Shown in pieces: positions 1 through 64,000 of a stretch of 64,000 nucleotides of DNA. Source of the DNA: Sneathiella aquimaris (GTDB lineage: Bacteria > Pseudomonadota > Alphaproteobacteria > Sneathiellales > Sneathiellaceae); the NCBI RefSeq assembly GCF_026409565.1, contig NZ_CP112881.1, positions 3,169,501 to 3,233,500 on the forward strand, written 5' to 3'. Below the pieces are notes generated by a model. That model worked only from the letters and a program-made list of their open reading frames with translations, did no database searches and was not told the DNA's origin. Positions within the stretch are counted from its first letter, which is position 1. The number at the start of each line of letters is the position of its first letter. The position numbers and the translations under genes were made by a program.

Positions 1-113
1 AGCTCATCAAAACAATTGAAAACAGCGAAACAGTCCTGTTAAAGGACTGTGGCCACATGCAAATGATCGAGAAAGCGGACGAAGTCAGGGCCGCCATTCG
101 CGCCTTTTTATAG
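1..113 (+). CDS. alpha/beta hydrolase, C-terminal end (partial)
   Basis: Only the last 36 codons are in the window (frame begins at base 3, stop TAG at 111-113). The translation ends in a strand-Gly-His-helix pattern, VLLKDCGHMQMIEKADEV, typical of the catalytic-histidine region of alpha/beta hydrolases, where the histidine of the GH(M/F) motif completes the Ser-His-Asp triad and a final helix closes the protein. The nucleophile and acid residues lie outside the window, so substrate and subfamily cannot be given. Confidence 0.6.
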   Translation, partial: LIKTIENSETVLLKDCGHMQMIEKADEVRAAIRAFL

Positions 114-124
114 AGCAACAGCCA

Positions 125-403
125 TCACGCTTTGACACCAATGCGTGGTGGCCCCCCTTTTGACGCCTGACTAGGCCCGAAAGCCTTGTCCAGAATACGC
201 GTGCTGTCATCGGCCAATGCAACAGCATCTGTCAGCAATCCTAAAATCTTCATATTGTTGGCAAGCACGGCTTGTGCTTCCGGACGACTATCATCAACAA
301 TAAGCGTACAGCGGTTAACAATATCAGCCCGCACCATTGCCAGTATTTCTTCCAGTTTATGCCCGCCGGGATTCTCTTCAGTTACCAGAAAATGGGTCAT
401 CAT
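125..403 (-). CDS. hypothetical protein, 92 aa
   Basis: A small soluble protein with no family I recognise. It is mostly helical in appearance, with a hydrophobic middle (residues about 48-66) and a basic Gly/Pro-containing tail. There is no signal peptide or membrane segment. It converges with the hydrolase end at 113. Start could be the first or second of two adjacent ATGs (403 or 400); no strong Shine-Dalgarno is visible, only a weak TTAAAG. It is kept because it fills the gap with plausible amino-acid composition and the opposite-strand frame looks worse. Confidence 0.5.
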   Translation of the reverse strand: MMTHFLVTEENPGGHKLEEILAMVRADIVNRCTLIVDDSRPEAQAVLANNMKILGLLTDAVALADDSTRILDKAFGPSQASKGGPPRIGVKA

Positions 404-555
404 CTTTAACCTGCATGCAGTTAGTGGTTAAAGGAGCATGCAATATTCCTGGTTAAAAAATAGATAACAGGATCAACGCGACAGGCTAGCCCTTGCCAAG
501 CCAGTCAACGCCGTCACCCTTTTCCTTATCTGGACGGATAGACGTCAAAAGACGC

Positions 556-2175
556 TTAAAGATTTCGTGCCCGTTCGCGCAGGACAAATTTTTGCACCTT
601 CCCCGTCGATGTTTTGGGCAAGTCATCAAAAACCACTGTTTTAGGGCATTTATAATGGGCCATGTTATCCCGGCAAAAGGAGATGATTTCTTTGTCTGTT
701 GCCGTCATTCCCTCTCGCAAGGTAACAAACGCGCAGGGTGTTTCGCCCCATTTTTCATCCGGTCTTGCAACGACCGCGACATCAAGAACGGCAGGATGTT
801 TGTATAAAACGCCCTCCAGCTCGATGGTCGAAATGTTTTCGCCTCCTGAAATAATGATATCCTTTGAACGGTCTCTAAGTTCCAGATAGCCATCCTCGTG
901 AATAACGCCCAGATCGCCGGTCCGAAACCAGTCCCCTTCGAAAGTTTTTTCGGTGGTTTTCGGATTTTTCAGGTATCCTTTCATGATGAGGTTCCCGCGC
1001 ATCATCACCTCACCCATGGTGTTCCCGTCGCGCGGAACCGGCTTCATGGTTTCCGGATCCAGAACATCCAGTTCACTAAGGGCGTGATACCGGACCCCCT
1101 GACGGGCTTTCAGTGCCGCGCGGTCCTCAACGGATTTTTTATTCCAGTCGGAATTCCAATCGCAATAAACCGCCGGTCCATAGCATTCTGTCAGTCCGTA
1201 CACATGGGTTACATCAAATCCCAAACGATCCATTTCCGCCAGTACCGTCGCAGGAGGGGGCGCCGCAGCAACCATAACCTTGATACCCTTTTGGGCTTTG
1301 GCTTTATTTTCGTCAGAGGTATTGATCAGCATGGACAAAACAATAGGTGCGCCGCACATGTGATCGACTTTGTATTTCCCCATTGCGTCAAAAATACCGT
1401 CCGCCTCAACCTTTCGAAGGCACACATGAGTGCCACCAACCGCTGTGATCGTCCATGGGAAGCACCAGCCGTTACAGTGGAACATGGGCAGCGTCCATAA
1501 ATAAACCGGATGCTTTGCCATATCCCATGACATCGAATTACCCGTTGCTGCCAGATAGGCGCCCCGGTGATGATAGACGACCCCTTTAGGATCCCCGGTG
1601 GTGCCTGACGTATAATTCAGAGAAATAGCCTGCCATTCATCGTCCGGCCCGGCCCAGGGAAATGCCTCGTCCCCTGTTTTCAGAAAATCCTCATAGTCCA
1701 TTTCCCCGATGCCTTCACCGCCAGCGCCGAGAATATCGTCAATATCAATGACGATTGGCGTGCAGCTGGCCAGCGACAGCGCCTGTTTCATCACTTCGGA
1801 AAACTCACGGTCAACAAAAAGGAGCTTGCATTCTGAATGATCGAGTATGAAGGCAAGCGTTTCTGCATCCAGCCGGGTATTCAAGGCATTTAACACAGCC
1901 CCGGTCACCGGAATGCCAAAGTGGCTTTCCAGCAACGCCGGAATATTCGGCGCAATAATGGAAACAGTATCTCCTTTACCGATACCCCGCTTGGAAAGAG
2001 CGCTGGCCAACCTTTTGCACCGGGCAAAAAATTCTAAATAGCTATACGACCAGTCCCCATGGATCATCGCTGTCTTATCAGGGTAAACCGATGCTGACCG
2101 CTCTAAAAATGTGAGTGGTGAAAGCGGATCGTAATTTGCCCGCCTTTGTTCAAGCCCAATATCAAACAGACCCAT
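556..2175 (-). CDS. acyl-CoA synthetase (AMP-binding), medium/long-chain fatty acid or DmdB-like
   Basis: A 539-residue ANL-superfamily ligase that activates a carboxylic acid with ATP to an acyl-adenylate and then to the CoA thioester. The AMP-binding signature YTSGTTGDPKGV lies near residue 190. The Y-G-L-T-E motif is near 325, the GDWFRTGDLG aspartate region near 417, and the C-terminal KTSTGKVQKF motif carries the catalytic lysine of the adenylation half-reaction. Length is normal for the family. The N-terminus (MGLFDIGLEQRRANYDPLSP) resembles the AlkK/DmdB-type group that handles medium-chain or methylmercaptopropionate substrates; the exact substrate cannot be set from sequence. It stands alone, with an Lrp-type regulator divided from it by about 40 bases on the same strand. 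Confidence 0.9.
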   Translation of the reverse strand: MGLFDIGLEQRRANYDPLSPLTFLERSASVYPDKTAMIHGDWSYSYLEFFARCKRLASALSKRGIGKGDTVSIIAPNIPALLESHFGIPVTGAVLNALNTRLDAETLAFILDHSECKLLFVDREFSEVMKQALSLASCTPIVIDIDDILGAGGEGIGEMDYEDFLKTGDEAFPWAGPDDEWQAISLNYTSGTTGDPKGVVYHHRGAYLAATGNSMSWDMAKHPVYLWTLPMFHCNGWCFPWTITAVGGTHVCLRKVEADGIFDAMGKYKVDHMCGAPIVLSMLINTSDENKAKAQKGIKVMVAAAPPPATVLAEMDRLGFDVTHVYGLTECYGPAVYCDWNSDWNKKSVEDRAALKARQGVRYHALSELDVLDPETMKPVPRDGNTMGEVMMRGNLIMKGYLKNPKTTEKTFEGDWFRTGDLGVIHEDGYLELRDRSKDIIISGGENISTIELEGVLYKHPAVLDVAVVARPDEKWGETPCAFVTLREGMTATDKEIISFCRDNMAHYKCPKTVVFDDLPKTSTGKVQKFVLRERARNL

Positions 2176-2217
2176 TCTTCCCGACCCTATGCTTTAATCA
2201 GTTTTCTTATTCCGAGT

Positions 2218-2706
2218 TTAACTACCACTATTTTCCAAATTCACCGGAACCCCCGGTACAAACTTGGACACGCGAATACCAAGCGAGGTTTTCACATGTT
2301 CGACATTTGGCGCAGCTGTCAATTCATGGGTCAGAAATTGCTGATAGGCATCCCAATCCTTTGCCACAACTTTTAAGATAAAGTCGTTTTCACCCGCCAA
2401 CATGAAACATTCTCGAACCAAAGGCCAATGCTGGACACGTTCTTCAAAAGCGTTCAGGTCGGTTTCAGCCTGACTTTGCAAGCCAACCAGCGCAAAAACC
2501 GTCACGCCAAATCCCAGACTCTCTGAATTCAGTTGTGCATGATATCCTTCGATATAGCCCGCCTCTTCAAGGGCACGCACCCGCCGCAAACAGGGCGGCG
2601 CCGATATTCCAGCATTTTTCGCCAGCTCTACATTCGTAATCCGGCCATTTTCCTGTAAATCGTGTAATATACGCCGATCAATATCATCGAGTTTTACTCG
2701 TTGCAT
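2218..2706 (-). CDS. Lrp/AsnC family transcriptional regulator
   Basis: A 162-residue Lrp/AsnC protein: N-terminal helix-turn-helix (LDDIDRRILHDLQENGR followed by the NVELAKNAGISAPPCLRRVR recognition region) and a C-terminal RAM (AsnC ligand-binding) domain that normally forms an octamer. The reading frame extends 11 codons upstream, but the start at 2706 is preferred: GGAGA sits 6-8 bases before that ATG and the family begins right at this point. The family responds to amino acids. The LRP protein of the rhizobial trxB-lsrB region sits in a similar place, so position may be more informative than sequence for naming it. It is divergent from the ELM1-like gene at 2866. Confidence 0.9.
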   Translation of the reverse strand: MQRVKLDDIDRRILHDLQENGRITNVELAKNAGISAPPCLRRVRALEEAGYIEGYHAQLNSESLGFGVTVFALVGLQSQAETDLNAFEERVQHWPLVRECFMLAGENDFILKVVAKDWDAYQQFLTHELTAAPNVEHVKTSLGIRVSKFVPGVPVNLENSGS

Positions 2707-2865
2707 AAATTGTCTCCAACAATCAATTTCACGCAACATTATTACAACAACAGCATAACGCCAAGGCTTAGAAAGTTTGATTTTGCGAATTTAAGGGCTT
2801 GACCGACAGGAATAAGAAGCTTTAGTCCACACTAGTGGTCTGTTTATTGTGGAGAAACCGCCTGA

Positions 2866-3846
2866 ATGCCTACTGATATGCCCAAATCCATCAAATCCTG
2901 TTGGATCATTACTGATGGAAGCGCGGGAATGGAGAATCAGTGCGTTGGTTTAGCGGAAGCCATGGGAGTCCCGTTTCTGGTCAAGCGCATCAAAACAGCA
3001 AAACCCTGGAAATGGCTTCCACCTCAACTTTGGTTGGCACCCTTGCGTTTTCTCAAGAACGACGGGGATCTGGCAATCCCTCCTTGGCCCGATCTTGTCA
3101 TATCCTGTGGCCGACAAGCCATCCCGATCAGTATCGCCGTTCGAAAAGCAAGCCAGAATCAAACCTTTACGGTCCATATTCAAACGCCAAACATTCATCC
3201 GTCCGCATTCGATTTGGTAGTCGTCCCCGAACACGACAAATTGCGCGGGCAAAATGTAGTCGTCAGTATGGGATCACTTACACGTATCACCGCAGAAAAA
3301 CTCAATGCCGAAAAACAAAAGTTTGATGCTGACCTTCGAGATGTTCAGTCTCCTGTTGTGACCGTCTTGGTGGGCGGCCCCAACCGTTGTTATGACGTTA
3401 CCCCTGAGACGATGGACACGTTGTGCCGGCAACTGACCGCGCTTCACAAAAACAGCAGCTGCGAATTCCTTGTCACCACCTCCCGGCGCACAGGACCAGA
3501 GAACACGGAAAAGTTAAAACAGGCTCTCCAGCCGCTTCCGCACAAAATGTGGTCGGGCGACGGGGAGAACCCTTATTTTGCTTATCTGGAAAAAGCAGAC
3601 GCCGTTATCGCAACCTCTGATTCGGTCAACATGATCTGCGAAGCCGCGACAGCGGGCAAACCGGTCCTGGTTTTTCCCCTTCCCGGCGGCAATCGGAAAT
3701 TCAATTTCTTTCATCGATCGATGCAGGAGCAGGGGTTTTGCCGCCCCTTGAGCGATGAGCTTGCTATTTGGACCCCTCCCGCCCTTTCAGAAACAGTGCG
3801 CATCGCAAAGATCGTTGAGAATATGTGGCGCACTGATAAGAAATAA
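2866..3846 (+). CDS. ELM1/DUF1022-type protein (mitochondrial-fission ELM1-like)
   Basis: A 326-residue protein of the ELM1 family, recognised by the opening ITDGSAGMENQCVGLAEAMG, the VISCGRQAIPISIAV segment, the VLVGGPN motif after the centre, and the C-terminal IATSDSVNMICEA...GKPV block, which resembles the nucleotide-sugar-binding half of GT-B glycosyltransferases. Bacterial members have no established biochemical role; the name comes from the plant mitochondrial fission protein. It precedes trxB by about 100 bases on the same strand and is probably a separate or loosely co-transcribed unit. It has no membrane segment or signal peptide. Confidence 0.85.
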   Translation: MPTDMPKSIKSCWIITDGSAGMENQCVGLAEAMGVPFLVKRIKTAKPWKWLPPQLWLAPLRFLKNDGDLAIPPWPDLVISCGRQAIPISIAVRKASQNQTFTVHIQTPNIHPSAFDLVVVPEHDKLRGQNVVVSMGSLTRITAEKLNAEKQKFDADLRDVQSPVVTVLVGGPNRCYDVTPETMDTLCRQLTALHKNSSCEFLVTTSRRTGPENTEKLKQALQPLPHKMWSGDGENPYFAYLEKADAVIATSDSVNMICEAATAGKPVLVFPLPGGNRKFNFFHRSMQEQGFCRPLSDELAIWTPPALSETVRIAKIVENMWRTDKK

Positions 3847-3952
3847 GAAGTTCGAATTTTTACGCGCTTGCCCCCTTGCCAGCAGAAGAACGGCATAATA
3901 CATAATGGCAACTGCCCAAAATGGGCAAAATGTTTGTCAGGAGTCGTCAGAT

Positions 3953-4924
3953 ATGGCTGAAACCCATAAAACCAGTGTTTTGATTATCGGATCCGGCCCT
4001 GCCGGTTGTACTGCGGCCATTTACGCGGCGCGGGCCTCCCTCAATCCAATCATGGTGCACGGCATTCAGCCGGGCGGGCAACTCACCATCACGACTGACG
4101 TGGAAAACTATCCGGGTTTCGCCGATCCCATTCAAGGCCCTTGGCTGATGGAACAAATGGAAGCTCAGGCAAAAAATGTCGGCACAGAGATCCACAATGA
4201 TGTCATCACCAACGTTGACACCTCCAAACGCCCTTATGTGGCGACGGCTGATTCTGGCGCAACCTATATCGCAGAAAGCATCATTATCTCGACAGGCGCG
4301 GCCGCAAAATGGCTTGGACTTCCGTCTGAAGAAAAATATATGGGCTTTGGTGTCTCTGCCTGCGCAACCTGTGACGGGTTTTTCTATCGCCAAAAAGAGG
4401 TTCTTGTTGTTGGTGGCGGAAACACAGCGGTGGAAGAGGCCCTGTATCTGACTAATCATGCCGACAAGGTAACAATTGTTCACCGCCGGGACCAATTCCG
4501 CGCGGAAAAAATTCTAGTCGACCGCCTGCATAAAAATCCAAAAATCGACGTCATCTGGGACCATGTTCTTGAAGAGATTCTGGGTGAAGAAGATCCTTTT
4601 GGCGTCGTGGCGGCACGTTTGAAAAATACCAAGACCGGCGAACTCAGAGATATTTCAGTTCATGGCGTCTTTATTGCAATCGGCCATAGCCCGAATACAG
4701 ACTTGTTTAAAGGCAAGTTGGATATGGACGATGAAGGGTATTTGATTACCGCCCCTGATTCGACAGCCACCAACCTTCCCGGCATCTATGCCTGCGGCGA
4801 TGTTCAGGACAAAATCTACCGTCAGGCCGTTACCGCTGCGGGTACCGGCTGTATGGCTGCGTTGGAAGCCGAACGGTTTATTTCTGAGCTGGAAGATGCA
4901 GGAGCCAGCGCTGCCGCTGAATAG
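3953..4924 (+). CDS. trxB: thioredoxin-disulfide reductase
   Basis: A 323-residue FAD/NADPH enzyme that reduces thioredoxin. The FAD-binding GSGPAGCTAAIYAARA motif is at residues about 13-28, the redox-active CATC is followed by DGFFYR near residue 138, the NADPH-binding GGGNTAVEEALYL comes next, and the second FAD motif YACGDVQDKIYRQAVTAAG lies near the C-terminus. The frame is open 16 codons further upstream, but the ATG at 3953 has an AGGAG 9 bases before it and gives the usual family length. The LysR gene follows 130 bases downstream. A short inverted repeat (TAGTGC/GCACTA) sits at the stop codon without a T-run. Confidence 0.97.
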   Translation: MAETHKTSVLIIGSGPAGCTAAIYAARASLNPIMVHGIQPGGQLTITTDVENYPGFADPIQGPWLMEQMEAQAKNVGTEIHNDVITNVDTSKRPYVATADSGATYIAESIIISTGAAAKWLGLPSEEKYMGFGVSACATCDGFFYRQKEVLVVGGGNTAVEEALYLTNHADKVTIVHRRDQFRAEKILVDRLHKNPKIDVIWDHVLEEILGEEDPFGVVAARLKNTKTGELRDISVHGVFIAIGHSPNTDLFKGKLDMDDEGYLITAPDSTATNLPGIYACGDVQDKIYRQAVTAAGTGCMAALEAERFISELEDAGASAAAE

Positions 4925-5056
4925 TGCTGCTGCGCACTAATCGGCACTCTAAGCTGTAGAAAGTTAAATAATTGGTAGGTTCTGCGCCTTTATTCTGATT
5001 GAATGAGGGTCTGACACGTCACGTTCGGCATCCGTACTTTATTGGGGGGACAGGTT

Positions 5057-5947
5057 ATGGATTGGGATAAATTGCGCATTTTTCATGCTGTTGCTGAAGC
5101 GGGGAGCTTCACACATGCGGGCGAAATGCTCCATTTAAGTCAATCTGCGGTTAGCCGTCAGGTGAGTGCGCTTGAAGAAAGCGTTAAAACACCTCTTTTT
5201 CATCGCCATGCCAGAGGCTTGCTGCTCACAGAACAAGGTGAAATGCTATACCGGACAGCTCATGAATTTTCAGCCAAACTGGCCATGACAGAAGTCATGC
5301 TAACGGATACAAAGGAAAAACCTTCTGGCGAAATCAAAGTGACGGCTACCGTTGGGTTGGGGTCAAACTGGCTGACGCCCCGCATCCGTGAATTTACCGA
5401 GTTATACCCAGATGTCACGGTCAATCTGATCCTGGCTGACCGGGAATTGGACCTGAGCATGCGCGAAGCGGATATCGCCATTCGTTTGCGGGCCCCGGTT
5501 CAACCGGACCTTATCCAGCGGAAGTTAATGGCGGTGCGCCACCATCTTTACGCGTCCCCGGAATATCTGGAAGCGAACGGCACCCCAACTCGGATTGAAG
5601 ACCTGACCGACTATAATATTCTGGTATATGGCGAAGAAGCCCCGTCCAACATCTCAAATATAAACTGGGTTCTTCATACCTTGCGCGAGTATGACAAAAG
5701 CGTTGACCCCGTTTTTAAAGTGAACAATGTCTATGGCTTGCTACTGGCTATTCAAAGTGGCCTTGGTATTGGCAGCCTGCCTGACTACATCGTTCAGGGG
5801 CATCAGAATATCGTAAAAGTCCTGCCAGAGATCGAGGGGCCCAGCTTTGATACCTATTATGTGTATCCAGAAGAACTGAGAAAATCGAAAAGAGTGACAA
5901 TCTTCCGTGATTTTCTCATTCAGAAAGTTGCGGAAACCCCCTTTTAA
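5057..5947 (+). CDS. LysR family transcriptional regulator (LsrB/VtlR-like by position)
   Basis: A 296-residue LysR regulator. The N-terminal winged helix-turn-helix (MDWDKLRIFHAVAEAGSFTHAGEMLHLSQSAVSR, residues 1-34) and LysR substrate-binding domain (about 90-290) are intact. The start at 5057 is chosen over an in-frame GTG/ATG five codons upstream because the GGGGGGA tract stands 8-10 bases before it and the family begins MDW(D/E)KL. It lies after trxB and directly before three tandem small-RNA modules, each with a T-N11-A box of the type LysR proteins bind. This gene order matches, from memory, rhizobial lsrB/vtlR, whose products activate abcR small-RNA genes. Function here is inferred from that context. 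Confidence 0.93.
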   Translation: MDWDKLRIFHAVAEAGSFTHAGEMLHLSQSAVSRQVSALEESVKTPLFHRHARGLLLTEQGEMLYRTAHEFSAKLAMTEVMLTDTKEKPSGEIKVTATVGLGSNWLTPRIREFTELYPDVTVNLILADRELDLSMREADIAIRLRAPVQPDLIQRKLMAVRHHLYASPEYLEANGTPTRIEDLTDYNILVYGEEAPSNISNINWVLHTLREYDKSVDPVFKVNNVYGLLLAIQSGLGIGSLPDYIVQGHQNIVKVLPEIEGPSFDTYYVYPEELRKSKRVTIFRDFLIQKVAETPF

Positions 5948-5988
5948 AGCGTAATTTTTGGCAGAAATCATGGCCCTTGGAGGTGCTA

Positions 5989-6001
5989 TGCAGCAAATGC
6001 A
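5989..6001 (+). promoter_or_regulatory. T-N11-A box upstream of small RNA 1
   Basis: TGCAGCAAATGCA, an inverted repeat TGCA-N5-TGCA that fits the T-N11-A form of LysR operators. Near-identical boxes recur before the second and third small RNA at 6289 and 6528. The box centre is about 66 bases before the presumed RNA start, the usual place of a LysR recognition site. It lies 42 bases after the LysR stop codon. Binding is inferred. Confidence 0.5.
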
Positions 6002-6060
6002 TATCGGATCTGCCAATATTGAACTACTCATTCATGAAATATTTTCGTAAAAACGGGATG

Positions 6061-6217
6061 TCGATGCCGCTTATTAGCGCATCCTATTCGCGACAGTCTC
6101 CCAACTCTTCGCGAATTGACTGTATGTTCTCTCCCAAGACATACAGATATTCATGCCCTCCCAGGCATGAACCTCCCTGTTAGACTTGCCAACCTCTTTT
6201 GAGGTTGGCTTTTTTTT
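6061..6217 (+). ncRNA. AbcR-like small RNA, copy 1 (5' end approximate)
   Basis: The 3' boundary is firm; the 5' end is inferred from the operator spacing. Three consecutive hairpins each show CUCCC in the loop: ATTCGCGA/TCGCGAAT (6086-6116), CTGTATGT/ACATACAG (6120-6146) and TTCATGCC/GGCATGAA (6150-6171, loop CTCCCA). A fourth CUCCC is in the single-stranded block ACCTCCCTGTTAGACTTGCC at 6171, which is repeated in copies 2 and 3. A 9-bp terminator follows. CUCCC complements GGGAG of Shine-Dalgarno sites, so base-pairing repression of many mRNAs, probably with Hfq, is the likely role. No coding frame with a ribosome site is seen. The link to the AbcR family rests on position and motif style, not on an alignment. 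Confidence 0.7.
6188..6217 (+). terminator. Rho-independent terminator of small RNA 1
   Basis: A perfect 9-bp stem GCCAACCTC/GAGGTTGGC with a TTTT loop and a run of eight T (6210-6217). Compared with copies 2 and 3, an A-T pair replaces a G-C pair on both arms, a compensatory change that supports the fold. Confidence 0.9.
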
Positions 6218-6288
6218 GCTTATTTTGCTGCATCGCAACTAACTTTTTTTTACGCAAACGCCTTATAAATAGCCAAAAAATACAGAGT

Positions 6289-6301
6289 TGCAGAGAATGC
6301 A
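6289..6301 (+). promoter_or_regulatory. T-N11-A box upstream of small RNA 2
   Basis: TGCAGAGAATGCA, matching the box before small RNA 1 at 10 of 13 positions and lying exactly 300 bases downstream of it. Distance to the conserved ACCTCCCTG block is 180 bases, against 182 in copy 1 and 170 in copy 3. A second TGCA-rich segment (GTGCACTGCA) follows at 6305. LysR binding is inferred. Confidence 0.5.
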
Positions 6302-6360
6302 TAGGTGCACTGCAAAATAATTAGTGGTATTTTTTGAGCAGTTGCATATATTTCAATCAT

Positions 6361-6516
6361 CAGCGCTGCACTGCAGCAATGATCGAGTATCAACCTCATA
6401 TTGTTGGTGCTCCCGTTACTTGCCTTCCTCCCAGTTGCAAGTAACGATATGTCATCTCTGGATGACATACCTCCCTGTTAGACTTGCCAGCCTCTTTTGG
6501 GGCTGGCCTTTTTTTT
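6361..6516 (+). ncRNA. AbcR-like small RNA, copy 2 (5' end approximate)
   Basis: The second module. Visible hairpins are GTTACTTGC/GCAAGTAAC (6415-6445), whose 13-base loop carries CCTCCC, and TATGTCATC/GATGACATA (6448-6469) with a TCTG loop. A further CTCCC at 6410 is between hairpins. Then come the shared block ACCTCCCTGTTAGACTTGCC (6469) and a terminator. The 5' hairpins are unrelated in sequence to copy 1, but the layout (C-rich loops, shared block, terminator) is the same, so the copies have diverged except at functional sites. The start is inferred from the operator spacing only. Confidence 0.7.
6486..6516 (+). terminator. Rho-independent terminator of small RNA 2
   Basis: Stem GCCAGCCTC/GGGGCTGGC (9 bp with one T-G wobble), TTTT loop, and eight T at 6509-6516. 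Confidence 0.9.
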
Positions 6517-6527
6517 GTTTAAAGATA

Positions 6528-6540
6528 TGCAAAAATCGCA
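6528..6540 (+). promoter_or_regulatory. T-N11-A box upstream of small RNA 3
   Basis: TGCAAAAATCGCA, the least exact of the three boxes (the right arm is CGCA), but at the same distance from its RNA. A TAGGAT -10-like element at 6593-6598 lies 53 bases further on, directly before the first hairpin of copy 3. Confidence 0.45.
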
Positions 6541-6599
6541 TGGCAGACATGCATTTTCATCAAATCAAAAACTTCCGGGCGCTACCTATATGTAGGATA

Positions 6600-6746
6600 G
6601 GGCAAGGCCGTCCCCCAATACGGGCTTGCCTCACCGGTTTAGTCCGGTTACCGGCGATCAACATCTCCCAAGTAGATCGCCCCCTGCTTTTAGCAGGACC
6701 TCCCTGTTAGACTTGCCAGCCTCTTTTAGGGGCTGGCGTTTTTTTT
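6600..6746 (+). ncRNA. AbcR-like small RNA, copy 3 (5' end approximate)
   Basis: The third module, with the best-defined start: a TAGGAT -10-like hexamer ends two bases before a hairpin GGCAAG-CCGT/ACGG-CTTGCC (6601-6630) with loop CCCCCAAT. Then follow ACCGG/CCGGT (6633-6648), GCGATC/GATCGC (6654-6680) with CTCCC in its loop, and CCTGC/GCAGG (6683-6697). The shared block ACCTCCCTGTTAGACTTGCC starts at 6698 and the terminator at 6715. It has fewer CUCCC loops than copy 1. It converges with msrP on the other strand. Target mRNAs are not known. Confidence 0.7.
6715..6746 (+). terminator. Rho-independent terminator of small RNA 3
   Basis: Stem GCCAGCCTC/GGGGCTGGC (9 bp with one T-G pair), loop TTTTA, and eight T at 6739-6746. 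It faces the msrP terminator 10 bases away. Confidence 0.9.
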
Positions 6747-6756
6747 CCAAAGAAAA

Positions 6757-6775
6757 AGCCCGTAAAAAACGGGCT
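6757..6775 (-). terminator. terminator of msrP
   Basis: Stem AGCCCGT/ACGGGCT with a five-base A loop. The A-run at 6753-6757 gives the U-tract on the minus strand, 28 bases past the msrP stop. Confidence 0.75.
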
Positions 6776-6802
6776 CCATCAGATCTTCAGCGGATCTGCT
6801 TG

Positions 6803-7774
6803 TTACATAAACAAGCGCTCGTTCCCAAGGTCCTTATAAAGCGAAGCAACCTCGTTCGCATATCCATTATACATTAGTGTTGGGATACGTTTACCAGTTT
6901 CAAGATCCCGTTCTGTTGCCTGAGACCAGCGTGGGTGGCGAACTTCGGGGTTCACATTGGCCCAAAAACCATACTCACGGCTATTCAGTTTCTCCCAGAA
7001 GGTTTCCGGACGTTTATCCGTAAAATGAAACCGGACAATAGATTTAATCTGTTTAAACCCATATTTCCATGGAACCGCCAAACGAAGCGGCGCACCATTC
7101 TGTTTTGGCATCGGCTTGCCATACATGCCGGTGACCATAAACGCCAACTCGTGCGTTGCTTCGGCCATTGTCAGGGCCTCTGTGTAAGGCCAAGGGTACC
7201 AAAACTGCTTCTGACCAGAGGCCACAGATTTATCTTCAAAGGTTTGCATTACCAAATATTTCGCTGATGTTGTCGGAGCCGCCAGCTTAACAAGTTCACT
7301 CAGTTGAAAGCCGCTCCATGGCACGACCATTGACCATGCCTCAACACAACGATGGCGATAGACCCGCTCTTCCAAAGGCATCTTTGCCAGAAGATCGTCT
7401 ATACCGATTTCCATCTCTGTTTCGACCATGCCGTCGATCTTGACTGTCCAAGGCCGAACTTTTAGCGCCTGTGCCGCCTTGGAAATATTTTTGTGAGATC
7501 CAAATTCATAGAAATTATTATAGGTCGTCGAGATTTCTTCAGGCGTAATCGGACGTCCTCCGACAAATGCGTCATTCCTGGGCACAGGATATAACGCTGC
7601 ACTCGGATCAGTTTCAGCAGCGCCCGGTATGCCAGGGAAGGCAAGACTGGAACCACCTGCGATCAATCCGCCAATCCCCATCATTTTCAGCAGATGTCGC
7701 CGATTTAAAAAGACATCTTCCGATGTCGCCCTGTTTTCGCTGATTTCCCAGCCTTGTTTATTCCTGATAAGCAT
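6803..7774 (-). CDS. msrP: protein-methionine-sulfoxide reductase catalytic subunit
   Basis: A 323-residue periplasmic molybdopterin enzyme of the MsrP/YedY family, which reduces methionine sulfoxide in envelope proteins. A Tat signal (NRRHLLKMMGIGG, residues about 24-36) comes first, and the molybdenum-ligand cysteine lies in RHRCVEAWSM. The oxidoreductase fold fills the rest; length is normal. The usual membrane haem partner MsrQ is not adjacent on either side; it may be elsewhere or replaced. The molybdenum cofactor genes mobB-moeA-moaDE are 15 kb away in the same window. The gene sits alone between two terminators. Confidence 0.95.
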   Translation of the reverse strand: MLIRNKQGWEISENRATSEDVFLNRRHLLKMMGIGGLIAGGSSLAFPGIPGAAETDPSAALYPVPRNDAFVGGRPITPEEISTTYNNFYEFGSHKNISKAAQALKVRPWTVKIDGMVETEMEIGIDDLLAKMPLEERVYRHRCVEAWSMVVPWSGFQLSELVKLAAPTTSAKYLVMQTFEDKSVASGQKQFWYPWPYTEALTMAEATHELAFMVTGMYGKPMPKQNGAPLRLAVPWKYGFKQIKSIVRFHFTDKRPETFWEKLNSREYGFWANVNPEVRHPRWSQATERDLETGKRIPTLMYNGYANEVASLYKDLGNERLFM

Positions 7775-7896
7775 GCGGCCCTTTGCCCTCCAGATATCAT
7801 ATGAGATATTCAGACTAACAAATGGATCATCGGGGGCTTAAACTCAAGTTAACTGTCTGTGAGAAACCTGTGAGCAAAAAGACATTATCCTTGCCG

Positions 7897-9924
7897 CTAA
7901 TGCTTCTCCGAAGAGTGCGACTGGATGACCTTATCTGCAATATGGCCCGTCAATTCCTGCAAATGATCATACTCATACCGAAACGTGCCAACTCCCGACG
8001 TTGCAGATCGCAAATCGACAATTAAATCCTGCAATTCGCTTTCTGGCATCATGGCGGTCAACACGTCCCACCCCACCCAGCCTTCTTTAGCATCAAAGGC
8101 CAAGATCTGTCCGCGGCGTGAACTTACAATCCCGTTTACCCTGGACGTATATTCACTGGGCATCGATATTTCGACCTTGTAGACCGGCTCCAACAATACC
8201 GGCGAGCATTTGGGCATACCCTCGGTCATTGCAATCCGGGCCGCTGAACGAAACGAGTTTTCAGAACTATCGACAGAATGGTGTTGCCCATCAAACAGGG
8301 TCACAGCAATATCAACTACTGGAAACCCGAGGGGGCCTTCAATCAGCGATTCTTTCACACCATTTTCAACAGCAGGTATATATTGCTTGGGAACCGATCC
8401 GCCCACGACCTTTTCCTCGAACAGGAACCCGGACCCTCTTGGCAATGGATTTATTTCGATCTGAACATCCCCAAATTGTCCATGCCCGCCACTTTGTTTT
8501 CTGTAGCGCGCATGTTGCACCACTTTTTTGCGAATTGCTTCTTTGTAAGCGACCTTTGGCTTCCGGGATGCAACGTTCAGGCCATACTTATTGCGCAGCC
8601 GTTCCAGCGCGACCCGCAAATGGATTTCCCCCTGTCCCTTTAACAATAATTCCTGTGTTTCCTGCTTATGCTCAGCAATCAGTGAAGGATCTTCCTCAAC
8701 CAGCTTGCTCAAAGCTGCGGACAGTTTCACATCGTCATCCCGGTTATCGGAATACAGCGCATAATTATAAACAGGGGTCAGAATTTCGGTCGGCTCTACA
8801 GACTGCTGATCACCCGCCTGCAGAAAGTCACCGGTATGCAGATCATCCATACGGCCAAGCGCTACTACTTCTCCTGCAACAACGGATGTTACTTTTGTGG
8901 GTTTACTCCCCTGTAACTTGAACATGCCGCTTATCCGGCCCTTTTCAAAACTATCCCCATCCTTCAGCTGACCCGACCAAACCCGGACTAAAGACAGTTT
9001 TCCACCCTGTGCACTCATATAAGTTTTTAAAACCTGTGCAACCGGCTGCCCGTCCTCTCTATAAAGACCTGCTCGCTTCGCAGTGGTCGCTGCTGCGGGT
9101 ACTTCATGGCGCAATGCCTTAAGCAGCCTGCGGACACCAAAGCCTTGCTCTGCCGACCCTAAAAAGACGGGCAGGACAAATCCTTTTTGCAGGTCTTCAC
9201 TCAGTAAACCATAAATTTCGTCTTTTTCCGGCTCAATATCCTCTAGTAATTCTTCCATCAGGTGATCGTCAAAATCTGCCAGAGTTTCCAGCATCGTGAA
9301 ACGCGAGCTCCCCTCCTCCTCCGCCATGTACGGGGGCATATCGATAACGGTGGAAGGCTTTCCTTCCTTGTAAACATACGCGCGTTCAGACGCGAGATCC
9401 ACATAACCGGTCGCGATCCCATCTTTGACAATGGGAACCTGCCGTAAAACAAGATCACGGTTTGAAATCGATTCCAACGCCTGGAACAGATCGCTCACCG
9501 TGCCATAGGCCGTATCGATTTTGTTCACAAAGATGAAGGTTGGAATTTCTCTCCCTTCCAAAAATTTCATCAAAGGAAGCAGTGTGACAGATCTATCTTC
9601 AACGGGTTCGCAGACAATAATTGCCGCATCGACACCAACAAGAACATTTTCACTCTCTTGCAGAAATTCGATTGAACCGGGACAATCCAGAATATAAAAG
9701 TCATCCCCCATAAATGAAAAATGAGCGGAGTTTACCTCAACGCTCATTTGCCTGTCCCGCGCCTCTTTCGACGCGTCTCCAACTGTTGTCCCCTTTGAAA
9801 TACTGCCTTTCCGATCCACCTCCTTGCAAATATGCAAAATTGTTTCCAGTAGCGTTGTCTTTCCACTTGAATAGGGACCTATCAGCGCAATGCTGCGAGG
9901 CCCCGTTGGCTTGATTGAGCTCAT
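7897..9924 (-). CDS. elongation factor G-like GTPase (EF-G paralogue)
   Basis: A 675-residue translational GTPase with EF-G domain order but not canonical EF-G. The P-loop is GPYSSGKTTL where EF-G has G-H-I-D-A-G-K-T-T; switch II is DCPGSIEF (canonical DTPGHVDF), and G4 is NKID. Domains II-V follow with the EF-G domain IV pattern RKQSGGHGQFGDVQIEI. Canonical fusA normally lies in the str operon (rpsL-rpsG-fusA-tuf), which is not here, so this is the second copy common in alphaproteobacteria. Its role (ribosome rescue, recycling or stress) is not established. No partner gene adjoins it. Confidence 0.9.
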   Translation of the reverse strand: MSSIKPTGPRSIALIGPYSSGKTTLLETILHICKEVDRKGSISKGTTVGDASKEARDRQMSVEVNSAHFSFMGDDFYILDCPGSIEFLQESENVLVGVDAAIIVCEPVEDRSVTLLPLMKFLEGREIPTFIFVNKIDTAYGTVSDLFQALESISNRDLVLRQVPIVKDGIATGYVDLASERAYVYKEGKPSTVIDMPPYMAEEEGSSRFTMLETLADFDDHLMEELLEDIEPEKDEIYGLLSEDLQKGFVLPVFLGSAEQGFGVRRLLKALRHEVPAAATTAKRAGLYREDGQPVAQVLKTYMSAQGGKLSLVRVWSGQLKDGDSFEKGRISGMFKLQGSKPTKVTSVVAGEVVALGRMDDLHTGDFLQAGDQQSVEPTEILTPVYNYALYSDNRDDDVKLSAALSKLVEEDPSLIAEHKQETQELLLKGQGEIHLRVALERLRNKYGLNVASRKPKVAYKEAIRKKVVQHARYRKQSGGHGQFGDVQIEINPLPRGSGFLFEEKVVGGSVPKQYIPAVENGVKESLIEGPLGFPVVDIAVTLFDGQHHSVDSSENSFRSAARIAMTEGMPKCSPVLLEPVYKVEISMPSEYTSRVNGIVSSRRGQILAFDAKEGWVGWDVLTAMMPESELQDLIVDLRSATSGVGTFRYEYDHLQELTGHIADKVIQSHSSEKH

Positions 9925-10080
9925 ACCATGCCTCCCTATTCTTTAGACTATTCTAATGTTCTTAACTTCAGAAGAAGAAGCAAGTAGAATCTCGGCAGGG
10001 CTCTAGGGGCTTGGAGACATGTTCTTTTCTCCGTCAGGTCAAAGATGCTTACCTTTTTGCCTGTGGCCAAAAACGGAAAA

Positions 10081-10104
10081 AGGCAGCCGAATCAATGGCT
10101 GCCT
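10081..10104 (-). terminator. terminator after aspartate aminotransferase gene
   Basis: Stem AGGCAGCC/GGCTGCCT with loop GAATCAAT. The A-run at 10077-10081 becomes the U-tract on the minus strand. It lies 27 bases beyond the aminotransferase stop. Confidence 0.8.
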
Positions 10105-10130
10105 TTTAAACTTCGATTAAATCGGGTTGC

Positions 10131-11363
<1,233 letters not shown>

Positions 11364-11509
11364 TCACAATGGCTCCCATAGCCTTGGCCAAGCTACGCCT
11401 GTCGAGGGAAGGTTTCAACGATTAAGCCGAGACAGACCCCAGATAATTGCACTTTTCGTTAAAACTGTCGTGAACTGTAACCGGTTAGTCACTCTCACCG
11501 AAGAAAAGA

Positions 11510-12436
11510 TCAAATCTCAGACAGTTCGTCTGGTGTTGACATGAAGCGTCCCGGATCTGTCGCCGCCTCTGACATAAGCCAGTCACGGAACGCGACAATG
11601 CGTGGTCGTTCAACCATATCTTGCGGGCAGACAACGAAATAGGCATGTCCCGCTTTCAACTCCTGCTCAAAAGGTTTGACCAGAACCCCCGATGCCAAAA
11701 GGTCGGCTGCCAACGTACTGCGGCCCAGCGCAACCCCTTGTCCCGTTATCGCCGCTGTCAGCACCATAGACGAATCATTAAAACTCAACCCCTTGCGAGG
11801 GTCGACCCCTTTTACATTCGCAGCGTAAAGCCAGGTTTCCCAATCAACCCGCAAATCATCATGTAACAGATTATGATGTACAAGATCTTCAGGCGTGTTC
11901 AGCGGATGCTTTCCTTCCAGCAGGCTCGGACTGCAAACCGGAAACAGGCTATCTTCGGTCAATAATTTTTCAACATGCAGCCCCGGATAGTTTCCGCTGC
12001 CATACCGGATAACCAGATCGACAGGGTCCTTGGAGAAATCCGTAATTATATCGGTCGCAGAAATCATCACATCAATATCCGGATGCAATTCCCGAAATCT
12101 TCCGATGCGTGGCAAAAGCCATCGGGCGGCAAAGGACGGCAATGTACTGACGGTCAGTGCTCCGGACACCTCCTGTTTCATCAGTTTTTCAGTTGCATCG
12201 TTAATCGCAAACAAGCCTTCTCGAATGCCGACGACATAGGACTGTCCCTCGTCCGTCAAAATCACATTACGGTTCATTCTTCTAAAAAGAGGAAACCCCA
12301 GCCATTCTTCCAAGGCTTTTATCTGATGACTGATGGCTGCCGGGGTAACAGACAGTTCGTCGGCGGCCTTTGAAAAGCTTAGATATTTGGCTGCAGACTC
12401 AAACGCCCGCAATGCATTTAGAGGCGGCAACCGCAT
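11510..12436 (-). CDS. LysR family regulator, GcvA-like
   Basis: A 308-residue LysR regulator of the GcvA subgroup. The opening MRLPPLNALRAFESAAKYLSF and the helix SVTPAAISHQIKALEEWLG are diagnostic. The substrate-binding domain runs from about residue 90. Members activate diverse targets (glycine cleavage, beta-lactamase, amino-acid metabolism), so the name does not define the regulon. It is divergent from the DUF1127 gene at 12587 with a 150-base shared upstream region, making that gene a candidate target. Confidence 0.92.
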   Translation of the reverse strand: MRLPPLNALRAFESAAKYLSFSKAADELSVTPAAISHQIKALEEWLGFPLFRRMNRNVILTDEGQSYVVGIREGLFAINDATEKLMKQEVSGALTVSTLPSFAARWLLPRIGRFRELHPDIDVMISATDIITDFSKDPVDLVIRYGSGNYPGLHVEKLLTEDSLFPVCSPSLLEGKHPLNTPEDLVHHNLLHDDLRVDWETWLYAANVKGVDPRKGLSFNDSSMVLTAAITGQGVALGRSTLAADLLASGVLVKPFEQELKAGHAYFVVCPQDMVERPRIVAFRDWLMSEAATDPGRFMSTPDELSEI

Positions 12437-12586
12437 TGGCCTTCCCTTTCAGATTAGAATTTCTAACAAAGACTATTAGAAAGTATCGTTTGAAACCAAC
12501 CTTTTTTTATTCCATATACAGATCATCGAAAAAGCACAGAGTTTTTTCTCATCGCTCCATCAAACTGTAAGAAAGGAGCCATCATT

Positions 12587-12814
12587 ATGTCAATGAAAAC
12601 ACTATACGCCGGGCATTCCAACAATTTCGGTTTCGACTCAAAGGCCCAGAAGTCTGGACCACTTGCAGCTTTGACACGAACAGTTATCGGATGGCAAGAG
12701 CGTGCTTCAATGCGTTATCAGCTCGCCGCCCTTACTGAAGAAAATTTGAACGACATGGGATTGTCATTTGAAGAAGTTTCAAAAGAAACAAGCAAATACT
12801 TCTGGCAAAACTAA
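12587..12814 (+). CDS. DUF1127 domain-containing small protein
   Basis: A 75-residue protein with the DUF1127 (YjiS-like) motif in its second half: W-x2-R-A-S-M-R-Y-Q-L-A-A-L-T-E-E-N-L-N-D-M-G-L-S, an arginine-rich helix followed by a short second helix. AAGGAG stands 8 bases before the start. Small DUF1127 proteins of Rhodobacter (CcaF1) bind RNA and help mature CcsR small RNAs encoded in their own 3' region; others affect phosphate, nitrogen and stress adaptation in Agrobacterium. A long hairpin with a C/U-rich loop immediately follows this gene, which suggests a similar arrangement. Confidence 0.9.
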   Translation: MSMKTLYAGHSNNFGFDSKAQKSGPLAALTRTVIGWQERASMRYQLAALTEENLNDMGLSFEEVSKETSKYFWQN

Positions 12815-12824
12815 GATTTCCCAA

Positions 12825-12878
12825 GCCATCTGGAGCCAACTTAAAATTCCTTCCTGTCTTTTAGTTTCTCCGGATGGC
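12825..12878 (+). ncRNA. long hairpin with UUCCUUCCUGUC loop downstream of DUF1127 gene
   Basis: Arms GCCATCTGGAG (12825-12835) and CTCCGGATGGC (12868-12878) pair over 11 bases with one T-G wobble. The inner segment continues with AAC-TAAAA pairing to TTTTAGTT around one bulged T, leaving a 12-base apical loop TTCCTTCCTGTC. The stem starts 10 bases after the DUF1127 stop and has no T-run, so it is not a terminator. It may be a 3'-UTR-derived small RNA or a stability element. The loop complements AGGAAGG, a Shine-Dalgarno-like sequence. Fold judged by eye. Confidence 0.5.
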
Positions 12879-12973
12879 ACCCAGCCTTTCCTCTCCATAT
12901 ATTTTACAATTTAATTTTTGTTCCACTGCTCTTTTGAATTGGCAATTGACCAATCTCGGCTTATATACAGCCC

Positions 12974-15139
12974 ATGGAAAACGAGAACAAAACTGCAACA
13001 TCAGAGACCTTTCTCCCTCACCGTCCGGAACGACCTGAAAAAACGCAGGGCGGCATTCCCTTTGAAGTCGTCTCGGAATATGAACCCGCAGGCGATCAGC
13101 CAAAAGCCATAGGCGAACTGGTCACGGGCATTGAAGAGCTTGACAAAGATCAGGTTCTGCTTGGTGTTACAGGGTCAGGAAAAACCTTTACAATGGCTAA
13201 GGTGATTGAAAAGGTTCAACGTCCTACGCTTATTCTCGCACACAACAAAACACTGGCCGCTCAGCTATATGGCGAAATGAAGTCGTTTTTTCCCAATAAT
13301 GCTGTCGAATATTTTGTCTCTTACTACGACTACTACCAGCCAGAGGCCTATGTCCCGCGCACAGACACCTATATCGAAAAAGATGCATCCGTAAACGAAC
13401 AGATTGACCGGCTTCGACATTCAGCAACGCGGGCTCTGCTGGAGCGGGATGATGTTATTATCGTTGCCTCGGTTTCCTGCATATACGGTATCGGGTCCGT
13501 AGAGACCTATAGTGAAATGACCCTCACTATCAAAAAGGGAGAAATGCTGAACAGACAGGACCTGTTAAAAAGACTTGTCGAAATACAGTATCGCAGAAAC
13601 GACGCCAGCTTTACGCGCGGTACATTTCGGGTGCGTGGCGACACCGTCGAAATTTTTCCAGCCCACCTGGAAGATCGTGCCTGGCGGTTATCCCTATTTG
13701 GCGATGAGCTTGAAAGTATCACCGAATTTGACCCCCTTACCGGAGAAAAAACCGGAAAGCTGGATGAAATCCGTATTTACGCGAATAGCCACTATGTCAC
13801 GCCAAAACCGACATTGCGTCAGGCGCAACAGAAAATTCGGGCTGAACTAAAAGAACGACTGGCTGAGTTTGAAGAGCAAAACAAACTATTGGAAGCGCAA
13901 CGGCTTGAACAGCGTACCACCTTCGATCTGGAGATGATGGAAGCCACCGGTGCGTGCGCCGGCATTGAAAATTACTCCCGCTACCTTTCAGGCCGCAACC
14001 CTGGAGATCCGCCCCCCACACTTTTCGAATATCTTCCGGACAACGCCATGATCATGGTGGATGAAAGTCATGTTACCGTCAGTCAAATCGGCGCAATGTA
14101 TAAAGGCGATGCCCGGCGCAAATCAACATTGTCCGAGTATGGTTTCAGATTACCTTCCTGCAAGGATAACCGGCCTCTTAAATTCGAAGAATGGGACCTG
14201 ATGCGCCCCCAGTCAATTTTTGTCTCCGCCACGCCTGGAAAATGGGAACTTGAACGTACCGGCGGCACCTATGCAGAACAGGTAATTCGGCCGACCGGGC
14301 TAACCGATCCTGACTGCTTTATCCGCCCTGTCGAAAGTCAGGTTGACGACCTGATGGCGGAATGCCACGAATGCGCCAAAAAAGGGGAGCGCGTACTGGT
14401 CACGACCCTCACCAAGAAAATGGCCGAAGACCTGACCGAATATTTTCATGAAAACGGGATTAAGGTACGGTATCTGCATTCAGACATTGATACCCTGGAG
14501 CGCATCGAGATTATCCGTGACCTGAGGCTTGGCGCGTTTGATGTTCTTGTTGGCATTAATCTGCTCCGGGAGGGTCTGGACATTCCGGAATGTGCATTGG
14601 TTGCAATATTGGACGCCGATAAAGAAGGATTCCTGCGGTCAGAAACTTCGCTTATCCAAACAATAGGACGGGCAGCCCGACATGTTGACGGCCGTGTTAT
14701 CCTCTATGCGGACAAAATGACAGGCAGCATGGAGCGCGCCCTAAGCGAAACCAAACGCCGTAAAGACAAACAGGAAGCCTATAATGCTGAACACGGCATT
14801 ACCCCGCAATCTGTCCGCAAAAATATTGGCGACATCATGGAAAGCGTTTACGAGCAGGACCACCATGATTTGGATATTGGCCTTGAAGACAAAAACAATA
14901 TGGTGGGCCATAACCTGTCGGCGCATATTGAAGAACTCGAGAAAAAGATGAAAACGGCGGCAGCTGATCTTGAATTTGAAGAAGCCGCCCGTCTTCGAGA
15001 TGAAATCAAGAAACTGCAAGACAGAGAACTTGGTATCGGTGCACCGCGCAGCGGAAAACCGCAAGGCCGTTCACGGGCCGGAAAATCAGGCAGCGGTCAC
15101 ATCCTTGGCGGCCGCTCAAGTAGCGGAAAACGGAAATAA
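12974..15139 (+). CDS. uvrB: excinuclease ABC subunit B
   Basis: A 721-residue helicase-like damage-verification subunit of nucleotide excision repair, working with UvrA and UvrC. Walker A is [10 protein letters not shown] near residue 58. The beta-hairpin with [12 protein letters not shown] that inserts between DNA strands follows, then DESHVTVSQ (Walker B), the helicase C motifs ending QTIGRAARH, and a C-terminal UVR domain ([20 protein letters not shown]) that binds UvrC. A Gly/Ser/Arg-rich tail is the only addition. uvrC lies at 19453 in the same window, separated by five genes; uvrA is not in the window. Confidence 0.98.
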
Positions 15140-15158
15140 GCCCATCCGTCTTTTCCTG

Positions 15159-15617
15159 TTACTTCTGGGCCTGCCGGGCTTCTACATTGGCTTTGATGTT
15201 GGCAAGCGATAAAGCCGCCTCTTCATTCATGGCTTTGTTGGCCGCTTCTGTTATCGGTTTTGGACGATCAGGGTTGGATACAATGCGCGTATAGAGGCTA
15301 CGGCCATCATCCAACGACACCACCTTATAGGTAATTAGAATTGGTCCTGTGAAAGGTGTGCTGGTTTCGCATTTCCACACATACGGATGCTCCCGTTTTG
15401 TCACTTTCCACCTTAATTGAGCTGGCCCTGTTCGGGTTTGCCATTGCTCAATAAATGTGTCGCCCTCTTCTAGTGGCCGGTCCGGGCTGTCCATTTCGTG
15501 AGAGGCTGCAATCCATTCCGGCCATGAATTTGGATTAGAAACATAATCCAGAACCGCTCCCGCAGGCGCATCAATGATAATCTCATGGGAAAAATGGGAT
15601 GTAATTTTTTCTGCCAT
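15159..15617 (-). CDS. SRPBCC (START/Bet v1-like) family protein
   Basis: A 152-residue single-domain protein with a helix-grip fold, suggested by the opening HFSHEIIIDAPAGAVLDYVSNPNSWPEWI (typical polyketide cyclase/dehydrase pattern) and the beta-strand run after it. Members bind hydrophobic ligands in a central cavity; the ligand here is unknown. Convergent with uvrB 20 bases away. No signal peptide. Confidence 0.85.
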   Translation of the reverse strand: MAEKITSHFSHEIIIDAPAGAVLDYVSNPNSWPEWIAASHEMDSPDRPLEEGDTFIEQWQTRTGPAQLRWKVTKREHPYVWKCETSTPFTGPILITYKVVSLDDGRSLYTRIVSNPDRPKPITEAANKAMNEEAALSLANIKANVEARQAQK

Positions 15618-15757
15618 GCCGCTTCCTTTTTATGTTTCTTTTTGTGGCGCAGTCCTTAGTTTTGATTTCATGGTGTATGGTTACCCCGTTAAATTCAAGA
15701 AAATTTCGGGTTTCTTCTCACTTGTGATGGAAACACCAACTTAACAAAGGGCGCATA

Positions 15758-16681
15758 ATGCGGAAATCTTGGTTGCTCGGCTTTCTTGTAATCTTTATCG
15801 GGATCATCGTTTCAGATGCCTCCCATGCGCGGTATACTGAGCCCGAAAACTGCACCGAAATTCCCTTTGGTAATGGACGGCTCTTTTCGATAACCAAACC
15901 CGGTTTACCAAAAAGCTATGCCTTTGGAACGATGCATTCTGGTGACCCAAAGATCATGCAAATGCCGGGCCTGATTTTACAGGCCTTCAATGCAGTCAAT
16001 ACCCTCGTTGTCGAGATTTCGCTGGCAGATAGCAATCCCCAGAAAAGCATGAGTATGATGTTTCGGAAACCGCCTTATAGCCTCAAAAGAACCATTGGCG
16101 CCAGCCGCTTTTCCCAGCTCGAACAGATAATGATCGGTTACAAAATTCCACCAGAGCTGCTTGATAAAATGGAGATTTGGGCCGCGGCAACAATCGTCGG
16201 ACAACCGCCGGAAAAAATCAAAGGTTCAAACAACGAAATAAAGTATCTGGACAAAGAACTGGAAAAAATGGCCCGCTTGCAAAAGAAGCAGGTTTTGTCT
16301 CTGGAAACCATAACGGAGCAGCTTTCCTTATTTGCTGATCAGCCTGAGAACCTACAAATCGAAATTCTGGATGAGGCAATTCAGGACCATGTAACCCTGG
16401 AGGAAGAGTTGAGCCGTATGACGGATTATTATATCAGGGGCAAAACGGGTTGGATTTATTGCCGGATGATCAACCAAATGAAAGGAAGCAGCCGCGCCCT
16501 TAATGATTTCATTCGCCGAACACTGCTTGTTGATCGCAATGTTACAATGGTCAAACGCATCAAAAATATCTTGCCAAGAGGCGGTACTTTTATCGCCGTT
16601 GGCGCCTTGCATATGCCGGGAGAAAAGGGGATTCTTTCAATGCTGCAAAAAGAAGGCTATGCAGTAACCCGAGTATATTGA
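15758..16681 (+). CDS. TraB/GumN family protein
   Basis: A 307-residue exported protein of the TraB/GumN (Tiki-like) family. A signal peptide occupies residues 1-24 (hydrophobic LLGFLVIFIGIIVSDASHA). The family's first motif appears as SYAFGTMHSGDP and the end motif as FIAVGALHMPGEKGI, holding the conserved GTxH and GAxH histidines with the glutamate in LVVEIS. Related eukaryotic Tiki proteins are metalloproteases, but bacterial roles are not defined. AAAGGG before the ATG serves as ribosome site. Monocistronic. Confidence 0.85.
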   Translation: MRKSWLLGFLVIFIGIIVSDASHARYTEPENCTEIPFGNGRLFSITKPGLPKSYAFGTMHSGDPKIMQMPGLILQAFNAVNTLVVEISLADSNPQKSMSMMFRKPPYSLKRTIGASRFSQLEQIMIGYKIPPELLDKMEIWAAATIVGQPPEKIKGSNNEIKYLDKELEKMARLQKKQVLSLETITEQLSLFADQPENLQIEILDEAIQDHVTLEEELSRMTDYYIRGKTGWIYCRMINQMKGSSRALNDFIRRTLLVDRNVTMVKRIKNILPRGGTFIAVGALHMPGEKGILSMLQKEGYAVTRVY

Positions 16682-16850
16682 TGCTAATTAGTGTGCTTTC
16701 CCATGCACATTTTTACCACTATTTCCAAATTTGTTGGCTTTCCCCCTTTTACTGCCTAAAAGGCATGTCTATATATCACCAATCAAATTCGTATTGTATC
16801 AAGCGTTGTAAAGGGCACCACATGAACCGCCAAGAAGGTAGATATCCTGT

Positions 16851-17828
16851 ATGATGTATCTCCAAGTAGCGGCTGGATTGGTCATTTTGCTCATTTGTGG
16901 TGAACTTCTTGTACGGGGTGCTGTTGCCCTTGCAGAACAATTTGGCATTTCCAAGCTCATTATTGGTTTTACAATTGTCGCCTTTGGCACATCCGCGCCT
17001 GAACTGGTTGTCTGTATTAATGCAGCGCTGGAAGGGGCGCCCGGCATCGCCTTTGGTAACGTTGTCGGAAGCAATATCGCCAACGTTCTGTTGGTCCTTG
17101 GCGTTCCTGCCCTCATCTACCCTTTGGCCTGCGACAACCAATCCGCGATGCGCGACAGCATCATAATGATCGGCGGATCAATCTTGTTCGCAATACTTGC
17201 GTGGACCGGCTTTATCGGATTCTGGCAAGGCGCCATATTGGTCGCGGCGCTGGCGTTCGTCATTTTTCTTGCCTATCGCAGAGCCAAGGAGACAGGCGAA
17301 GACAGCGCGGATGACGCGCTTGAAGAATACGAAGAGAACATGCCGAAAAGCAAATGGATGAGCTTTCTGTTCATCTTCATCGGTTTGATTGGTTTGGTTG
17401 CGGGCTCCCGCTTGCTCGTCGATGGTGCCGTTATGATCGCAACCGCGGCAGGTGTTTCAGAAGAAATTATCGGCCTGACACTTGTTGCTTTGGGAACGTC
17501 CCTACCCGAACTGGCAACATCCCTGATAGCAGCTTTTCGCCGGCATGGAGATGTGGCTATCGGAAATGTTCTTGGCTCTAACCTGTTTAATATCACAGGC
17601 ATCATCGGTGCCACGGCGATCATCAAGCCCATGGAAGCCCCGTCTCAGATCCTCCATTTTGACCTCAACATCATGCTTCTCACTTCGGCAAGCCTGATCT
17701 TCATCTTCTGGACACGAAAACCTGTCGGTCGGGTCCTCGGAGCTGTTTTCTGCATCGCGTATCTTGCCTACATTTCAGCTCAGTTTCTGGGGATGTCGGG
17801 TGTTCATTCTGTCGCGATGATGTCATAA
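16851..17828 (+). CDS. calcium/sodium antiporter (CaCA family, YrbG-like)
   Basis: A 325-residue inner-membrane cation exchanger with about ten membrane helices in two inverted repeats. Each repeat holds the alpha motif: GFTIVAFGTSAPELVV plus GNVVGSNIANVLLVLG in the first half and GLTLVALGTSLPELAT plus GNVLGSNLFNITGIIG in the second. An acidic cytoplasmic loop (EDSADDALEEYEEN) separates the halves. It exchanges Na+ for Ca2+, perhaps with K+. A weak AAGGTAG precedes the start. The FolM-like gene follows closely on the same strand. Confidence 0.93.
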   Translation: MMYLQVAAGLVILLICGELLVRGAVALAEQFGISKLIIGFTIVAFGTSAPELVVCINAALEGAPGIAFGNVVGSNIANVLLVLGVPALIYPLACDNQSAMRDSIIMIGGSILFAILAWTGFIGFWQGAILVAALAFVIFLAYRRAKETGEDSADDALEEYEENMPKSKWMSFLFIFIGLIGLVAGSRLLVDGAVMIATAAGVSEEIIGLTLVALGTSLPELATSLIAAFRRHGDVAIGNVLGSNLFNITGIIGATAIIKPMEAPSQILHFDLNIMLLTSASLIFIFWTRKPVGRVLGAVFCIAYLAYISAQFLGMSGVHSVAMMS

Positions 17829-17879
17829 TCAAACCAACATTTGGAACAGGCGCACGCAAAAGAAGGACAGCCTCCGGTC

Positions 17880-18620
17880 ATGGAAAAAAATGTTCTTATA
17901 ACGGGAAGCAGTCAACGTATCGGACGCGCTATTGCAATCCGCCTCGCTAAAGCCGGTTGGAATATTGCCCTTCATTACCATCGTTCAGAAGCCCAGGCCG
18001 CCGATCTCGTTCGGACAATTGAAGATCTTGGCCAGAAAGCCATCCCGATCCAGGGGGATTTAACCTCCTTCGATGCACCACAATTCATCATGGGCATGGC
18101 AAACGAACAGCTTGGGCCCATTACAGCATTGGTCAATAACGCCTCGCTGTTTGAACATGATGACTTGGCGACGATCACAGAAAGCAGTTACCATGCCCAT
18201 CTGGCAGTCAACCTAACCGCACCGGTCCTTTTAACAAAAGCCTTTGCCGCGCAGATAAAAGACGGCACAGGGAATATTGTTAACATCATTGACCAGCGCG
18301 TACAGAATTTGAGACCGGGCTTTTTATCCTATACATTGGCTAAATCTGCGTTATGGACACTCACGCAAACCTCCGCGATGGAACTTGCGCCCACAATACG
18401 GGTTAATGCCATTGGGCCGGGGCCGACACTGGCTAATAAAAGACAGTCAGCGGCGAAATTTAAACAGCAGTGCGAAGCTGTCCCGCTAGAGTATGGTCCC
18501 ACACCAGACGAAATCGCCGATGGGGTCTTGTTTTTAGTGAACAGCCCGTCCATTACTGGCGATATTATTATGATGGATGGCGGGCAACATCTGCCCACCT
18601 CCCGCGCGGAAGAGGATTAG
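17880..18620 (+). CDS. SDR family oxidoreductase, FolM/pteridine reductase-like
   Basis: A 246-residue short-chain dehydrogenase. The nucleotide-binding motif is TGSSQRIGR, and the RIG form is typical of pteridine reductases (PTR1/FolM) rather than the usual GIG. NNAS and Y-x3-K (YTLAKSALW) are present, so it should be active with NADPH. The adjacent gene downstream is a dihydroneopterin aldolase, five bases away, supporting a role in reducing dihydromonapterin or dihydrofolate. A TTG at 17841 could extend it by 13 codons, but the ATG at 17880 with AAGGA 12 bases upstream fits the family better. Confidence 0.85.
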   Translation: MEKNVLITGSSQRIGRAIAIRLAKAGWNIALHYHRSEAQAADLVRTIEDLGQKAIPIQGDLTSFDAPQFIMGMANEQLGPITALVNNASLFEHDDLATITESSYHAHLAVNLTAPVLLTKAFAAQIKDGTGNIVNIIDQRVQNLRPGFLSYTLAKSALWTLTQTSAMELAPTIRVNAIGPGPTLANKRQSAAKFKQQCEAVPLEYGPTPDEIADGVLFLVNSPSITGDIIMMDGGQHLPTSRAEED

Positions 18621-18624
18621 GCGA

Positions 18625-19047
18625 ATGACCCAGATTGAACCCAGTAAAATCAGTGCCCTTCCGCGAGTAGAACCAGCAGAAAGAACACACCAGATATTCA
18701 TCCGTGACTACCTGATCGACATGCAAATTGGTGTTTACGAACATGAGCAGGGTATAACCCAACCAGTCCGACTGAATGTGGACCTCACCGTGACCGACCA
18801 TTTGGGCCCGATGAACGATGACTATCACAATGTTGTCTGCTACGAGACGCTGGCAAAAGCCATCCATGCCTATGCCTTGAAAGAACATATCAACCTGGTT
18901 GAGACACTTGCTGAAGGCGTTGCAGACATCTGCCTTGAACATCAGCGTGTCATTAATGCCAAGGTCAAAGTCGAAAAACTGACGGCAGTTGCAAACACGG
19001 CCAGCGTCGGCATCGAAATTAACCGGTCAAAGCACCTAAATCGCTGA
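18625..19047 (+). CDS. folB: dihydroneopterin aldolase (FolB domain)
   Basis: A 140-residue FolB/FolX-fold protein that cleaves dihydroneopterin to 6-hydroxymethyl-dihydropterin and glycolaldehyde in folate synthesis. Visible are the HQIFIRDYLIDMQIGVYEHE opening, the catalytic/binding residues in VCYETLAKAI and HINLVETLAEGVAD, and the final VEKLTAV motif. Start chosen at 18625 with AGAGG 9 bases upstream; the open frame reaches further into the preceding SDR. A FolX-like epimerase role is possible. Confidence 0.88.
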   Translation: MTQIEPSKISALPRVEPAERTHQIFIRDYLIDMQIGVYEHEQGITQPVRLNVDLTVTDHLGPMNDDYHNVVCYETLAKAIHAYALKEHINLVETLAEGVADICLEHQRVINAKVKVEKLTAVANTASVGIEINRSKHLNR

Positions 19048-19452
19048 AAATACCTCGAAATTCGCGATTCGTTGATTATCCATCATCGCAGTTGTGCACA
19101 GCAAAAAAAAGCAATGCTAAAAAATGTTGATTTTAAAAAAAAATATTGAAGGAACAGGCTCAGGCGGTCTTGACAACAATAAATATTAACAAAAACAACA
19201 GCTTAGATAATTGCACAAAAAATAGGCAATGAGTTGAAACCCTAGGTATAGAGTGAGATACAGCACGATGTCATCAGGTTACACACAAAGTTATCCACAA
19301 CTTCGGTGGATAGTGTAAAAAAACTGTAAAACAGTTAACCTGCAGGTAGAATTCGAACTCTAATGTTTGTTTTCTTTAAGGGGTTTAGGGCATTTTATTC
19401 AGGGTTATCGTTCGGAAAGCCCTCCAAAGTGAAGACAAAAAGTAGTCAGAAA
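19048..19452 (+). other. AT-rich intergenic region with DnaA-box-like sites
   Basis: About 400 bases with no convincing gene. It contains one exact DnaA box TTATCCACA (19291-19299) and near matches TTACACACA (19279), TTGTGCACA (19092), TTATCCATC (19076) and, reversed, CTATCCACC (19305-19313). A strongly A/T-rich stretch rich in A-runs and ATATT (about 19101-19200) lies between the two groups. This is what an origin or a DnaA-controlled promoter looks like, but no parAB, dnaA, hemE or gidAB gene is near. The uvrC promoter must also lie here. Confidence 0.4.
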
Positions 19453-21351
19453 ATGGAAGAATCAAAGCTTGGAAATCTCGAATCGCCGTTCCAAAGAGGC
19501 GCAAAGGTCATCCAGAAGTTTTTGAAGACACTCCCCTCGTCTCCCGGGGTGTACCGAATGATCGATGCCGATGATCAAATCCTGTATGTCGGCAAAGCCA
19601 AGAACCTCAAAAACCGGGTAACAAGCTATACAAAATCCAACGGTCAATCATCGCGCATTTTGCGCATGGTGTCTCTCACCCATGCCATGGAGTTTGTCTC
19701 CACCCATACAGAAGTGGAAGCCCTTCTCCTTGAAGCCAACCTGATCAAAAAACTAAAGCCGCGCTATAATATCATTTTGCGCGACGACAAATCGTTTCCC
19801 TATATCCTGATCACGGGCGATCACGAATGGCCCCAAATCACCAAGCATCGCGGAAGCCGGTCTCGCAAGGGCGAATATTTTGGACCGTTTGCGTCTGCAG
19901 GCGCGGTCAACGAAACACTGGCAACATTTCAACGCCTGTTCCCACTCAGATCCTGTACAGATTCTGACTTCCAGTCCCGGACGCGTCCCTGTCTGCAATA
20001 TCAAATCAAAAGATGTTCCGCCCCGTGCGTTGATCGTATTTCACATGAAGACTATGACGTCGTCGTTGCCGAAGCCAGAGCCTTCCTTTCGGGCAAAAGC
20101 CATACCATTCAGCAACAACTTGCAGATAAAATGCAGCAGGCAAGTGACAATCTGGACTTCGAACAGGCCGCCGTACTTCGAGATCGCCTGAAGGCAATGG
20201 CGCATATCCAGTCCAAGCAAACCATAAATCTAAGCAATGTTGACGAAGTCGATGTTGTCGCGGCCCATCAGGAGGGTGGGCAAACCTGCGTTCAGATCTT
20301 TTTCATTCGTTCCGGACAGAATCTGGGCAACAGGGCGCATTATCCATCCCATACCAAAGAGGCCACACCCGCTGATGTTATCAGCGCCTTTTTGAGCCAG
20401 TTCTATGATAGCAGACCCGCGCCAAAAAATATTTGGGTGAGCCATGAGTTGGAGGAGAGCAGCCTGCTTGAGGAGGCGTTATCCATTGCGGCAGAAAAGA
20501 AAATTTCCATTTCAACACCGAAGCGGGGCGAGAAAAAGGAAATGCTGGATCATGCGATTTTCAATGCGAAAGGGGCTCTCTCCCGAAAAATGGCCGAAAA
20601 CGCGTCTCAGAAAAAACACCTGCAGGCAGTTGGTGAGTTATTCGAAATGCCACATCCTCCCAAACGAATTGAGGTTTACGACAATAGCCACATTTCCGGC
20701 ACCCATCAGGTGGGCGGCATGGTGGTTGCGGGCGAGGAAGGTTTTGTTAAAAAAGCCTATCGAAAATTCAACATTAAGAATGCTGATCTCGCGCCGGGTG
20801 ACGATTATGGAATGATGCGTGAAGTCCTGACGCGACGCTTTACCCGTTTGCAAAAAGAAGATCCCGACAAAATTGGGGAAGGATCCGGCTCCCGTGAGCA
20901 ATGGCCCGATCTCGTTTTAATCGACGGCGGTCAAGGGCAATTAAGCGCCGCACTGGATGTATTTAAAGAACGACAAATAAAAGACGTGACTTTGGTCGGC
21001 ATTGCAAAAGGACCTGACCGAAATGCCGGGCGAGAACGGTTTTTCATGGAAGGAAAAGCCCCTTTCTCCCTACCTGAAAAGGACCCTACTCTATATTTTC
21101 TTCAACGTTTGCGTGACGAAGTACATCATTTTGCCATCACGACACATCGGGCAAAACGATCTAAGGCAATTGGTAAATCACCATTGGATGAAATTCCGGG
21201 GATCGGCGGCAAACGCAAAAAGGCTTTACTGAACAGATTTGGCTCTGCAAAGGGCGTCGAAGGGGCGGCCCTTGCCGACTTGGAAGGCGTCGAAGGGATA
21301 TCCTCGGCACTGGCACAATCCATCTTTGATTTTTTCCATGAAGAAAGATGA
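19453..21351 (+). CDS. uvrC: excinuclease ABC subunit C
   Basis: A 632-residue dual-incision nuclease of excision repair. The N-terminal GIY-YIG domain starts with [20 protein letters not shown] (3' incision), a Cys cluster follows ([15 protein letters not shown]), then a UVR domain ([17 protein letters not shown]) that meets UvrB, the RNase H-like endonuclease ([18 protein letters not shown] and [15 protein letters not shown], 5' incision) and a C-terminal helix-hairpin-helix pair. The frame is open to an ATG at 19363, but its first 30 residues look unlike the family; neither start has a strong ribosome site. pgsA follows 82 bases later. Confidence 0.97.
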
Positions 21352-21433
21352 ATTGCGGCCTTTAATTCCGAGCAGCCTGTCCTTATACTGACGCCAATTC
21401 AACACCGTCAACATATGTCAGGATAATTCGGAT

Positions 21434-22006
21434 ATGTTGTTTAGTCTTCCCAACATTCTGACCTTATCCAGAATAGTTGTTATTCCGCTTTTACTTGCGG
21501 CCTTTTATCTTCCGGGTAAGGCATCAAGCTGGGTCCCGCTTGTCCTTTTTATTGCGGCAGGTATTACCGATTTCTTCGACGGCTATTTTGCACGCAGAAA
21601 CCGCCAGACGTCCAACCTTGGTCGTTTTTTGGATCCGGTTGCCGACAAACTTCTTGTCGCTGCCGTTTTATTATTTCTTGTAGGGGTCGACCGTATTGCT
21701 GGTTTGGCCCTGATCCCCGCTGTGATTATTCTTTGCCGGGAGATTATGGTTTCTGGTTTGCGTGAATATCTGGCTGAACTGCGTGTGGGCATGCCTGTTA
21801 GCAAACTGGCCAAATGGAAAACGGCTTCTCAGATTTTGGCCCTGTGCTTTCTTTTAGGTGGACCCGCCGTGCAAGAGGATTTCGACGCCTTGCTGACCGG
21901 AGAAATTCTTTTATGGATTGCCGGTATTTTGACCGTTTGGACGGGGTATGATTATCTGAACCTTGGATTAAAACACATGATTGAACGTGACGAGGATGGT
22001 CAATGA
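21434..22006 (+). CDS. pgsA: CDP-diacylglycerol-glycerol-3-phosphate 3-phosphatidyltransferase
   Basis: A 190-residue integral membrane enzyme that makes phosphatidylglycerol phosphate. The CDP-alcohol phosphotransferase motif D-x2-D-G-x2-A-R-x8-G-x3-D-x3-D is complete in DFFDGYFARRNRQTSNLGRF then LDPVADK (residues about 48-73). Four to six hydrophobic helices surround it. Its stop overlaps the mobB start by 4 bases, so it begins the molybdenum-cofactor operon; uvrC-pgsA-moa linkage is common in alphaproteobacteria. Confidence 0.96.
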   Translation: MLFSLPNILTLSRIVVIPLLLAAFYLPGKASSWVPLVLFIAAGITDFFDGYFARRNRQTSNLGRFLDPVADKLLVAAVLLFLVGVDRIAGLALIPAVIILCREIMVSGLREYLAELRVGMPVSKLAKWKTASQILALCFLLGGPAVQEDFDALLTGEILLWIAGILTVWTGYDYLNLGLKHMIERDEDGQ

Positions 22007-22503
22007 AAATAATTGGCATTTCCGGATGGAGTGGAAACGGTAAAACCACACTACTTGAACGACTGATCCCTTCTCTCATGTCAAAGGGCTATAGCGTCTC
22101 AACGCTCAAACATGCCCATCATCATTTTGACATCGATAAGCCGGGGAAAGACTCTTTTCGGCACAGGGAAGCCGGGGCAACGGAGGTTTTGATTTCGTCG
22201 TCAAACCGTTGGGCTCTCATGCATGAAAACCGGGATGGTCAGGAAGCCGACATGGTAAGCCTGATTGCCCAAATGACTCCTGTTGATATTTTGCTGGTTG
22301 AAGGCTTCAAATCTGAGAATTTTCCGAAAATCGAAGTCTGGAGAGAGGAAAGCGACGCGCCGCCTCTTCACCTGAATGATGATACCGTCGTTGCTGTTGC
22401 AACAGATAGTGACACGTTAAAAACGGATCTCCCTCTTCTGGATCTAAACGATGAGGCGGCCGTTGCAGAATTTATCATACAAAAATTCATGACAAGGGCC
22501 TGA
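22003..22503 (+). CDS. mobB: molybdopterin-guanine dinucleotide biosynthesis protein B
   Basis: A 166-residue P-loop protein (GISGWSGNGKTTLLERLIP, residues 4-22) that assists MobA in attaching GMP to molybdopterin. The typical HAHHHFDIDKPGKDSFRHREAGA segment follows, and LLVEGFK marks the second nucleotide-binding motif. Full length for the family. It overlaps pgsA by 4 bases and is 3 bases from moeA. MobA itself is not in the window. Confidence 0.95.
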   Translation: MKIIGISGWSGNGKTTLLERLIPSLMSKGYSVSTLKHAHHHFDIDKPGKDSFRHREAGATEVLISSSNRWALMHENRDGQEADMVSLIAQMTPVDILLVEGFKSENFPKIEVWREESDAPPLHLNDDTVVAVATDSDTLKTDLPLLDLNDEAAVAEFIIQKFMTRA

Positions 22504-22506
22504 ATA

Positions 22507-23760
22507 ATGCCTCGCCTGCCCAATGACTGCTTTGCAAACTCAGCTGATATGATCTCTGTAGATCAGGCGCGGGAACAGATTGCCAAGGTCGCAAATACAT
22601 GCGCTGACATTGAACAAGTTTCGATCGACAAGGCGGGTTTCAGAATTCTGGGCGAAGACATCATCGCAAATATGGATGTCCCACCAGCAGGGAATTCAGC
22701 AGTTGACGGCTATGCATTTTCATTTGCCAGTTACCAAGACAGCAAAACCCTGGTGTGTGTTGGAAGAAGCGCCGCTGGCGCTCCCTTCTCGGGTTCTGTT
22801 CAAAAAGGGGAATGTATCCAGATTTTTACGGGTGCCCTGCTACCTGCTGGATGCAATACGATTGCGATGGTCGAGGATGTAACCGTTCACGGCCAAAAGG
22901 TCTTCTTCCCTGAAGGCTTGAAAGACGGGGCGAACCACAGAAAAGCAGGGGAAGACCTTAAAAAAGGGAGCCTGATACTCAAGGCCGGCACACGTTTGAG
23001 GCCACAGGAACTGGGTCAGCTGGCCTCGATCGGGAAATGCGAAATACCGGTTTACACAAAATTGAAGGTTGGCCTTTTTTCAACAGGCGACGAATTGTGC
23101 AATCCAGGCGATGCTCATAAGCCCGGCTCTATTTTTGACACAAACCGCTTCATGATCCGAACCCTCCTCGAGAATTACGGTTGCTGTATTCAGGATTACG
23201 GCATACTGGAAGACAAACTTGCCACGGTCAAAGACGCGCTTGCCAAAGCTGCGGATGAGTGTGATTTAATTCTGACGTCGGGCGGCGTCTCGATGGGTGA
23301 CGAAGATCACGTCAAGGCCGCCGTAGAAGCGACGGGCAATCTCCACTTTTGGCGGATTGCCATAAAACCCGGACGCCCTCTTGCCATGGGTCAGGTCAAA
23401 AGCGCGGCCTTTGTGGGCCTCCCGGGAAATCCCGTAGCAGCCCTCGTCTGTGCCCTGCAATTTGTTCGCCCCCTTATCACAGGCCTCTCGGGACTGAACA
23501 TGAAGGATGCGGCATTACCGGTATTTGGCAAAAGCAGCTTTCTTATGGATAAAAAGCCCGGACGGACAGAATGGTTGCGGGGACGCTACCGGATAAACGA
23601 ACAGAACGAACCTGTTATTGACAAATATTCCCAAGATGGATCCGGTATCATTTCGTCTCTAACATGGGCCAACGGCTTGATCGAACTTGGAGAAGATGTG
23701 AACAGGGTGGAGCCTGGCAATATGATACGCTTCTATCCGTTTACGGAGTTATTTAAATGA
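22507..23760 (+). CDS. moeA: molybdopterin molybdotransferase
   Basis: A 417-residue MoeA that inserts molybdate into adenylylated molybdopterin. Motifs are the N-terminal PAGNSAVDGYAF, GALLPAGCNTIAMVEDV, the MoCF/biosynthesis domain with STGDEL and ILTSGGVSMGDEDHV, and KPGRPLAMG with VGLPGNPVAA. Its stop overlaps the moaD start (ATGA). The start could be at 22507 or a later methionine (MISVDQA, 22549); the first 14 residues are not conserved-looking. Confidence 0.96.
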   Translation: MPRLPNDCFANSADMISVDQAREQIAKVANTCADIEQVSIDKAGFRILGEDIIANMDVPPAGNSAVDGYAFSFASYQDSKTLVCVGRSAAGAPFSGSVQKGECIQIFTGALLPAGCNTIAMVEDVTVHGQKVFFPEGLKDGANHRKAGEDLKKGSLILKAGTRLRPQELGQLASIGKCEIPVYTKLKVGLFSTGDELCNPGDAHKPGSIFDTNRFMIRTLLENYGCCIQDYGILEDKLATVKDALAKAADECDLILTSGGVSMGDEDHVKAAVEATGNLHFWRIAIKPGRPLAMGQVKSAAFVGLPGNPVAALVCALQFVRPLITGLSGLNMKDAALPVFGKSSFLMDKKPGRTEWLRGRYRINEQNEPVIDKYSQDGSGIISSLTWANGLIELGEDVNRVEPGNMIRFYPFTELFK

Positions 23761-24008
23761 AAATTTTGTATTTTGCATGGCTTAGAAGCAAACTTGGTAT
23801 GGCTGAGGAAACCATCACTCTGCCCTCTGACGTCACGACACTTTATCAACTGGTCGATCACCTGAAATCGCGCGGTCCCGCTTTTGCCGAAGTCTTTGAT
23901 GATCTGGATGTCATTCGCATCGCTGTTGATCAGGAATATGTGACAACGGATATTCCTTTGGCAGATGCTTCTGAAATCGCGTTCTTTCCCCCCGTTACAG
24001 GAGGATAG
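23757..24008 (+). CDS. moaD: molybdopterin synthase sulfur-carrier subunit
   Basis: An 83-residue ubiquitin-like protein ending in the essential Gly-Gly (PPVTGG), which is thiocarboxylated and delivers sulfur to MoaE for molybdopterin formation. The opening MKILYFAWLRSKLGMAEE is typical. Overlaps moeA by 4 bases and precedes moaE by 2. Confidence 0.96.
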   Translation: MKILYFAWLRSKLGMAEETITLPSDVTTLYQLVDHLKSRGPAFAEVFDDLDVIRIAVDQEYVTTDIPLADASEIAFFPPVTGG

Positions 24009-24010
24009 AA

Positions 24011-24460
24011 ATGGTCATTGTCCAACATGATATTTTTGATACCGGAGAAATTCTAAGAAAAGCGGTAGAAAATAGAACCGATATTGGGGCTGTTGTGACA
24101 TTTACCGGTCTGGTGCGTGATTTTAATGAAGGGGCGGCCGTTCGCACGCTCACTCTGGAACACTATCCGGGAATGACGGAACGAGAATTAGAGAAGATCG
24201 AGACCGAAGCACGCAGTCGCTGGGATCTTCAGGAATGCATCCTTGTCCACCGCTATGGAAAAATGGAGCTTGCCGAACCCATCGTTCTTGTCCTGACAGC
24301 CTCCAAACACCGTCAGGATGCTTTTGATGCCGCACAGTTCCTAATGGATTGGCTTAAAACGAAGGCGCCGTTTTGGAAACTTGAAGCCGGCGAAGATGGA
24401 ACAGAAGACTGGGTCAGCGAACGACAAAGTGATCATACAGCAGCCGACCGCTGGAAGTAA
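24011..24460 (+). CDS. moaE: molybdopterin synthase catalytic subunit
   Basis: A 149-residue MoaE that converts precursor Z (cPMP) to molybdopterin with two MoaD subunits. Visible motifs are GAVVTFTGLVRDFNEG, LEHYPGMTE, the HRYGKMELAEPIVLV strand and SKHRQDAFDAAQFLMDWLKTKAPFWKLE with the active-site lysines. AGGAGGATAGAA before the start overlaps the moaD end. It is the last gene of the pgsA-mobB-moeA-moaD-moaE unit; MoaA and MoaC lie elsewhere. Confidence 0.97.
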   Translation: MVIVQHDIFDTGEILRKAVENRTDIGAVVTFTGLVRDFNEGAAVRTLTLEHYPGMTERELEKIETEARSRWDLQECILVHRYGKMELAEPIVLVLTASKHRQDAFDAAQFLMDWLKTKAPFWKLEAGEDGTEDWVSERQSDHTAADRWK

Positions 24461-24493
24461 CAGAACGCTGTTTCATCGGTATTCCAGAGCGTT

Positions 24494-25936
24494 TTATTGC
24501 CGTTTTTGACGCTTGCTAATCCACTCCGCTGCCAAACGATTGGCTTCTGCTATCTGCACCGGGCTCATGCTTTGAACAAGAATAGCGTTCATCTTTTTTG
24601 CACTTCCCTTGCCGCGAGCGGCAGAAATCAAAGACCATTTAAGGGCCTCAATATCAGTCCGGCCCTTGGAAATTTCGGCTTTCGCTGCCGGTGTATCAAG
24701 CGGAACCCGGTTTGCAGCGGCAACAATCTCGGTAATCACCGCCGCATCTAATCCATTTGTAAGAACGGGTACAGAAACTTTCGGCGAGGCCGCCTTGGCG
24801 ACCACAGAAGCCTGTTTCGATGCAGTCGTCTTCGCGGCAGGAACTTTCGTTGCCTGTGTCAGCGTTGCCTGTGTCGGCGTTGCTGCTTTTACTGCGGGGG
24901 CCTTAGCAGGAATATTCTTTATAGTTGGTGCTTGTGTGGATTGCGTGGCAACGGTTGGCGTCTTTACAACGGGTTGCGTTTGCACCGGCGCGGACATAGT
25001 TGTGTCCGAGGCGGCGTTTGTTTTACTCGCAAGGCTCTGGCTCGGTGCAGCTTCAATAGCTGGTGTCGGGGCCGCTTTGGCGACAGGCTGGCTACGCGCC
25101 GTTGTAGCGGCAGGACTGGTTTGAACCGTTGGCTGGGCGGCGGCCACTGTGGCTGAAGACTGGCCTGCAACAGGCTGGGTGGGGGAAGCCTGAGGGACAA
25201 CAACCGCGCCCCCATTGCTTTTTGCCTGTAACTCGGCAAGGCGTGCACGCGCGTCGTTCATTTGACGCTGCTTATCCTGTTCAGCCTGCAACGCCGCAAG
25301 GCGTTCCTCTTCTTCACGGCGGCGCTGCTCAATCAAGGCGCGTCTTTTGGTTTCTTCTGCCTTTTCCTGCGCAGCTTTAATTGCGGCCTGCCTGCTTTCG
25401 CGCTCTAACTGGTCCGCCAGTTGTGCATCTGCTTTACGTTGTTCTGCTAAATCTCTCTGGCGCTGTGCCCGTGCAGCCGAGGCTTTACGCTCGACCTCCA
25501 ACTGGGCTTTTCGGTCCGCTTCCAGTTTCGCTTTAGCGGCCTGATACTCGGCCTCACTCCGACCAATATTTTTCCGGAACCATTTGCCGAAGATCTGTAT
25601 TGCCTGTTCGTTACCTGCATCGATTTGACCGGCGGTCATAATCGGTTTGATCCGGGAAATGGCTTGTTCTGCTTGCGGCGCTCCTTGAGCGGCGGCCAGA
25701 CGGTACCAGCCATAGGCTGCACTTAGGTCCTTAGGAAAACCCTCAACACCTTTTTCAAACAGCAGTCCCAAATTATATTGTGAATTGAGATCGCCTTGAG
25801 ACGCCTCATTGGACCAGAGTTCTACAGCCAGAGAAAAATTGTTTTTGTTATAAGCGTCCAAACCTGACTGAAAATCCGCCCATGCCTGTCCAGCTGTGAG
25901 AAGAGCTAACCCTACAACAAATCCAACTCGCTTCAT
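24494..25936 (-). CDS. exported Sel1-repeat protein with coiled coil and Ala/Pro/Thr-rich linker
   Basis: A 480-residue secreted protein of unknown function. Residues 1-20 form a signal peptide ending AWA. Residues about 25-100 hold two Sel1-like repeats (SQYNLGLLFEKGVEGFPKDL). A long charged coiled coil rich in Lys/Glu/Arg/Gln and Ala runs from about 125 to 235. A low-complexity Ala/Pro/Thr/Val linker follows to about 390, and a compact C-terminal domain ends the chain (LDTPAAKAEISKGRTDIEAL onward). The shape suggests a periplasmic or envelope-spanning scaffold. The low-complexity part has skewed codon composition. It converges with moaE. Confidence 0.8.
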   Translation of the reverse strand: MKRVGFVVGLALLTAGQAWADFQSGLDAYNKNNFSLAVELWSNEASQGDLNSQYNLGLLFEKGVEGFPKDLSAAYGWYRLAAAQGAPQAEQAISRIKPIMTAGQIDAGNEQAIQIFGKWFRKNIGRSEAEYQAAKAKLEADRKAQLEVERKASAARAQRQRDLAEQRKADAQLADQLERESRQAAIKAAQEKAEETKRRALIEQRRREEEERLAALQAEQDKQRQMNDARARLAELQAKSNGGAVVVPQASPTQPVAGQSSATVAAAQPTVQTSPAATTARSQPVAKAAPTPAIEAAPSQSLASKTNAASDTTMSAPVQTQPVVKTPTVATQSTQAPTIKNIPAKAPAVKAATPTQATLTQATKVPAAKTTASKQASVVAKAASPKVSVPVLTNGLDAAVITEIVAAANRVPLDTPAAKAEISKGRTDIEALKWSLISAARGKGSAKKMNAILVQSMSPVQIAEANRLAAEWISKRQKRQ

Positions 25937-26070
25937 TATCTTTCCCGTGCGCCTCCGCGAACCTTAAAAGGTTACGCATTCCATATGTCCAAGTTGCGGC
26001 CCAGATGACCGCTTCCCATGCATACCGTGATTGCACGTTATTATAAAGGAAAATCAAACCGCCAACAAAA

Positions 26071-26096
26071 AAGCCGCTGCACAAAGTCAGCGGCTT
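26071..26096 (-). terminator. terminator of ilvE
   Basis: Stem AAGCCGCTG/CAGCGGCTT (9 bp) with an eight-base loop. The A-run at 26066-26072 makes the U-tract on the minus strand, 23 bases after ilvE. It lies between the ilvE stop and the Sel1-repeat gene start. Confidence 0.85.
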
Positions 26097-26118
26097 TCAA
26101 AATGTCGTAGCGGTATGA

Positions 26119-27003
26119 TTATGCGGGCACTTTTCGACGAACACAGTTTTCGTAGTCTTCGATCAAGGTCTGACAAATTGTACCCGGTGTGAATTTATAA
26201 TCATTGATTGCCCCAACGGGGGTTACTTCCGCGGCCGTGCCGGTCAAGAAACATTCTTCAAAATCAGCCATTTCTTCAGGCATGATGATCCGTTCGACGA
26301 CTTCAATCCCCCTTGCTTTCGCAAGATCAATCACGGTGCGCCGAGTAATCCCATCTAGAAAACAATCAGGTGTAGGGGTATGCAAAACACCATCTTTGGT
26401 GAAGAAAATATTTGCGCCGGTTGCCTCTGCAATGCGACCCCGATAATCCAGCATCACCGCATCATCAAATCCGTCAGATTCTGCTTTATGCTTGCTCAAT
26501 GTACAGATCATGTAAAGACCCGCCGCCTTGGACTGTGTTGGAATGGTATCTGGTGACGGCCTGCGCCAATCAGAAATCTGCAGACGGATCCCTTTCATCC
26601 GCGCTTCCGGATCAAAATAGCTAGGCCATACCCACGCCGCGACAGCAAAGTTGATTTTATTCTGCTGTGCCGAAACACCCATCATTTCAGATCCGCGCCA
26701 TGCAACAGGCCGCAAGTATCCGTCCACAATGTTATTGGCGTGCATTGTATCAAGGCAGGCCTGATTAATTTCATCAACCGTCAAGCCAAGATCAAAACCC
26801 AGAATATTTGCAGATTTGATCAAGCGTTCGCTATGTTCAGTTAATTTAAAAATTTCACCGTCATAGACCCGTTCCCCTTCAAACACACTACTGGCATAAT
26901 GCAGTCCATGAGTGAGGACGTGGACATTGGCATCTCGCCAATCGACCAATTCTCCGTTAAACCAGATAAAGCCGTCCCGTTCGGCAAAGGAGGTGGTATC
27001 CAT
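26119..27003 (-). CDS. ilvE: branched-chain amino acid aminotransferase
   Basis: A 294-residue class IV PLP enzyme performing the last step of Val, Leu and Ile synthesis. The opening FIWFNGELVDWRDANVHVLTHGLHYASSVFEG is typical, the catalytic lysine lies in TLSKHKAE, and EATGANIFFTKDG with the DGITRRTVIDLA PLP-phosphate region is in place. Length is normal. It is divergent from a MarR-type gene with about 100 bases between; the same arrangement (ilvE beside petP-petR-like genes) recurs in alphaproteobacteria. Confidence 0.95.
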   Translation of the reverse strand: MDTTSFAERDGFIWFNGELVDWRDANVHVLTHGLHYASSVFEGERVYDGEIFKLTEHSERLIKSANILGFDLGLTVDEINQACLDTMHANNIVDGYLRPVAWRGSEMMGVSAQQNKINFAVAAWVWPSYFDPEARMKGIRLQISDWRRPSPDTIPTQSKAAGLYMICTLSKHKAESDGFDDAVMLDYRGRIAEATGANIFFTKDGVLHTPTPDCFLDGITRRTVIDLAKARGIEVVERIIMPEEMADFEECFLTGTAAEVTPVGAINDYKFTPGTICQTLIEDYENCVRRKVPA

Positions 27004-27106
27004 TTTTATACACCTTGAGTTATAATATATCGTTTTATAGCATTAATTGTTCGATTATTACTCATCGAATTCGGTTTTGGTAACATTATGAGAAAAATAA
27101 GTCAAC

Positions 27107-27601
27107 ATGACTGACGTAAAATCTGGAACAAACCCTTTATTTTTGAGGGAAGAAGAACTCAGACAATGTGCAGAACTGCTTTTTTTCGCGTATCGCGACT
27201 TTACGGCAGGTCCTGATGAGATTCTTAAAGACTATAATTTTGGGCGAGCCCATCACCGCGTTATCCATTTCGTGGGCAGCAACCCCGGAATCACGGTATC
27301 CGAACTTCTGGATATCCTGCGTATCACCAAGCAAAGTCTAAGCAGGGTTTTGAACGCGCTTGTTGAAAGAGAGTTTATTCATCAAAAACCTGGGGTTACC
27401 GATCGACGTCAACGGCTTCTCTACCTGACGGAGGAAGGTAAAAAACTGGAACAGAAAATCAGTGCGGTTCAACAGAAACAGGTCGCCAAAGCATTTCGAG
27501 AGGCTGGAGGCGATGCGGTCGCCGGGTATCGGAAAGTCCTGGAAGGCCTGATTGATGAAGACGATCGCGAACAGGCACTGAAACGAATACAGAAAAAATA
27601 A
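27107..27601 (+). CDS. MarR family regulator, PetP-like
   Basis: A 164-residue winged-helix protein. The MarR core spans residues about 45-130 with RITKQSLSRVLNALVEREFIHQK and the wing DRRQRLLYLTEEG. It is followed within 20 bases by an OmpR-type response regulator and then a histidine kinase. In Rhodobacter capsulatus the MarR-like PetP and the response regulator PetR are required for cytochrome bc1 synthesis, and this pair has the same order and size. Orthology is inferred from order. Confidence 0.88.
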   Translation: MTDVKSGTNPLFLREEELRQCAELLFFAYRDFTAGPDEILKDYNFGRAHHRVIHFVGSNPGITVSELLDILRITKQSLSRVLNALVEREFIHQKPGVTDRRQRLLYLTEEGKKLEQKISAVQQKQVAKAFREAGGDAVAGYRKVLEGLIDEDDREQALKRIQKK

Positions 27602-27620
27602 GGTTACGGATGTCTTCCCT

Positions 27621-28304
27621 ATGATCGATAATGCGTCTCATATTCTTGTCGTCGATGACGACGCCCGGCTGGCCTCTTTGCTGAAGCAGTATCTATCCGA
27701 TAATGGATACCGGGTCACTGTGGCAGAATCGGCCGCTATTGCGCGACAGAAAATGAAGGGTCTGACCTTTGATTTGATGGTTCTGGATCGCATGATGCCT
27801 GGCGAAGATGGGTTATCACTTGCACGATCAATTCGTGCCGATCAAATTGCGTCCAAAACCAAGCCAATTCTGATGCTAACTGCCATGGCCGACTCTTCTG
27901 ACAGGATCGACGGACTGGAAGCAGGCGTTGACGATTATCTTACAAAACCTTTTGAACCCAGAGAACTTCTGCTGCGCATCGAAGCAATCTTGCGACGCGC
28001 CAAGATTGAGACAAACAGCCGAATTGTTTTTGGCGACTTTTCGTTTGATCTGACAAAAAGCGAGCTGACCCAAGACGGAACCATTGTCAATTTGACCTCC
28101 AGCGAGCAGATCCTCTTAAAAACATTAGCGGAAACACCAGGCGTTCCCATTTCACGGGATAATCTGTCCTTATCCAGTGGTGCGCAAGGACGGGCCGTCG
28201 ATGTGCAGATCACGCGTCTGAGACGAAAAATCGAAGAAGACCCCAAATTACCACGTTACTTACAAACCGTCCGCGGCGAAGGATATGTTTTATGGGCAGA
28301 CTAG
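27621..28304 (+). CDS. OmpR/PhoB family response regulator, PetR-like
   Basis: A 227-residue two-component regulator. The receiver domain has the acidic pocket VVDDD, phospho-acceptor aspartate in LMVLDRMMPGEDG, and the conserved lysine in LTKPFEPRELLLR. A C-terminal winged helix (about 130-225) ends RRKIEEDPKLPRYLQTVRGE. It overlaps the kinase gene by 13 bases. The context suggests a respiratory or envelope signal, but the stimulus is not visible. Confidence 0.93.
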   Translation: MIDNASHILVVDDDARLASLLKQYLSDNGYRVTVAESAAIARQKMKGLTFDLMVLDRMMPGEDGLSLARSIRADQIASKTKPILMLTAMADSSDRIDGLEAGVDDYLTKPFEPRELLLRIEAILRRAKIETNSRIVFGDFSFDLTKSELTQDGTIVNLTSSEQILLKTLAETPGVPISRDNLSLSSGAQGRAVDVQITRLRRKIEEDPKLPRYLQTVRGEGYVLWAD

Positions 28305-29665
28305 GGGCTAAAATTAAAAACGAAGCCTGGCTGTTATCCACGTTCTTCAGGTTGTTGAAACGACTGATGCCAAATACGATGTTTGGCCGTTCGCTGCTGA
28401 TCGTTGTCCTGCCGATTATCCTGCTACAGGTTTTGGTAACCTATATTTTCTATGAACGTCACTGGGATAATGTTGCCCGCAGATTGGCCCAGGGCGTCGC
28501 AGGGGAAGTTGCAGCTGTCATCTCGCTAACTGATCGGTTTCCAGGGCCTGAAGCCCGAGCCAGCATCCTGACAATTGCCCGGGACCAAATGCGTCTTGCC
28601 ATTTCTTTTGAAGAAAACGGGCAACTGAATGAAACTGAAATCCAGAGGGAACATTCCGGTTTTCTCGATCGTCAACTTGCCAGGGCCCTTCAGGAAAGTT
28701 TGCCGGCCCGCAATTTCACACTCACCAGCAACGAAAAACTGGAAAGTGTCGTCATCCGCCTTCAGTTGCCCAATGATGTCCTGCAAATTGTCGTGCGGGA
28801 TAAACGGCTTTTCTCATCCACAACCTATATTTTTGTGATGTGGATGATTGCAATTTCCCTCGCCCTGCTGGGCATTGCCGTTATCTTTTTACGCAACCAG
28901 ATGCGACCGATCAAACAATTGGCCTCAGCCGCAGAAAAATTCGGTCGTGGTCAGGAAGTCGAAGATTTCAAACCCTCCGGCGCCCTAGAAATTCGCTCAG
29001 CGTCCAAGGCGTTCCATGACATGAAGCACCGAATATTAAGGCAAATAACTCAACGCACTGAAATGCTGGCCGGTGTAAGCCATGACCTTCGCACTCCGCT
29101 CACACGCATGAAACTCCAACTGGCAATGATGCCCGAGGATCAAAGCCGCGAGAATTTACAAAGTGACGTGGAGGACATGCGGAATATGGTCGAAGGGTAT
29201 CTTGCCTTTGCAAAAGGGCAGGAAGCGGAAACTGTACAGGAAGTCAACGTGACTAGACTAATTGAATCCGTCGTCGAAAATGCCCGCAGACAAGGGGCGC
29301 AGATCACCCTCACAGCGACGCCGGAAATAAGAACATCCATTCGCGCCAACAGTGTCAAGCGCTGCCTGACAAATCTCGTCGAAAATGCCCGTCGCCATGC
29401 TACGGAAATCGCTATTGCAGTATATCCAACGGATAGTCAGATCGTGATTTCGATAGACGATAACGGACCGGGTATTCCCTTAGAGAAAAGACAGGACGTC
29501 TTTAAGCCTTTTCATCGGCTGGACACATCCCGCAACAGTGAAACCGGTGGTAGCGGTCTGGGCATGACCATCGCCCGTGATGTGGTACACGGACATGGTG
29601 GCCAAATTGCACTCGGCCGCTCTTCCATGGGCGGTTTGCATATTGAACTTACTTTTCCCTACTAG
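28292..29665 (+). CDS. sensor histidine kinase, EnvZ-like
   Basis: A 457-residue inner-membrane kinase. Two membrane helices (about 28-50 and 183-205) bracket a periplasmic sensor of about 130 residues. HAMP follows, then the H-box GVSHDLRTPLTRMKLQL with phospho-histidine, and the N-box CLTNLVENARRHA, G1 IDDNGPGIP and G2 GGSGLGMTIA of the ATPase. Start at 28292 overlaps the regulator; a later start at MPNTMFGRSLL (28367) is possible. The presumed partner is the upstream PetR-like regulator. Confidence 0.93.
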   Translation: MGRLGAKIKNEAWLLSTFFRLLKRLMPNTMFGRSLLIVVLPIILLQVLVTYIFYERHWDNVARRLAQGVAGEVAAVISLTDRFPGPEARASILTIARDQMRLAISFEENGQLNETEIQREHSGFLDRQLARALQESLPARNFTLTSNEKLESVVIRLQLPNDVLQIVVRDKRLFSSTTYIFVMWMIAISLALLGIAVIFLRNQMRPIKQLASAAEKFGRGQEVEDFKPSGALEIRSASKAFHDMKHRILRQITQRTEMLAGVSHDLRTPLTRMKLQLAMMPEDQSRENLQSDVEDMRNMVEGYLAFAKGQEAETVQEVNVTRLIESVVENARRQGAQITLTATPEIRTSIRANSVKRCLTNLVENARRHATEIAIAVYPTDSQIVISIDDNGPGIPLEKRQDVFKPFHRLDTSRNSETGGSGLGMTIARDVVHGHGGQIALGRSSMGGLHIELTFPY

Positions 29666-29675
29666 AACCCCTTGT

Positions 29676-30023
29676 TCAGGTTTTAAGGGATTGAAAGGCC
29701 GCCTCGATTGCTGATGTTGCCGACAATTCTGTCACCGAAGCCTGAGCAAAAGCCTTGTTTGCTGCAGCCAGAACAACGGGAACGGCCGCAGCGGCCAGTT
29801 GGGGCGTTGTTGCCGCCTTGGCAATCATCAAAACCTTCATAACCTCTTCTTCATAAGTTGCGGACAAAGCCTGTACCTCCGCATCCCGTGATTGAAATAC
29901 CAGGAACGCATTTGTTGACGCTTTCTGAGCCGCCTCCAGCTTAGCCTGATGGTCTTCAAATAACGAAGACAGATCAGGCGCTTCTGGCATGGCATCGTCA
30001 ACGTCTGATGTGTCTTCTGTCAT
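29676..30023 (-). CDS. small Ala-rich helical protein, phasin-like (unknown)
   Basis: A 115-residue, acidic N-terminal, alanine-rich protein that looks entirely alpha-helical (AKLEAAQKASTNAF, ATTPQLAAAAVPVVLAAANK). I do not recognise a family. It is 9 bases downstream of the csaA-like gene and close to another small phasin-like protein, and it may be translated from one message with them. A granule- or membrane-associated helical protein is plausible; no motif supports an enzyme. Confidence 0.65.
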   Translation of the reverse strand: MTEDTSDVDDAMPEAPDLSSLFEDHQAKLEAAQKASTNAFLVFQSRDAEVQALSATYEEEVMKVLMIAKAATTPQLAAAAVPVVLAAANKAFAQASVTELSATSAIEAAFQSLKT

Positions 30024-30032
30024 TTCTATTCC

Positions 30033-30383
30033 TTAATGCAATCGTCCGCCGATCGGCACATCATGATCAGGCGAAATGAGTGAAATCTGCCCGTTTGCAT
30101 CACTAAAGCCCAAGACAAGAACCTCTGACATAACGGGACCAATCTGTCGGGGCGGAAAATTAACAACGGCCGCCACCCGTTTTCCGACCAAGCTTTCTAG
30201 CGTATAGAGATCCGTAATCTGTGCCGATGTTTTGCGAACACCGATCTCCTCTCCAAAATCAATTTTAAGCTTATAGGCCGGTCGACGCGCTTCCGGGAAT
30301 TCCAATGCTTCCAACACAATTCCTACCCGGATATCCACTTTTAAAAAATCTTCTATTCCTATTTCTTTGGCTTTCTCGGTCAT
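30033..30383 (-). CDS. csaA: tRNA-binding domain protein, CsaA-like
   Basis: A 116-residue OB-fold protein of the CsaA family (EMAP II/Trbp111-like). The conserved DFLKVDIRVGIVLEALEFPEARRPAYKLKIDFG, KTSAQIT, the KRVAAVVNFPPRQIG strand and the closing SPDHDVPIGGRLH match this family closely. In Bacillus it acts as a secretion-related chaperone, while the fold binds tRNA. Lies between two small helical proteins on the same strand. Confidence 0.92.
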   Translation of the reverse strand: MTEKAKEIGIEDFLKVDIRVGIVLEALEFPEARRPAYKLKIDFGEEIGVRKTSAQITDLYTLESLVGKRVAAVVNFPPRQIGPVMSEVLVLGFSDANGQISLISPDHDVPIGGRLH

Positions 30384-30441
30384 TCAACCCTCCACTTTTT
30401 TTGGGGATGCTAGGGCAATGGCAAACCCAAAACAAGCCTTC

Positions 30442-30867
30442 TTAGCCACCAGAGAACTTTTTTGCCACGTCTTCAATTACGCTCATAGATTGTGTGAAAG
30501 ACTGGGTCAGCGTCGCATTGGTTTTCACGGTAGACTGCATCATCTTGGACGCGGTCGCGCTAAACGAATTTGCAGCAAGCATATGGCCATCCAGAATAGT
30601 CCCGATATCCGGTACCGAATTCGCCGCCCCTCCGGCCTTTTGACCTTCCAATTGAAGACCGGCCGCCATCCCTTGCAGGACAGATTGTAGGGTTGCCTGT
30701 TGTTCGGCGCAGATGGTTTGAAGGCTATCAGCCATTTCGGTGCTGATCGACGATATCGCCTCAACATTTTGTTTCTGGGATTCAGTGATTGGGGTCAGGT
30801 CAGGAATGATAACCTTTCCTGCCAAGGTAGGGGCCCCCATTCCTGTTGAGGGTTTTGCATCCGACAT
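30442..30867 (-). CDS. phasin-like protein
   Basis: A 141-residue, alpha-helical, Gln/Ser/Ala-rich protein resembling small phasins, with heptad-like spacing of hydrophobics from about residue 25 onward (TESQKQNVEAISSISTEMAD, and the later SATASKMMQSTVKTNATLTQ). Phasins coat polyhydroxyalkanoate granules; no PHA synthase is in the window. GGAGG sits five bases before the ATG at 30867, preferred over the in-frame ATG four codons upstream. Confidence 0.7.
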   Translation of the reverse strand: MSDAKPSTGMGAPTLAGKVIIPDLTPITESQKQNVEAISSISTEMADSLQTICAEQQATLQSVLQGMAAGLQLEGQKAGGAANSVPDIGTILDGHMLAANSFSATASKMMQSTVKTNATLTQSFTQSMSVIEDVAKKFSGG

Positions 30868-30919
30868 AGCATCCTCCAAAAGAGGGGATATGGGGTCAAA
30901 AATACAACTTTAAAGTGCG

Positions 30920-31729
30920 TTAGCTTAATTCAATTGATCGTTTCTTGGCGGCTTCAACTGTTTTCGTCATTAATTCGATCAAAGAATTATTCGCCATCAA
31001 CACATCAAGGCCAGCGGCAGTCGTTCCATTTGGACTTGTCACATTCTTTCGTAGTTGGGCAACATCCAAGTTTGACCTTTGGGCCAATTCACCTGCACCA
31101 GCAACTGTAACCTTGGCGAGCGTTGTCGCCAGATCTTCGGGCAAACCCGCAGCCACCCCAGCCTTCGTCATTGCTTCGATCATATGAAAAACATAGGCTG
31201 GGCCTGAGCCGGACAGCCCGGTCACAGCATCCATCATATTTTCATCATCCACCCACGCCGTTGTTCCAATCGCTGACATCAGACTATCACAAAGCCGGCG
31301 ATGCTCCTGCGTAACAGAAGGGTTCGGAACTGAGACAAGCATCCCTTTGCGGACCGCCGCAGGCGTGTTTGGCATGGTCCGAATAATCGCAGTGTCCTTA
31401 CCAAAATAATTTTCGAAAACGTCAATTCGGGTTCCTGCGGCAATTGAAATAATCAGCGCACCCTTGTCTGCATATTTCTTATAGGTCGGTATAACCTCCG
31501 TCATAACTTGTGGCTTCACGGCCAACACAATGACATCCGGTTGATAATCTTCTTCAATCAACAAAGGAGAAGTAAAAATTCGACAGCCAGAGCGGGACGC
31601 CAGCTCCAAATTACTCGTCGATGGATCAACCACCAGAATGCTGTTCGGTTTAATATTTTTTTCGATCCAGCCATCGAGCATGGCACGGCCCATATTACCG
31701 CAACCCACCAGCAAAATTGTCATAGACAT
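30920..31729 (-). CDS. proC: pyrroline-5-carboxylate reductase
   Basis: A 269-residue NAD(P)H-dependent enzyme making proline. Rossmann motif ILLVGCGNMGRAMLDGW is at the N-terminus, AVKPQVM and the RTMPNTPAAVRKGM signature are central, and GLSGSGPAYVFHMIEAM plus the C-terminal TSPNGTTAAGLDVL motif hold the substrate site. Length is normal. The YbjN gene ends 3 bases upstream on the same strand, so they form an operon. Confidence 0.96.
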   Translation of the reverse strand: MSMTILLVGCGNMGRAMLDGWIEKNIKPNSILVVDPSTSNLELASRSGCRIFTSPLLIEEDYQPDVIVLAVKPQVMTEVIPTYKKYADKGALIISIAAGTRIDVFENYFGKDTAIIRTMPNTPAAVRKGMLVSVPNPSVTQEHRRLCDSLMSAIGTTAWVDDENMMDAVTGLSGSGPAYVFHMIEAMTKAGVAAGLPEDLATTLAKVTVAGAGELAQRSNLDVAQLRKNVTSPNGTTAAGLDVLMANNSLIELMTKTVEAAKKRSIELS

Positions 31730-31732
31730 GAT

Positions 31733-32326
31733 TTAAGCTTCACCCATTGTTTCTAACATGGCAGATTCAATTGCCTCTTCAGGAGTTTTTCCGCCCCAAA
31801 TCGCGAACTGGATGGCGGGATAGAATTTTTCCAATTCACTCATGCCAATTTCAACAAGATTCTGAATCTGTTCAGCATTCATGTCGCAATTTTCATTTAG
31901 TAAAAGTGCATGCCGGAACATAACAAGCCCCTCTTCACGCCAGGTATCAAAATGACCGATGAACATTTTTTCGTTCATCCTTGCCAGCAATTCATAGATC
32001 GCATCATATTTCCGGTCCGGAACCTTCACGTCATAGGCGCAGGAGAAATGGATCGCCTTGATATCAGCACGCCATGAAAACCAAAGGTGATACTGACACC
32101 AGCTCCCCTCTACGCCGACGGTCAGTTCATTCCTGCCCTGCCGTTCAAAGGACCAGTCATTAGCAGAAATAATGGATTCAACAAGGTCGAGAGGATTGTG
32201 GTCTTCGAGTTCTTCTTGGGAAAAATACACAGTCGTCATGCCAAGACTCCTTTGCAAGATCCCCGCTTTCATCATGCCAACCGTTACAGGCCGCACAATT
32301 CCATCGGGAACATCGATTTGGGCCAT
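31733..32326 (-). CDS. YbjN domain-containing protein
   Basis: A 197-residue YbjN-type protein (type III secretion-chaperone-like fold). The family pattern is NPLDLVESIISANDWSFER, then ELTVGVEGSWCQYHLWFSW and ALLLNENCDMNAEQIQNLV. Homologues from alphaproteobacteria often sit before proC; the function is unsettled. The start at 32326 (MAQIDVPDG) is chosen; the frame is open 11 codons further. An AGGGTA tract stands before it. Confidence 0.85.
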   Translation of the reverse strand: MAQIDVPDGIVRPVTVGMMKAGILQRSLGMTTVYFSQEELEDHNPLDLVESIISANDWSFERQGRNELTVGVEGSWCQYHLWFSWRADIKAIHFSCAYDVKVPDRKYDAIYELLARMNEKMFIGHFDTWREEGLVMFRHALLLNENCDMNAEQIQNLVEIGMSELEKFYPAIQFAIWGGKTPEEAIESAMLETMGEA

Positions 32327-32456
32327 ATCTGGTACCCTAGAAAAAAGAATACCATACATTTAGCGTAAAGCGCCTTTCACATTGGCGCAACACCCAAATC
32401 AGTTTTTGTGCAACTTTCTTGTGGATAACCGGCATTTTAAAGCCTTGGGGGGAAAA

Positions 32457-32780
32457 CTACTCAGCCGTTTTAGACGCTGGCGTTTTTTCCTTTTTTGCTG
32501 CCGATGCTTTTTTGGCCGCAGGTGCTTTTTTTGCCGCCGCGACTTTCTTTTCAAGCTCAGCAATTCTGGCATTCTGCACTTCAAGTGTATCGCTCATGGC
32601 GACCAGCATGGCCTTCATTGCATCGAATTCCTCGCGAGGAACCAAATCCATATCAGCCACCAGCCGTTCGATCCGCTGATGCACCAGATTTTCCCACTCG
32701 GATTTCATCCCTTGTGCAGTTCCGAGCGCGCCAGACGCCAACCGGGCAATGTCATCAAAGATACGTGAATTTGTCTGCAT
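32457..32780 (-). CDS. ubiK: accessory factor UbiK family protein (BMFP)
   Basis: A 107-residue protein with the BMFP pattern: MQTNSRIFDDIARLASGALG, then VHQRIERLVADMDLVPREEFDAMK and a coiled coil EVQNARIAELEKKV. UbiK helps assemble ubiquinone-synthesis enzymes and may contact membrane lipids. The tail is Lys/Ala-rich and low in complexity. The frame is open 35 codons upstream, but the start at 32780 fits, with AAAGGA before it. Divergent from lgt, with the two starts 120 bases apart. Confidence 0.9.
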   Translation of the reverse strand: MQTNSRIFDDIARLASGALGTAQGMKSEWENLVHQRIERLVADMDLVPREEFDAMKAMLVAMSDTLEVQNARIAELEKKVAAAKKAPAAKKASAAKKEKTPASKTAE

Positions 32781-32902
32781 GAAACTGGGTCCTTTCAAGT
32801 TAATCGCACTATGACGTGCAGCAACGGGAAAATCAATTGCTTTAGACGTTTTAAACAATTGTCCTACTTGCGCAGTTCGGTGCATCCTTTATATAAAGAC
32901 TT

Positions 32903-33709
32903 ATGAACTCAGCGATACAATTTCTAGCAGTTTCCTTTCCGGAAATTGACCCCATACTCATCGAATTGGGCCCTTTTGCCATTCGCTGGTATGCCCTTGC
33001 CTATATCACCGGTCTTATCCTTGGCTGGCGATTGATGCTCCACTTTGCCAAATCCGATAAATCTCCGCTAACGCCAGAGCATATTGATGATTTTCTGGTT
33101 TGGGCGACTCTGGGTGTCATTCTGGGCGGACGCCTTGGCTATGTCCTGTTCTACAAGCCGGATTATTACATTACCGACCCGCTGGAAATCGTCAAAATCT
33201 GGGAGGGCGGCATGTCTTTTCATGGGGGCTTTCTAGGCGTTGTCATTGCAGCGATCCTGTTTTCTCGAAAACGGTCAATTCCTCCGCTGGCGCTGGCTGA
33301 TATGCTGGCGACGGTTGCACCGGTGGGGTTATTCTTTGGACGGATCGCCAATTTTATAAATGGAGAGCTTTTTGGACGCGTAACCGATGTTTCCTGGGCG
33401 ATGGTTTTTCCAAATGGCGGGCCCTTGCCGCGCCATCCCAGTCAACTATACGAAGCGCTTCTGGAAGGTGCCGTTTTGTTTGTCCTTGTCATGATCCTGC
33501 GGCAAACGAAATTCGGTCAGAAACCCGGACTGCTGACGGGTACATTTTTAGTCGGTTATGCCGCTTCACGTGGTTTTGTTGAACTGTTTCGTCAACCGGA
33601 TGCCCATCTTGGATTTCTGTTGGGAGGCGCCACGATGGGGCAGCTCCTCTCAATACCGATGGTGTTGATCGGACTCTATTTCATCCTTCGCCCCGCCGCA
33701 TCCCGATAA
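32903..33709 (+). CDS. lgt: prolipoprotein diacylglyceryl transferase
   Basis: A 268-residue polytopic inner-membrane enzyme that adds diacylglyceryl from phosphatidylglycerol to the lipobox cysteine. Seven hydrophobic helices are visible. The motifs GGMSFHGGFLGV and GLFFGRIANFINGELFGR (containing the conserved His and Arg) are intact, as is PRHPSQLYEAL. The stop and the next start overlap (TAATG). It supplies lipoproteins, several of which are encoded nearby. Confidence 0.97.
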   Translation: MNSAIQFLAVSFPEIDPILIELGPFAIRWYALAYITGLILGWRLMLHFAKSDKSPLTPEHIDDFLVWATLGVILGGRLGYVLFYKPDYYITDPLEIVKIWEGGMSFHGGFLGVVIAAILFSRKRSIPPLALADMLATVAPVGLFFGRIANFINGELFGRVTDVSWAMVFPNGGPLPRHPSQLYEALLEGAVLFVLVMILRQTKFGQKPGLLTGTFLVGYAASRGFVELFRQPDAHLGFLLGGATMGQLLSIPMVLIGLYFILRPAASR

Positions 33710-34791
33710 TGACCGAACTTGAAAACATCCTGAAAAGACGCATTGAAGAATGCGGCCCGATTTCTGTTCATGACTATATGTCTGACGCGCTTCTTCATCC
33801 AGAATATGGCTACTACCAGCGTTCCAACCCTTTTGGCCGATCCGGTGATTTTATTACCGCCCCGGAAATCAGCCAGATGTTCGGAGAACTTATCGGCCTA
33901 TGGTGTGTGGACTGCTGGGCGAAAATGGGAGGGCCTTCCCGCGTCAATTTGATTGAGCTGGGCCCGGGCAACGGGACCTTGATAAAGGATGCCCTGAGAA
34001 GCACCAAACTGGTCCCGGAATTTGTTAATGCCGTGTCATTGCATCTTGTGGAAGTCAGCGACCGCCTCAAAAACAAACAACAAATGGCCCTTTCCGACCA
34101 TTCCGTCCAATGGCACTCGCATTTTCCTGAAGATCTGGATGGCCCTTATATTGTTATAGCCAACGAGTTTTTTGACGCACTGCCCATCCATCAGTTTCTG
34201 CAGTCCGAAAGCGGCCCCAAGGAACGCGCGATCACCTATGCAGATGACAAACTGACATATACCACAATGGCCGTTGCACCTGACGTGCAGTCATTTTGCA
34301 ATCCAGCCCATCTTGAAAAGCTGGAACCGGGCGAAATTTATGAAGTTTGTCCGTCTGCGCTCTCCATAATGACAGGCATCGCGCACCAAATCGCCGAAAA
34401 AGGCGGTGCGGCTTTGACCTTGGACTATGGACCTGAAAAAAGTGCACCCGGAGATAGTTTCCAAGCCCTCAAAGACCACAGAAATGTCTCCGCACTGGAA
34501 CATCCGGGGGAAGCTGATTTGACGGCCCATGTTGATTTCGGTCGTTTGGCAGACGTTGCGCGGGAGAGTAACGTGACGGTCGCCCCAATAACCTCGCAAG
34601 GCCGTTTTCTGGAACGCTTGGGTATCGAAGCCCGGGCGCTACAGCTTTCTGCAAAGGCAACGGATAGCCAAAAAGAGAAAATTGCCAGCGATCATAAACG
34701 GTTGGTCAGTTCAAGCGGAATGGGGACTCTTTTCAAAGTGCTCTGTTTTCATCATACTCTCTGTGCATCGCCCGCGGGCTTTGGGGAATAA
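33709..34791 (+). CDS. class I SAM-dependent methyltransferase, NDUFAF7/MidA-like
   Basis: A 360-residue methyltransferase of the COG1565 family. The SAM motif IELGPGNGTLI, the family box YYQRSNPFGRSGDFITAPEISQMF and IANEFFDALPIHQF are present. The mitochondrial relative NDUFAF7 (MidA) symmetrically dimethylates an arginine of complex I subunit NDUFS2. The bacterial role is not proven, but alphaproteobacterial complex I is similar. lgt-midA-pgeF order is typical of this group of organisms. Confidence 0.92.
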   Translation: MTELENILKRRIEECGPISVHDYMSDALLHPEYGYYQRSNPFGRSGDFITAPEISQMFGELIGLWCVDCWAKMGGPSRVNLIELGPGNGTLIKDALRSTKLVPEFVNAVSLHLVEVSDRLKNKQQMALSDHSVQWHSHFPEDLDGPYIVIANEFFDALPIHQFLQSESGPKERAITYADDKLTYTTMAVAPDVQSFCNPAHLEKLEPGEIYEVCPSALSIMTGIAHQIAEKGGAALTLDYGPEKSAPGDSFQALKDHRNVSALEHPGEADLTAHVDFGRLADVARESNVTVAPITSQGRFLERLGIEARALQLSAKATDSQKEKIASDHKRLVSSSGMGTLFKVLCFHHTLCASPAGFGE

Positions 34792-34793
34792 AG

Positions 34794-35564
34794 ATGATCA
34801 AAAGCGATATATTTAATGAAAGTCAAGTTAGTCACGGATTTTTCACACGTAAAAACGGCGTCTCTAACGGTATTTACGCGAGCCTCAATTGTGGTGCGGG
34901 TTCCAATGATGCAATTGACAATGTCATAAAAAACAAGGAAATCGTTGCCAAATCGCTACTGGTTTCGCCTGAAAATTTAACGACACTATATCAGGTTCAC
35001 AGTTCCGACGTGCTTACTCTGACTGAACCGGTAGATACAGAAAACAAACCCAAAGCCGATGCCATGGTGACGAACGTTTCGGGTCTCGCATTAGGGATCC
35101 TGACAGCAGACTGCGTCCCGATCCTTTTTGCCGATTCTGTCAATCAGGTCATCGGGGCAGCTCATTCGGGGTGGAAAGGCACAATCGGTAATATTTCAAA
35201 GGCCGTGATCGAGGCTATGATAGAGCTTGGCGCCTCCCGCAGTTCGATCTGTTGTGCCATTGGTCCGGCAATTCAACAGGCGTCTTACGAAGTCGGACCC
35301 GATTTCCCGGCTCCGTTTATTGCACTGGATCCAGCGTATAAATCATTCTTTATTCCGTCCGAGCGTGAGAAACACCACATGTTTGACCTCACCGGTTTTG
35401 TAAAAATGCAACTACTGCAACAGAATATTAAAGCGGTTGATCTGATAGACAATGATACCTGTGCGGATGAAGAGTATTTTTATAGTTATCGACGGATGTG
35501 CAAACGGGGCGAGCCTGACTATGGTCGGCAAATCTCCGCCATCGCCCTCCGCCCGCAAACCTGA
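34794..35564 (+). CDS. pgeF: peptidoglycan editing factor / multicopper polyphenol oxidase-like (laccase domain)
   Basis: A 256-residue protein with the DUF152/YfiH fold. The zinc or copper-binding His and Cys residues appear in YQVHSSD, LTADCVPILF, and AAHSGWKGT. The family removes wrongly incorporated L-Ser from peptidoglycan (E. coli PgeF) and can act on adenosine or polyphenols. RBS AAAG is 4 bases upstream and the gene is 2 bases from midA, so translation is probably coupled. Confidence 0.93.
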   Translation: MIKSDIFNESQVSHGFFTRKNGVSNGIYASLNCGAGSNDAIDNVIKNKEIVAKSLLVSPENLTTLYQVHSSDVLTLTEPVDTENKPKADAMVTNVSGLALGILTADCVPILFADSVNQVIGAAHSGWKGTIGNISKAVIEAMIELGASRSSICCAIGPAIQQASYEVGPDFPAPFIALDPAYKSFFIPSEREKHHMFDLTGFVKMQLLQQNIKAVDLIDNDTCADEEYFYSYRRMCKRGEPDYGRQISAIALRPQT

Positions 35565-35593
35565 TTATAATTGTTCCGATTTGAGAGAGACGC

Positions 35594-35659
35594 ATGCCTC
35601 ATCTGGTAATCTTTTTTGTTCTGTGCCTTTTAGGGCTGGTGGCAAGTTGTGCGTTATAA
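35594..35659 (+). CDS. possible 21-aa lipobox micropeptide upstream of lipoprotein gene
   Basis: ATG with GAGAGA four bases before it begins a 21-codon frame, MPHLVIFFVLCLLGLVASCAL, which ends two residues after a lipobox-like LVASC. It overlaps the GTG start of the next gene by 11 bases. It looks like a complete lipoprotein signal peptide with nothing after it. It could be a real lipid-anchored micropeptide, a translation-coupling leader, or a coincidence; the good ribosome site and start placement favour translation. Other micro-lipoproteins (entericidins, LptM) have longer tails. Confidence 0.35.
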   Translation: MPHLVIFFVLCLLGLVASCAL

Positions 35660-36506
35660 TCTAATCAAAATCCTCTTGGTTGGCGCCCTTGCTTTTGCAT
35701 TATCGGCATGCCAACCGCTTGAGCGGCCTTTTCAGCCAAAATCCAAAAGTGCGATGCGCAATGCAGCACCGGGTCCGCGTGCGTCGCTTTATATTGAACC
35801 GGTTCAAAATGGCCCGGAGGAGCTTTCGGAAATCCTGTCAGAAAAGTTGCAAGATCTTGGCATTGCGGCCTTCTCAGGGGAGGAGCCGTTCAACCGCTAC
35901 AAAATGAGCAGTCGGATCATCCTGAAAGACGATGTCAGCTATATTCTGTGGACACTGGTCGACCCAACGGGGCGAGACACCAAGCTGCGAACCTTGCAAA
36001 AGATCGGGGAAATAGTTCCCGGACCAGATCATGCGGGGACAGACTACGAAAAAGTCGCGCTACACACAGCCAGTGATATCGATATCATGCTCGGCGGTGC
36101 CGGCATAAATTTTGAAGCCATGTCAACGCCGCGACTTTTTGTTCCGATCGTCGAGAATGCGCCCGGAGATGGCTCGGAAACTCTGGCATCCGCCATGCAA
36201 ACCCATCTTGTAAAAGCCGGACTGGATGTCCAGCCGGACCAATGGCAGGCAACCTATATTCTGAAAGGCAGCGTTGATCTGACCAAACCCATGGGAGGCA
36301 TGCAGATCGTCTCGATCATCTGGAAGCTGGAACGACGGAACGGTGAATATGTCGGCAAGGTTGAACAAAAAAACAGAATCAGGGCGGGAACGCTGAACGG
36401 TCCGTGGGGCGAGGTTGCGATTGCAGCTGCCCAAGGTGGCGCCAGAGGCATCCTGAATTTGCTTCGCCAAGCAGAACCTGCATATTTTAAAGACAAAAAC
36501 GGATAA
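35649..36506 (+). CDS. lipoprotein of unknown function (285 aa)
   Basis: A GTG-initiated 285-residue lipoprotein. Residues 1-20 are a lipoprotein signal with lipobox LSAC, then QPLERPFQPKSKSAMRN. The mature part shows two similar halves beginning RASLYIEPVQNGPEELSEIL and RLFVPIVENAPGDGSETLASA, each with a strand-helix-strand pattern and an ILKDDVSYILWTL / ILKGSVDLTKPMGGMQIV turn. I do not recognise the family. The halves suggest an internal duplication. No ribosome site is clear at the GTG (only GGTGG), so coupling from the overlapping micropeptide is possible. Confidence 0.8.
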   Translation: MRYNLIKILLVGALAFALSACQPLERPFQPKSKSAMRNAAPGPRASLYIEPVQNGPEELSEILSEKLQDLGIAAFSGEEPFNRYKMSSRIILKDDVSYILWTLVDPTGRDTKLRTLQKIGEIVPGPDHAGTDYEKVALHTASDIDIMLGGAGINFEAMSTPRLFVPIVENAPGDGSETLASAMQTHLVKAGLDVQPDQWQATYILKGSVDLTKPMGGMQIVSIIWKLERRNGEYVGKVEQKNRIRAGTLNGPWGEVAIAAAQGGARGILNLLRQAEPAYFKDKNG

Positions 36507-36659
36507 ATATTCTTATTTCCTCAAAAATCGGTGTTTAAGGCGTTTACAGAATTGAAGACCCTTGGTAAGTTCCGCCCCGCAATCGAGGGGTAGTTTCTGC
36601 CTCTCCCCTTAAAATTGTTTGACTGAGTCAGGCCAGTAGTCGCCTAAAGGACCGTTCAC

Positions 36660-37595
36660 ATGAAAGTGCTTGCGGGGAACAGTAATCGCCCATTGGCAGA
36701 AGCTGTTGCATCTTATCTTGATTTACCCTTGACCGACGCTGCTATTCGCCGTTTTTCGGATCAGGAAGTTTTCGTGGAAATCCATGAAAATGTTCGGGGC
36801 GAGGATCTCTTCATTATCCAGCCCACATCCTTTCCAACAAACGACCATCTGATGGAGTTGCTGGTTTGTATTGATGCCTTGAAGCGGGCGTCTGCAAAAC
36901 GAATCACTGCCGTTTTACCGTATTACGGATATGCCCGTCAGGACCGTAAACCAGGCCCACGGACACCGATTTCAGCAAAACTTGTTGCTAATCTTGTCAC
37001 AACAGCCGGGGCAGATCGCGTCTTGACGCTGGATCTGCATGCAGGTCAGATCCAGGGCTTTTTCGATATTCCGACCGATAACTTGTTCTCTGCACCAATT
37101 ATCGTACCAGATATTGAAGAAAATTACGGCCGCGGAGGAGAAATCACAATCGTCTCTCCGGACGTTGGCGGCGTTGTGCGGGCACGGGCCTTCGCCAAAA
37201 GGCTTGACGCGAACCTGGCAATCGTTGATAAGCGCCGTGAAAAAGCGGGCGTTTCTGAAGTCATGAATATTATCGGCGACGTCAAGGGACAGACCTGTAT
37301 TCTTGTGGACGATATCGTAGATAGCGCGGGAACATTGTGCAATGCAGCGGCAGCCTTGGTAGATCAAGGCGCTAATCGCGTTGCGGCCTATGTGACCCAC
37401 GGCGTCCTCTCAGGAGGCGCGATCAACCGGGTACAGGATTCCGCTATGGAAGAAATGGTAACCACAGACAGCATTCTGGCAACCGAGGCGTTCAAGGCCT
37501 CTCAAAAGATGCGTCAAATTTCAATTGCCCCCCTTATCGGTGAGGCGATGAAACGGATTTCACAGGAAACTTCGGTTTCCAGCCTGTTTGATTGA
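36660..37595 (+). CDS. prs: ribose-phosphate pyrophosphokinase
   Basis: A 311-residue enzyme making PRPP from ribose 5-phosphate and ATP. Motifs are [13 protein letters not shown], the [20 protein letters not shown] flexible region, VDKRREKAG and the PRPP loop [21 protein letters not shown] feeds apt and upp in the same window. It is followed by rplY, pth and ychF, an order conserved in many alphaproteobacteria. Start has AAAGGA before it (9 bases). Confidence 0.97.
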
Positions 37596-37610
37596 TTTAA
37601 ACAGGATCAC

Positions 37611-37668
37611 GATGCGCGCACCCCTGGAGGCACGCATCACCACTGACACCGGGACAGTTTCCCGGTGT
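37611..37668 (+). promoter_or_regulatory. two stem-loops in the rplY leader
   Basis: Between prs and rplY lie GATGCG/CGCATC (37611-37638) and ACACCGGGA/TCCCGGTGT (37646-37668, loop CAGTT). No T-run follows either, so they are not a standard terminator. They could be a leader bound by the ribosomal protein or an RNA-processing site. Evidence is the inverted repeats only. Confidence 0.4.
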
Positions 37669-37691
37669 TGCTCGTTAATAGGAGAAGAGTA

Positions 37692-38330
37692 ATGAGCGAA
37701 AATGCAATTCTAATTGCTGAAACGCGCGATCGGGTAGGAAAAGGGGTCTCCCGTGCTTTGCGTCGTGAAGGCCGCACCCCAGCGGTAATTTATGGTGATA
37801 AAAAAGAACCTGTTTCTGTTTCTTTGGAAACAAAAGAACTTGTTAAAGTTCTGAACACAGGTGCTTTCATGTCAACAATTTATACAGTTCAGGTTGGCAA
37901 AACTAACTATAACGTGTTGCCACGTGATCTGCAGCTGCATCCGGTAAAAGATAGCCCGGTTCATGTTGACTTCCTCCGCGTTTCCGCGAAATCCTTGATT
38001 GCGGTTAATGTTCCTGTTCACTTCCTGAACGAAGACAAATGTGTTGGTCTTGTTCGCGGTGGTGTTCTGAACGTTGTCCGTCACGAAGTTGAAATGCTTG
38101 TTCCTGCAGGCGATATCCCTGAATTCCTTGAAATCGATCTCAGCGAATTCGATATCGGTAGCAGTGTTCATATTTCTGACTTCTCGCTTCCAAAAGGCAC
38201 TGAGCCTACGATCACTGATCGTGACTTCACTGTTGCTACAATTGCCGCGCCAAGCGGTGGCACAGATGAAGAAGAAGGCGGTGAAGCAGACGCAGAAGCT
38301 TCTGAAGGCGAGAGCTCAGAAGAGTCTTAA
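37692..38330 (+). CDS. rplY: 50S ribosomal protein L25/general stress protein Ctc
   Basis: A 212-residue long form of L25 (TL5/CTC type), a 5S rRNA-binding protein, with the N-terminal L25 domain (AETRDRVGKGVSRALRREGRTPAVIYG) and a C-terminal TL5 domain. It ends in an acidic tail (TDEEEGGEADAEASEGE). AGGAGAAGAG stands just before the ATG at 37692. The longer open frame starting at 37665 is not used. Codon use is highly biased toward preferred codons, as expected for a ribosomal protein. Confidence 0.97.
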   Translation: MSENAILIAETRDRVGKGVSRALRREGRTPAVIYGDKKEPVSVSLETKELVKVLNTGAFMSTIYTVQVGKTNYNVLPRDLQLHPVKDSPVHVDFLRVSAKSLIAVNVPVHFLNEDKCVGLVRGGVLNVVRHEVEMLVPAGDIPEFLEIDLSEFDIGSSVHISDFSLPKGTEPTITDRDFTVATIAAPSGGTDEEEGGEADAEASEGESSEES

Positions 38331-38344
38331 GTTGGGATGCATCG

Positions 38345-38950
38345 ATGATTTTGCTGGTTGGACTTGGTAATCCTGGAAAAGGGTATTCTGATAACCGGCA
38401 TAATTATGGTTTTATGGCGGTGGATGACATCATTCACCGCCATTCTTTTGGACCAGAGAAAATTCGATTTCAGGGCATGATTTCCGAAGGTCGTATCGGT
38501 ACTGAAAAAGTCCTTGCCCTAAAACCCACGACCTATATGAACGAGTCTGGCCGTTCTGTCGGTGAAGCCGCCCGGTTTTACAAGATTCCCCTTGAAAACA
38601 TCATTGTCCTGCACGACGAACTTGATTTGCCAATGGGTAAACTGCGAGTCAAAACAGGGGGTGGCCATGGCGGGAATAATGGCGTTCGATCGATTGAAGC
38701 CCATATGGGGAAAGAGTTTCACCGTATCCGCATGGGGATTGGGCATCCTGGTGACAAAAGTCAGGTTTCAAGCCATGTCTTGAAGGACTTTTCCAAAGCG
38801 GATCGAAAAATTGTCCAAACGGTAATTGAGGCTGTGTCCCGTCACATCGAAAAAATGATCGACGGAGATGCTGCAGGATTTATGAACAAAGTTGCGCTGG
38901 AATTGGCTCCGCCCAAGAACAAAACAGCGCCAGAAGCCAAAGGAAACTGA
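38345..38950 (+). CDS. pth: peptidyl-tRNA hydrolase
   Basis: A 201-residue enzyme that frees tRNA from dropped-off peptidyl-tRNA. The GLGNPGKGYSDNRHNYGFM signature carries catalytic His, KPTTYMNESG and LPMGKLRVKTGGGHGGNNGV hold the substrate Asn residues, and IRMGIGHPG is also present. A Lys/Ala-rich C-terminal tail is common in this group. It is 2 bases from ychF, and in the rplY-pth-ychF operon. Confidence 0.96.
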   Translation: MILLVGLGNPGKGYSDNRHNYGFMAVDDIIHRHSFGPEKIRFQGMISEGRIGTEKVLALKPTTYMNESGRSVGEAARFYKIPLENIIVLHDELDLPMGKLRVKTGGGHGGNNGVRSIEAHMGKEFHRIRMGIGHPGDKSQVSSHVLKDFSKADRKIVQTVIEAVSRHIEKMIDGDAAGFMNKVALELAPPKNKTAPEAKGN

Positions 38951-38952
38951 GT

Positions 38953-40050
38953 ATGGGATTCAAGTGTGGTATTGTCGGCTTGCCCAATGTTGGAAAATCA
39001 ACGTTGTTCAATGCACTGACCCAAACTGCTCAGGCAGCCGCTGAAAACTACCCTTTTTGTACGATTGAGCCGAATACCGGACAGGTTCCCGTCCCGGACA
39101 GCCGCATGCAGGTTCTGGCCGATATTGCGCACTCTAAAGAATTAATCCCGACACAACTGGAATTCGTTGATATCGCAGGGCTTGTCCGCGGTGCCGCAAG
39201 CGGCGAAGGCCTCGGTAACAAATTCCTGGCTCATATTCGGGAAGTCGATGCCATCATCCAGGTTATCCGCTGTTTCGAGGATGATGACATTACGCATGTC
39301 GATGGCAAAGTTGATCCCCTTTCAGATGCTGAAACCATCGAGACCGAGCTTATGCTGGCCGATCTGGAAAGCCTTGAAAAACGCACAGAGAATCTGGTTA
39401 AAAAAATCCGTGGCGGCGATAAGGAAGCCATTCAACAGTCTGATCTGATCGATCGGGCACTGGCAGTCCTGAAAGATGGTAAGCCGGCCCGTATGGTTGA
39501 ACTCGCTCCTGAAGAAATACGCCCGTTCAAAATGCTTCAGCTATTGACGGCAAAGCCAATTTTATATGTTTGTAACGTGGATGAAGACAGTGCGGCAACC
39601 GGTAATGAGCTATCCAAGCGGGTCGAGGAAAAAGCCGCGGCCGAAGGCGCTGGGACGGTTGTCATTTCAGCTGCGATCGAAGCCGAAGTCGCTCAGCTTG
39701 ATGACGAAGAAAGAACAGAGTTTCTGGCCGATCTAGGATTGAGCGAGACAGGTCTTGGCAGGATTATCAAAGCGGGCTACGACCTCCTTGATTTGATCAC
39801 CTATTTCACAGTCGGCCCGAAAGAGTGCCGAGCCTGGACCGTCACTGCCGGGACCAAAGCACCACAGGCCGCTGGCGTCATTCACACAGATTTTGAAAAA
39901 GGCTTCATTCGCGCAGAAACGATTTCTTATGATGCCTACGCGACCCACAAAGGGGAAGCCGGAGCTAAAGAAGCCGGTCAAATGCGTCTCGAAGGCAAGG
40001 AATATGTCGTTCAGGACGGAGATGTCCTGCATTTCAGGTTTGCCAACTGA
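38953..40050 (+). CDS. ychF: redox-regulated ATPase YchF/OLA1
   Basis: A 365-residue Obg-family P-loop protein with GLPNVGKSTLFNAL, DIAGLVRGA, a coiled-coil insertion, and a C-terminal TGS-like domain with FEKGFIRAETISYD. It binds ATP in preference to GTP in this family, associates with ribosomes and is linked to oxidative stress. Length and motifs are normal. Confidence 0.96.
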   Translation: MGFKCGIVGLPNVGKSTLFNALTQTAQAAAENYPFCTIEPNTGQVPVPDSRMQVLADIAHSKELIPTQLEFVDIAGLVRGAASGEGLGNKFLAHIREVDAIIQVIRCFEDDDITHVDGKVDPLSDAETIETELMLADLESLEKRTENLVKKIRGGDKEAIQQSDLIDRALAVLKDGKPARMVELAPEEIRPFKMLQLLTAKPILYVCNVDEDSAATGNELSKRVEEKAAAEGAGTVVISAAIEAEVAQLDDEERTEFLADLGLSETGLGRIIKAGYDLLDLITYFTVGPKECRAWTVTAGTKAPQAAGVIHTDFEKGFIRAETISYDAYATHKGEAGAKEAGQMRLEGKEYVVQDGDVLHFRFAN

Positions 40051-40102
40051 TTTTCCGGTTTATAATAGGTGTGACTATGCCCTTTATAAGCCAGAGACAA
40101 GA

Positions 40103-40567
40103 ATGACAAAAACCTACTGGGAAGACTTTCCGGTTGGTCGAGAAGACACTTTCGGCCACCGGATCGTTGATGAAGACGAAATCATCGAATTTGCAACAGA
40201 ATTTGATCCACAGCTTTTTCACATCGACAAGGACTTGGCTAAAGATCACTTTTTTGGTGGCATTATTGCTTCAGGATGGCATACGGGTGCCATGCTTATG
40301 CGGCTGATCGTAGATAATCTGCTGCAGAATTCCACCTCTGTTGGATCCCCAGGGATTGAACAGCTTCGCTGGAAAGCGCCAGTTCGTCCCGACGACATTC
40401 TTTCCGCCCATAGTGTTGTCTTGGAGACAACTGTTCACAAAAAGAAGCCCGATCGGGGGTTTACAAAATTCGAGTACACCGTGTTCAACCAGCACGATGA
40501 GGTCAAAATGACGATGGTCTCGACTATTATTTTCCTCCGTCGCCCTGAAACGGTGGTGCCATCATGA
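40103..40567 (+). CDS. MaoC family hotdog-fold dehydratase (first of a pair)
   Basis: A 154-residue hotdog-fold protein. The R-hydratase site appears as EFDPQLFHIDKDLA, followed by GGIIASGWHTGAMLMRLIVDN. The adjacent gene is its paralogue and overlaps it by 4 bases. The Asp and His of the hydratase motif are kept. The likely reaction is hydration of an enoyl-CoA, with an unknown natural substrate. The start at 40103 is MTKTYWEDFPVG, typical for the family; the open frame extends 70 codons upstream into ychF and is not real. Confidence 0.88.
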   Translation: MTKTYWEDFPVGREDTFGHRIVDEDEIIEFATEFDPQLFHIDKDLAKDHFFGGIIASGWHTGAMLMRLIVDNLLQNSTSVGSPGIEQLRWKAPVRPDDILSAHSVVLETTVHKKKPDRGFTKFEYTVFNQHDEVKMTMVSTIIFLRRPETVVPS

Positions 40568-41034
40568 CCAATGGATATTTTGAAGATGTCGTGGTCGGCA
40601 CCGTATTGGAGTTTGGCAGCAAAAAAGTCAGCAAGGAGGAAATCATCCACTTTGCAACAAAGTATGACCCGCAGCCTTTTCATATAGACGAGGAAGCTGC
40701 GCAAGCCAGTCCCTATGGAGGCATCATCGCATCCGGGTGGCACACGGCGGGAATGGCCATGCGCATGATGGTCGATAATATGATCAATGACCGGGTTGGC
40801 TTGGGATCTCCCGGTTGGGACAACCTGAAATGGCATCTCCCGGTACGCCCTGATGACACCCTTCGTGTCAGAACAGAAGTAATCCGCAAGAAACGATCTG
40901 TATCGAAACCGATGATCGGCACCATTTTCGGGTCAATGAAAGTCCTCAATCAACATGACCAGATTGTCATGAGCGTTGAAACGATTGGAATGGTCAAAGC
41001 ACGCACGACCGGTGAAGCAGGGCAAAACAGGTAG
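40564..41034 (+). CDS. MaoC family hotdog-fold dehydratase (second of a pair)
   Basis: A 156-residue paralogue of the preceding gene, sharing the KYDPQPFHIDEEAA site, GGIIASGWHTAGMAMRMMVDN and the VRPDDTLRV segment. ATGA overlap means translation is coupled, so equal amounts of the two chains are expected and a heterodimer is likely. Both keep the catalytic Asp and His. No neighbouring acyl-CoA enzyme points to a pathway. Confidence 0.88.
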   Translation: MTNGYFEDVVVGTVLEFGSKKVSKEEIIHFATKYDPQPFHIDEEAAQASPYGGIIASGWHTAGMAMRMMVDNMINDRVGLGSPGWDNLKWHLPVRPDDTLRVRTEVIRKKRSVSKPMIGTIFGSMKVLNQHDQIVMSVETIGMVKARTTGEAGQNR

Positions 41035-41146
41035 GGCTGTCAACAACTTACACGACTACCAATAGACACCCCCCCTTTTTATGATATGATATCCGGGTAT
41101 AACCGCTACACGTGCTGGGCGTGAAGCGTACACAGGGGGCACCTCA

Positions 41147-42127
41147 ATGGATATGGTATCAGGTTTTGCGTTATTGGTGATTTTCGTCGTTATTCTAGCG
41201 CTTGTGATCGTATTCATGGGCGTAACAGTTGTGCCGCAAGGGTATCAATATACGATCGAGCGTTTTGGTCGGTATACCCGTAGCTTGACGCCTGGCTTGA
41301 GTTTGATCCTGCCTTTTGTTGATCGGGTGGGTGTTAAAATCAACATGATGGAACAGGTCCTCGATATTCCAACACAAGAAGTAATTTCCCGAGACAACGC
41401 AATGGTACAGGTCGACGGTGTCCTGTTTTATCAGGTATTGGACGCTGCTAAATCTGCGTATGAAGTTCGGGACTTGCAGCGCGCCATTCAGAATTTAACA
41501 CAGACCAACCTCAGAACCGTTTTGGGCTCAATGGATCTTGATGAAGCCCTCAGCCAGCGGGATAGCATCAACACGCGACTGTTGAACGTAATCGATCAGG
41601 CGTCAACCCCATGGGGCATCAAAGTGACCCGTGTCGAAATCAAAGACATCACGCCACCGGGCGATCTTGTGCAGGCAATGGGCCGCCAAATGAAAGCTGA
41701 ACGCGAAAAAAGAGCCGTCGTGTTGGAAGCGGAAGGTGTCCGTCAGGCCGAGATTCTGAAAGCGGAAGGCGAGAAAAAGTCAGCTATCCTGGAAGCGGAA
41801 GGCCGGCGTGAAGCAGCCTTCAAAGATGCGGAGGCTCGGGAAAGACTGGCAGAAGCGGAAGCAAAAGCAACCCGCGATGTGTCCGTTGCGATTGCTGAAG
41901 GCGATATTCAGTCCATCAATTACTTTGTCGCGCAGAAATATGTGGAAGCGATGAAAGAAATTGGCTCCGCCCGGAATTCTAAAGTCGTCCTCATGCCAAT
42001 GGAAGCCAATGCACTGGTTGGAACATTGGGGGGCATCGGAACGATTGCCAAGGAAATATTTGGCAATGGAAATGGAAACGGAAACACTAAGAACGTGTCG
42101 ACAGGCAGCGTTCCAAAGAGCGAATAA
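41147..42127 (+). CDS. SPFH/Band 7 (stomatin-like) membrane protein, QmcA-like
   Basis: A 326-residue protein with one N-terminal membrane anchor (about 4-26) followed by the SPFH domain starting [21 protein letters not shown] Glu/Ala-rich coiled coil of repeated AEGxxxAxILxAEGxK pattern (residues about 185-240) comes next. A Gly/Asn tail (FGNGNGNGN) ends it. It probably scaffolds membrane domains or supports proteases. Its last base overlaps the NfeD gene start, which is the common stomatin-NfeD pairing. Confidence 0.92.
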
Positions 42128-42594
42128 TGGAAAATTTTAACGCCGCAATCCAGTGGGTCGCCGATCTGGAATATTGGGCCTGGTGGACTTTTGCAATCTT
42201 TCTAGTGATAATCGAGATATTCGCCCCTTCCTTCGTCTTTCTCTGGTTGGGCTTATCCGCAGCCGTAGTCGGGCTTCTGGTCCTTTTGCTTCCCTCACTT
42301 AGTTGGGAGTATCAATGGGCGGCCTTTGCTGTCTTCTCGGTGATCAGTATCGTCGTCACCCGCCTTTTCCTGTCAAAAAACCCCGGTGTAGAAGACAATT
42401 TGAAGCTGAACCAGCGTGGCGCCCAGTATGTGGGACGGAGCTTCACATTGAGCGAAGCAATCGTGAACGGCCGCGGCAAAATTCATGTAGATGACAGCCA
42501 ATGGGCCATTTCAGGCCCCGATATGAGTGAAGGGTCGACGGTTACTGTAACCGGTACAGATGGCACTCTATTGATTGTCGAAGCGAAGGAATAA
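42127..42594 (+). CDS. NfeD family protein
   Basis: A 155-residue protein with two or three membrane helices (residues about 15-75) and a C-terminal OB-fold domain (QYVGRSFTLSEAIVNGRGKI onward). NfeD-type proteins pair with stomatins and are needed for their assembly or turnover. The start overlaps the SPFH gene stop (TAATGG). Confidence 0.9.
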   Translation: MENFNAAIQWVADLEYWAWWTFAIFLVIIEIFAPSFVFLWLGLSAAVVGLLVLLLPSLSWEYQWAAFAVFSVISIVVTRLFLSKNPGVEDNLKLNQRGAQYVGRSFTLSEAIVNGRGKIHVDDSQWAISGPDMSEGSTVTVTGTDGTLLIVEAKE

Positions 42595-42597
42595 AGA

Positions 42598-43269
42598 ATG
42601 TCTCAGATGATCTCCTTAACAGCAGGTGATAACCATCAATTTCAGGGATATCTGGCATCCCCAACAGGATCGTCGAAAGGTGGGCTGGTTGTTGTACAGG
42701 AGATTTTTGGGGTCAACAGCCACATTCAATCTGTTTGTGACAGATTTGCCCGGCAGGGCTTTACAGTTCTGGCGCCCGCGCTTTTTGACCGAGTCTCTCC
42801 AAATACCGAATTGGGGTATTCCCCCGAAGACATTCAGTCGGGCCTGGCCATACGTTCAAAAGTCAGTACTGAGGATGCCTTACGCGACATTCATGCGGCC
42901 GTAAACTATTTGGACGATGAAAGCGATGAAAGCACTGTTTCGGTGATTGGATATTGCTGGGGTGGGACGCTGAGCTATCTCTCAGCCTGTCGGCTCTCCG
43001 GTATTTCCAAAGCCGTTGGATATTATGGCGGTGGTATCAACGAGCATATACAGGAACAACCCCAGATCCCAACGCAGCTGCATTTCGGCGATCAGGACGG
43101 TTCTATCCCAATGAAGCATGTGGATGCCATTATGAACGCCCACCCGGAGCTTGATATTCATGTGTATCAAGCGGGGCACGGCTTTAACTGTGATTTACGA
43201 AAAGATTATAACGCACCGGCAGCAAAGCTGGCCCTTGAACGCAGCCTTGCCTTCATCACCGGCACGTAA
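42598..43269 (+). CDS. dienelactone hydrolase family protein
   Basis: A 223-residue alpha/beta hydrolase. The Cys nucleophile is in GYCWGGTLSY, the Asp in HFGDQDGSIP, and the His in QAGHGFNCD; the Cys-Asp-His triad identifies the dienelactone hydrolase group. Three bases after the NfeD stop, with AAAGA before the start. The substrate is not clear; it may hydrolyse small esters or lactones. Confidence 0.9.
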   Translation: MSQMISLTAGDNHQFQGYLASPTGSSKGGLVVVQEIFGVNSHIQSVCDRFARQGFTVLAPALFDRVSPNTELGYSPEDIQSGLAIRSKVSTEDALRDIHAAVNYLDDESDESTVSVIGYCWGGTLSYLSACRLSGISKAVGYYGGGINEHIQEQPQIPTQLHFGDQDGSIPMKHVDAIMNAHPELDIHVYQAGHGFNCDLRKDYNAPAAKLALERSLAFITGT

Positions 43270-43290
43270 TCTTTAATCGCTTGACCCCGT

Positions 43291-44148
43291 TTAAGACGCG
43301 ACAAACTCCAAAACAACGCCATGTGTTTCTTTTGGCGACAGGCGCAATGCACCGTTGGCGATTTTCTGAACTGTCAAATCCGTCCCGGAAAGATATTCCT
43401 CAGCCTGCGAGAAATCTTTCACTGCGAGCGTCATGGCGATCAAATATGGAAATTCCGGGAAATCTCCGTCCATAACGAGACCGGGAAACAACAAATCAAG
43501 ATCATTGTCTGACACAAAAATCATCGTCATGCGCCCGACCCGAACACTCAGGGTCGAATCCGTCAATGTCACGTTCAATACACCACAAAGCCGCTTGTAG
43601 TAGTCCTGAAGACTTTTAGGGTCCTCAACAACAATCACAACAGACTTGATATGATCTGTCGCATTCTCATGCGTCTCCCATTCCGGGCGGCGGATCAGTT
43701 CAGGCGTCAAGTGATGGCAGATAAACAAGTTGCGCTCAGACAGCCCTTCAGGGCGAAGGCGCAGAAGCTTGAACTCCGGAATGACATCCCCCTCCGGCAA
43801 TTCAAGTTTCCGTTTTAAATCCAGTAATTCGCTTGGGGCCAAGCCTGCTTCTTGCAACGAAGATCTGGTTCTTTCTGGATCACTGCTGGCGAAGGCCATA
43901 CCCAGAAGCCCCTCCCCGCGTTCCTCAAGAAGCGTGTCCAGACCATTGGACTCCCGTGCATCATCCACAATGCCCAGAAGCTCGATATAGTCTTCGCCAA
44001 ACATGATGCAGTAATTTGCAGTCCCCCAACCGATATGGGATCCACGCGGCGTCACTGTAAATCCGATTTTTTCGTATGTTTTTTTGGCTTCTTCCAAATC
44101 AGACACCCCAATGAGTGTATGGTCGAGACCCGTCAAATAATGAGCCAT
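43291..44148 (-). CDS. VOC superfamily/glyoxalase-like domain protein
   Basis: A 285-residue two-domain VOC-fold protein. The first unit starts LDHTLIGVSDLEEAKKTYEKIGFTVTPRGSHIGWGTANYCI, with HIGWGT where the metal ligands are expected; the second starts near residue 150 (DHIKSVVIVVEDPKSLQDYYKRL). A glyoxalase-like domain (PF13468 type) is the closest description. It may be a dioxygenase, isomerase or resistance protein. It converges with the hydrolase gene and is followed by apt on the same strand. Confidence 0.85.
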   Translation of the reverse strand: MAHYLTGLDHTLIGVSDLEEAKKTYEKIGFTVTPRGSHIGWGTANYCIMFGEDYIELLGIVDDARESNGLDTLLEERGEGLLGMAFASSDPERTRSSLQEAGLAPSELLDLKRKLELPEGDVIPEFKLLRLRPEGLSERNLFICHHLTPELIRRPEWETHENATDHIKSVVIVVEDPKSLQDYYKRLCGVLNVTLTDSTLSVRVGRMTMIFVSDNDLDLLFPGLVMDGDFPEFPYLIAMTLAVKDFSQAEEYLSGTDLTVQKIANGALRLSPKETHGVVLEFVAS

Positions 44149-44165
44149 ATCCCCCCCTTTACCCG

Positions 44166-44702
44166 TTAATCGCCTTCAAACTCACACAGCGTCTGCACAT
44201 TCACACCCATCTTTTCGATCCGTGCCCGTCCGCCAAGGTCGGGAAGATCGATGATGAAGGCCGCACCAACAATTGTGCCTTTTGCCCGTCGGATAAGTTT
44301 AATTGCCGCCTCTGCTGTTCCGCCGGTGGCAATCAAATCGTCCACGATCAGGATATTTTCCCCTTCTTGAATGGCATCTTCATGTATTTCCACGATATCA
44401 GTGCCATATTCCAGCTCATATTCTTCTGCGATCGTTGCCGCCGGTAATTTTCCCTTTTTTCGGACGGGGACAAATCCAACACTTAACTGATGCGCAATGG
44501 CACCTCCCAGGACAAATCCGCGTGCCTCAATACCCGCGACTTTATCAATGCGAACTCCGGTATAGGGCCAGACTAATTGATCAATCGCGGTCCGCAGACC
44601 CGTGGCGTCCTGCCATAAGGTCGTAATATCCCGGAACATAACTCCTTCTTGTGGATAGTGAGGGATTGTTCTGATGTATTTTTTAATATCCAATTTACGC
44701 AT
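44166..44702 (-). CDS. apt: adenine phosphoribosyltransferase
   Basis: A 178-residue salvage enzyme making AMP from adenine and [24 protein letters not shown] opens it; [15 protein letters not shown] and the PRPP loop [20 protein letters not shown] are present. Starting at 44702 leaves 7 bases after mtnP; a longer frame would overlap mtnP by 38 bases and is not preferred. Adenine is the product of MtnP, so the two genes form one salvage route. Confidence 0.95.
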
Positions 44703-44709
44703 TCCTATT

Positions 44710-45585
44710 TTAAAGAAGCCGACCAGCGACGGCATCGAGTTTGTCAATCATAGCCGCATCACGGGCTTCCGGAGGGGTAATCAGCGCATATTCGAGTGCC
44801 ATATGGCAACCTGCGTGGCAGGAACCGGTATGCGCGCCCAAGGGTGCTGCAACCTCTGACACAAGCGACCGAGCATTGTCCGCATTTTCCCCTAACACCT
44901 TTATTACCGCCGAAACATCGACATCGTCGTGATCCGGATGCCAGCAATCAAAGTCAGTTACCATCGCAACCGTTGCATAACACATCTCCGCTTCGCGGGC
45001 CAATTTTGCCTCTGGCATATTCGTCATACCGATCACCTGGCATCCCCAGCTTCGGTACAGGTTTGACTCAGCCCGGGTCGAGAATTGCGGCCCCTCCATC
45101 GCAAGATAGGTCCCACCGCGCACCAGTTTGACGCCCGTGTTGCTTGCCGCCACTTCCAGCTGATCTGCCAGCCGCGGACAAACCGGATCCGCCATACTGA
45201 CATGCGCAACAAGACCGGTTCCAAAAAAGCTCTTCTCTCGGGCAAATGTCCGATCGATGAACTGATCAACCAGAACAAACGTTCCCGGTGCAAGATCTCC
45301 ATCCAAGGAACCACAGGCACTTACCGATATTATCTCGGTAACCCCGGCCCGCTTCATCGCATCAATATTGGCGCGATAGTTGATTTCTGATGGCGAAATC
45401 TTGTGTCCGCGACCATGACGCGGAAGGAAAACCATATCCACATTTCCAAGACGGCCAAACAACAATTGATCAGATGGCGTACCGAACGAGGACGCTACCG
45501 TTTCCCAGCGCTTGTCTTCCAACGCATCCAACTCATAAACACCACTTCCACCAATAACGCCGATGACAGGCCTTTTTTCCGACAT
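44710..45585 (-). CDS. mtnP: S-methyl-5'-thioadenosine phosphorylase
   Basis: A 291-residue phosphorylase releasing adenine and methylthioribose 1-phosphate. [16 protein letters not shown] opens it, then [65 protein letters not shown] and the DCWH segment. Length is normal. It is downstream of petABC but a terminator lies between, and it precedes apt. Confidence 0.96.
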
Positions 45586-45662
45586 ACCGTATTCTCCTTT
45601 GGGTCGATCCTATCCTCTAACGCCAAACAGGTCAGCATCAAAGAAACGATAAAACACAAAAA

Positions 45663-45687
45663 AAGGGCGCCTTATTCAGGCGCCCTT
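45663..45687 (-). terminator. terminator of petABC
   Basis: Stem AAGGGCGCC/GGCGCCCTT (9 bp) with loop TTATTCA. The A-run at 45658-45664 gives the minus-strand U-tract, 22 bases beyond the petC stop and upstream of mtnP. Confidence 0.9.
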
Positions 45688-45708
45688 CTTAGATTTTCCT
45701 TGTCTAAC

Positions 45709-46476
45709 TCAGTGAAGGTCAGACCAGACTTTACGTTTAACCGCGTAGAACAAGCCGCTCAGAAGCAGCAGGAACAAAATCACTTTCAGTCCCATATTCT
45801 TGCGCTCTTCCAATTTTGGCTCGGCAGCCCATGCGAGAAAAACAGTGACATCTTTTGACATCTGCTCAACGGTGGCTGGCGTACCATCTGAATATTCAAC
45901 AGCATCTTCAGAGATTGGTGACGGCATCGCAATTTGATGATTTGGGAAATAAGCATTGTAATGCATTCCTTCCATCATCTCCATGTCTGCAGGCGCATCT
46001 TCATACCCAGTCAGCAGTGAATACAAATAATTCTCAAAACCAACGCGGGATTTAACGATCAAAGACAAATCAGGAGGATAGGCGCCACCATTTGATGCCC
46101 GTGCCGCTTTTTCGTTGGCAAAGGGTGATGGAAACTTATCGAAAGGCTTACCGGCCCGCTCGAACATATCCCCGTCATCATTTGGGCCATCTTCATAAGT
46201 CGCTTCCGCTGCCAGTGCTTTAATTTCATCTTCATTAAAGCCCAAATCTGCCAGGCTGCGAAAAGCCACCTGTTTCAGACTATGACAGCCCGCACAAACT
46301 TCACGATAGACCTGGAGGCCGCGTTGTGCCGCCGCCCGATCATACGTTCCGAACATACCAGTATGCTGCCAGTTAATGGACTTATACTCGATACTCGCAC
46401 CCGCCGCTTGCACACCGGTGAACGCGACTACTGATAGAAGAGCAGCAGCACTCAAAGACTTGATCAACTTAAGCAT
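45709..46476 (-). CDS. petC: cytochrome c1
   Basis: A 255-residue haem-binding subunit of the bc1 complex. An N-terminal export signal ([22 protein letters not shown]) is followed by the haem motif CAGCH in [15 protein letters not shown]. The axial Met lies in a segment near [21 protein letters not shown], and a C-terminal membrane helix ([18 protein letters not shown]) anchors it. Start at 46476 has a strong GAGGAGG; it overlaps petB by 8 bases. A longer open frame upstream of it is not coding. Confidence 0.96.
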
Positions 46477-47707
46477 TGCTTGCCTCCTCAGCAGAAGGTT
46501 TCTTGGCCAAGACTGCCTCTGAAATACTTGCGGGCAGTGGTTTGGGTTTCTCGAACCATCCGACAAGCGGTAGCAAGATCAGGATATGAACGAAATAGTA
46601 GGCTGTCGCCAAACGACCGATCAGGATGTATGGCTCTTCGGCTGGCTTACCACCGACATAAGTCAGAACAATGCAGTCGAGAACAAAAATCCAGAAAAGC
46701 TGTTTGTAAATCGGACGGAAACGCGCAGAGCGAATACGACTACGATCAAGCCAAGGCAGAGCAAACAGAACGGCAATCGCACCGAACATCAGCAACACAC
46801 CGCCAAGCTTGTCAGGAACCGCCCGCAGAATTGCGTAGAAAGGCAGGAAATACCATTCAGGCACAATATGCGCAGGTGTTACCAACGGGTTGGCCGGGAT
46901 GTAATTATCCGGATGTCCCAGGTAGTTTGGTGCATAAAACAGGAAGGCCGAGAAGAAGATCAGGAAGATCGCCAGACCGAACAGATCCTTGACTGTGTAG
47001 TAAGGATGGAACGGAATGCTGTCTTGCTTGTCTTTGATCTCGATACCTGTCGGGTTGTTTGAACCATTATGGTGCAATGCCCAGATATGCAGAATAACAA
47101 TACCAACGATCACAAATGGAAGCAGGTAATGCAGGCTGAAGAAGCGGTTCAAGGTTGGGTTATCAACTGAGAAACCACCCCAGAGCCAAGTTACAATAGT
47201 TTCACCAACCACTGGAATCGCGCCGAACAGGTTCGTAATAACGGTTGCACCCCAGAAGCTCATCTGTCCCCAAGGAAGCACGTAGCCCATAAAGGCTGTT
47301 GCCATCATCAAGAGGAAGATAACCAGGCCAAGCCACCAAAGTAGCTCGCGCGGGGCTTTGTACGATCCGTAATACAGTCCACGGAAAATATGCAAATACA
47401 CAACAATGAAAAACATGGAAGCGCCGTTGGCATGCATATACCGGAGCAACCAACCATAGTTCACATCCCGCATAATGTGTTCCACGCTATCAAAAGCAAG
47501 GTCAACATGGGCGGTATAATGCATGGACAGAACAACACCAGTGACAATCTGGACGACCAGCATGAAGCCCGCAAGGGATCCGAAGGTCCACCAGTAGCTT
47601 AAGTTCTTAGGTGTTGGATATTCATACAGAGCGTGATGCATCATGCCGGTGATCGGCAGACGATCTTCTACCCATCTAACGACAGGGTTTTTTGGTTCAA
47701 ATGACAT
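46469..47707 (-). CDS. petB: cytochrome b subunit of bc1 complex
   Basis: A 412-residue, eight-helix membrane protein carrying both b-type haems and the Qo/Qi sites. [17 protein letters not shown] opens the core. Haem-ligand histidines are in [22 protein letters not shown] and [20 protein letters not shown]. The PEWY motif is in [12 protein letters not shown]. Length is slightly above typical due to an N-terminal extension. It overlaps petC and is 12 bases from petA. Confidence 0.97.
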
Positions 47708-47719
47708 ATCGTACCCCCT

Positions 47720-48247
47720 CTAGCCGATCTTCACGGTGTTATCGTCAAGGAATTCGTATGGTGGCACTGCCAGGTTGGCAGGTGCAGGACCTTTACGAAT
47801 ACGGCCGGATGTATCGTAATGAGAGCCATGGCATGGACAGAACCAGCCATCGAAATCGCCTGATTCTTTAAGCGGCACACACCCAAGATGTGTACACACG
47901 CCGATCATAATCAGCCATTCGGGCTTTACAATACGATCAGAATCAGCTTGCGGATCTGGTAGGGACGCTACATCAACGCTTTCAGCAGCTGAAATTTCAT
48001 CTGCAGTACGATGACGAATGAACACAGGCTTACCTTGCCATACGGCGGTAATCTCGGCTCCTTCTTCAATAGCACCTAAGTCCACTTCCGTGGAGGAAAG
48101 GGCCAAAACATCTGCGGATGGGTTCATCTGATCCACGAATGGCCAGATTGCTAATGCTGTCCCCACGGCACCAACGCCACCAGCAGCAATATATAGAAAG
48201 TCGCGACGCTTTACGCCGTCTTCTTCTACAGGGGTGGTAGTAGTCAT
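47720..48247 (-). CDS. petA: ubiquinol-cytochrome c reductase iron-sulfur subunit (Rieske)
   Basis: A 175-residue Rieske protein. A Tat-type membrane anchor ([19 protein letters not shown]) leads, and the [2Fe-2S] ligands are in CTHLGCVP and CPCHGSHYD. It takes the first electron from ubiquinol. The ATG at 48247 is chosen over an upstream TTG in frame (48268). First gene of petABC, whose promoter is in the 147 bases shared with divergent trmL. Confidence 0.97.
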
Positions 48248-48394
48248 TAAACTTCCCCGGGTTTCCAAAATAAATCTCTAGCGAACGCTTTTTGTCACCA
48301 TAATTGCCCAATGTCCAGCCCCAACGCAAAGAATGTGGCAATAAGTAGCAGAATTGCTTTGTAATTGTGGCACGAAAGCCATTAAAACACGGTT

Positions 48395-48853
48395 ATGGAG
48401 CTCGCACTATACCAACCGGACATTGCGCCAAATGTAGGCACACTCATGAGAATGGGAGCCTGCCTTGGCCTGAAAGTCAATATTATTGAACCTTGTGGTT
48501 TCCCTTTTGGCGCTAAAGACATGAGGCGCGCCGCCATGGATTATGCGCAGTTTTCGGATGTTGAACGTCATTCTTCTTTTGAAAGATTCTGTGAAAACCG
48601 TCGCGATAGCCGCCTCGTCTTGCTGACAACCAAGTCTGCGGAACCTTATACAGACTTCACTTTTCACGCCTCCGACATCCTTTTATTGGGACAGGAGAGC
48701 AAAGGCGTTCCTGAGGAAGTCCATAATCGGGTACAGGCGCGGATCACAATCCCCATGCAACAGGGCATGCGATCTGTCAATGTGGCGATTGCCGCCGCCA
48801 TGGTAACCAGCGAAGCACTGAGGCAGACCGGTGGCTTTCCAACCAGTGACTGA
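48395..48853 (+). CDS. trmL: tRNA (cytidine(34)-2'-O)-methyltransferase
   Basis: A 152-residue SPOUT methyltransferase that methylates the wobble ribose of tRNA-Leu. The chain starts LALYQPDIAPNVGTLMRMGA, and the knotted SAM-binding region shows DILLLGQESKGVPEE and PMQQGMRSVNVAIAAAMV. Length is normal. 16 bases before hemF, divergent from petA. Confidence 0.94.
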   Translation: MELALYQPDIAPNVGTLMRMGACLGLKVNIIEPCGFPFGAKDMRRAAMDYAQFSDVERHSSFERFCENRRDSRLVLLTTKSAEPYTDFTFHASDILLLGQESKGVPEEVHNRVQARITIPMQQGMRSVNVAIAAAMVTSEALRQTGGFPTSD

Positions 48854-48868
48854 AAACGAGGCTTTTTT

Positions 48869-49711
48869 ATGACTATCGAGATTCAAAAGCAGACAGCCGA
48901 AAACTGGTTTCGCACGCTGAGAGACCAGATTCGAGACAGTTTTGTCGCGCTGGAAAACGAACTGACAGGCAGGAACAGCGACCAGGCCCCAGGCACGTTT
49001 ACAGTAACAAAATGGAATCGCCCTGAAGGCGGCGGCGGGGAAATGTCTGTTATGAAAGGCAGGGTTTTCGAAAAGGTCGGCGTTAACATTTCTACGGTCC
49101 ACGGACAGTTCTCAGAAGAATTTCGTAAAAATATTCCTGGCACAGAAGGATCCTCTGAATTCTGGGCAAGCGGAATTTCTCTTGTTGCCCACATGAGATC
49201 ACCTTTGGTACCGGCGGTACATATGAACACCCGCCATATTGTGACAGGCAGGTCTTGGTTTGGCGGCGGTGCAGACCTGACCCCCATGTATCCGGATGAT
49301 GCGGACACGGCGCTGTTTCATGCAGCCTTTAAAGAAGCATGCGATAAACATGACCCGGACTATTACCCGCGCTTCAAAAAATGGTGCGATGAATATTTCT
49401 TTTTGCCCCACCGCAATGAACCGCGAGGCGTAGGGGGTATTTTTTATGACAAACTGGAAGGAAACTGGGACGACAACTTTTCTTTTACCCAAGATGTTGG
49501 TCGTGCTTTTCGTGATGTATACCCGCAGATTGTCAAAAAACACATGAACAAAGACTGGACGCCGGAACAGCGCGAGCATCAATTGATAAAGCGAGGCCGG
49601 TATGTTGAATTTAACCTGCTCCATGACCGAGGAACGACATTTGGATTGAAAACGGGCGGAAATACCGAGGCTATTTTGATGTCAATGCCGCCCGAAGTGA
49701 AGTGGCCATAG
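48869..49711 (+). CDS. hemF: oxygen-dependent coproporphyrinogen-III oxidase
   Basis: A 280-residue aerobic haem-synthesis enzyme that decarboxylates two propionates of coproporphyrinogen III. Signature segments are [21 protein letters not shown] and [18 protein letters not shown], then [13 protein letters not shown] and [20 protein letters not shown]. The family length is 270-310. Its haem product is needed by the neighbouring petABC cytochromes. No strong ribosome site; a T-run precedes the start. Confidence 0.96.
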
Positions 49712-49840
49712 AACCAAAACCACGCCGCCAATACACGAAAAAATGATGCCGTGTGATCAATTGCACAGGGCAAAAGCTTGGAAAATCAGACAACTCGCCC
49801 TACGTTCCTATTGACGCATTTATATGACGTCACGGGATCA

Positions 49841-50023
49841 AAAGAAAACCTTGGTTTTGTCATCTCTCCCTCCTTCAGGTGCCTAACGACGCCACCTGAA
49901 GTCTGATTGCAAAGCCAACGAACGCTAGAGACCCTGTAGCGAGGTCGGCGCAAAAGGCAGAATTGCACCGATTGTTAAAACTTCCCTCGAAAAAGGCCCC
50001 GACTTAGCCATCGGGGTCTTTTT
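49841..50023 (+). ncRNA. candidate small RNA between hemF and upp (5' end uncertain)
   Basis: The 694 bases between hemF and upp hold no large gene, but a well-formed terminator at 49995-50023 lies 280 bases after hemF. Upstream are a C/U-rich single strand TCTCTCCCTCC (49863-49873), a hairpin CTTCAGGTG/CACCTGAAG (49873-49901) and a second C-rich patch CTTCCCTC (49981). A -35-like TTGACG is at 49811, but no good -10 is visible. The element resembles the CUCCC-bearing RNAs near 6 kb in style only. The start is a guess. Confidence 0.4.
49995..50023 (+). terminator. terminator of candidate small RNA (or hemF read-through)
   Basis: Stem GGCCCCGA/TCGGGGTC (8 bp, one G-T pair), loop CTTAGCCA, and a five-T run on the plus strand. 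A-runs on the other side make it potentially bidirectional. Confidence 0.75.
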
Positions 50024-50200
50024 ACATTTTACAAAAATATAACGAAGCGGGATGTTTTTTTCGCAGTTTTCAGCGGTTCCTGTATACACAAGCCAACGAA
50101 ATGAAATGCTGTGTGACAACGCGCACATTAGAATAGCTTTAATCTGGAATGAATTTTTCGTAAGATCTCTTCATCAGCCGCTTTGGTGCAGGAGATTATT

Positions 50201-50326
50201 ATGGTTCGTTTCAGATACAGTTTATTGACAGTTTTCGTCGACCTTTACGAAACACTTTCTCACTTTTCTCTGAAAAGCGAGATGACCATGAGAAACTGCC
50301 AACCAGGAAATTGCCCCGGGAAGTAA
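50201..50326 (+). CDS. possible 41-aa small protein
   Basis: An ATG at 50201 with AGGAG (50190-50194) about six bases upstream opens 41 codons ending at TAA 50324-50326. The product has a hydrophobic N-terminal half (VRFRYSLLTVFVDLYETL), then a Cys-containing tail (RNCQPGNCPGK). I recognise no family. The ribosome site is better than for many real genes here, and the frame lies in otherwise empty sequence before the upp terminator. It could also be part of an untranslated RNA. Confidence 0.3.
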   Translation: MVRFRYSLLTVFVDLYETLSHFSLKSEMTMRNCQPGNCPGK

Positions 50327-50354
50327 CTCCCTCATTATTTCCCGATGCAAAAAA

Positions 50355-50376
50355 GGCCTTGTTCTTGAACAAGGCC
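50355..50376 (-). terminator. terminator of upp
   Basis: A near-perfect inverted repeat GGCCTTGTTC/GAACAAGGCC flanked by an A-run (50349-50354) and TTTT (50377-50380). The A-run gives the minus-strand U-tract, about 30 bases after the upp stop. It can work in both directions. Confidence 0.88.
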
Positions 50377-50405
50377 TTTTGTCATTTCGAGAGATCTCGA
50401 ATAAG

Positions 50406-51056
50406 TTAAAGGGTCCCGTATAAACGGTCCCCAGCATCCCCCAGCCCCGGCACAATATAAGCATGATCGTTCAGCATATCGTCCAGTCCTGCTACATATA
50501 CTTTAACCTTGGGATGCTTATCGAGCATAACCTGCACGCCTTCCGGAGCTGCAACAAGCGCCATAAAGCTGATCTGTTCAGGCTGAACACCATGATCAAG
50601 CAAAACATCCACACCGGCAGCAGCCGAATATCCAGTGGCCAGCATTGGATCAACAAGAATAAACAGTCGATCTCCAGCAGACGGTAGTTTGCGTAAATAT
50701 TCAACGGGGCGTTTCGTTTCAGGATCCCGATACATGCCGATATGTCCAACACGCGCTGAGGGCATCAATTCCATCAAACCATCAGCCATCCCCAATCCTG
50801 CGCGTAGAATTGGCACAATCGCCGCTTTTTTCCCTTCAAGAACAGGAGCCTGCATCTCACAGATTGGCGTGTTAATTTCTTCAGTAGTCATGGGTAACTG
50901 ACGGGTGATTTCATAGCCCATCAACAAGGCGATCTCTTTTAGGAGCTGCCGGAAAGTCTTTGTTGATGTTTCTTTCATCCGCATGTGACTGAGTTTGTGT
51001 ACAATCAATGGATGGTCGAGAATATGGAGATTTGGAAAACGTGGATCGATGGCCAT
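50406..51056 (-). CDS. upp: uracil phosphoribosyltransferase
   Basis: A 216-residue salvage enzyme forming UMP from uracil and PRPP. The PRPP motif is [17 protein letters not shown] (E. coli has GGS at the GYS place), with [27 protein letters not shown] and the C-terminal [13 protein letters not shown], where the uracil-binding region lies. Length is normal. It is about 2.3 kb from the nucleoside operon, which releases uracil. Confidence 0.96.
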
Positions 51057-51209
51057 AGGTTCAATTTACCTGTCAGTTTGAATTTGCAGGAGAATACCGC
51101 GTCTTCATTATCGGCGGCAAGATGTCTTTGGCCCGTTTCAAATTTTTCTGGTCTGGACTACCGGGTAAGTTTATCGTTGTAAAAACAACAATAACCAAAA
51201 GGAGAAAAC

Positions 51210-52313
51210 ATGCAGCTTCTGGATTTGACGGGGACACCGTATGAAAGAGGGCTTCTTCATGGCTCCAAAATGGCCCCAAATATCAAGGCAAATGTTCAAA
51301 CCTATTTAAATCGCTTCTTGATGGGAGGAGCACCCCGCGACGTTATTTTTGACGAAGCGAAAGCGTGGACACTTCGTTTTGAGAATCACGACGCCGGATA
51401 TTTTGAGGAAATGAAAGGGATTGCAGACGGGTCCGGAATTTCACTTGCAGAAATCGGATTGCTTAATGCCCGCTACGAGCTTTCCTATACGCTGTACACC
51501 AACGAAGCGGCTGCGGCAAACGATCAGCCCTTAAGCCACGAACCGGAAGGATGCACCGCTTTTGGTATTCAGCCTGAATATACCAGCTCCGGTGCGACAA
51601 TCATGGGGCAGAATTGGGATTGGCTGGAAGGGCTGCTTGGCAATATGTGCCTTTTACGAGTTAGATCCGACGATCATCCGGCCTATCTGGTCCTAACGCA
51701 AGCCGGTATCGTCAGCGGCATGATTGGATTGAACGAACATGGGATTGGTCTGTGTGTAAACGGACTTTCCTCTAAACGCGATGGAACCCACCTGCACCAC
51801 CGACCCTTTCACATACGGGTGCAGGACATCATGCGATCCACCACCATGAACGAAGCCATGAAGATCATCCTGTCGTCAGACAGGGTTTGCTCAACCAACT
51901 GGATGTTAGGCTGTAAAGGCGGGGAAGTTCTGGACATTGAAACCTCTCCTGATGTAGCCCATGCGCTTTACCCAAAGGACGGGTTAATCACTCATGGGAA
52001 CCACTTCATCAATCAAACCGGCATCGAAACTGAATTTGAACGAATTGCGCCGTGCAGCTTGTACCGAACCCCAAGGCTGGAACGTCTAATCCGCCAAAAC
52101 CAGCAAAAATGGGATATGGAGCATTTAAAAGCGACGCTTAAAGACGGGTTTGGCGCCCCAAAAGCGATTTGTCGATATCCCAACCCCGACGATCCAGAAA
52201 ACGCCAGAACAGTCACTGTTGCGTCCGTTGTGATGGATCTGGACAACCTGACCATGGACATTTCAGACGGACCACCGGACGCATCGCCTTACAAACGGTA
52301 TCGTTTGTCGTAA
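51210..52313 (+). CDS. C45-family peptidase/acyl-CoA:6-aminopenicillanic acid acyltransferase-like
   Basis: A 367-residue Ntn-fold hydrolase of the AAT/C45 type. The nucleophile cysteine is in PEGCTAFGIQPE near residue 115, followed by the family's MGQNWDWLEG. The HGIGLCVNGLSS and HGNHFINQTG strands follow. Self-cleavage before the Cys creates the active N-terminal nucleophile in known members. Bacterial relatives hydrolyse amide or acyl-amino bonds; the substrate is unknown. AAAAGGAG is about six bases upstream. Monocistronic. Confidence 0.85.
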   Translation: MQLLDLTGTPYERGLLHGSKMAPNIKANVQTYLNRFLMGGAPRDVIFDEAKAWTLRFENHDAGYFEEMKGIADGSGISLAEIGLLNARYELSYTLYTNEAAAANDQPLSHEPEGCTAFGIQPEYTSSGATIMGQNWDWLEGLLGNMCLLRVRSDDHPAYLVLTQAGIVSGMIGLNEHGIGLCVNGLSSKRDGTHLHHRPFHIRVQDIMRSTTMNEAMKIILSSDRVCSTNWMLGCKGGEVLDIETSPDVAHALYPKDGLITHGNHFINQTGIETEFERIAPCSLYRTPRLERLIRQNQQKWDMEHLKATLKDGFGAPKAICRYPNPDDPENARTVTVASVVMDLDNLTMDISDGPPDASPYKRYRLS

Positions 52314-52328
52314 GGCGGGATAAGCTTG

Positions 52329-52880
52329 CTATTTTCCTGAAAGCCGCTTCGCCAGCACGGTCCCCAGTGTTTCTGCCAGAACATTGGTGTTGTTTTCCAG
52401 TGTCTCGATGATGCAGGACCTGTCGCAGTCTGGCGATGCTTCCAATATGCCGGGGAGTGGCAGATCAAAACGGGCGAGGACATCCTGACTTTCCACATCA
52501 ATCATCCGGCCCTTTATTTCAATATCCACCCGAGTGCCTTCAGATAATAATATGGTATTGGCAAAAACCCTGACCACAGCGACATACTGGTACAGCCCAT
52601 TCTCTCTCAATCGTATCTGAGACAGTAGATCCGCATCACTTGACGTCAGAGAGTAATCGCCCCCCTCCTTCGCCTGTATGCCCGCCTTCTCCATATGGGC
52701 TGAAATTTTATTCACAACATTGGCATACAGTTTTGACGCAATCGTGCTTTCATCCAGACCTTTCCCGGTCAAAATAAGAACGGTTCTGTCTTCTGCCATA
52801 GCCACGGGATCCCAAAAGAGCACCATCCCGCAAAAAACGGCAAGCATCAACGCAACACAAATACTTTTAGGACGGCTCAC
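52329..52880 (-). CDS. exported hypothetical protein, 183 aa
   Basis: A signal peptide (SICVALMLAVFCGMVLF, cleavage likely near AMAED) is followed by a compact alpha/beta domain starting RTVLILTGKGLDESTIASKLYANVV and ending in a region with two cysteines (PDCDRSCIIETL) that could form a disulfide. I do not recognise the family. It converges with the C45-family gene 15 bases away and is 48 bases downstream of another small unknown. Confidence 0.7.
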   Translation of the reverse strand: MSRPKSICVALMLAVFCGMVLFWDPVAMAEDRTVLILTGKGLDESTIASKLYANVVNKISAHMEKAGIQAKEGGDYSLTSSDADLLSQIRLRENGLYQYVAVVRVFANTILLSEGTRVDIEIKGRMIDVESQDVLARFDLPLPGILEASPDCDRSCIIETLENNTNVLAETLGTVLAKRLSGK

Positions 52881-52928
52881 CTGATCACACCCTTCTTGAT
52901 TTTTTCCGGACCGATTTTAGATCACTGA

Positions 52929-53135
52929 TTATTTTCGTGCGCTGCGCTTGCGCCGTCTCGGATCATTATTCTGGGCAACCAGTTTTTCGGCCAGTCTGCC
53001 TGCAAGAATTTCAGAGTAGCCTTGCATGCCATGTTTACTCAACATTTTGGAATTCCCGAATCCTTTTTCCCCTGAAAGATGCGCCGCCACTTCCGCATTT
53101 ACATCGATCGTCTTTTTTTCTGAACCTGACATCAT
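52929..53135 (-). CDS. hypothetical small basic protein, 68 aa
   Basis: A 68-residue soluble protein starting with MMSGSEKKTIDVNAEV and ending in a strongly basic tail DPRRRKRSARK. No family is recognised; a nucleic-acid or membrane-surface role is possible from charge only. On the same strand as the exported unknown 48 bases downstream. The start could be the second ATG (53132). Confidence 0.5.
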   Translation of the reverse strand: MMSGSEKKTIDVNAEVAAHLSGEKGFGNSKMLSKHGMQGYSEILAGRLAEKLVAQNNDPRRRKRSARK

Positions 53136-53271
53136 TTACCTGCATTATTTGAGCCTAAAGAACCGTTATACCTATGATTTGACAAATAAACACATTTTTT
53201 GCACCTGTTTTCCTGTCAAATCCCTAGGCCCATCCATTTTTGAGCCCTATACTTTATACGAGTTATGAAGC

Positions 53272-53289
53272 CTTGACCAATTGGTCAAG
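53272..53289. promoter_or_regulatory. perfect 18-bp palindrome upstream of the nucleoside operon
   Basis: CTTGACCAATTGGTCAAG is its own reverse complement over all 18 bases, 73 bases before the BMP gene start. It is preceded by -10-like TATACT/TTATAC elements at 53248-53259. It looks like an operator of a dimeric repressor, and the TTGGTC arms recall GntR-family sites. No regulator gene is adjacent, so the repressor is unknown. Confidence 0.55.
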
Positions 53290-53361
53290 TTTTGTATTAG
53301 ATAGTACTGGGATGTAATCCAAGACTTGAGGATAGACCTCGAACAGGGAGACTATAAACAC

Positions 53362-54348
53362 ATGATGAAAAAATGGAAATTGGCGGCGCTAGCGGCGGCT
53401 GCAGTTGCTGTCACAGGCGTTGCAAAAGCGGATGACTTCAAGCCCGCAATCGTCTTCGATATGGGCGGAAAGTTTGATAAATCTTTCAACGAATCTGCTT
53501 ACAACGGTGCTGAAGAATTCAAAAAAAGCACTGGCATTGACTATATGGAGTTTGAAGTAACTCAAGTCTCACAGCGGGAACAGGCTGTTAAGCGGATGGC
53601 CAAAAAAGGCGCGTCTGTTGTTGTTGCAATGGGTTTTGCACAGGCTGCCGCTGTTGAAAAAGCTGCAAAAGCCTATCCTGATACAAAATTCACGATCGTC
53701 GATATGGTCGTTGATCTGCCAAACGTCCAATCAATTGTCTTTAAAGAACATGAAGGCTCGTTTCTGGTCGGTATGGCTGCTGCAATGACAAGCAAGACCG
53801 GTAAAGTCGGCTTTGTTGGCGGTATGGATATCCCGTTGATCCGTAAATTTGCACTTGGTTATGCTGAAGGTGCCAAATATGCCAATCCAGATGCTGAAGT
53901 CTTTCAGAACATGACCGGCACAACACCAGCGGCCTGGAACGATCCGACGAAAGGCGGCGAACTTGCAAAAAGCCAGTTTGATCGTGGCGCTGACGTGGTT
54001 TATGCAGCAGCTGGCGGTACGGGCATCGGTGTTTATCAGGCTGCCAAAGATGCTGGTAAATTTGCAATCGGCGTTGATAGCAACCAGAACTACCTGCATC
54101 CAGGAACCATGCTGACCTCCATGACCAAACGGGTCGATGTTGCTGTTCGCGAAGCCTTTGAAACAGCAAAAGCCGGCACCTGGAAGCCAGGGATCAAGGT
54201 TCTGGGCCTCAAAGAAGGTGGCGTTGGCTATGCGGTTGACGAGCATAACAAGTCTGTCCTGAGTAAAGACGTTATTACCAAACTTGAACAGGCGCGCGCT
54301 GACATCATTGCGGGTAAAATTCAGGTTAAAGAATACAAACCAAATTAA
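53362..54348 (+). CDS. BMP family (PnrA-like) nucleoside-binding lipoprotein/periplasmic protein
   Basis: A 328-residue solute-binding protein. A signal peptide (KLAALAAAAVAVTGVAKA) precedes the BMP/PnrA domain, which opens IVFDMGGKFDKSFNESAYNG and includes the QREQAVKRMAKKGASVVVAMG and FVGGMDIPLIRKFALGYAEG strands. No lipobox Cys is present, so it is periplasmic rather than lipid-linked. Family members bind purine or pyrimidine nucleosides. AGGGAGA 10-12 bases before ATG 53362 supports this start. It begins the operon that runs to the window end. Confidence 0.93.
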   Translation: MMKKWKLAALAAAAVAVTGVAKADDFKPAIVFDMGGKFDKSFNESAYNGAEEFKKSTGIDYMEFEVTQVSQREQAVKRMAKKGASVVVAMGFAQAAAVEKAAKAYPDTKFTIVDMVVDLPNVQSIVFKEHEGSFLVGMAAAMTSKTGKVGFVGGMDIPLIRKFALGYAEGAKYANPDAEVFQNMTGTTPAAWNDPTKGGELAKSQFDRGADVVYAAAGGTGIGVYQAAKDAGKFAIGVDSNQNYLHPGTMLTSMTKRVDVAVREAFETAKAGTWKPGIKVLGLKEGGVGYAVDEHNKSVLSKDVITKLEQARADIIAGKIQVKEYKPN

Positions 54349-54369
54349 TTGACAGATTGATCTATCAAT

Positions 54370-55938
54370 ATGACAGCAGAAAACACGGCGCTTGAACTGC
54401 GCCGCGTCAATAAGTGGTTTGGCTCGGTCCATGCGAATAAGGATATTTCCTTATCCGTGGACCGAGGAACCATTCATGGCATAATCGGGGAAAACGGTGC
54501 GGGCAAATCAACGCTCATGAGCATCGTTTATGGGTTTTATCAAGCTGACGAAGGCGAGATTTTTGTTGGTGGCAAGAAGTGCCAGATTGACAACCCTCAG
54601 GCCTCGATCGAGGCAGGAATTGGGATGGTTCATCAGCATTTTATGCTGGTGGATACGTTCACTGTTCTCGAGAATATTATATTAGGTGTCGAAGGTGGTG
54701 CCCGTCTTTCCGATGGGATGAACAAAGCCCGCAAGGAGCTGCAACGCCTTGAAAAAGAATACACGCTCGAAGTCGATGTCGACGCCTTGGTGGGAGACCT
54801 TCCCGTCGGGCTGCGTCAACGGGTCGAAATTTTGAAAGCCCTATACCGCGGGGCCGAGATCCTTATTCTCGACGAGCCAACGGGCGTACTGACTCCACAG
54901 GAAGCAGATCATCTTTTCCGGATCCTGCATACCCTTCGGGAACAGGGAAAAACAGTTATCCTGATTACCCATAAGCTGCGCGAAATCATGGCAATCACGG
55001 ACAATGTTTCTGTCATGCGTCGGGGCGAAATGGTTGCCCATGTTGCAACAAAAGAAACAGATCAGGCAAAATTGGCAGAATTAATGGTGGGGCGGAGCGT
55101 CCTTCTGCAGGTTGAAAAAAAACCGGCCGTTCCACAAGAAGAACTCATGAAACTTACCGGTGTCACCTATCTGGATGACGACGGGGTTGCCCGGCTGAAA
55201 GACATTAATCTGACCCTTCGGGCGGGAGAAATTTTGGGTGTAGCCGGTGTTTCTGGCAATGGCCAGTCGGAACTTCTTGAAGTATTGGGCGGAATGCGAC
55301 GGCCAACTCTTGGCAGCATAAAGTACAAAGATCAGGAGCTCGTCGGCAGCAAAGATTATACGGCCCGTGGCTTGCGCAAAATTGGCCTTGGACATGTCCC
55401 GGAAGATCGGCATAAAGCAGGCCTTGTCCTGAATTTCAGTGCCAACGAAAATACGATCCTTGGTTACCACGATCTTGAGATGTTCAACAAAGGAACTCAG
55501 CTGGATCATGCCCAAATGGTCGAAACATGCGAAACATATATCGAGAAATTTGATGTGCGCCCGCCCAACCCGTATTTGAAGGCCAGCGGATTTTCCGGCG
55601 GAAACCAGCAAAAACTTGTTCTCGCCCGAGAGATGGAACAGGACCCCGATGTGTTGTTGGTTGGACAGCCAACCCGCGGTGTCGACATTGGCGCCATCGA
55701 GTTCATCCATAAACAATTGATCAAAATGCGCGATGCTGGCAAAGCAATTTTGGTCGTCTCTGTTGAAATTGACGAGGTAATGTCACTCGCGGACAGGATT
55801 GCCGTTATGTTTGATGGCAAAATTGTCGGGGAGCTATCAGCAGAAGAGGCGACAGAGAAAAAACTTGGTCTGATGATGGCTGGGATTTCTGAAAATGAAG
55901 CAGACGTGACACCTGTAGGGAAAGAGGCCGTAATCTGA
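54370..55938 (+). CDS. nucleoside ABC transporter ATP-binding protein
   Basis: A 522-residue protein with two ATPase domains. The first is complete: GENGAGKSTLMSIVYG, the LPVGLRQRVEILKAL signature and LDEPTGVLTPQE. The second has a degenerate P-loop (GVSGNGQSELLEVLG) but a good signature FSGGNQQKLVLAREM. This asymmetry is normal for sugar/nucleoside importers of this class. It overlaps the next gene by 1 base. Its partners are the BMP protein and two permeases. Confidence 0.95.
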   Translation: MTAENTALELRRVNKWFGSVHANKDISLSVDRGTIHGIIGENGAGKSTLMSIVYGFYQADEGEIFVGGKKCQIDNPQASIEAGIGMVHQHFMLVDTFTVLENIILGVEGGARLSDGMNKARKELQRLEKEYTLEVDVDALVGDLPVGLRQRVEILKALYRGAEILILDEPTGVLTPQEADHLFRILHTLREQGKTVILITHKLREIMAITDNVSVMRRGEMVAHVATKETDQAKLAELMVGRSVLLQVEKKPAVPQEELMKLTGVTYLDDDGVARLKDINLTLRAGEILGVAGVSGNGQSELLEVLGGMRRPTLGSIKYKDQELVGSKDYTARGLRKIGLGHVPEDRHKAGLVLNFSANENTILGYHDLEMFNKGTQLDHAQMVETCETYIEKFDVRPPNPYLKASGFSGGNQQKLVLAREMEQDPDVLLVGQPTRGVDIGAIEFIHKQLIKMRDAGKAILVVSVEIDEVMSLADRIAVMFDGKIVGELSAEEATEKKLGLMMAGISENEADVTPVGKEAVI

Positions 55939-57059
55939 TGGCAGACGCAAAAGCCAAATTTGGGGCACCGTCAAAGGTACCAGCCTGGGTAAATCTTGCC
56001 CTGATCCCGTTTCTCAACCTTCTGGCCGCCTTTTTTATCTCTGGACTGGTTATTCTGGTGGTCGGGGACAACCCGCTCAAAGCACTTGAAGTATTGTTTT
56101 ACGGGGCCTTTGGATATCCCGAAGCGGTTGGATATACCCTTTATTATACGACCAATTTTATTTTTACCGGTCTGGCCGTTGCGATCGCGTTCCATTGCGG
56201 TCTGTTTAATATCGGTGCTGAAGGTCAAGCCTTCATTGCAGGGCTAGGCGTGGGATTAGCTGCTCTTTACCTGGATTTCCTGCCCTTTTGGGCGATTATT
56301 CCAATCTCAATTTTTTCAGCCGCGTTGTTTGGCGGCGCCTGGGCATACATCCCGGCTTATCTTCAGGCCAAACGCGGCAGCCATATCGTAATCACCACGA
56401 TCATGTTTAACTTCATCGCCTTTTCGGTCATGAACTATATCCTTGTGGAAGTGCTTATTTCCCCTGACGCAGGTGGGTCACCGGAAACCCGTGAATTTGG
56501 CGAAAACGCTTGGCTGGCTTATGCCCCGGATTTTACAGGCATGTCCGAGTCTCCGCTGAATTTCAGCTTCTTGATTGCGTTGGCTTTAAGTGCTGCTTTT
56601 TATTATTTTGTCTGGCACACCCGTTGGGGATACGAAATCCGCGTAGTTGGCGAAAACGAAACGGCTGCCCGTTATTCTGGCATTTCTGTTCCACGGAACA
56701 TCATTTTGGCAATGGTTATCTCAGGGGCACTGGCGGGCTTCGTGGCTGTCAATGAACTGCTGGGGGTTCATCATAAGGTGATCATGGATTTTACCGGCGG
56801 TTATGGTTTCGTTGGTATTGCGGTTGCCCTTATGGGCCGTAATCACCCTGTTGGTATATTTATGGCAGCTCTTTTGTTTGGAGCTATTTATCAAGGCGGT
56901 ACTGAGCTTGCCTTTGAAATGAACACCATTAACAAAGAAATGGTGATTGTCATTCAAGGACTGATCATTCTTTTCTCTGGCGCCCTTGAAAACATGTTCA
57001 GACCGAAAATAGAAGACTTCTTCCGACGGCGTCCGTCCGCCCGCACGGCGGAGGTATAA
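55938..57059 (+). CDS. nucleoside ABC transporter permease (NupB/YufP-like)
   Basis: A 373-residue permease with about ten hydrophobic helices, typical of the BPD_transp_2 family. Core segments are FHCGLFNIGAEGQAFIAGLG and GAWAYIPAYLQAKRGSHIVITTIMFNFIA. The C-terminus is an Arg-rich cytoplasmic tail. Start overlaps the ATPase stop (TGATGG). It forms a heterodimeric channel with the next gene's product. Confidence 0.95.
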   Translation: MADAKAKFGAPSKVPAWVNLALIPFLNLLAAFFISGLVILVVGDNPLKALEVLFYGAFGYPEAVGYTLYYTTNFIFTGLAVAIAFHCGLFNIGAEGQAFIAGLGVGLAALYLDFLPFWAIIPISIFSAALFGGAWAYIPAYLQAKRGSHIVITTIMFNFIAFSVMNYILVEVLISPDAGGSPETREFGENAWLAYAPDFTGMSESPLNFSFLIALALSAAFYYFVWHTRWGYEIRVVGENETAARYSGISVPRNIILAMVISGALAGFVAVNELLGVHHKVIMDFTGGYGFVGIAVALMGRNHPVGIFMAALLFGAIYQGGTELAFEMNTINKEMVIVIQGLIILFSGALENMFRPKIEDFFRRRPSARTAEV

Positions 57060-57060
57060 A

Positions 57061-58032
57061 ATGGAAATGTTTGAACTAATCGTTCTTTTGCTGGACGCGA
57101 CGTTTCGGGTAGCCACCCCTCTTATTCTGGCCGCCTTGGCCGGTATGTTTTCCGAACGGTCGGGCATTGTGGATATTGGGTTGGAAGGTAAGATGCTGGG
57201 CGCGGCTTTTGCCGCCGCTGCCGTTGCAGCCGTTACCAATTCCGCATGGGTTGGGTTGGGCGCGGGTATCCTGACATCTCTTACCCTGTCCTCATTACAT
57301 GCCTATGCCTGTGTGACCCATAAGGGTAATCAGGTGGTGTCCGGCATGGCGATCAACATCGTTGTCGCCGGCCTGACACCAACCCTTGGTTTTGCCTGGT
57401 TTAAACTGGGCGGCCGAACACCATCGCTCAACGGTGATGCCCGCTTCAGCAGTCTCACCCTGCCCTTTGCAGACGCTGTGAGAGATATTCCTGTTGTAGG
57501 ATACATTTACGCAGAACTGATCTCTGGTCACAATATCATCGTCTATATTGCCGCCGCCGCCGTGCCATTAGTCGCCTATGTTTTATACCGCACCCGGTTC
57601 GGTCTGCGTGTTCGTGCCGTAGGTGAGAACCCGCATGCGGTGGATACGGCTGGCATTAATGTTGATATCATGCGTTATAAAGCCTTGGCGGTGACAGGTT
57701 TGCTTTGCGGGTTTGCCGGTTCTTATTTATCAACTGCCCATGGGGCTGGATTTATCCGGGACATGACAGCAGGCAAAGGATATCTTGCGCTGGCAGCCTT
57801 GATTTTTGGCAAATGGAAACCCGTGCCCACCATGTTGGCCTGCCTGCTATTTGCCTTTACAGATGCGTTGCAAGCCCGTCTTCAGGGTGTTGATCTACCA
57901 ATTATTGGCGTTATCCCGGTTCAATTTATCCAGGCACTGCCATATATCCTTACTGTACTGCTTCTTGCTGGATTTGTCGGCAAAGCGCATCCGCCGAAAG
58001 CAATTGGCGAACCATATATCAAGGAACGATAA
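57061..58032 (+). CDS. nucleoside ABC transporter permease (NupC/YufQ-like)
   Basis: A 323-residue second permease with roughly eight membrane helices and the segments MFSERSGIVDIGLEGKMLGAAFA and GENPHAVDTAGINVDIMRYKALAV. It follows the first permease by one base. The stop overlaps the purine nucleoside phosphorylase start (TAATGG), tying uptake to phosphorolysis. Confidence 0.95.
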   Translation: MEMFELIVLLLDATFRVATPLILAALAGMFSERSGIVDIGLEGKMLGAAFAAAAVAAVTNSAWVGLGAGILTSLTLSSLHAYACVTHKGNQVVSGMAINIVVAGLTPTLGFAWFKLGGRTPSLNGDARFSSLTLPFADAVRDIPVVGYIYAELISGHNIIVYIAAAAVPLVAYVLYRTRFGLRVRAVGENPHAVDTAGINVDIMRYKALAVTGLLCGFAGSYLSTAHGAGFIRDMTAGKGYLALAALIFGKWKPVPTMLACLLFAFTDALQARLQGVDLPIIGVIPVQFIQALPYILTVLLLAGFVGKAHPPKAIGEPYIKER

Positions 58033-58898
58033 TGGGACTTAATCCATATAATGCGGCTGATTTCATTCAGGAAACAGCCCCGGGCTTTCGGCCCCGTGTC
58101 GGTATCATTCTTGGTTCCGGACTTGGGGGCCTGGCCGATCGAATTGATGTTGTTGCCAGCATTGAATTTAAAGACATACCGGATTTTCCGCAGTCTTCTG
58201 TAGAAGGTCATGCCGGTCGGCTTATTCTTGGACGACTGGGCGGGATGCCTATCGTTTGCATGCAAGGTCGCATCCATTTGTATGAAGGCGCTGACCCACA
58301 AGATCTGGCTGTGCCGGTCCGCGTCCTGAAATTATTGGGCATTGAAATCCTTTTGGTGACCAATGCGGCAGGAAGCTTTCACAAAGATGTGGGTCCCGGT
58401 CGGTTAATGTTGATTACAGATCATATCAACATGACGGCCAGAAACCCGCTTGTTGGAGACAATGACGACCGGTTTGGCCCGCGTTTCTTTTCCATGGAAG
58501 ATGCCTATGACCCCACGCTGCGGGATCATTTCAAAGCCATCGCAAAAGAAATGAAAATTGAGCTCGCAGAAGGTGTTTACCTTCATTATCTAGGCCCGAA
58601 TTTCGAAACGCCTGCTGAAATCAATGCGTTTAGAATTCTTGGCGCAGACGCTGTCGGCATGTCGACGACACCGGAAGTTCTGGTAGCGCGTCACTGCGGA
58701 CTAAAGGTCGCCGCCATATCCAATATTACCAATCTGGTTGCCGGGCTGAGTGAAACAAAACTCAGTCACGAACAGACACTGGAATGTGCGAAACTTGCGG
58801 CTGAAGATCTTGAACAACTTATTATCATCTTTTTGGAGACCCTTAAGCGGGAACTCCTGAAAACACATATTAAGGAGGATGACAATGGCAACAGTTAG
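58032..58898 (+). CDS. purine-nucleoside phosphorylase (trimeric class)
   Basis: A 288-residue PNP of the trimeric type that phosphorolyses (deoxy)inosine and (deoxy)guanosine to base and (deoxy)ribose 1-phosphate. GIILGSGLGGLADRID opens the phosphate loop, then VEGHAGRLILGRLGG, QGRIHLYEGADP and TNAAGSFHKDVGPG, with the base-binding Glu-Asn in NFETPAEINAFRILGADAVGMSTTPEV. It overlaps deoC by 14 bases. Confidence 0.95.
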   Translation: MGLNPYNAADFIQETAPGFRPRVGIILGSGLGGLADRIDVVASIEFKDIPDFPQSSVEGHAGRLILGRLGGMPIVCMQGRIHLYEGADPQDLAVPVRVLKLLGIEILLVTNAAGSFHKDVGPGRLMLITDHINMTARNPLVGDNDDRFGPRFFSMEDAYDPTLRDHFKAIAKEMKIELAEGVYLHYLGPNFETPAEINAFRILGADAVGMSTTPEVLVARHCGLKVAAISNITNLVAGLSETKLSHEQTLECAKLAAEDLEQLIIIFLETLKRELLKTHIKEDDNGNS

Positions 58899-59871
58899 CC
58901 AGCTTGAACATCCAGCCCACACGCATGCCCGTAATCCCGGACTACCGTTCAATAAAGATGCGGTTGAAGATGTATATGTCAATCTTAGCGCCGTTGAACG
59001 CCGTTCCAGCACGCTTGGTGGGCGGCGATCTGTTAAAAAAGACTATCAGGCGGCCTGGTTACTAAAAGCAATATCCTGCATCGACCTTACAACGTTAAGC
59101 GGCGATGATACGCCCGGCCGTGTGAAACGACTTTGTGCCAAAGCCCGCCAACCTGTTAGACCCGATCTATTACAAGCACTTGGTATGGCCGACAAAGGCC
59201 TGACCACGGGGGCAATCTGTGTCTACCATACGATGGTGGAAACGGCTGTACAGGCGTTGGAAGGAACGAACATTCCCGTCGCGGCCGTATCAACCGGCTT
59301 TCCCGCCGGTCTCAGCCCGTTTGAATTGCGTGTGAAAGAAATTGAAGCCTCGGTTGCGGCAGGGGCAAAAGAGATCGATATCGTTATTACCCGCGGCCAT
59401 GTTCTCACTGGAAACTGGCAAGCATTGTACGATGAGGTAAAAGCCTTTCGTATTGCCTGCAAGGATGCGCATCTTAAGGTCATTTTGGGAACCGGTGAAC
59501 TTGTAACCCTGCGCAATGTTGCCAAGGCCAGTATGCTGTCAATGATGGCGGGCGCTGATTTCATTAAAACATCGACTGGTAAAGAAGGGGTCAATGCGAC
59601 CTTGCCTGTCAGCCTTGTCATGATCCGGGCCATTCGGGAATATCAGGAAATGACCGGGTTCAAAATCGGTTACAAACCAGCTGGCGGTATCAGTGCTGCG
59701 AAAGACATCTTGGGCTATCAGTTCATGATGAAGGAAGAACTCGGCAATGACTGGCTGCAACCGGACCTTTTCCGCATTGGCGCCTCCAGTTTACTCGGAG
59801 ACATCGAGCGTCAGTTAGAACATTTTGTAACCGGTAGATATTCTGCCGATTTCCGCCACCCAATGGGTTGA
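58885..59871 (+). CDS. deoC: deoxyribose-phosphate aldolase
   Basis: A 328-residue DERA, cleaving deoxyribose 5-phosphate to glyceraldehyde 3-phosphate and acetaldehyde. The Schiff-base lysine lies in DFIKTSTGKEG, and the second lysine in GYKPAGGIS; the catalytic aspartate is in EIDIVITRGHVLTG. About 60 extra N-terminal residues precede the core, common in this DeoC group. AAGGAGG is 6 bases before the ATG at 58885, which is preferred over ATG 58879. Confidence 0.96.
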   Translation: MATVSQLEHPAHTHARNPGLPFNKDAVEDVYVNLSAVERRSSTLGGRRSVKKDYQAAWLLKAISCIDLTTLSGDDTPGRVKRLCAKARQPVRPDLLQALGMADKGLTTGAICVYHTMVETAVQALEGTNIPVAAVSTGFPAGLSPFELRVKEIEASVAAGAKEIDIVITRGHVLTGNWQALYDEVKAFRIACKDAHLKVILGTGELVTLRNVAKASMLSMMAGADFIKTSTGKEGVNATLPVSLVMIRAIREYQEMTGFKIGYKPAGGISAAKDILGYQFMMKEELGNDWLQPDLFRIGASSLLGDIERQLEHFVTGRYSADFRHPMG

Positions 59872-59881
59872 GGGCAAAAAG

Positions 59882-62266
59882 ATGAGCATAGCAGAGATAT
59901 TTGATAGCATGGAATATGGTCCAGCCCCTGAAAGCGACGCAAACGCCCGGCAATGGCTTCAACACCATGAAGGTACATTTGATCTTTTTATCAATGGCTC
60001 CTGGACGAAAGGGACAGCAAACACCCGCTTTGCCTCTATCAATCCGGCAAATGGTGAAACGCTGGCACAGATAACACAGGCAAGTGCTGAAGATGTCGAA
60101 GCGGCCGTATCAGCCGCTCGAAAAGCACAGGCGAAGTGGGAAAAATTAGGCGGATATGGACGGGCCCGCCATCTCTATGCCCTCGCCCGTATTCTTCAAC
60201 GCAACGCCCGGCTGCTTGCGGTTCTGGAAAGTCTGGACAATGGAAAGCCGGTACGTGAGACCCGGGATATTGATATACCTTTGGTTGCCCGTCACTTTTA
60301 TCACCATGCTGGCTGGGCGCAGTTGCAGGAAAGCCAGTTCCCCCATCATGTAGCCATGGGTGTAATCGGTCAGATCATACCGTGGAATTTTCCATTGCTT
60401 ATGCTGGCCTGGAAAATTGCCCCTGCAATCGCGGCTGGAAACACCGTTGTCTTGAAACCAGCTGAATTCACCTCGCTCACAGCCCTTTGCTTTGCTGAAC
60501 TTTGTAAACAGGCCGGTCTTCCTGATGGGGTTGTCAATATTGTGACCGGGGATGGACGCACGGGCGAGCAGATTGTCGGCCACCCGGATATCAACAAAAT
60601 TGCGTTTACCGGCTCTACTGAAGTCGGACGCCGGATCAGGGAAGCGACAGCCGGCACAGGCAAACATTTAACGCTGGAGTTAGGCGGCAAGTCCCCGTTT
60701 ATCGTTTTTGACGATGCTGACCTTGATAGCGCCGTTGAGGGCGTAGTCGATGCCATTTGGTTCAATCAGGGACAAGTCTGCTGTGCGGGTTCGCGCCTGT
60801 TGGTCCAAGAAGGCATTGCTGAAAAATTCTACCGTAAATTACGCGCCCGAATGGAAAATCTCCGGCTAGGAGATCCTTTGGATAAATGCATCGATATGGG
60901 GGCCATTGTCGCACCGGTTCAGCTGCAGACGATTGAGGCGCTTGTGCAAAAAGGGTGCGATGAAGGCGCCGACATGTGGCAGCCCAGTTGGTCTGTGCCA
61001 AAAGACGGCTGCTTTTATCCACCAACTTTATTTACCAATGTTGCTCCTGCGACAACCATCGCGCAGGAAGAAATCTTTGGCCCCGTTGTTGTCGCCATGA
61101 CGTTTCGTACCCCAGGCGAAGCTGTTCAACTGGCCAACAATACCCGATATGGTCTTGCAGCCTCTGTTTGGAGTGAAAATATCAACTTGGCGCTGGATAT
61201 TGCACCAAAGCTTGATTGTGGAGTGGTCTGGATTAATAGCACCAATCAATTTGATGCCGCTTGTGGCTTCGGGGGCAACCGAGAATCCGGCTATGGTCGT
61301 GAAGGTGGCATTGAAGGTATGCAGGAAATATTGAAACCAAAATTCCTGTCCAAACTGCCAGCCTACAAAGAGACCCCTTCGCAGAAACAGTCCGGCAAAT
61401 CAGCGTTATCCCCTGTCTCAACGGTAGACCGAACCGCGAAGATGTATATTGGTGGCAAGCAGTCCCGGCCCGATAGTGGCTACAGCCTGCCAGTATTCTC
61501 CGCAAAAGGGGATCTCATTGCCGAGGTTGGCGAAGGGAACCGAAAAGATATCCGAAACGCAGTTGAAGCGGCCAGAAAAGCAACGGCCTGGACCAATACG
61601 ACAGCGCATAACCGCGCGCAGGTTTTGTATTATTTGGCTGAAAACCTGGATATCAGGCGTCAGGAATTTGCGGATCGCCTTTCGCAAATGACCGGCGCGT
61701 CAGCCAAGGATGCCCAGAACGAGGTCGCCGTCGCCGTTCGGCGTTTATTCACCTATGGCGCTTGGGCTGACAAATATGAAAGCCGGGTTCATAATCCGCC
61801 CATGCGCGGGGTTACACTTGCAATGAAAGAGGCAATTGGAACAATTGGCATTATATGTCCGGATGAAAACCCGCTTCTGGGTATGATTTCACTGGCAGCG
61901 CCGGCAATTGCTATGGGGAACCGTGTTATTGTCGTCCCCTCGGAAATGCATTCTTTAAGCGCAACGGATTTTTATCAAGTACTGGAAACATCGGATGTTC
62001 CGGCGGGCGTGTTCAATATTGTCACGGGCCGAAAATCTGATCTGGTTAAACCCTTGGCCTCCCATGATGATGTGAAATCCCTCTGGTATGTTGGATCCGC
62101 TGAAGGATGTGCTCTTGTCGAGAAATCTTCATGTGGCAACATGAAGCGGACATGGACCAATCATGGCCTCAAGCGGGACTGGTTTGTTCCGGAACAGGCC
62201 GAGGGTGAAGAGTTTTTGCAGCATGCAACTCAGATTAAAAATATCTGGATCCCGTACGGAGAATAA
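59882..62266 (+). CDS. two-domain aldehyde dehydrogenase, ALDH16-like
   Basis: A 794-residue fusion of a full aldehyde dehydrogenase (residues about 28-490) and a second, truncated ALDH-like domain (about 520-794). The first domain keeps the catalytic cysteine ([14 protein letters not shown]), the glutamate in [11 protein letters not shown] and the NAD+ motif [20 protein letters not shown]. The second has the NAD-domain fold start ([16 protein letters not shown]) but no catalytic cysteine region. This domain plan is that of ALDH16. Its operon position after deoC suggests acetaldehyde as the substrate, which is inferred. Confidence 0.9.
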
Positions 62267-62271
62267 TCATC

Positions 62272-63609
62272 ATGACCGCTGATTTTTTTCCGCAAGAGAT
62301 TATCCGCAAGAAAAGAGATGGGGCAGCCCTTAGCAAGGCTGAAATCGATTTCATGGTCCGCGGCATCACAGACAATTCTGTAACAGAAGGACAGATTTCA
62401 GCATTTGCGATGGCCGTCTATTTTCAGGATATGACGATGCAGGAACGGATTTGGCTGACAAAGGCAATGGTCCATTCCGGGGACGTGATGAGCTGGACAG
62501 ATGCCGATCTGGGCCGTCCTGTTGTAGACAAGCATTCGACCGGTGGCGTTGGCGATAAAGTAAGCCTGATGCTGGCCGCCATTGTTGCCGCCTGCGGCGG
62601 TGCGGTCCCAATGATCTCGGGCCGGGGATTGGGGCATACAGGCGGTACACTGGATAAACTGGACAGTATTGAAGGATACAACACAGCCCCGGACCCAAAA
62701 CTCCTGACCAAAGTAGTAAAAAATATCGGATGCGCGATCATTGGGCAGACTGCGGACCTTGCCCCTGCAGACAAGCGCTTCTATGCCATTCGGGATGTTA
62801 CCGCGACCGTTGAGAGCATTTCGTTGATCACGGCTTCCATCCTTTCAAAAAAACTGGCGGCGGGACTGGATGCCCTTATCATGGATGTGAAATTCGGTTC
62901 CGGCGCCTTTAAACAAAAGATTGAAGATGCCGAAGAGCTTGCGCGCAGTATTGTAACTGTATCCAATGGTGCAGGGGTTCCAACAACGGCTCTCTTGACC
63001 GATATGAACGAAGTCCTTGGAACGACAGCTGGAAACGCCGTTGAAGTGCGCGAAACCATAGATTACCTGATGGGGCGAAAAGTCGATGAGCGGCTCAATA
63101 CGGTTGTTGTTGCGCTCTGTTCGGAGATGCTGGTGCTGGCGGGTATCGCGGATGAGACCACAGCACCCCTTGCTGTAAAAGGAGCCCTGTCCAGCGGAAC
63201 CGCCGCAGAAAAATTTGCCCAAATGGTGGCTGCCCTTGGGGGCCCAACAGATTTAATGACCAATCCCGACAAACATCTTCCGCTCGCGCCAATCCGTCGA
63301 GATGTTATCGCCCCCAAGCGGGGTTTTATCAAAACGCTCGATACCCGAGAAATGGGTGTTTCTGTTATGGATCTCGGCGGCGGACGTCATGCCGCAAGTG
63401 ATCCTATTGATTATGGCGTTGGATTGGTCAACATTAAGGGAATTGGCGCAAAGGTTGGACCGCGCAATCCTGTCGCTACGATTATTGCCCGCACGGAAGA
63501 TCAGGCTGATCGTGCTGAAAATCGGATTTTGGCTGCCCTAACCATCGCTGGCGAGGCTCCGACCAAAACGCCTATTGTCCTGAAACGTGTTACAGGAGAA
63601 CATTCATGA
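62272..63609 (+). CDS. deoA: thymidine phosphorylase
   Basis: A 445-residue pyrimidine phosphorylase releasing thymine (or uracil) and deoxyribose 1-phosphate. The E. coli-type opening [41 protein letters not shown] phosphate site and [20 protein letters not shown] signature are intact, with [11 protein letters not shown] (the catalytic-region lysine) after the centre. The stop overlaps the deoB start (ATGA). Confidence 0.96.
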
Positions 63610-64000
63610 GCCGGGCCTTGTTACTTGTCTTGGATAGTTTTGGGTTAGGCGCTGCACGTGATGCTGCCGATTTTGGGGATACCGGGGCCGATACCTTTGG
63701 CCATATTCTGGATGCCTCCCTCACAGGAAAAGCCGATAACGAAAACCGCTCAGGCCCTTTACGCCTCCCCAACCTCGAAGCATTGGGGCTATACAAAGCC
63801 CATAGCCTGCACACCGGAAAAGGCCCGATACGCCAGAGCAGCTATACCGGTCTTTACGGCTATGCACAAGAAATGAGTAAGGGGAAGGACACGCCATCTG
63901 GCCATTGGGAAATGACGGGGGTCCCCGTCATGTTTGACTGGGGTTACTTCCCCAAAGAAATCCCCTGTTTCCCTGAAACACTAACCAGTGCACTAATCAA
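63606..64000 (+). CDS. deoB: phosphopentomutase, N-terminal part (partial)
   Basis: The first 131 codons of a phosphopentomutase that moves phosphate from C1 to C5 of (deoxy)ribose, feeding deoC. The alkaline-phosphatase-like metal site appears as [15 protein letters not shown], the cap region carries GADTFGH, and [16 protein letters not shown] holds the conserved Thr and metal residues. The frame is open at the window end; the full protein is usually about 390-410 residues. It overlaps deoA by 4 bases. Confidence 0.95.

Follow-up and report, generated by a model that had tools for sequence, protein, structure and literature searches.

Three predicted small-RNA genes in tandem behind the trxB-lysR pair of Sneathiella and their likeness to AbcR

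The locus described here raises the question of what is encoded by the 855 bases which, in Sneathiella aquimaris, separate the end of a lysR gene (position 5947) from msrP (6803, minus strand). It lies within a stretch of 64,000 nucleotides (hereafter the window) of a 3.94-Mb genome consisting of a single contig. The original prediction had described the interval as three AbcR-like small-RNA (sRNA) modules in tandem, and three sRNA genes behind trxB-lysR are strongly supported by a held-out covariance model, by covariation and by synteny. The array likely represents a familiar way of working in a new arrangement, i.e., three LsrB-linked sRNAs directed against ribosome sites; no description of such a three-sRNA array was found in the open-licence literature as judged by titles.

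Layout and fold of the interval

The interval is preceded, on the plus strand, by trxB (3905-4924; thioredoxin-disulfide reductase, TIGR01292 above cut-off) and by the gene of a LysR-family regulator (5057-5947; Pfam HTH_1 and LysR_substrate), the positional orthologue of VtlR/LsrB, and it is bounded by msrP (6803-7774, minus strand; methionine-sulfoxide reductase subunit, NF003767 above cut-off), which closes the syntenic block in Sneathiella. Its anatomy is directly visible: the claim of a gene-free stretch holding three boxes, three blocks and three terminators was borne out to the base by string search and terminator scan. The 20-nt block ACCTCCCTGTTAGACTTGCC was found as an exact string at 6171-6190, 6469-6488 and 6698-6717 (all plus strand), the box-to-block distances amount to 182, 180 and 170 bases and boxes 1 and 2 start 300 bases apart, whereby the spacing put forward in the original prediction was reproduced throughout. 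At up to three mismatches no further match to the block was obtained in the window (0 in 100 shuffles), and its first 18 bases, at up to two mismatches, locate to the three array sites only within the 3.94-Mb genome, thus the block is no dispersed repeat. Terminators were called on the plus strand at 6188-6209, 6486-6507 and 6714-6738 (with T-run 6188-6217, 6486-6515 and 6714-6746), the region holding six terminator-like sites versus 0.8 in shuffles. The three plus-strand sRNAs, the 5' ends of which are approximate, were placed as follows: sRNA 1 (6050-6217) comprises hairpins with CUCCCA loops at 6098, 6131 and 6158, then linker and terminator, sRNA 2 (6352-6516) a hairpin with a UUCCUCCCA loop (CUCCCA at 6428), linker and terminator, and sRNA 3 (6594-6746) hairpins including a CUCCCA loop at 6665, again with linker and terminator. 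Alignment A3 suggests CATATA at 6345-6350 (CTATAT in several relatives) as the likely -10 element of sRNA 2, and for sRNA 3 the likely -10 element is CTATAT at 6586-6591 (both plus strand), identical to the alphaproteobacterial sigma-70 hexamer quoted in an excerpt of PMC8844928; a promoter scan called no plus-strand promoter in the region, the two likely -10 elements included.

Upon folding, every unit was better than all of its 200 shuffles, with z-scores of -8.6 (sRNA 1), -7.8 (sRNA 2) and -6.3 (sRNA 3). CUCCC stretches number four in sRNA 1, three in sRNA 2 and two in sRNA 3. According to the predicted folds CUCCCA is unpaired in the five loops named above, the linker CUCCC is unpaired in sRNA 2 and partly base-paired in sRNAs 1 and 3 (for the latter in the MFE fold, the block being open in the centroid), and the CUCCC at 6410 of sRNA 2 is mostly paired.

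The conserved structure becomes apparent from the relatives within the genus. For module 2 (23 genomes) five hairpins with 95.2% paired cells were identified, and 24 of 46 pairs show two-sided changes. Four of five covariation measures exceeded all 500 shuffles and all slid controls, whereby it has to be considered that the structure was taken from one alignment row and is hence favoured over its slid versions; the fifth measure (further pair types) gave 49 versus 52.0 in shuffles, 485 of the 500 being as high. For module 1 (21 genomes) two-sided changes were found in 25 of 28 pairs and all five measures lay above every shuffle and also above every slid control; kinship among the sequences may inflate such counts, though not usually to the extent seen here. 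The exchange of GCCAACC/GGTTGGC for GCCAGCC/GGCTGGC in the terminator stem, to which the original prediction had pointed, is real and belongs to this wider covariation. The UUCCUCCCA loop of module 2 remained unchanged in 23 of 23 genomes while its stem varies, and variable stems combined with fixed C-rich loops fit the expectation for RNAs pairing with ribosome-binding sites. Conservation is lower in module 3, for which RNAalifold predicted the terminator only, its 5' part being too diverged for the alignment used. Alignments A3-A5 omit Oceanibacterium, and A5 omits genome G004 too.

Two further features accompany the modules. Near the presumed start of many of them, single-copy loci included, a short hairpin GATGTTGC-NNN-GCAACATC recurs (e.g., A5 columns 8-28), which may represent either a 5' hairpin of the RNA or a second operator at the DNA level. 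Moreover, the linker CUCCC is lost in module 1 of four genomes, two of which (G005, L118, and G007, L119) have CUCCC in the terminator loop instead, this not being the case in G006 and G009.

Homologues, synteny and copy number

A covariance model of 78 positions (R1), representing the 3' part of the RNA, was trained on 25 loci outside Sneathiella. When applied to the held-out window, R1 matched exactly the three modules and nothing else (6140-6217, E 1.5e-18; 6439-6515, E 1.6e-18; 6673-6745, E 1.6e-13), and with these full-length matches the units classify as members of the R1 group, i.e., the trxB-lsrB-linked CUCCC sRNAs as defined in the present analysis. Genome-wide, with 150 of the 898 candidates scored, one further site was obtained (E 2e-6), which was considered as an extra array member and rejected, as it is BjrC1505 (RF02356), a known separate family. 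This BjrC1505 sRNA (73.2 bits; G000:C1:3167058-3167129, L087:1445-1572) is located 8.6 kb upstream of the array and outside the window; as many Sneathiella genomes likewise have R1 matches at a distance of 6-9 kb from the array, one of which, in L011, is BjrC1505 too, its position is probably syntenic in the genus.

Of 80 lysR loci, 37 showed an R1 match at E <1e-5 in the first 1 kb 3' of the gene, 25 of them being the training loci. Of these 37, 32 carry one copy, one (Oceanibacterium) carries two and four carry three, the latter (L004, L006, L007 and L011) all belonging to Sneathiella. The synteny is likewise a direct observation: of 80 relatives, 72 have trxB directly ahead of the LysR gene, and the order trxB-lysR-array-msrP is kept at all 21 Sneathiella loci for which both flanks are available. 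Irrespective of position, an R1 match was present in 47 of 60 relatives and, under strict filters and among the matches listed, in at least 149 of 289 sampled alphaproteobacterial genomes. Some of these class-wide matches will belong to other RNAs whose 3' end is similar, BjrC1505 being an example in the genome of the window; the matches point to a family model that is missing from Rfam.

The genus was covered with 24 genomes (G000-G023), in 21 of which the lysR-msrP interval is unbroken. At E up to 1, R1 identified three modules in 18 of these intervals and two in G005, G006 and G009; reading of the sequence revealed a third module with a diverged linker in G005 and G009, hence three modules are present in 20 of 21. 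Two modules were found in G006 (66% complete) and no array in G010 (65% complete), and the array begins at a contig end in G004 (three modules) and G012 (two). In a midpoint-rooted tree of 68 module rows, from which module 1 of G004 was dropped for N bases, all third modules lie to the same side of a branch (support 95/93), as do the second modules together with the second one of Oceanibacterium (90/80), the first modules being the remainder and not one group, with two placed weakly near the third modules. As the tree sorts modules by position, the copies look old and position-specific, and the three copies would date to about the base of Sneathiella.

The claim that three copies are new holds for the lysR-linked setting, where three model hits are confined to the four Sneathiella loci among the 80, but it does not hold for tandems of three as such: in G228, from another family, three related units follow one another over 0.6 kb, and the 7 kb inspected there contain neither lysR nor trxB, therefore a tandem of three is not unique to Sneathiella. 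Seven non-Sneathiella genomes with at least three R1 matches were followed and lysR was sought beside four of them (G228, G253, G208 and G046; three of the four matches of G208 lie at contig ends), whereby lysR linkage was identified for the pair of G253 only. This pair (L209) consists of two R1 units in tandem behind trxB-lysR. The 1.8-Mb genome of G228 has six R1 matches on four contigs (L208, L212-L214).

Operator boxes and the LysR regulator

According to excerpts of PMC7486931 and PMC8844928, the VtlR/LsrB consensus reads GCAT-N3-TG-N3-T. Box 2 (GCATAGGTGCACT, 6289-6313) matches this consensus exactly, and box 1 (GCATATCGGATCT, 5989-6013) and box 3 (GCATGGCAGACAT, 6528-6552) show one mismatch each (all plus strand), with up to one mismatch to the short box being weak evidence when taken alone, as 336 of 2941 background stretches reach it. 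An extended box, TGCA-N6-GCAT-N4-G-N3-TGC, is exact in all three copies; this pattern was derived from them, and the module rows and the lysR-locus survey serve as independent tests. Within the region the chance mean at up to one mismatch is 0.57, and 3 of 100 shuffles also gave three matches. At the same stringency the extended box precedes all 24 second modules, 23 from Sneathiella genomes and one from Oceanibacterium, versus 0 of 2941 background stretches, and it occurs within 300 bases 3' of lysR at 29 of 77 loci versus 9 of 2704. First modules have it within two mismatches in 22 of 23 cases, and third modules within three of 12 mismatches in 14 of 22 (background 94 of 2941), box 3 being decayed in part of the genus. 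This loss recalls AbcR2 of Sinorhizobium, which is independent of LsrB according to an excerpt of PMC8844928.

Genome-wide, the extended box was found at 31 places when one mismatch was allowed, versus four for the reversed pattern. Exact matches number six, three in the array, two inside open frames, one of which (L129) fits the short published box as well, and one outside open frames, which lies ahead of the gene for a DUF1127 protein of 74 residues, at 95 bases from its start; of the non-array boxes, the three exact ones were inspected and the 25 with a mismatch left aside. The DUF1127 gene was reached through the box search without prior selection, and VtlR of Brucella melitensis mainly controls AbcR2 and three DUF1127 proteins, as stated in an excerpt of PMC12595884. 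Both the operator and its reuse before the DUF1127 gene are direct observations. A cobalamin riboswitch (103.7 bits, L134:544-721) lies about 0.9 kb before this DUF1127 gene.

The LysR protein of the window is 75-80% identical to those of L004-L007 and L011. It contains no cysteine, and the same applies to 54 of 80 relatives, among which three sequences were read partly. LsrB of Agrobacterium and Sinorhizobium is described as a cysteine-based redox switch (excerpt of PMC11975290), so any redox response of the RNAs would take another route than a thiol switch, and the cysteine-free regulator raises the question of how general the LsrB thiol-switch model is.

Kinship with known small RNAs and proposed action

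At curated cut-offs Rfam gave no match in the window. Below cut-off, matches were obtained to SorX (RF02784; 36.6, 33.7 and 32.8 bits, cut-off 46.6), to SorY (RF02651; 31.8, 30.8 and 17.8 bits, cut-off 111) and to MmgR/suhB (RF00519; 34.1, 29.8 and 27.4 bits, cut-off 41), and one S. chungangensis copy passes the SorX cut-off with 50.4 bits. These sub-threshold matches result from a shared 3' module, as SorX and SorY of Rhodobacter and MmgR have, like the array, a hairpin, a ACCUCCCUGUU-GACUU linker and a terminator; they differ from it in their locus, and their models are without the 5' multi-hairpin part. Several homologous RNAs side by side, as in the array, are also found with CcsR1-4 of Rhodobacter and LhrC of Listeria. 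Several anti-Shine-Dalgarno motifs within one RNA are a property shared with NfeR1 of Sinorhizobium (excerpt of PMC8844928), whereas CcsR1-4 and NfeR1 belong, as far as their partial descriptions go, to other loci and other regulators, kinship being compared by Rfam scans. According to an excerpt of PMC8307010, SorX and SorY target transporter mRNAs and depend on stress sigma factors, unlike the array with its proposed LysR control.

SorX is processed from an mRNA 3' UTR (PMC6238624), and given its similar 3' end the array, which lies downstream of lysR on the same strand, might be a processed 3' UTR of lysR too, or else consist of attenuators, in place of three sRNA genes each having a promoter, an assumption which the silence of the promoter scan on the plus strand would fit. 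This is considered very unlikely, since each unit's terminator would stop read-through into the next unit, and the extended box, at up to three of 12 mismatches, is present before nearly all first modules (22 of 23), every second module (24 of 24) and most third modules (14 of 22) versus 94 of 2941 background stretches. Three repeats in a row could also be taken for a non-coding repeat or a mobile element with chance hairpins, to which we assign next to no probability, as it is refuted in practice by the block occurring nowhere else in the genome, by the position-specific relatives across the genus and by the covariation of the modules.

The rival closest to the original prediction is that the units are true AbcR (ar15) RNAs, i.e., a third copy added to the rhizobial family. 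AbcR1 and AbcR2 (ar15, RF02345; Rhizobiaceae and Brucellaceae) are, like the array, tandem sRNAs just 3' of trxB-vtlR/lsrB (excerpts of PMC7486931 and PMC8844928) with a VtlR/LsrB operator upstream, which in the array is predicted from sequence; they also present CUCCCA within the loop of a hairpin (known as motif M1 in Brucella AbcR; excerpt of PMC5461406) and have likely transporter targets such as livK (excerpt of PMC3712013), those of the array being candidates. The repression of transporter mRNAs with the help of Hfq, by which AbcR is characterised, was approached for the array through the complementarity of sites. In addition, at lysR loci without a strong R1 match, many of which are of rhizobial type, 14 of 27 weak matches (E 0.0037-5) lie on the plus strand within 1 kb 3' of lysR, which a terminator at that place could cause by itself. 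True AbcR identity is nevertheless judged unlikely. The ar15 model was searched directly, because ar15 and suhB share a clan and cmscan would hide an ar15 match under suhB; in the genome of the window (150 of 169 candidates scored) no array match was found at E≤10, the best match elsewhere scoring 19.5 bits, whereas the control (Aquibium, G318) reached 50.3 bits (cut-off 40) and in loci of Nitratireductor and Aquibium ar15 matches likewise sit immediately 3' of lysR. The second AbcR motif (M2/aSD2, GUUCCC or UUCCCCUC, between stem-loops 1 and 2) occurs in neither form on the plus strand of 5948-6802, and the 3' half scores with SorX, SorY and mmgR instead. With neither an ar15 match nor an M2 motif, the array RNAs are therefore not AbcR members as the family is now defined. 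They further differ by their length (about 150-170 nt versus 121 and 114 nt), by being three, by carrying the ACCUCCCUGUUAGACUUG linker in addition to as many as three CUCCCA loops, and by a box at each copy, whereas AbcR2 of Sinorhizobium depends on RpoH1 (excerpt of PMC8844928). Of the AbcR-like label, place, operator and CUCCCA loops hence stood, while model match and second motif did not: the array RNAs appear to combine these three AbcR features with a different RNA body, and are AbcR-like in place and probably in action, but not ar15 by model.

A wider reading, to which we give even chances, assumes a class-wide alphaproteobacterial family of trxB-lsrB-linked anti-Shine-Dalgarno sRNAs, of which the rhizobial AbcR would be a diverged offshoot, whereby Sneathiella would have kept three paralogues with separate regulatory fates since about the origin of the genus, under a cysteine-free LsrB unable to act as the cysteine switch of Agrobacterium and Sinorhizobium. 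The general idea is already in print, since an excerpt of PMC8844928 states the AbcR1 region to be highly syntenic across alphaproteobacteria. The array would extend the circuit from LsrB to sRNAs, which has been studied in symbionts and pathogens within a single order, to relatives far away from that order and with a differently built RNA, and three positional relatives in about 20 species, together with natural losses of one operator, render the origin of AbcR and the retention of sRNA copies testable.

For the array itself, the preferred reading of three separately transcribed, LysR-activated, trans-acting sRNAs, which block translation at G-rich ribosome sites probably together with Hfq, is held to be very probable. 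Transcription, activation by LysR, the role of Hfq and the targets are steps that we infer as follows. Each of the three sRNAs, of about 150-170 nt, would be transcribed separately, and the neighbouring LysR protein (the VtlR/LsrB orthologue) would most likely activate each of them via its own predicted operator. In their predicted layout several hairpins, CUCCCA being present in one loop (sRNAs 2 and 3) or in three (sRNA 1), are followed by the ACCUCCCUGUUAGACUUG linker and the terminator, and the C-rich loops, plus the linker where it is open, may pair with G-rich ribosome-binding sites and hence block translation, Hfq being the probable partner. The sRNAs would probably shut off nutrient-uptake and other genes.

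Candidate targets were searched with two complementary patterns, yielding 25 rows (16 and 9), of which six were judged real gene starts; the rows set aside comprised short frames, starts lying far inside a longer open frame, a duplicate and the antisense of the array itself. With control patterns, 13 rows were obtained, ten of them real gene starts, Pfam being run on four of the ten. Transporters were not enriched among the genes with complementary sites (two ABC components of six versus three TRAP binding proteins of ten in the control), and one of the six candidates (L178) had no Pfam match. The best-conserved candidate target would be the gene of a LivK-type substrate-binding protein (Pfam Peripla_BP_6) with the leader CUGGGAGGAA, to which the module-2 loop UUCCUCCCAG may pair. 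The predicted duplex of loop and leader amounts to -19.0 kcal/mol, in a comparison which favours the test set by construction and leaves out one of the ten control genes (L189); three other test genes form stronger duplexes and one control gene also reaches -19.0 kcal/mol. Homologues of this gene at E≤1e-100 are present in 11 of 24 Sneathiella genomes, and each of these 11, the most distant at 64% protein identity, carries CTGGGAGGA ahead of its start, the weight of this conservation being limited as ribosome sites are conserved for their own sake anyway. In Sinorhizobium, livK is a known AbcR1 target (excerpt of PMC3712013).
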